This document shows positions 1 to 16,635 of a DNA stretch of 16,635 nt, one piece after another. This DNA comes from Hyphomicrobiales bacterium (GTDB lineage: Bacteria; Pseudomonadota; Alphaproteobacteria; Rhodobacterales; Rhodobacteraceae): assembly GCA_003558415.1 (NCBI GenBank), contig PWLT01000236.1, forward strand, positions 1 through 16,635, given 5' to 3'. Position 1 is the first letter of the stretch, and each line of letters starts with the position of its first letter. The notes beneath the pieces are model-generated. The model had not been told where the DNA came from and did not search any database. It saw only the letters and a program-made list of their open reading frames with translations. A program made the translations under genes and the position numbers.

Positions 1-197
1 ATGCCTGCGAGGGGCTGCCGCTGGCGCTGATCCGGGGCGCGAACTCCGACATCCTCTCGCCCGAAACCGCCGAAGAGATGCAGCGCCGCCGCCCCGACAT
101 GATCTTCGAAGAAATTCCCGACCGCGGCCATGTGCCGTTTCTCGACGAGCCCGAGAGCCTGCGCGCGATCCACCAGTTTCTCGGGCGCTGCCTGTGA
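1..197 (+). CDS. Alpha/beta hydrolase, C-terminal fragment (5' end outside window)
   Basis: This is the last 64 codons of a gene whose start lies upstream; the first complete codon is at position 3. The end of an alpha/beta hydrolase fold is visible: a strand ending in LALIRGANSDILS, where the Asp (codon 48-50) fits the catalytic acid position, followed by IPDRGHVPFLDEPES, where the His (codon 129-131) fits the catalytic histidine, and a final helix EPESLRAIHQFLGRCL. The nucleophile elbow is not in the window, so substrate and exact subfamily cannot be stated. The stop codon (195-197) overlaps the GTG start of the next gene (194), which suggests the two are translationally coupled. The family call is firm; the specific function is unknown. 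Confidence 0.8.
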   Translation, partial: ACEGLPLALIRGANSDILSPETAEEMQRRRPDMIFEEIPDRGHVPFLDEPESLRAIHQFLGRCL

Positions 198-1171
198 CCT
201 CGCTGGCGCTGATCGAGGCGGCCGCAGAACGGCTCAAGGGTCATGCGCGGCGCACGCCGCTGCTGTCCTCACCCTTTCTCGACGAGATCGCCGGGCGGCG
301 CGTGCTGGTCAAGGCGGAATGCCTCCAGCATACAGGCTCGTTCAAGTTCCGCGGCGGCTGGTCGGCCGTCTCCGCCGTGCCTGCAGAAGTGCGCGCGCGC
401 GGCGTGCTGGCCTATTCCTCGGGCAATCACGCGCAGGGGGTGGCCTATGCCGCGCAGCAACACGGGGTGCCGGCGGTGATCATCATGCCCGCCGACGCGC
501 CGCGCCTGAAGATCGCCAATACCCGCGCGCTGGGCGCGGAGGTCGTGCTTTATGAGCGTGGCCGCGACAGCCGCGAGGCGATCGGCGAGCGGCTGGCGGA
601 TGAGCGCGGGCTGACCCTGATCCGCCCCTATGACGAGCCCCAGGTCATCGCCGGTCAGGGCAGCTGCGGGCTGGAGATCGCCGAGCAGGCCGCCGCCGAA
701 GGGGTAAGTGAGGCCGATGTGCTGATCTGCTGCGGCGGCGGCGGGCTGACCTCGGGCGTTGCGCTGGCGCTGGAGGCGCGCGCGCCGGGGCTTCGCGCCC
801 GACCGGTGGAGCCCGAGGGCTTTGACGATACGGCGCGCTCGCTGGCTGCCGGGGCGATTCGGGCGAATGCCGGCGCCGAGGAGGGGTTGTGCGACGCGAT
901 CCTCACCCCGCAGCCCGGGGAGCTAACATTCCCGATCATGGCACGGTTGTGCGGGCCGGGCCTTGCGGTGAGCGATGGCGAGGCGCTGCATGCGATGGCG
1001 CTGGCATTCCTGCGCCTCAAGATCGTTCTCGAACCCGGCGGCGCGGTGGCGCTCGCAGCGGCGCTGTTTCACCCCGGCGCGGTCGCTGGCGACTCTGTGA
1101 TCGTCGTTGCCACCGGCGGTAATGCAGATCCGAAGACTTTCATGCGGGCGCTGGCGGAATTTCCCCCATGA
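194..1171 (+). CDS. Serine/threonine dehydratase-family PLP enzyme
   Basis: Predicted cytoplasmic fold-type II PLP enzyme, 325 aa, resembling catabolic threonine/serine dehydratases that deaminate hydroxy-amino acids to 2-oxo acids. Seen: HTGSFKFRGG with the Schiff-base lysine at K51, the substrate-carboxylate loop SSGNHAQG (75-82), and the phosphate-binding glycine loop CGGGGLTSG (180-188). The C-terminal VATGGN has Thr where many relatives have Ser contacting the PLP ring nitrogen. There is no C-terminal ACT domain, so it is not the feedback-regulated biosynthetic IlvA type. The start is GTG at 194, inside the end of the upstream hydrolase gene (4-nt overlap). A racemase or hydroxyaspartate dehydratase role is possible; the exact substrate cannot be read from sequence. 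No link to the downstream pca genes is evident apart from co-orientation. Confidence 0.85.
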   Translation: MTSLALIEAAAERLKGHARRTPLLSSPFLDEIAGRRVLVKAECLQHTGSFKFRGGWSAVSAVPAEVRARGVLAYSSGNHAQGVAYAAQQHGVPAVIIMPADAPRLKIANTRALGAEVVLYERGRDSREAIGERLADERGLTLIRPYDEPQVIAGQGSCGLEIAEQAAAEGVSEADVLICCGGGGLTSGVALALEARAPGLRARPVEPEGFDDTARSLAAGAIRANAGAEEGLCDAILTPQPGELTFPIMARLCGPGLAVSDGEALHAMALAFLRLKIVLEPGGAVALAAALFHPGAVAGDSVIVVATGGNADPKTFMRALAEFPP

Positions 1172-1177
1172 TCCCGG

Positions 1178-1231
1178 TTGACATGTGGCGCGCATCGTTT
1201 AGTTGACAACGCCAACTAATTTTTGCATCTT
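1178..1231 (+). promoter_or_regulatory. Candidate promoter of the pobA-pcaDCHG unit
   Basis: Two perfect TTGACA boxes (1178-1183 and 1203-1208) lie between the dehydratase stop and pobA. For the first, a weak -10 (TAGTTG, 1200-1205) would sit inside the palindrome at 1199-1219. The second TTGACA is itself inside the palindrome, with a weak CATCTT -10 at 1226-1231. Either way a protein bound to the palindrome would block RNA polymerase. The -10 elements match poorly (about 3 of 6), so the exact start site is uncertain. Confidence 0.5.
1199..1219. promoter_or_regulatory. Perfect palindromic operator-like site upstream of pobA
   Basis: TTAGTTG-N7-CAACTAA is a perfect inverted repeat with 7-nt arms and a 7-nt centre, in a locally AT-rich patch of otherwise GC-rich DNA. 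Its size and TAGTTG/CAACTA half-sites resemble sites bound by MarR-family regulators of aromatic catabolism; this is recall, not a search. It lies 32 bp before the pobA ATG and overlaps a TTGACA box, so repression is the likely mode. No regulator gene lies in the window. Confidence 0.6.
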
Positions 1232-1237
1232 CGCGGC

Positions 1238-1246
1238 AAGGAGGAG
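1238..1246 (+). promoter_or_regulatory. Ribosome binding site of pobA
   Basis: AAGGAGGAG ends 4 nt before the ATG at 1251, with its GGAGG core 6 nt away. This fixes the pobA start at 1251 rather than the in-frame upstream ATG at 1203, which would lie inside the palindrome and add a non-conserved N-terminal extension. Confidence 0.85.
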
Positions 1247-1250
1247 CCTC

Positions 1251-2420
1251 ATGCGCACACAGGTCTGCATCATTGGCGGCGGTCCCGCCGGATTGCTGCT
1301 CGCACAGCTTCTGCAGCGTGACGGGATCGAGTCGATCGTGCTTGAACGGCGCTCGCGCGACTACGTTCTCTCGCGCATCCGCGCCGGGGTTCTGGAATGG
1401 GGCAGCGTCGAGAAACTGCGCGAGGCGGGTGTGGGCGCGCGCATGGATGCCGAGGGGTTCGTTCACACGGGCACCTATCTCTCCGCGCTCAACCGCGGTT
1501 TTCGCATCGATTTCGAGGGGCTGACCGGCAAGCCGGTGATGGTCTACGGCCAGACCGAGGTGACGCATGACCTCTATGCCGCACGCGACGCCGCCGGCGG
1601 CGTGATCATCGACGAGGCCGAGGGCGTCCATCCGCACGGGCTCGACACCGAAGCGCCCTGGGTCACCTACCACAAGGACGGATCCGAACACCGCATCGAT
1701 TGCGATTTCGTCGCCGGTTGCGACGGGTTCCACGGCGTCAGCCGCACCTGCATCCCCGACAGCGTGCTCCAGACCTTCGAGAAGGTCTATCCCTTCGGCT
1801 GGCTCGGAGTGCTCTCGGAAACGCCGCCCGCGCATGAAGAGCTGATTTATGCCAATCACGAGCGCGGCTTCGCGCTGTGCTCGATGCGCAACATGAAACT
1901 CAGCCGCTACTACATTCAGGTGCCGCTCGATCACAAGGTCGAGCAATGGTCGGATGACGCATTCTGGGACGAGTTGCGCCGGCGCATCCCCACCGATGTG
2001 GCCGAATCCATGGTCACCGGGCCGTCGATCGAGAAATCCATCGCGCCGCTGCGCTCCTTCGTGGCCGAACCGATGCGCTGGGGCCGGCTGTTTCTGGTCG
2101 GCGACGCGGCGCATATCGTCCCGCCCACCGGCGCCAAGGGCCTCAACCTGGCGGTCTCGGACGTGCACTACCTGCATGAGGGGCTCAAGTCGCATTACGA
2201 CGACGGCGAGGACGAGGGGATCGAGCGCTATTCCGAGCGCGCACTGGCGCGGGTGTGGCATTCCGAGCGATTCTCCTGGCAGATGACCTCGATGATGCAC
2301 CGCTTTCCCGATCAGGGCGGTTTCGGCCAGAAGGTGCAGGAGAGCGAGCTGGCCTTTCTGGAGATGTCGCGCGCCGCGCGTACCGCGCTGGCGGAAAACT
2401 ATGTCGGGCTGCCGTTCTGA
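1251..2420 (+). CDS. pobA: 4-hydroxybenzoate 3-monooxygenase
   Basis: FAD- and NADPH-dependent flavoprotein hydroxylase, 389 aa, converting 4-hydroxybenzoate to protocatechuate in the cytoplasm, the entry step of this pathway branch. Seen: the N-terminal dinucleotide-binding motif VCIIGGGPAGLLLAQLL (residues 5-21), the RIRAGVLEWG segment, YGQTEVTHDL, IAGCDGFHG-like VAGCDGFHGVSR, and the family hallmark GDAAHIVPPTGAKGLNLAVS in the flavin-binding region. SRYYIQVPL and the C-terminal ENYVGLP segment supply substrate-site residues known from the Pseudomonas enzyme. The protein ends right after ENYVGLPF, a few residues shorter than the Pseudomonas form. The start at 1251 is chosen from the strong RBS. 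Its stop is followed 8 nt later by pcaD, so the two are almost certainly co-transcribed. Confidence 0.97.
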   Translation: MRTQVCIIGGGPAGLLLAQLLQRDGIESIVLERRSRDYVLSRIRAGVLEWGSVEKLREAGVGARMDAEGFVHTGTYLSALNRGFRIDFEGLTGKPVMVYGQTEVTHDLYAARDAAGGVIIDEAEGVHPHGLDTEAPWVTYHKDGSEHRIDCDFVAGCDGFHGVSRTCIPDSVLQTFEKVYPFGWLGVLSETPPAHEELIYANHERGFALCSMRNMKLSRYYIQVPLDHKVEQWSDDAFWDELRRRIPTDVAESMVTGPSIEKSIAPLRSFVAEPMRWGRLFLVGDAAHIVPPTGAKGLNLAVSDVHYLHEGLKSHYDDGEDEGIERYSERALARVWHSERFSWQMTSMMHRFPDQGGFGQKVQESELAFLEMSRAARTALAENYVGLPF

Positions 2421-2428
2421 GGTGTGAG

Positions 2429-3211
2429 ATGCAAGTCGCCGAGATCAACGGGATTCACCTACATTACAGCGACATGGGGCACGGCGCGCCGGTGGTGCTG
2501 TGCAACTCGCTGGGCACCGACATGCGCCTGTGGGACGGGGTGCTGGGGCGCCTGCCGGATGGGTTGCGGATCGTGCGATTCGACAAGCGCGGCCACGGGC
2601 TGAGCGACTGCCCCGCCGCGCCTTACTCCATGGGCAGCCTGATCAGCGATGCCGAGGCGCTGCTCGATCATCTCGAGATCCGCAAATGCCTCTTTGTCGG
2701 CTGCTCCATCGGCGGGATGATCGCGCAGGGGCTTGCGGCCAAGCGCCCAGACCTGGTGCGCGCCGCCGTGCTGTCCAACACCGCCGCCAAGATCGGCACC
2801 CGCGAGATGTGGCATGACCGCATCGCCGCGGTCGAGAAAGGCGGCGTTGAGGCGCTGGCCGACGCGGTGATGGAGCGCTGGTTCACCCCGGCCTTCCGCG
2901 CAACGCCCGAGCTGCGCGCCTGGCGCAACATGCTCACCCGCACCCCGGCGGACGGCTATTCGGGCTGTTCGGCGGCCATCGCGGGCACGGATTTCTACAC
3001 CACCACCGCCGATCTGCGCCTGCCCGTCCTGGGCATCGCGGGCGATCACGACGGCTCCACCCCGCCCGATCTGGTGCGCGAGACGGTCGAGCTGATCGAG
3101 GGCGCCCGATTCGAGATCATCCGCGGCGCGGGGCATCTGCCGATGGTGGAACAGCCCGAGGCCTTTGCCGCCCTGCTCAACGCATTCATCGAGGAGACCG
3201 GCCATGTCTGA
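2429..3211 (+). CDS. pcaD: 3-oxoadipate enol-lactonase
   Basis: Alpha/beta hydrolase, 260 aa, that hydrolyses 3-oxoadipate enol-lactone to 3-oxoadipate. The catalytic triad is readable: nucleophile S93 in VGCSIGGMIAQ, acid D208 in GIAGDHDGSTPP, and H236 in GAGHLPMVEQP. The oxyanion region LCNSLGTDMRLWD (24-36) is typical of PcaD. Length matches the family. The ATG at 2429 is preceded by GAGG (2419-2422) overlapping the pobA stop, 6 nt from the start; the frame stays open further upstream into pobA, but that extension is not conserved. The stop overlaps the pcaC start by 8 nt. pcaD is separate from pcaC here, not fused as PcaL. Confidence 0.95.
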   Translation: MQVAEINGIHLHYSDMGHGAPVVLCNSLGTDMRLWDGVLGRLPDGLRIVRFDKRGHGLSDCPAAPYSMGSLISDAEALLDHLEIRKCLFVGCSIGGMIAQGLAAKRPDLVRAAVLSNTAAKIGTREMWHDRIAAVEKGGVEALADAVMERWFTPAFRATPELRAWRNMLTRTPADGYSGCSAAIAGTDFYTTTADLRLPVLGIAGDHDGSTPPDLVRETVELIEGARFEIIRGAGHLPMVEQPEAFAALLNAFIEETGHV

Positions 3212-3587
3212 TGCGATCACCCGGCGCGGCGATGCTGCGCGCCGCCGCGTTCTGGGCGATGCGCATGTCGATCGCTCGCGCGCCGAGCCCGATGCGCTCA
3301 ACGCCCCCTTTGTCGATCTGATTACCGATGCGGCCTGGGGCCATGTCTGGGGGCGCGAAACGATCAGCGACCGCGAACGCTCGATGATGACCATCGCGCT
3401 GTTGGCGGGCCTGGGCAATTACGAGGAACTGGCGCTGCATGTGCGCGCCACCGCCAATACCGGCGCCACCCGCGATGACGTGGTCGAGGCGCTCATGCAT
3501 GTGGCGATCTATGCCGGCGTTCCGCGCGCCAATCACGCGTTCAAGATCGTCCGGGACACATTCGCCGAAATGGAGGAAACGCAATGA
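3204..3587 (+). CDS. pcaC: 4-carboxymuconolactone decarboxylase
   Basis: Small cytoplasmic enzyme of the CMD/AhpD-like family, 127 aa, decarboxylating 4-carboxymuconolactone to 3-oxoadipate enol-lactone, the substrate of PcaD. Seen: the helical core with ERSMMTIALLAGLGNYEELALHVRA-type sequence (about residues 59-82), TGATRDDVVEALMHVAIYAGVPRANHAF near the C-terminus, and the family GVPRANHA signature. The ATG at 3204 has GAGGAG (3191-3196) 7 nt upstream; an in-frame ATG at 3165 inside pcaD is rejected because it lacks an RBS and adds non-conserved sequence. It overlaps pcaD by 8 nt and pcaH by 4 nt (ATGA), so translation is coupled along the row. Confidence 0.94.
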   Translation: MSDAITRRGDAARRRVLGDAHVDRSRAEPDALNAPFVDLITDAAWGHVWGRETISDRERSMMTIALLAGLGNYEELALHVRATANTGATRDDVVEALMHVAIYAGVPRANHAFKIVRDTFAEMEETQ

Positions 3588-4312
3588 CCGACCAGGGAGT
3601 CCTCATTCCCCGCAACCGGGAGATTCACCCCCTTCCCTATTACCCTGACTACAAGACGAGCGTGCCGCGCTCGCCCAACCTGCCGCTGCTGTCGATGGAA
3701 TCGACGCCCACCGAGGAATGGGGCCCGATGTTCGGCCACAACCTGCTGGGGCCACTCGATAACAACCTCATCCTCAACTTCACGCAGGGCAAGGCGCCGG
3801 CGGTCGGCGAGCGGATCCTCGTGCATGGCCGCGTGCTCGACGAGAACGCGCGCCCCGTGCCCAACACATTGGTCGAGATCTGGCAGGCCAATGCGGGCGG
3901 GCGCTACCGCCATGTCAAGGACACCTATTTCGCGCCGCTCGATCCCAATTTCGGTGGCTGCGGGCGCACCATCACCGACGAGAACGGCTATTACGAGTTC
4001 CTCACCATCCGCCCGGGCGCCTATCCCTGGCCCAACCGCGCCAATGACTGGCGGCCGATGCATATCCACTACTCGATCTTCGGGCACGGATTCGGCCAGC
4101 GGCTCATCAGCCAGATGTATTTCGAGGGCGACCCGCTGATCGACCGCTGCCCGATCGCCGCCACGATCCAGAGCCGCAGCCAGCTCGACCGGCTGGTCGC
4201 GCCGCTCGACATGTCGAAGGCGCGCCCGCACGATTTCCTGGCCTACAAGTTCGACATCGTGCTGCGCGGCCGCCGCCAGACCATGTTCGAGAACAAGATT
4301 GAGGGGATGTGA
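3584..4312 (+). CDS. pcaH: Protocatechuate 3,4-dioxygenase, beta subunit
   Basis: Iron(III)-binding catalytic subunit, 242 aa, of the intradiol ring-cleaving dioxygenase that converts protocatechuate plus O2 to 3-carboxy-cis,cis-muconate. All four iron ligands are visible and fall at the same numbers as in the Pseudomonas putida enzyme: Y108 (GGRYRH), Y147 (PGAYPW), H160 and H162 (MHIHYS). The N-terminal REIHPLPYYPDYKTSVPRSP segment is typical of the beta subunit. The ATG at 3584 overlaps the pcaC stop (ATGA) and GGAGG at 3572-3576 serves as RBS. pcaG follows after 1 nt, as expected for a 1:1 alpha-beta complex. Confidence 0.97.
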   Translation: MTDQGVLIPRNREIHPLPYYPDYKTSVPRSPNLPLLSMESTPTEEWGPMFGHNLLGPLDNNLILNFTQGKAPAVGERILVHGRVLDENARPVPNTLVEIWQANAGGRYRHVKDTYFAPLDPNFGGCGRTITDENGYYEFLTIRPGAYPWPNRANDWRPMHIHYSIFGHGFGQRLISQMYFEGDPLIDRCPIAATIQSRSQLDRLVAPLDMSKARPHDFLAYKFDIVLRGRRQTMFENKIEGM

Positions 4313-4313
4313 G

Positions 4314-4913
4314 ATGGTTCAGAAACTCGACACGCTGATCGAAACCCCGTCGCAGACCGCAGGGCCCTATGTTCATATCGGGTGCATCCCGACCTTCGCG
4401 GGCGTAGAGGGGATCTACCCCGAGGATCTCGGCAAGCGCGCCATCGAGGAGGGTGCGAAGGGCGAGATCATCACCATCACCGGATCGGTCTATGACGGCA
4501 CCGGCTGGGCGCTGCGCGACGCGATGATGGAAAGCTGGCAGGCCGATGCGGCCGGTAAGTATCCCGGTCAGCCCGGCGCCGACCCCAAGGTCAACGGCTT
4601 TTGCCGCTTCGCCGCCGACGGGCAGTCGGGCGAGTTCACCCTGCGCACCGTCAAGCCGGGCAAGGTGCCCATGCGCGGCGGCGGGTTTCAGGCGCCGCAT
4701 ATCGCGGTGTGGACCGTGGCGCGCGGCATCAATATCGGCCTTCTCACCCGCATCTATTTCGAGGATGAGGACAATGAGGGCGACCCGCTGCTCTCGCGCA
4801 TCGAACAGCGCCCCCGCGTTGAGACGCTGATCGCGAAGAAGACCGGCGAGGGCCAGTACCGTTTCGACATCCGCCTGCAAGGCGAGGGCGAGACGGTGTT
4901 TCTCGACATCTGA
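4314..4913 (+). CDS. pcaG: Protocatechuate 3,4-dioxygenase, alpha subunit
   Basis: Alpha subunit partner of PcaH, 199 aa, same fold but without the iron ligands. Seen: ETPSQTAGPYVHIGC (residues 10-24), the jelly-roll segment ITGSVYDGTGWALRDAMMESWQAD with GKYPGQ where the beta subunit carries its Tyr ligand region, the family-typical FQAPHIAVWTVARGI near residues 125-139, and LLTRIYFEDE followed by the C-terminal RFDIRLQGEGETVFLDI. The start at 4314 lies 1 nt after the pcaH stop; GAGGGG (4301-4306) lies 7 nt upstream. A longer in-frame start at 4299 would lie within pcaH and lacks support. This is the last gene before the 4944-4971 hairpin. Confidence 0.96.
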   Translation: MVQKLDTLIETPSQTAGPYVHIGCIPTFAGVEGIYPEDLGKRAIEEGAKGEIITITGSVYDGTGWALRDAMMESWQADAAGKYPGQPGADPKVNGFCRFAADGQSGEFTLRTVKPGKVPMRGGGFQAPHIAVWTVARGINIGLLTRIYFEDEDNEGDPLLSRIEQRPRVETLIAKKTGEGQYRFDIRLQGEGETVFLDI

Positions 4914-4943
4914 GGGCATGAAAGCACGCAACCCGATGCGTCG

Positions 4944-4971
4944 CACCCCCGGCCACAGGCCGGGGGTGTTT
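4944..4971 (+). terminator. Intrinsic terminator after pcaG
   Basis: CACCCCCGGCC (4944-4954), loop ACA, GGCCGGGGGTG (4958-4968), then TTT. The 11-bp stem is perfect and very GC-rich. The T-tract is only three long before a C, so some read-through is likely. It separates pobA-pcaDCHG from the hydrolase-BKACE-pcaB set, whose first codon is only 23 bp downstream. Confidence 0.85.
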
Positions 4972-4994
4972 CAAACCGCAGCGCTGGAGCGGTG

Positions 4995-5708
4995 ATGGCC
5001 GATTTCCTGCTCATTCACGGGTCCTGTCACGGGGCCTGGTGCTGGCAGTCCGTGGTGGAGCGGCTGCACGCGGCCGGCCATGGCGCGCGCGCCATCGACC
5101 TGCCCGGCCACGGGGACGACCCGACGCCGCTGCCCGAGGTGACACTGGAGCGCTACGCAGAGGCGATCCTCGATGCGATCGACACCCCGGTTGTGCTCGT
5201 GGGCCATTCCATGGCGGGCTATCCGATCTCGCTTGTCGCCGATCGCGCGCCCGAGAAGATCGCCAGGCTCGTCTATCTGTGCGCCTATGTCCCCGCGCGG
5301 GGCATGTCGCTGGCCCAGATGCGCCGGGCCGGGCCGCGCCAGCCGCTGCGCCCGGCGATCCGCATGGCCTCCGACGGGTTGAGCTTTACCATCGACCCGG
5401 AGATGGCCGCAGATGTCTTCTTCAATGACTGCGATGCGGCCACGGCGGCCCAGGCGGTCGCCCGCCTCGGCCCCCAGCCGGTCGCGCCGCAAGAGGAACC
5501 GCTCACCCTCGGGGAAAACTGGGCGCGTACCGGAAAGCACTACATCCGCTGCGCGCGCGACAACACCATCCCGCCCGAGTATCAACTCACGATGAGCGCC
5601 GGCTTTCCCGAGGGCCATGTCAGCACCCTGCCCGCTTCCCACTCGCCCTTCCTGTCGATGCCCGATAGACTGGCAGGCAAACTGATCGAAATCGCGGAGA
5701 CAACATGA
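4995..5708 (+). CDS. EstC-like alpha/beta hydrolase
   Basis: Compact cytoplasmic alpha/beta hydrolase, 237 aa, of the group that includes EstC-type esterases and plant methylesterases/hydroxynitrile lyases. Seen: N-terminal FLLIHGSCHGAWCW with the oxyanion HG, nucleophile S72 in LVGHSMAGYP, probable acid D189 in RCARDNTIPPEYQ, and H216 in LPASHSPFLSMP. ATG at 4995 is chosen because GGAG (4986-4989) sits 5 nt upstream; GTG at 4992 directly before it is an alternative. It overlaps the BKACE gene by 4 nt. The position suggests hydrolysis of an aromatic ester or a lactone feeding the pca pathway, but PcaD already supplies the enol-lactonase, so the substrate is unknown. Confidence 0.88.
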   Translation: MADFLLIHGSCHGAWCWQSVVERLHAAGHGARAIDLPGHGDDPTPLPEVTLERYAEAILDAIDTPVVLVGHSMAGYPISLVADRAPEKIARLVYLCAYVPARGMSLAQMRRAGPRQPLRPAIRMASDGLSFTIDPEMAADVFFNDCDAATAAQAVARLGPQPVAPQEEPLTLGENWARTGKHYIRCARDNTIPPEYQLTMSAGFPEGHVSTLPASHSPFLSMPDRLAGKLIEIAETT

Positions 5709-6535
5709 CCAACCCCTGCATCCTTTGTGTCGCCATTACCGGCTCGCTGCCGACCAAGGCCAACAACCCCGCCGTGCCGATCACCGTCGAGGAGCAGGTG
5801 GAGAGCACGCAGGAGGCGTTCGAGGCCGGCGCGAGCATCTGCCACGCCCATGTGCGCAACGACGACCAGACGCCCAGTTCCGACCCGGAGAAATTCGCCC
5901 GCCTCAAGGAGGGGCTGGAAAAACACTGCCCCGGCATGATCATCCAGTTCTCCACCGGCGGGCGCTCGGGCGCGGGCAAGGCGCGCGGGGGGATGCTTCC
6001 GCTGCGCCCCGACATGGCCTCGCTCTCGGTGGGCTCCAACAACTTCCCCACCCGCGTCTATGAGAACCCGCCCGATCTTGTGGACTGGCTGGCCGCCGAG
6101 ATGCTCGAATACGACGTCAAGCCCGAGATAGAGGCCTTTGATCTGAGCCACATCTTCCAGGCCGTGAAGATGAGCGAGGACGGGCGGTTGAAGAAACCGC
6201 TCTATGTCCAGTTCGTCATGGGTGTGAAGAACGCCATGCCGGTGGATCGCGATGTCTTCGACTTCTACATCCGCACGCTCAACCGCCTTGCGCCGGACGC
6301 GCAATGGTGCGGGGCTGGCATCGGGGCGAACCAGATCACGCTGAACGAGTGGTCGATCGCCGCGGGCGGGCACACACGCACGGGGCTCGAAGACAATGTG
6401 CGCCTCGACCGCGAAAGGTTGGCGCCCTCGAACGCCGCACTGATCAAGCGCGCCGCAGATCTGTGTGAGAAACACGAGCGCCCCGTCGCCACGCCCGCGC
6501 AGGCGCGCGAGATCCTCGGCCTGCGGCCCGCGTGA
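5705..6535 (+). CDS. BKACE-family beta-keto acid cleavage enzyme (former DUF849)
   Basis: TIM-barrel zinc enzyme, 276 aa, of the 3-keto-5-aminohexanoate cleavage family, whose members condense a beta-keto acid with acetyl-CoA and split it into acetoacetate and a new acyl-CoA. By eye alignment to Kce: Zn ligands H47 and H49 (CHAHVR) and E229, followed by catalytic D230 (TGLEDN), plus R225, S83 (QFSTGG) and E141 (KPEIEAF). The residue aligning with Kce Glu14, which I recall as binding the substrate amino group, is L15 (ITGSLPTK), so an aminated substrate is unlikely. It lies between an esterase and pcaB, sharing ATGA and TGATG junctions with them. The context suggests 3-oxoadipate as substrate, giving succinyl-CoA plus acetoacetate; this is inference. 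Confidence 0.92.
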   Translation: MTNPCILCVAITGSLPTKANNPAVPITVEEQVESTQEAFEAGASICHAHVRNDDQTPSSDPEKFARLKEGLEKHCPGMIIQFSTGGRSGAGKARGGMLPLRPDMASLSVGSNNFPTRVYENPPDLVDWLAAEMLEYDVKPEIEAFDLSHIFQAVKMSEDGRLKKPLYVQFVMGVKNAMPVDRDVFDFYIRTLNRLAPDAQWCGAGIGANQITLNEWSIAAGGHTRTGLEDNVRLDRERLAPSNAALIKRAADLCEKHERPVATPAQAREILGLRPA

Positions 6536-7860
6536 TGCCGGCAAGCCCCTTCGACTCCGCCATCTATGCGCGCCTTTTCGGCGACGCGGAGATCGCGCAG
6601 CTCTTCTCCGACAGTGCCGAGATCCGCGCCATGTTGCTCGTCGAGGGGGCGCTGGCCGAAGCACAGGGTGCCGCCGGGCTGATCCCCGCCGAGAGCGCCG
6701 CCGCCATCGCCCGCGCCGCGCGCGAGGTGCAGATCGACCCCGCTGAACTGGCCGAAGCCACGGGAACGAACGGCGTGCCGGTTCCCGCACTCGTCGCCGC
6801 CTTCCGCCGCGCGATGGAGGCGCCCGAGCACGCGCAATACATCCATTGGGGCGCGACCTCGCAGGACGTCATGGACAGCGCGCTCATGCTGCGCCTGCGC
6901 CGGGTGATCGAGCTGATGGATGCGCGGCTGGAGAGCTTGCTGCAACGTCTCGGCGCGCTGGCCGCCCGGCACGCCGATCTGCCGATGATCGCACGCAGCT
7001 ACGGGCAGGCGGCCACGCCCACAAGTTTCGGCGCAACACTGGCCGCCTGGGGCTGGCCGCTTCTGCGCCACCGCGAGCGACTGGCCGAGTTGCGGCCGCG
7101 GCTGCTCAATGTCAGCCTGGGCGGTGCCTCGGGCACATTGTCGGTGATGGGCAGCAAGGGCAGCGAGGTGCGCGCCGGGCTCGCCGCCGCGCTGGATCTG
7201 GGCGATCCGGGCGGAAACTGGCACACGCAGCGCGACGGCGTGGCCGAATTCGCCGGCTGGCTCACGGCGCTGACCGCAAGCCTGGGCAAGGCGGGCGAGG
7301 ACTTGATCCTGCTCACCCAGACGGGAATCGAAGAGGTCCGGCTTGGCGGTGCGGGCGGCTCCTCGACCATGCCGCAGAAACAGAACCCGGTCGGCCCTTC
7401 GGTGCTGGTGGCGCTGGCGCGCACGTCCGTGGCCCTCAACGGTGCCATGCAAGGTGCCGCGCTACACCGGCAGGCGCGCGACGGGGCTGCGTGGTTCGGT
7501 GAATGGCTGGTGCTCGGGCAGCTCTGCCTGGCGTCGGGCCGGGCGCTGAGCGCCGCCGGAGAGATCGCCGGGACGCTTGAGCCGCGGGCGGAGCGCATGG
7601 CCGCGCCGCTGGAGGGCGACGGGCTGTTCCATGCCGAAGCCCTGACCTTCGCCCTTGCGCAACAGATGCCGCGCCCCGACGCCCAGGCGGCGGTGCGCGA
7701 TCTCTGCGCCGAAGTGCGCGAAACCGGCAAGCCGCTGCCCGTGCTCGCAGCCACCCGCTGGCCCGAGCTGGATATCGCGGAACTCCTCGCTCTCGATGCC
7801 CAGATGGGCGATGCCCCGCAGGAGGCGCGCCGATTCGCCTACGCTGCGGGCGCCGGCTGA
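6535..7860 (+). CDS. pcaB: 3-carboxy-cis,cis-muconate cycloisomerase
   Basis: Cytoplasmic enzyme of the fumarase/aspartase superfamily, 441 aa, converting 3-carboxy-cis,cis-muconate to 4-carboxymuconolactone, the PcaC substrate. Seen: the first conserved region TGTNGVPVPALV (76-87), the second HWGATSQDVMDSAL (104-117), the third superfamily signature GGSSTMPQKQNP (274-285), and HTQRDGVAEFAGWL (230-243) typical of PcaB. Length fits the family. The ATG at 6535 overlaps the preceding stop by one base (TGATG); the GTG at 6532 is a less likely alternative. pcaB is separated from pcaHG by two genes and a terminator, unlike the usual contiguous pcaDCHGB order. Its own stop codon is the loop of a terminator hairpin. 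Confidence 0.94.
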   Translation: MPASPFDSAIYARLFGDAEIAQLFSDSAEIRAMLLVEGALAEAQGAAGLIPAESAAAIARAAREVQIDPAELAEATGTNGVPVPALVAAFRRAMEAPEHAQYIHWGATSQDVMDSALMLRLRRVIELMDARLESLLQRLGALAARHADLPMIARSYGQAATPTSFGATLAAWGWPLLRHRERLAELRPRLLNVSLGGASGTLSVMGSKGSEVRAGLAAALDLGDPGGNWHTQRDGVAEFAGWLTALTASLGKAGEDLILLTQTGIEEVRLGGAGGSSTMPQKQNPVGPSVLVALARTSVALNGAMQGAALHRQARDGAAWFGEWLVLGQLCLASGRALSAAGEIAGTLEPRAERMAAPLEGDGLFHAEALTFALAQQMPRPDAQAAVRDLCAEVRETGKPLPVLAATRWPELDIAELLALDAQMGDAPQEARRFAYAAGAG

Positions 7861-7875
7861 GCCCGCGCCCGTTTT
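7847..7875 (+). terminator. Intrinsic terminator overlapping the pcaB stop codon
   Basis: CGGGCGCCGGC (7847-7857), loop TGA (7858-7860), GCCCGCGCCCG (7861-7871), then TTTT (7872-7875). The stem is 11 bp with a single C-C mismatch. The 3-nt loop is exactly the pcaB stop codon, so a ribosome completing pcaB would cover the hairpin. Confidence 0.75.
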
Positions 7876-7954
7876 CTGCCTCAAGGATCGCGCGCGCAGC
7901 CAGCTCCGGCACTCCCGTACAGGACGGCGCCGGCTGACCAACCCGCACACCCCC

Positions 7955-7983
7955 CGGTGCCCGCAGCGTAGGCTGAGGCACCG
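7955..7983. repeat. Inverted repeat / two-part hairpin
   Basis: CGGTGCC (7955-7961) pairs perfectly with GGCACCG (7977-7983). Inside, CAGC (7964-7967) pairs with GCTG (7972-7975) around a GTAG loop, giving an 11-bp hairpin with a small asymmetric internal loop. No T-tract follows, so it is not a standard terminator. Function unknown. Confidence 0.5.
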
Positions 7984-8026
7984 CCGCAATGACAGCGCAG
8001 CGCCCGCGTCCCGTGCGCAAACCGGC

Positions 8027-8066
8027 CGCGGGCGCAACAATCGCCAGCCATTGTTGCGCAGCCGCG
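8027..8066. repeat. Perfect 10-bp inverted repeat with extension
   Basis: GCGCAACAAT (8032-8041), 8-nt spacer, ATTGTTGCGC (8050-8059). CGCGG (8027-8031) and CCGCG (8062-8066) extend it to 15 bp across a 2-nt bulge. The AT-containing core makes chance GC pairing less likely than elsewhere in the window. There is no T-tract on either side. It could be an operator for a dimeric regulator of the 8181 gene or an RNA stem; neither is shown. Confidence 0.6.
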
Positions 8067-8180
8067 AACGCAAATCCCCCTTCGCGCCGCATTGCCAGCA
8101 GAAAACGGTCACCCAATCGGTGTTGAAATCTGCTAGACAAAGAAGCGCACGCCCGTTGGGCGATCACGGAAGGCCGCCAC

Positions 8181-9152
8181 ATGCACGACACCGCCCGCCC
8201 CGACCATGCCGCCGACACCACCACCCGCGAGGAATGGTTCGAGCGCCTTGACGAGATCGGCGAGGAACTGGGCTATTTCGAGCGGCTGGGCGACAATCAT
8301 GCGGCCTTTTTCGCCGATGCCGATCAGGAGACACTGCTGGTCACCTTCGAGACGGTCGAATCGATCCGCGCGGCGGGTGGCGGGCGCATGCCCATGGGCT
8401 ATTCCATCGCCAGCGCCGAGGGCTGGTCGCATCTGTGCCTGATCGCCGAGGGTGAGACCTGGTACCGCGACCCGGCGGTATGGGGCTATTTCGACCGGCT
8501 GGTCGATGACGCTTTCTTCGAGGATTTCGACCGCGTCGTCTTCTACGGCGCGGGCATGTGCGGCTATGCGGCGGCGGCCTTCTCCGTCGCCGCGCCCGGC
8601 GCGAACGTGATCGCCCTGCGCCCCCAGGCCAGCCTCGACCCGCGGGTGAGCGAATGGGACTCACGCTTCACCCGCTTCCGGCGGCTCGATTTCACCTCGC
8701 GCTACGGCTTCGCCCCCGACATGGTCGAGGGCGCGGGGCAGGTCCATGTCCTCTATGACCCCGGGCGCAACCTCGATGCTATGCATGCCGCCCTCTTCGC
8801 GCGCGCGCATGTCACGCGCTTTCGCTGCCGCCACATGAGCGGGCGGATGGAGCAGGATCTGATCCGCATGAACCTGCTGCCCGAGATGCTGCGCCTGGCC
8901 GGGCGCGGCGTGTTCGATGCGCCCGCCTTTCACCGGCTCTATCGTGCGCGCCGCGATCACCTCCCCTATCTGCTGCGCCTGCTCGGCCGGCTCGAATCGC
9001 GCCGCCGCCACGGGCTGATGACGCTGCTCGCACGCTGGGCGCTGCGCCGGCAGGAGCATCCGCGCCTGCGCCAGATGCAGAACAAGGCCGAGGCCGAACT
9101 TGCCCGGGACGGCAACGGTGCAGAGGGCGCCACCGATACCGCCGGGGCCTGA
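8181..9152 (+). CDS. Hypothetical protein with hydrolase-like elbow lacking the Ser nucleophile
   Basis: A 323-aa protein, probably cytoplasmic, with no signal peptide or membrane segment. GGAAGG (8168-8173) lies 7 nt before the ATG. The central part reads like an alpha/beta hydrolase core: [16 protein letters not shown] (119-134), a following strand [13 protein letters not shown] (143-155), and [19 protein letters not shown] (188-206). Relatives with a catalytic site have YGSSMGGYAA at the first motif; here the nucleophile position is Gly (G125) and the next glycine is Cys (C127), so ordinary hydrolase chemistry is unlikely. The last 80 residues are Arg-rich and helical. I recall similar Rhodobacteraceae proteins carrying a doubtful 'phosphoadenosine phosphosulfate reductase' label; nothing in this sequence supports that. 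It stands alone between pcaB and pyrC. Function unknown. Confidence 0.8.
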
Positions 9153-9202
9153 GGCGATTTCCCCGCTGGCCCCCGCGGGCCGGATGGGCTAATCGGTCGC
9201 GC

Positions 9203-10246
9203 ATGAGCGAGAGCTTGACGATACGCCGCCCCGATGACTGGCACCTGCACCTGCGCGACGGGGCCATGCTGGAGGGCGTGCTGCCTGAAAGCGCGCGCCA
9301 CTTCGCGCGCGCCATCATCATGCCCAATCTGGTGCCGCCCGTCGTCACCGGCGCACAGGCGCGCGCCTATCGCGACCGCATCCGCGCCGCCCTGCCCCAG
9401 GGCGCGGATTTCACGCCCCTGATGACCCTCTACCTGACCGAGGAGACCGACCCTGCCGATGTGGTGGCCAGCCACCGCGACGGCACCATTCACGCCGTCA
9501 AGCTCTACCCGGCCGGCGCGACGACAAACTCGGCCTCGGGCGTGCGCGATTTCGACCGGGTGCGTCCCACGCTCGAGGCGATGGCAGAGGCCGGCGTGCC
9601 GCTCTGCGTGCATGGCGAGGTGACCGACCCCGAGATCGACATCTTCGACCGCGAGGCGGTGTTCATCGACCGCGTGCTCGACCCGATCCGCCGCGCCACG
9701 CCGGGACTTCGCGTGGTGATGGAGCATGTCACCACCTCCCAGGCCGTCGATTACGTTCGCACCGCCAAAGACGGGCTCGCGGCGACGATCACCACCCATC
9801 ACCTGGTGATCAACCGCAACCACATCCTCGCCGGGGGCATCCGCCCGCATTACTACTGCCTGCCGGTGGCCAAGCGCGAAACCCACCGCCGCGCCCTTCG
9901 CGCCGCGGCGACCTCGGGCGATGCGCGCTTTTTCCTGGGCACCGACAGCGCGCCGCATCCCGATGCGGACAAGGAATCCGCCTGCGGCTGCGCCGGCTGC
10001 TTCACCGCCACCAACACGCTCTCCATCCTCGCGCATGTCTTCGAGGAGGAAGGCGCGCTTGAGCGGCTCGAAGCCTTCACCTCGCTCCACGGCGCCGCCT
10101 TCTACGCCATGGCCCCCAACGCCGCGCGGATCACGCTGCGCCGCCGCACTGCCCCCCTGTCGCTGCCCGCCCGCATCGCCACCGGCGCAGGCCCGGTCAC
10201 GCTCTTCGATCCGGGCTTCCCGCTCTACTGGGAGGTCGCCGAATGA
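9203..10246 (+). CDS. pyrC: Dihydroorotase
   Basis: Zinc metalloenzyme of the amidohydrolase superfamily, 347 aa, class II (Escherichia coli PyrC type), cyclising carbamoyl aspartate to dihydroorotate in de novo pyrimidine synthesis. All metal-site residues are visible: H14 and H16 (DWHLHLRDG), the carboxylated lysine K100 ([14 protein letters not shown]), H137 (CVHGEV), H175 (MEHVTT) and D248 (GTDSAPH). Each is offset by exactly two from E. coli numbering (16, 18, 102, 139, 177, 250). The segment [15 protein letters not shown] is typical. The ATG at 9203 has no clear Shine-Dalgarno sequence, but [10 protein letters not shown] sits at the expected distance from it. pyrE follows after 127 bp in the same direction. 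Confidence 0.96.
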
Positions 10247-10251
10247 CCGCC

Positions 10252-10285
10252 CTTCATCTTCGTGAAAATATCCCCGCCGGAGGCA
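10252..10285. repeat. Rhodobacteraceae-type intergenic repeat (single copy seen here)
   Basis: The stretch beginning CTTCATCTTCGTGAAA and ending AATATCCCCGCCGGAGGC, just after pyrC, matches a sequence I recall, often read on the opposite strand as GCCTCCGGCGGGGATATTT, near gene ends in many Rhodobacteraceae genomes. No second copy occurs in this window, so the repeat status rests on memory. Its function is unknown to me; it lies between a stop codon and the next gene. Confidence 0.5.
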
Positions 10286-10373
10286 TCGAACTCTCGCGCG
10301 CCACGCCTGCCACCCTTGCCGCGCCTGCCGGCAATCCCGCCCCCCGATCCGCCCCCAGCCACGCGAGCCCGCG

Positions 10374-11039
10374 ATGATCCCGACAAGCTATCCCGCGCGC
10401 GAGACCATGGCGCGCATCACCGCGCGCGCCCTTCTCGATATCGAGGCGGTGCATTTCAACGCCGACGAGCCCTTCACCTTCGCCTCGGGGTTCCGCGCGC
10501 CCACCTATATCGACTGCCGCAAGCTGATCTCCCATCCGCGCATCCGCGCCACGCTGATCGACTTCCTCGCCTGCACAGTAATGCGCGAGGCGGGGCTCGA
10601 GGCATTCGACAACATCGCCGGCGGCGAAACCGCGGGCATTCCCTTCGCCGCGCTCGTGGCCGAGCGCATGGCGCTGCCGATGTCCTATGTGCGCAAGAAG
10701 CCCAAGGGCTACGGGCGCAATGCGCGTATCGAGGGCGAGATGACGCCGGGCCAGCGCGTGCTGCTGGTGGAGGATCTCACCACCGATGGCGGCTCCAAGC
10801 TCAGCTTCATCGAGGCCATCCGCGACACGGGCGCAGAATGCGCGCATACGGCGGTGGTCTTCTATTACGGGATCTTTCCCGAAACCGAAGAGCGGCTGGG
10901 CGCGGCGGGGGTGAGCCTGCATCACCTCTGCACATGGTGGGACGTGCTTGACGAGGCGCGCGCGCGCAGCGATTTCACCCCTGCAACCCTCGATGCCGTC
11001 GAGAGCTTCCTGCGCGACCCGCGCGGCTGGAGCGGCTGA
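10374..11039 (+). CDS. pyrE: Orotate phosphoribosyltransferase
   Basis: Cytoplasmic type I phosphoribosyltransferase, 221 aa, joining orotate to PRPP to form orotidine 5'-phosphate. Seen: [20 protein letters not shown] near the N-terminus, [17 protein letters not shown] (about residues 83-99), [19 protein letters not shown] with the catalytic-loop Lys/Arg residues, and the PRPP-binding motif [14 protein letters not shown] (128-141). The start at 10374 ([16 protein letters not shown]) matches the N-terminus I recall for Rhodobacteraceae homologues; an internal ATG at 10407 would shorten it by 11 residues. No good Shine-Dalgarno sequence is visible. It shares the pathway with pyrC just upstream; a 127-bp gap with a repeat lies between, so co-transcription is likely but not certain. 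Confidence 0.95.
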
Positions 11040-11164
11040 TCGCGCCGCGCGACGCGACACAGCGTGCGCGGCCTGCGCGTCCGCAGGGATTCGCCCACAA
11101 GGCTGGGGGTAGTTCGGCCGGGCGCGCCCATGAACCGGTGAAACCGTCCCGCCCGCCACGCATA

Positions 11165-11194
11165 TTGACCCCATGCCCGCCGATGCCCCAAGAT
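11165..11194 (+). promoter_or_regulatory. Candidate dnaB promoter
   Basis: TTGACC (11165-11170) followed 18 bp later by CAAGAT (11189-11194). The -35 is good and the -10 matches 3 of 6. It lies about 100 bp before the dnaB start, in a 253-bp gap after pyrE in which I see no gene and no T-tract terminator. Confidence 0.4.
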
Positions 11195-11292
11195 GCAGTG
11201 GTGGTGTGGCCGATTCCATCAACAGCTTATCCAGATTGATCGGCGGCGCCGGATGCGCCATACCCTGAGGCAATCAACACGGGGACAGGGCA

Positions 11293-12786
11293 GTGAACGA
11301 GATCGCGACGATCCGTCCGGGACAGGACTCCAGCCAGGAAGAAGACAGCCTTCCGCACAATATCGAGGCCGAGCAGCAACTCCTCGGCGCGATTCTGACC
11401 AATAACGAGGTCTATGACCGCATCGCGGCGATCATCTCGGCCGAGCATTTCTTCGAGCCGCTGCATGCGCGCATCTTCGAGGTCGCCGCCGCGCGCATCC
11501 AGAAGAACGCGCTCGCCTCTCCGGTGACGCTCAAGGCGTTTCTCGAAGAGGATGAAAGGCTCAAGGAACTGGGCGGGCCGGCCTATCTGGTGCGGATCGC
11601 GGGCGCGGCGATCTCGGCCTATGCGGCGCGCGATTATGCGCAGATGATCCGCGATCACGCCGTGCGGCGCGAGCTGATCGGGCTGGGGCGCGACATCGCC
11701 GATCGCGCCGGGCGCGTCGAGGTCGACAGCGAACCCGCCGACCAGATCGTCGAGGCCGAGCAGCGCCTCTACAAGCTGGGCGAGCAGGGCCATGCGGCGC
11801 GCGGATTCCAGTCCTTCCTCAAGGCGGTGACCGATGCGGTCAATGTTGCCGCCGCCGCCTATCAGCGTGACGGGGGCCTTGCCGGCATCGCCACTGCGCT
11901 CGAGGATCTCGACCGCAAGCTGGGCGGGCTCCACCCCTCGGACCTGCTGATCGTTGCCGGGCGCCCCTCGATGGGCAAGACCTCGCTGGCCACCAATATC
12001 GCCTTCAACATCGCCCGCGCCCATCGGCACGGGCCGCGCCCCGACGGCACGGAAGGGACGATCAATGGCGGCGTGGTCGGCTTCTTCAGTCTGGAGATGA
12101 GCGCCGAGCAGCTTGCCGCGCGCATCCTCTCCGAAGCCTCCGAAGTACCCTCCGAGCAGATCCGGCGCGGCGACATGACCGAGGCCGAATTCCGCCGCTT
12201 CGTCGAGGCGGCCAAGGAGCTGGAATCCTGCCCGCTCTATATCGACGACACGCCCGCATTGCCGATCAGCCAGCTCGCCGCGCGTGCGCGCAGGCTCAAG
12301 CGCACCCACGGGCTCGACGTGCTGTTCGTGGATTACCTGCAGCTTCTGCGCGCCAACACCCGCTCGGACAGCCGCGTCAACGAGGTCTCCGAGATCACGC
12401 AGGGGCTTAAGGCCATCGCCAAGGAGCTCGACATCCCCGTCGTCGCGCTCAGCCAGCTCTCGCGGCAAGTCGAGAACCGCGAGGACAAGCGCCCGCAGCT
12501 CTCGGATCTGCGCGAATCGGGCTCGATCGAGCAGGATGCAGATGTGGTGATGTTCGTCTTCCGCGAAGAATACTACCGCGAGCGCGAGAAGCCCGGCGAT
12601 CACGACCTCGAAGCCATGGCCAAATGGCAGGAGGTCATGGCGCAGGTCCACGGCAAGGCCGAGGTGATCATCGGCAAGCAGCGTCACGGCCCGATCGGCT
12701 CCGTGGAGCTGAGCTTCGAGGGCCGCTTCACCCGTTTCGGCAACCTCGCCAAGGCCTGGCAGCAGGGCGCTGACGAGGGTTTCTGA
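11293..12786 (+). CDS. dnaB: Replicative DNA helicase DnaB
   Basis: Hexameric ATP-driven helicase, 497 aa, that unwinds DNA at the replication fork. Domain order: N-terminal domain beginning LPHNIEAEQQLLGAILTNN (20-38), linker, then the RecA-like motor with Walker A GRPSMGKTS (223-231), FFSLEMSAEQLAAR, the Walker B-type strand LDVLFVDYLQLL (D347), ALSQLSRQVENREDKRPQ, and the C-terminal RHGPIGSVELSFEGRFTRF with the conserved basic residues. There is a short insert (HRHGPRPDGTEGTINGG, about 244-260), common in alphaproteobacterial DnaB by recall. No intein interrupts it. The start is GTG at 11293 with GGGGA (11281-11285) 7 nt upstream; MNEIATI fits the family, and no ATG start upstream is better. 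Confidence 0.97.
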   Translation: MNEIATIRPGQDSSQEEDSLPHNIEAEQQLLGAILTNNEVYDRIAAIISAEHFFEPLHARIFEVAAARIQKNALASPVTLKAFLEEDERLKELGGPAYLVRIAGAAISAYAARDYAQMIRDHAVRRELIGLGRDIADRAGRVEVDSEPADQIVEAEQRLYKLGEQGHAARGFQSFLKAVTDAVNVAAAAYQRDGGLAGIATALEDLDRKLGGLHPSDLLIVAGRPSMGKTSLATNIAFNIARAHRHGPRPDGTEGTINGGVVGFFSLEMSAEQLAARILSEASEVPSEQIRRGDMTEAEFRRFVEAAKELESCPLYIDDTPALPISQLAARARRLKRTHGLDVLFVDYLQLLRANTRSDSRVNEVSEITQGLKAIAKELDIPVVALSQLSRQVENREDKRPQLSDLRESGSIEQDADVVMFVFREEYYREREKPGDHDLEAMAKWQEVMAQVHGKAEVIIGKQRHGPIGSVELSFEGRFTRFGNLAKAWQQGADEGF

Positions 12787-12845
12787 CCCCTCCGCAGCCT
12801 CCTTCCTCGCTCCCAAAGGTGCCAGGGCCGGCATGCAAGTCCAGC

Positions 12846-12864
12846 GGCGGGCGTAACGCCCGTC
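12846..12864 (+). terminator. Weak hairpin after dnaB, possible terminator
   Basis: GGCGGGCG, loop TAA, CGCCCGTC gives 8 bp with one G-T pair, 60 bp after the dnaB stop. No T-tract follows, so intrinsic termination is doubtful; it may do nothing. Confidence 0.25.
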
Positions 12865-12905
12865 CGTCCCGCTTGCGGCTACTGCCACCGCCCCCGTCGT
12901 GGGCG

Positions 12906-12968
12906 GCGCGAAACGCGCTATCGCGCGGCGGGTGGGCGGGCGGGGCCGTGCGATAGCGCGTTTCGCGC
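12906..12968. repeat. Perfect 19-bp inverted repeat with G-quadruplex loop
   Basis: GCGCGAAACGCGCTATCGC (12906-12924) pairs perfectly with GCGATAGCGCGTTTCGCGC (12950-12968). The stem continues inward through one G-T pair and CGGC/GCCG to about 24 bp. The remaining loop (12930-12944) is a four-tract G-quadruplex motif on the + strand. Each arm is also nearly self-complementary (GCGC-GAAAC-GCGC). It lies between dnaB and alr and ends exactly where a TTGACG box begins. There is no T-tract. Confidence 0.9.
12930..12945 (+). other. G-quadruplex motif
   Basis: GGGTGGGCGGGCGGGG: four G-tracts with three single-nucleotide loops, the pattern known to give very stable parallel quadruplexes. It occupies the loop of the 12906-12968 hairpin. 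The pattern is seen directly; folding in the cell is inference. Confidence 0.75.
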
Positions 12969-12997
12969 TTGACGCTTGCGCCGGGCCTGTCACAAAC
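12969..12997 (+). promoter_or_regulatory. Candidate alr promoter giving a leaderless transcript
   Basis: TTGACG (12969-12974) directly follows the inverted repeat. Seventeen bp further is a weak -10 candidate (ACAAAC, 12992-12997). The expected start site, about 7 nt later, falls on the alr ATG at 13004, and no Shine-Dalgarno sequence is present between them. Confidence 0.4.
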
Positions 12998-13003
12998 CCC
13001 CGC

Positions 13004-14053
13004 ATGGCCACAGCATCGCTCAGCATCGATCTCGACGCGCTCGCCGCGAACTGGCGCGCGCTCGACGCCGCATCCGCCCCCGGCGTCGAAACCGGCGCCA
13101 CCGTGAAGGCTTCCGGCTACGGGCTGGGCATCGCCCCGGTCGCGCGTACCCTTGCCCGGGCCGGGGCGCGGCGCTTTTTCGTCGCACTCGCCGAAGAGGG
13201 CGCCGAGCTGCGCGACATTCTCGGCCCGGGGCCCGAAATCTATGTCTATTCCGGCCACATGCCCGGCGATGCCGAACCGATCGCCGGCCGCGATCTCATT
13301 CCGCTGCTCAACTCGCTCGACCAGATGGTGCGCCATTTCGAGGCACTGCCCGACCACCCTTTCGGCGTTCAGCTCGACAGCGGCATGAACCGGCTGGGCA
13401 TGGAGCCCGCCGAATGGGCGGCGGTGGCCGAGATCGCGCTGCCGCGACGCCCGCGCCTGCTGCAAAGCCACCTTGCCTGCGCCGACACGCCTGCCCACTC
13501 CGCGAATGCAAGCCAGCTCAAGACCTTCTGCCAGATCACCGAAGGCATGGATATTCCGCGCTCGCTCGCCGCGACCGGCGGGGTGCTGCTTGGCGGCGAC
13601 TATCACTTCGAGCTCACCCGCCCCGGCATCGGCCTCTATGGTGGTGCCCCCTTCACGCAGGCACAGCCGGTGGCGCATCTGTCGATCCCAGTGATCCAGA
13701 CGCGCGAACTCGCCCCCGGCGAGTCGGTGGGCTATGGCTGCACCTGGATGGCCGAGGCGCCCACACGCATCGCCACGCTCGCGGCGGGCTATGCCGACGG
13801 GATCATAAGGGCGATGGGTAATCGCGCGGTGCTCCATCACGGGTCCACCCCCTGCCCGCTGCGTGGGCGCGTCTCGATGGATCTGCTCACCGTCGATATC
13901 ACGCATCTCGACGATGCCCCCGAGTCTCTCGACCTGCTCGGCGCGCATCAGTCCATCGACGGCATCGCCGAAGCCGCCGGGACGATCGGCTACGAGATCC
14001 TCACCGCGCTGGGTGCGCGCTACAGCCGCCATTACCTGGGCGGCGAAAAATGA
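13004..14053 (+). CDS. alr: Alanine racemase
   Basis: PLP-dependent fold-type III enzyme, 349 aa, interconverting L- and D-alanine to supply D-alanine for peptidoglycan. Seen: PLP lysine K35 in [11 protein letters not shown] (usually VKADxYGxG; the Asp is Ser here), [11 protein letters not shown] (123-133), [12 protein letters not shown], catalytic Tyr Y244 in [26 protein letters not shown], and [12 protein letters not shown]. The start at 13004 gives [17 protein letters not shown], the normal N-terminus; upstream in-frame extension would run through the hairpin at 12906-12968 and is low-complexity. No Shine-Dalgarno sequence is seen. The stop overlaps the mlaE start (ATGA), coupling wall and envelope-lipid genes. 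Confidence 0.95.
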
Positions 14054-14835
14054 GCGCCGCGCTCGCCCCACTGGTGGCCACGGGCCGCGCAACGCGTGAG
14101 CTGCTCGCCGCGGTGGGTGCGATCGCACGCTTTGCCGGGGCAACGCTGGGGCATCTGCTCCGCCCGCCCTTCTACCCGCGCGAGCTGGGCCTGCAACTCA
14201 TCGCCATCGGCTATCTGTCCTTGCCGGTGGTGGGACTCACGGCGCTCTTCACCGGCGGAGCACTGGCGCTGCAGATCTATGCCGGCGGGGCGCGTTTCAA
14301 CGCTGAATCCGTGGTGCCCTCCATCGTGGCCATCGGCATGGTGCGCGAGCTGGGCCCCGTGATGGCGGGGCTGATGGTGGCCGCGCGCGTGGCCTCCTCC
14401 ATCGCCGCCGAGATCGGGACCATGAAGGTGACCGAACAGATCGACGCGCTGGTCACACTCTCCACCGACCCGATGAAATACCTCACCGTGCCGCGCGTGC
14501 TGGCGGCGACGCTCGCGGTGCCGGTGCTCGTGGGGGTGGGTGACGCGATCGGGATCATGGGCGGCTATCTGGTCGGCATCACCCGGCTGGGCTTCAACGA
14601 GGCCACCTATATCAGGAACACCGTCGATTTTCTGGAGTTCTGGGACGTGGCCTCGGGGCTCGTGAAGGGCGCGGCCTTCGGCTTCATCGTGGCGCTGATG
14701 GGCTGCTATCACGGGATGAATTCGGGGCGCGGCGCGCAGGGCGTGGGGCGCGCGACCAAGCGCGCGGTGGTGGCCTCGGCGGTGATGATCCTCGCGGCCA
14801 ACTATCTGCTCACGGAGGTCTTCTTCACGTCATGA
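14050..14835 (+). CDS. mlaE: MlaE-family ABC transporter permease
   Basis: Inner-membrane permease, 261 aa, of the Mla-type phospholipid/lipid transport ABC systems. Seen: hydrophobic segments at about 48-78, 90-120, 150-177, 203-220 and 238-258, and the MlaE signature [16 protein letters not shown] (99-114) followed by [19 protein letters not shown] (119-137). It partners the ATPase encoded next, with which it overlaps by 4 nt (ATGA at 14832). In other bacteria a periplasmic MCE protein (MlaD) belongs to the complex; none is encoded here. The ATG overlaps the alr stop. Exact lipid substrate and transport direction cannot be read from sequence. Confidence 0.92.
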
Positions 14836-15578
14836 TCCGGCTGGAGGGGGTGCACAAGGCCTTCGGGGCCAACCGGGTGCTGCAGGGCATCGACCTTGCC
14901 GTCGAGCGCGGCGAGAGCCTCGTGGTCATCGGCGGCTCGGGCACCGGCAAGTCGGTGCTGATCAAGTGCATCCTGGGGTTGGTCACGCCGGATGCGGGGC
15001 GCATCACGGTCGACGGGCTGGACGTGCGCCGAGCCGAGCGCGAGGCGTTTCTGGCCCGCTTCGGGATGCTGTTTCAGGGCGGCGCGCTTTTCGACAGCCT
15101 CACCGTGTGGCAGAACGTGGCCTTCCGCCTGATGCGGGGACGCGAGCGCCGCCCCAGAGCCGAGGCGCGCGCGATCGCCATCGAGAAACTGCGCCGCGTG
15201 GGCCTGGCCCCGGAGGTTGCCGATCTCTACCCCGCCGAGCTGTCGGGCGGCATGCAAAAGCGCGTGGGGCTCGCCCGCGCCATCGCCGACGACCCCGCGA
15301 TCATCTTTTTCGACGAGCCCACCGCCGGGCTCGACCCGATCATGTCGGGGGTGATCAACGCGCTGATCCGCGAGATCGTCGACGAGATGGGTGCCACCGC
15401 CATCACCATCACCCATGACATGCGCTCGGTGCGCGAGATCGCGCACACGGTTGCCATGTTGCATGGCGGACTGATCCGCTGGCGCGGGCCGGTCGCGCAG
15501 ATCGAGACGTCGGGCGACCCCTATCTCGACCAGTTCATCCATGGCCGCGCCGAGGGGCCGATCGAGGCGGTGCGTTGA
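14832..15578 (+). CDS. mlaF: MlaF-family ABC transporter ATP-binding protein
   Basis: Cytoplasmic ATPase subunit, 248 aa, energising the MlaE permease encoded directly upstream. Seen: Walker A GGSGTGKS (34-41), Q-loop Q82 in LFQGGALFDSLTV (a sequence typical of MlaF rather than nutrient importers), ABC signature LSGGMQKRVGLARAI (137-151), Walker B IIFFDEP (157-163) with TAGLDPIMS, and switch His H195 in ITITHDMRSV. The ATG overlaps the mlaE stop (ATGA). Length is a little under the E. coli protein. No MCE/MlaD, MlaC or MlaB gene follows; the next frame is a glycosyltransferase after a 165-bp gap. Confidence 0.93.
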   Translation: MIRLEGVHKAFGANRVLQGIDLAVERGESLVVIGGSGTGKSVLIKCILGLVTPDAGRITVDGLDVRRAEREAFLARFGMLFQGGALFDSLTVWQNVAFRLMRGRERRPRAEARAIAIEKLRRVGLAPEVADLYPAELSGGMQKRVGLARAIADDPAIIFFDEPTAGLDPIMSGVINALIREIVDEMGATAITITHDMRSVREIAHTVAMLHGGLIRWRGPVAQIETSGDPYLDQFIHGRAEGPIEAVR

Positions 15579-15743
15579 GCCGCCCGAGCCGCGTGGTCCG
15601 GAACCTGTGCACCCGAGGGGCACAATGTCGGCAGAAGGCATTCCTGAGAAGCAGCGCAACTTGACCTCTCCGGGTAACCCTGCTGCACTTGACGGGACAC
15701 CATGCACCGCCGGTGGTGGGGCGAACTCCATATCGGGATATCC

Positions 15744-16635
15744 ATGACCGTCGGCTGGAAGAAGAAGCTTCGGCACCGTTACCTGAACGTGGCCGCCTTT
15801 GCCGCGCGCGACGGTGCGGCACGCGTGGTTTCCCGCCGACCTGCTATCCGCATGCTGCTTGCCAGCGATCTCGAGATTGTAACAAGCGAGCAGCAATTCC
15901 ATCCCTTCCGCAAGCACCGCTCCAAGCTACGCAAGGCGCTGGGGCTGGACACCCTGCACACCGACATCGCTACGGCACGGTGGCTCCTTCAACACCTACC
16001 CGCGACATTCGACATCATCGGGTTGAAGCTGTCCTTCAGGACGCCGAGCGAGGATGCGCTGCGCATCGCCGAGGCGTTCGCCGCCCAAGACGCACCACTC
16101 ATCTATTTCGACGGCGATGACGACCTGTCGGTGCAGTGGCCCGAAGTGCTCGAACTGTGCGATCTGTATGTTAAGAAACATGCCTTCGCGGACCGGGCAG
16201 AGTATCTGCGACCAACGGTGGGTAAGACAAATCTGACGCATTACGTCAATGAGAATTTCGGCCACTCATTCGAAACCGATATCATCCCCGGCAATCCGGG
16301 CCTGCCCCCCCATGCGCCGGACAAGATCCGCGTGCTGGCCAATATCGCGCAGGACGCGCCCATTCAAGAACTGCACGAACGTGTGCCCACCCTGCCCCAT
16401 GTAAGCCGTTCGGTGGATGTCCTGTGCCGCGCCAGCGTCAAGCCCGAAAGCTGGATCTATCCCCTGCGCAACCCGGTCATCGAAGAGCTGCGTTCGCTTG
16501 AGGACGAGCACCGCATCCTTCTGCCGACCGAGCGCGTCCCCAAGGCGCAGTATCTGGAGGAAATGCTTTCGGCGAAGCTGTGCGTCAGCCCGTTCGGCTA
16601 TGGCGAAATCTGCTGGCGCGACTTCGAGGCGATCC
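15744..16635 (+). CDS. Glycosyltransferase-like protein, 3' end outside window
   Basis: An open frame continues through the window edge: 297 codons are visible, so the protein is partial. The N-terminus is strongly basic (MTVGWKKKLRHRYLN). The middle has LIYFDGDDDLSVQWPEVLELCDLYVKK-type sequence and TDIIPGNPGLPP. The last visible part, ILLPTERVPKAQYLEEM followed by CVSPFGYGEICWRDFEAI, strongly resembles the nucleotide-sugar-binding end of exostosin-like/GT-B glycosyltransferases. The start is uncertain: ATG at 15744 or in-frame ATG at 15702 (adds MHRRWWGELHIGIS), both with weak RBS. The gene is less GC-rich than its neighbours (for example around 16160-16260), hinting at a surface-polysaccharide locus or acquisition. 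Acceptor and sugar are unknown. Confidence 0.75.
   Translation, partial: MTVGWKKKLRHRYLNVAAFAARDGAARVVSRRPAIRMLLASDLEIVTSEQQFHPFRKHRSKLRKALGLDTLHTDIATARWLLQHLPATFDIIGLKLSFRTPSEDALRIAEAFAAQDAPLIYFDGDDDLSVQWPEVLELCDLYVKKHAFADRAEYLRPTVGKTNLTHYVNENFGHSFETDIIPGNPGLPPHAPDKIRVLANIAQDAPIQELHERVPTLPHVSRSVDVLCRASVKPESWIYPLRNPVIEELRSLEDEHRILLPTERVPKAQYLEEMLSAKLCVSPFGYGEICWRDFEAI

Follow-up and report, generated by a model that had tools for sequence, protein, structure and literature searches.

The window, that is, the whole stretch of 16,635 nucleotides that was analyzed, carries at 1203-6535 open reading frames that we take to resemble a 4-hydroxybenzoate/protocatechuate degradation cluster (pobA, pcaDCHG-like) and, further downstream, the gene pair dnaB and alr (Table 1). 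The gap between these two genes holds a hairpin with perfect 19-bp arms on either side of GGGTGGGCGGGCGGG, and its stem reaches about 24 bp when the inner G-T and four G-C pairs are counted. It is intergenic and lies beside a gene 3′ end, with 143 nt separating the dnaB stop codon from the G-tract. A preliminary description of this DNA had reported such an inverted repeat, extendable to about 24 bp and with a four-tract, single-linker loop, and we confirm its coordinates and pairing.

Table 1. Annotated features in and around the dnaB-alr gap of the window
Feature	Position	Strand	Remarks
dnaB, replicative helicase, upstream gene	11293..12786	+	Pfam DnaB_C; head-on to the inferred fork
Remaining dnaB-alr gap	12787..12905	+	Missing in three same-genus gaps; contains a smaller GGGCG-TAA-CGCCC hairpin
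Left arm, GCGCGAAACGCGCTATCGC	12906..12924	+	In sequence that three same-genus gaps lack
Inner left stem, GCGGC	12925..12929	+	Pairs with 12945-12949 (one G-T and four G-C)
Family 15-mer, GGGTGGGCGGGCGGG	12930..12944	+	Four G3 tracts, single T/C linkers, potential loop G-quadruplex; start of loop tract GGGTGGGCGGGCGGGG
Right arm, GCGATAGCGCGTTTCGCGC	12950..12968	+	Outer 13 nt and TTGAC resemble same-genus pre-promoter sequence
TTGACG, likely alr -35 box	12969..12974	+	TTGAC common to hairpin-less relatives
alr, alanine racemase, downstream gene	13004..14053	+	Pfam Ala_racemase

When the window was resampled 60 times under a first-order Markov model, the longest perfect arm at spacers of 3-30 averaged 10.2 bp and never exceeded 13 bp, compared to the 19 bp observed. 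No other inverted repeat in the window pairs 13 or more of 14 arm positions around a loop of 3-26, and the score of the hairpin's arms (23.6) was matched by none of 200 shuffles. Folding of the GC-rich stretch as RNA gave an energy z-score of -1.73, with 12 of 200 shuffles folding equally well. Because this whole-stretch energy is unremarkable, our case is built on the perfect pairing and on the comparison with relatives. In the window's own assembly (2.37 Mb, 75% complete), the loop 16-mer has a single occurrence and no convincing second copy of an arm was found. Rfam covariance models run against the gap returned only MIR1437, at 28.5 bits with a gathering score of 168. When the 86-base hairpin region was searched in eight genomes, the hits were the region itself and weak matches, one of which (G004:C77) exposed the family described below.

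The dnaB-alr locus was compared across 12 relative stretches around alr or dnaB, seven of which showed dnaB-alr adjacency by reading. GGGHGGGHGGGHGGG was absent from both strands of all 12, and none of the seven syntenic gaps had a hairpin or a four-tract motif. Three same-genus gaps measure 54-55 nt and retain TTGAC and TGTCA; the gap length at L026 is unreliable. The outer 13 nt of the right arm together with TTGAC are identical to G002 at 16 of 18 positions (counted by eye; fewer in G001 and G004), and the right arm is therefore probably ancestral. The left arm and the G-tract map to sequence that is missing from the same-genus relatives. Taken together, the alignments suggest that the dnaB-alr copy is probably a lineage-specific, recent gain beside an older promoter, and the hairpin may have formed when the pre-promoter sequence was copied by fold-back, in which case the right arm would be old and the left arm new. 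The special role at dnaB-alr that had been suggested earlier is not supported: the seven syntenic gaps lack both the paired arms and the four-tract motif, which is the finding that the preliminary description had named as refuting it. Since these gaps lack the element and the hairpin-less relatives still keep the TTGAC box, it is not an ancestral alr switch, although it may insulate alr at present. The alr promoter assigned to the TTGACG box is based on TTGAC and TGTCA being common to relatives; a sigma-70 consensus scan of the gap found no promoter.

To place the hairpin among similar sequences, we turned to the genomes of the window's bacterial family (295 in total), where the 15-mer GGGTGGGCGGGCGGG occurs at 84 places in 35 genomes, compared to 23 places for a reversed control. 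We examined 85 places, comprising 83 of these 84 (the one left out occupies bases 1-15 of its contig) and two others. Pairing of the flanks exceeded that of shuffled flanks (P ≤ 0.05) at 69 of the 85, and 67 also scored at least 9; these 67 hairpins are spread over 22 genomes (by reading of the tables), and their arms are mostly different. The remaining 15-mer sites include sites called inside genes and a type with CCCGCCC following the G-run. At L069, L071, L073, L082, L109, L110, L116 and L149, the 15-mer stands directly before CCCGC (GCCCGC in L149) without flanking arms and is mostly preceded by an A-rich spacer.

Outside the window's bacterial family, the 15-mer was found in one of 140 sampled alphaproteobacterial genomes, near a contig end. 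A scan of an 84,980-species collection with the 21-mer GCGGGGTGGGCGGGCGGGAGC matched 100 stretches, of which 95 are hairpins. Among the 80 of the 100 matches listed, all but two belong to the Rhodobacterales, either by name or because they were taken as such (unclassified MAGs, and a record named “Oceanobacillus HTM 045” that shares sequence with G008 of the window's bacterial family); the two exceptions among these 80, Thermobifida and Goekera, are not hairpins. The genera among the 21-mer matches that were looked up (Marinibacterium, Albimonas, Limibaculum and Pararhodobacter) are Paracoccaceae of the Rhodobacterales.

The densest set comes from a complete genome of 6.8 Mb (G266), in which 29 of 29 distinct GGGHGGGHGGGHGGG sites (30 listed, two of them overlapping) are hairpin loops with an arm score of at least 12.9 that none of 300 shuffles equaled. 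All 30 matches lie on the 5.56-Mb contig and none on the nine others. No A linker occurs at the 29 sites; pyrimidine linkers give more stable quadruplexes. Within the window's own genus (G000-G004), the association of motif and hairpin is weaker: eight sites have non-G linkers, and only three of them are hairpins (that of the window and two in G004), one of the five others being located in the window's own assembly.

For the analyses of structure, placement and polarity, 213 distinct motifs remained after removal of duplicates and of flanks below 2.5 kb; 189 of them score at least 9 and are treated as hairpins, 23 score below 7, and one that scores between 7 and 9 was excluded from both classes. 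Duplicate and flank filters reduce the 100 21-mer loci to 69 for the count of arm changes, while the value of 95 in 100 is unfiltered. ViennaRNA predicted a quadruplex in 189 of 189 hairpins, which is near-trivial for such G-tracts, and its energies seem excessive and were given no weight. We conclude that the window hairpin is a member of a family of quadruplex-tipped hairpins in the Rhodobacterales that has apparently not been described before. The existence of this family is well supported by the sequence comparisons, and we infer its function below. The preliminary description knew of no element of this form, and we likewise found no earlier description in the open-licence literature, most subscription papers being beyond the reach of that search; the three open-licence papers containing the exact 15-mer or its complement concern aptamers, as far as titles and the beginnings of abstracts tell.

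Members of the family combine a stem of free sequence (median 19 bp) with the usual tip GGGYGGGYGGGYGGG. The arms are near-perfect, with 93% Watson-Crick pairs on average and 36 of 189 perfect. For the comparison of orthologues, flank pieces of 12 G266 elements were searched against two congeners, G322 (which shares sequence with Marinibacterium profundimaris) and G323; one of the 12 pieces had no orthologue, and 19 loci were read. G022 has no orthologues, because its genus holds G022 alone. A four-G-tract hairpin is present at nine of the 19 loci (L178, L184, L186, L187, L188, L189, L190, L191 and L192), L193 retains the stem with a 4-nt loop, the tip of L179 is split by another inserted palindrome, and no such hairpin was found at the other eight. 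Turnover of the elements is therefore fast, as only nine of 19 orthologous loci keep the four-tract hairpin.

In the orthologous tips, linkers swap between T and C with the G-tracts intact, and orthologous as well as paralogous arms have changed on both sides with pairing preserved. Pairs changed on both sides, unchanged and broken number 29, 23 and 10 in segment 1, 11, 5 and 1 in segment 2, 16, 26 and 2 in segment 3, 0, 14 and 1 in segment 5, 17, 28 and 0 in segment 7, and 14, 4 and 1 in segment 9, with one-sided changes at 4, 0, 4, 1, 4 and 1 pairs, respectively; because the stems were aligned from the tip, replacement of whole arms is counted along with stepwise compensation, and the two are inseparable. 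Covariation of the arms under retention of the G-tracts had been set beforehand as a test of the element, and this is the pattern that we observe at other loci, with the tip retained at nine of the 19 orthologues.

Two further details were seen at these loci. The second palindrome inside the G-tip of L179 (G322:C34, just left of 362944) reads GTCGCCATT...AATGGCGAC, and a similar one lies near L134 of G022. L195 and L189 of G323 share a similar 3′-end tail like GCTTCTTTCTCTTCTCAAATACCCC (gene strand), which comes after an ordinary hairpin in L195 and after a quadruplex-tipped one in L189.

With genes called by a codon-likelihood caller trained on G266, 75 of the 189 hairpins lie in convergent gaps, 61 in tandem (<<), 28 in tandem (>>) and 10 in divergent gaps, six inside called genes and nine at locus edges. 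The 174 intergenic cases (75 convergent, 89 tandem, 10 divergent) differ from sampled gaps (34, 129 and 51; chi-square P = 7 × 10^-11), the reference being gaps of at least 40 nt from 400 kb of G266 only, the hairpins coming from many genomes and tandem gaps being pooled. The commonest case, in 136 of 174, is a gene on the other strand (C-strand) that ends near the hairpin. The stop codon of the C-strand gene is at a median of 36 nt from the tract (10th-90th percentile 24-118), compared to 103 nt for the stop codon of the G-strand gene, and it is the nearer one in 62 of 75 convergent gaps. At dnaB-alr, both neighbors are on the G-strand, as in 28 of the 174 cases, and the hairpin thus lacks a trait that is common, though not universal, in the family, namely the nearby stop codon of a C-strand gene.

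The hairpins are also oriented with respect to replication. In G266, GC skew along the 5.56-Mb chromosome and GGGNAGGG, which we take to be the FtsK-orienting polar sequence (G-rich and polar to replication), place the origin near 5.34-5.36 Mb and the terminus at about 2.54-2.80 Mb. Next to the inferred origin are two parS-like sites, both exact, at positions 5.334 and 5.336 Mb, and dnaA is found at the start of the record; single 20-kb skew windows are noisy, and some are of the opposite sign, such as those at 0.56, 5.04, 0.10-0.14 and 5.50 Mb. The G-strand is the leading-strand template at 28 of 29 sites, the exception being at 4.009 Mb, and an origin beyond 5.41 Mb would make this 27 of 29. 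In detail, all 17 sites between 0.30 and 2.15 Mb, and the single one at 5.41 Mb, have the G-strand on the minus strand; of the 11 sites between 2.97 and 4.85 Mb, 10 have it on the plus strand. Gene orientation as the sole cause of the polarity was rejected, as leading-strand genes account for 211 of 358 sampled genes (P = 5 × 10^-6 for 28 of 29).

In G322, 27 of 32 pairs of neighboring motifs on a contig agree in orientation, as do 13 of 16 in G323. The disagreements include pairs of copies that face opposite ways within about 100 bp of each other, contrary to the polarity, at G322:C56:181615/181699 and G323:C24:12323/12432. Of the 189 hairpins, a set that was partly collected with a hairpin-type pattern and contains repeated copies and orthologues, 81.5% show negative local skew on their G-strand, and GGGNAGGG is found 73 times on the same strand and 274 times on the other. 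The skew is also mostly negative (91%) for the 23 non-hairpin motifs, with 10 and 18 occurrences of GGGNAGGG, and it is negative in 89% of the cases with both genes on the G-strand (>>, n = 28); it is weakly positive at L067 of G004. The window has a GC skew of -0.031 and carries GGGNAGGG zero times on the plus and five times on the minus strand, a base composition that, in a draft assembly without a located origin, fits a G-strand serving as leading-strand template; dnaB and alr would then both be head-on to the fork. The family, the placement at gene 3′ ends and the replication polarity could not be seen in the preliminary description.

The polarity of the family runs opposite to the general bacterial quadruplex trend reported by Quadrupia (PMC12581993). 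On E. coli plasmids, several quadruplex repeats were reported to be more mutable with the G-strand as lagging-strand template, and one repeat to have its highest rates on the leading-strand template (PMC10530614).

As read from the sequences, the family has variable complementary arms, kept G-tracts, a placement at gene 3′ ends and a G-strand that in most cases serves as leading-strand template, and it lacks a T-tail. The reading that we favor, with about even confidence, is a structural 3′-boundary element whose quadruplex tip would survive only on the leading-strand template. Once the two strands separate, through supercoiling, transcription or at a replication fork, the arms would form a hairpin and the G-strand tip would fold as a quadruplex, and the folded hairpin would act as a boundary at which transcription units end. 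In the commonest case, the quadruplex would lie in the template strand of the other-strand gene, whose mRNA would bear a hairpin with a C-rich tip. In cases like dnaB-alr, the mRNA would bear a G-tipped hairpin instead, by which the dnaB mRNA could be ended or protected and the adjacent alr promoter shielded; an effect on dnaB mRNA ends or on alr insulation is plausible. We propose that the lagging-strand template, being exposed, would make a quadruplex hairpin formed on it unstable and lead to its loss, so that the surviving copies are those with the G-strand on the leading-strand template. A more far-reaching version, which we put forward tentatively, is a lineage-specific structural code, in which hairpins with free arms and a quadruplex tip on the leading-strand template only would mark gene ends as a one-way transcription/replication boundary for fork and RNA polymerase.

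The hairpins could alternatively be a polar chromosome signal, such as a landing site or a site of programmed pausing, to which a DNA translocase, a helicase or the replisome responds in one direction only, with gene 3′ ends simply being where such a signal does least harm. This would agree with the near-uniform orientation within the G266 chromosome, with the restriction of all motif matches to its 5.56-Mb contig and with the persistence of polarity where both neighbors lie on the G-strand. Yet there are about 30 copies in 6.8 Mb, which turn over fast between species and are associated with stop codons, and they are oriented opposite to GGGNAGGG in the same chromosome. The FtsK-orienting sequence is likewise G-rich and replication-polar, whereas the family is hairpin-borne, far rarer and on the opposite strand, its G-rich strand not being the leading strand (for the window, by composition only). 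We regard a signal of this kind as rather unlikely.

Somewhat less likely still is that the hairpins are a mutational by-product with no selected function, arising when the polymerase stalls at G-tracts of the leading-strand template and the new strand turns back to serve as its own template, which would leave perfect arms around the tract. The polarity and the near-perfect arms in spite of differing orthologues fit this process, as does the window hairpin, in which the first-copied arm is ancestral and the far arm new (one case checked). It leaves unexplained why one tip and linker order is preferred over its reversed control, why A linkers are lacking in G266 and why the hairpins are placed at 3′ ends.

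An ordinary intrinsic terminator with an accidentally G-rich loop is improbable. Like intrinsic terminators, the family forms stable hairpins soon after stop codons and is enriched in convergent gaps, and at the orthologous locus L195 a conventional-looking hairpin takes the place of the element. But the T fraction after the stem is close to background on both strands (0.167 vs. 0.156, and 0.143 vs. 0.150 on the other strand), at least six T in the 12 positions beside the stem, on either side, occur in four of 189 hairpins, and a scan of the dnaB-alr gap found no canonical terminator. Because a T-tail is lacking, these are not standard intrinsic terminators; the family further differs by its fixed G-tract loop of 15-17 nt, which is retained where the arms are not, and by its replication polarity.

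REP/BIME and other dispersed palindromes are intergenic and in some species present in many copies per genome. Spread of the family as a mobile REP/MITE-type palindromic repeat by a transposase is very improbable, even though several copies in G008, G022 and G098 share about 160-400 bp around the hairpin. Between genomes, copies share mainly the tip, the arms differ even at orthologous loci, and the 21-mer with Y linkers had no match in viral contigs. Unlike REP/BIME, which have a conserved stem in many genomic copies, the family conserves the tip and mostly not the arms, and for the window hairpin neither a second tract nor the same arms elsewhere were found. Chance in GC-rich DNA, with which the GC-rich context and the modest energy z-score would agree, is hardly credible given the family and arms of 19 bp against a resampling maximum of 13, so that the earlier judgment that the pairing exceeds GC-rich noise was borne out.

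Paracoccus denitrificans belongs to the Rhodobacterales. A regulatory, intergenic G-quadruplex upstream of its nasT gene differs in lying 150 nt upstream of a gene and in having longer loops, and the main text does not mention a hairpin or inverted repeat (PMC5123632). The TMECO/BoxC intrastrand triplex motif of E. coli K-12 is structured, conserved and reported as always intergenic, but has a triplex-type stem sequence, and no strand bias is reported (PMC4666352). Quadruplex-forming repeats of Xanthomonas and Nostoc are bacterial G-quadruplexes as well, but, by the start of the abstract, simple sequence repeats and not hairpin tips (PMC4692102). An inverted-repeat survey of 118,019 genomes would have missed the family, because spacers were limited to eight bases (PMC13155455). 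If our reading is true, the family would be a conserved DNA/RNA element whose identity lies in its structure, a covarying stem with a quadruplex tip, whatever the stem sequence. With 29 natural copies in a single genome, whose orthologues are in part retained, in part altered and in part absent, the formation of quadruplexes in living bacteria and their replication cost would become directly testable.

Longer shared sequences were observed around some of the copies. L151-L159 of G008 share up to about 280 bp at 70-85% identity, approximately, with extra hairpins alongside, and form a dispersed multi-hairpin repeat. About 160-400 bp are shared by L083, L117, L119 and L120 of G098 and by L133, L137, L138 and L142 of G022, with motifs such as CTCTTTCTTGGTCCAAATACTC and GGTATTTTTGGCCAGATGAA. 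In G322 and G323, query part 245-306 revealed a dispersed repeat around TTGTCCCACGCGTGGGACA with many matches in the genus.
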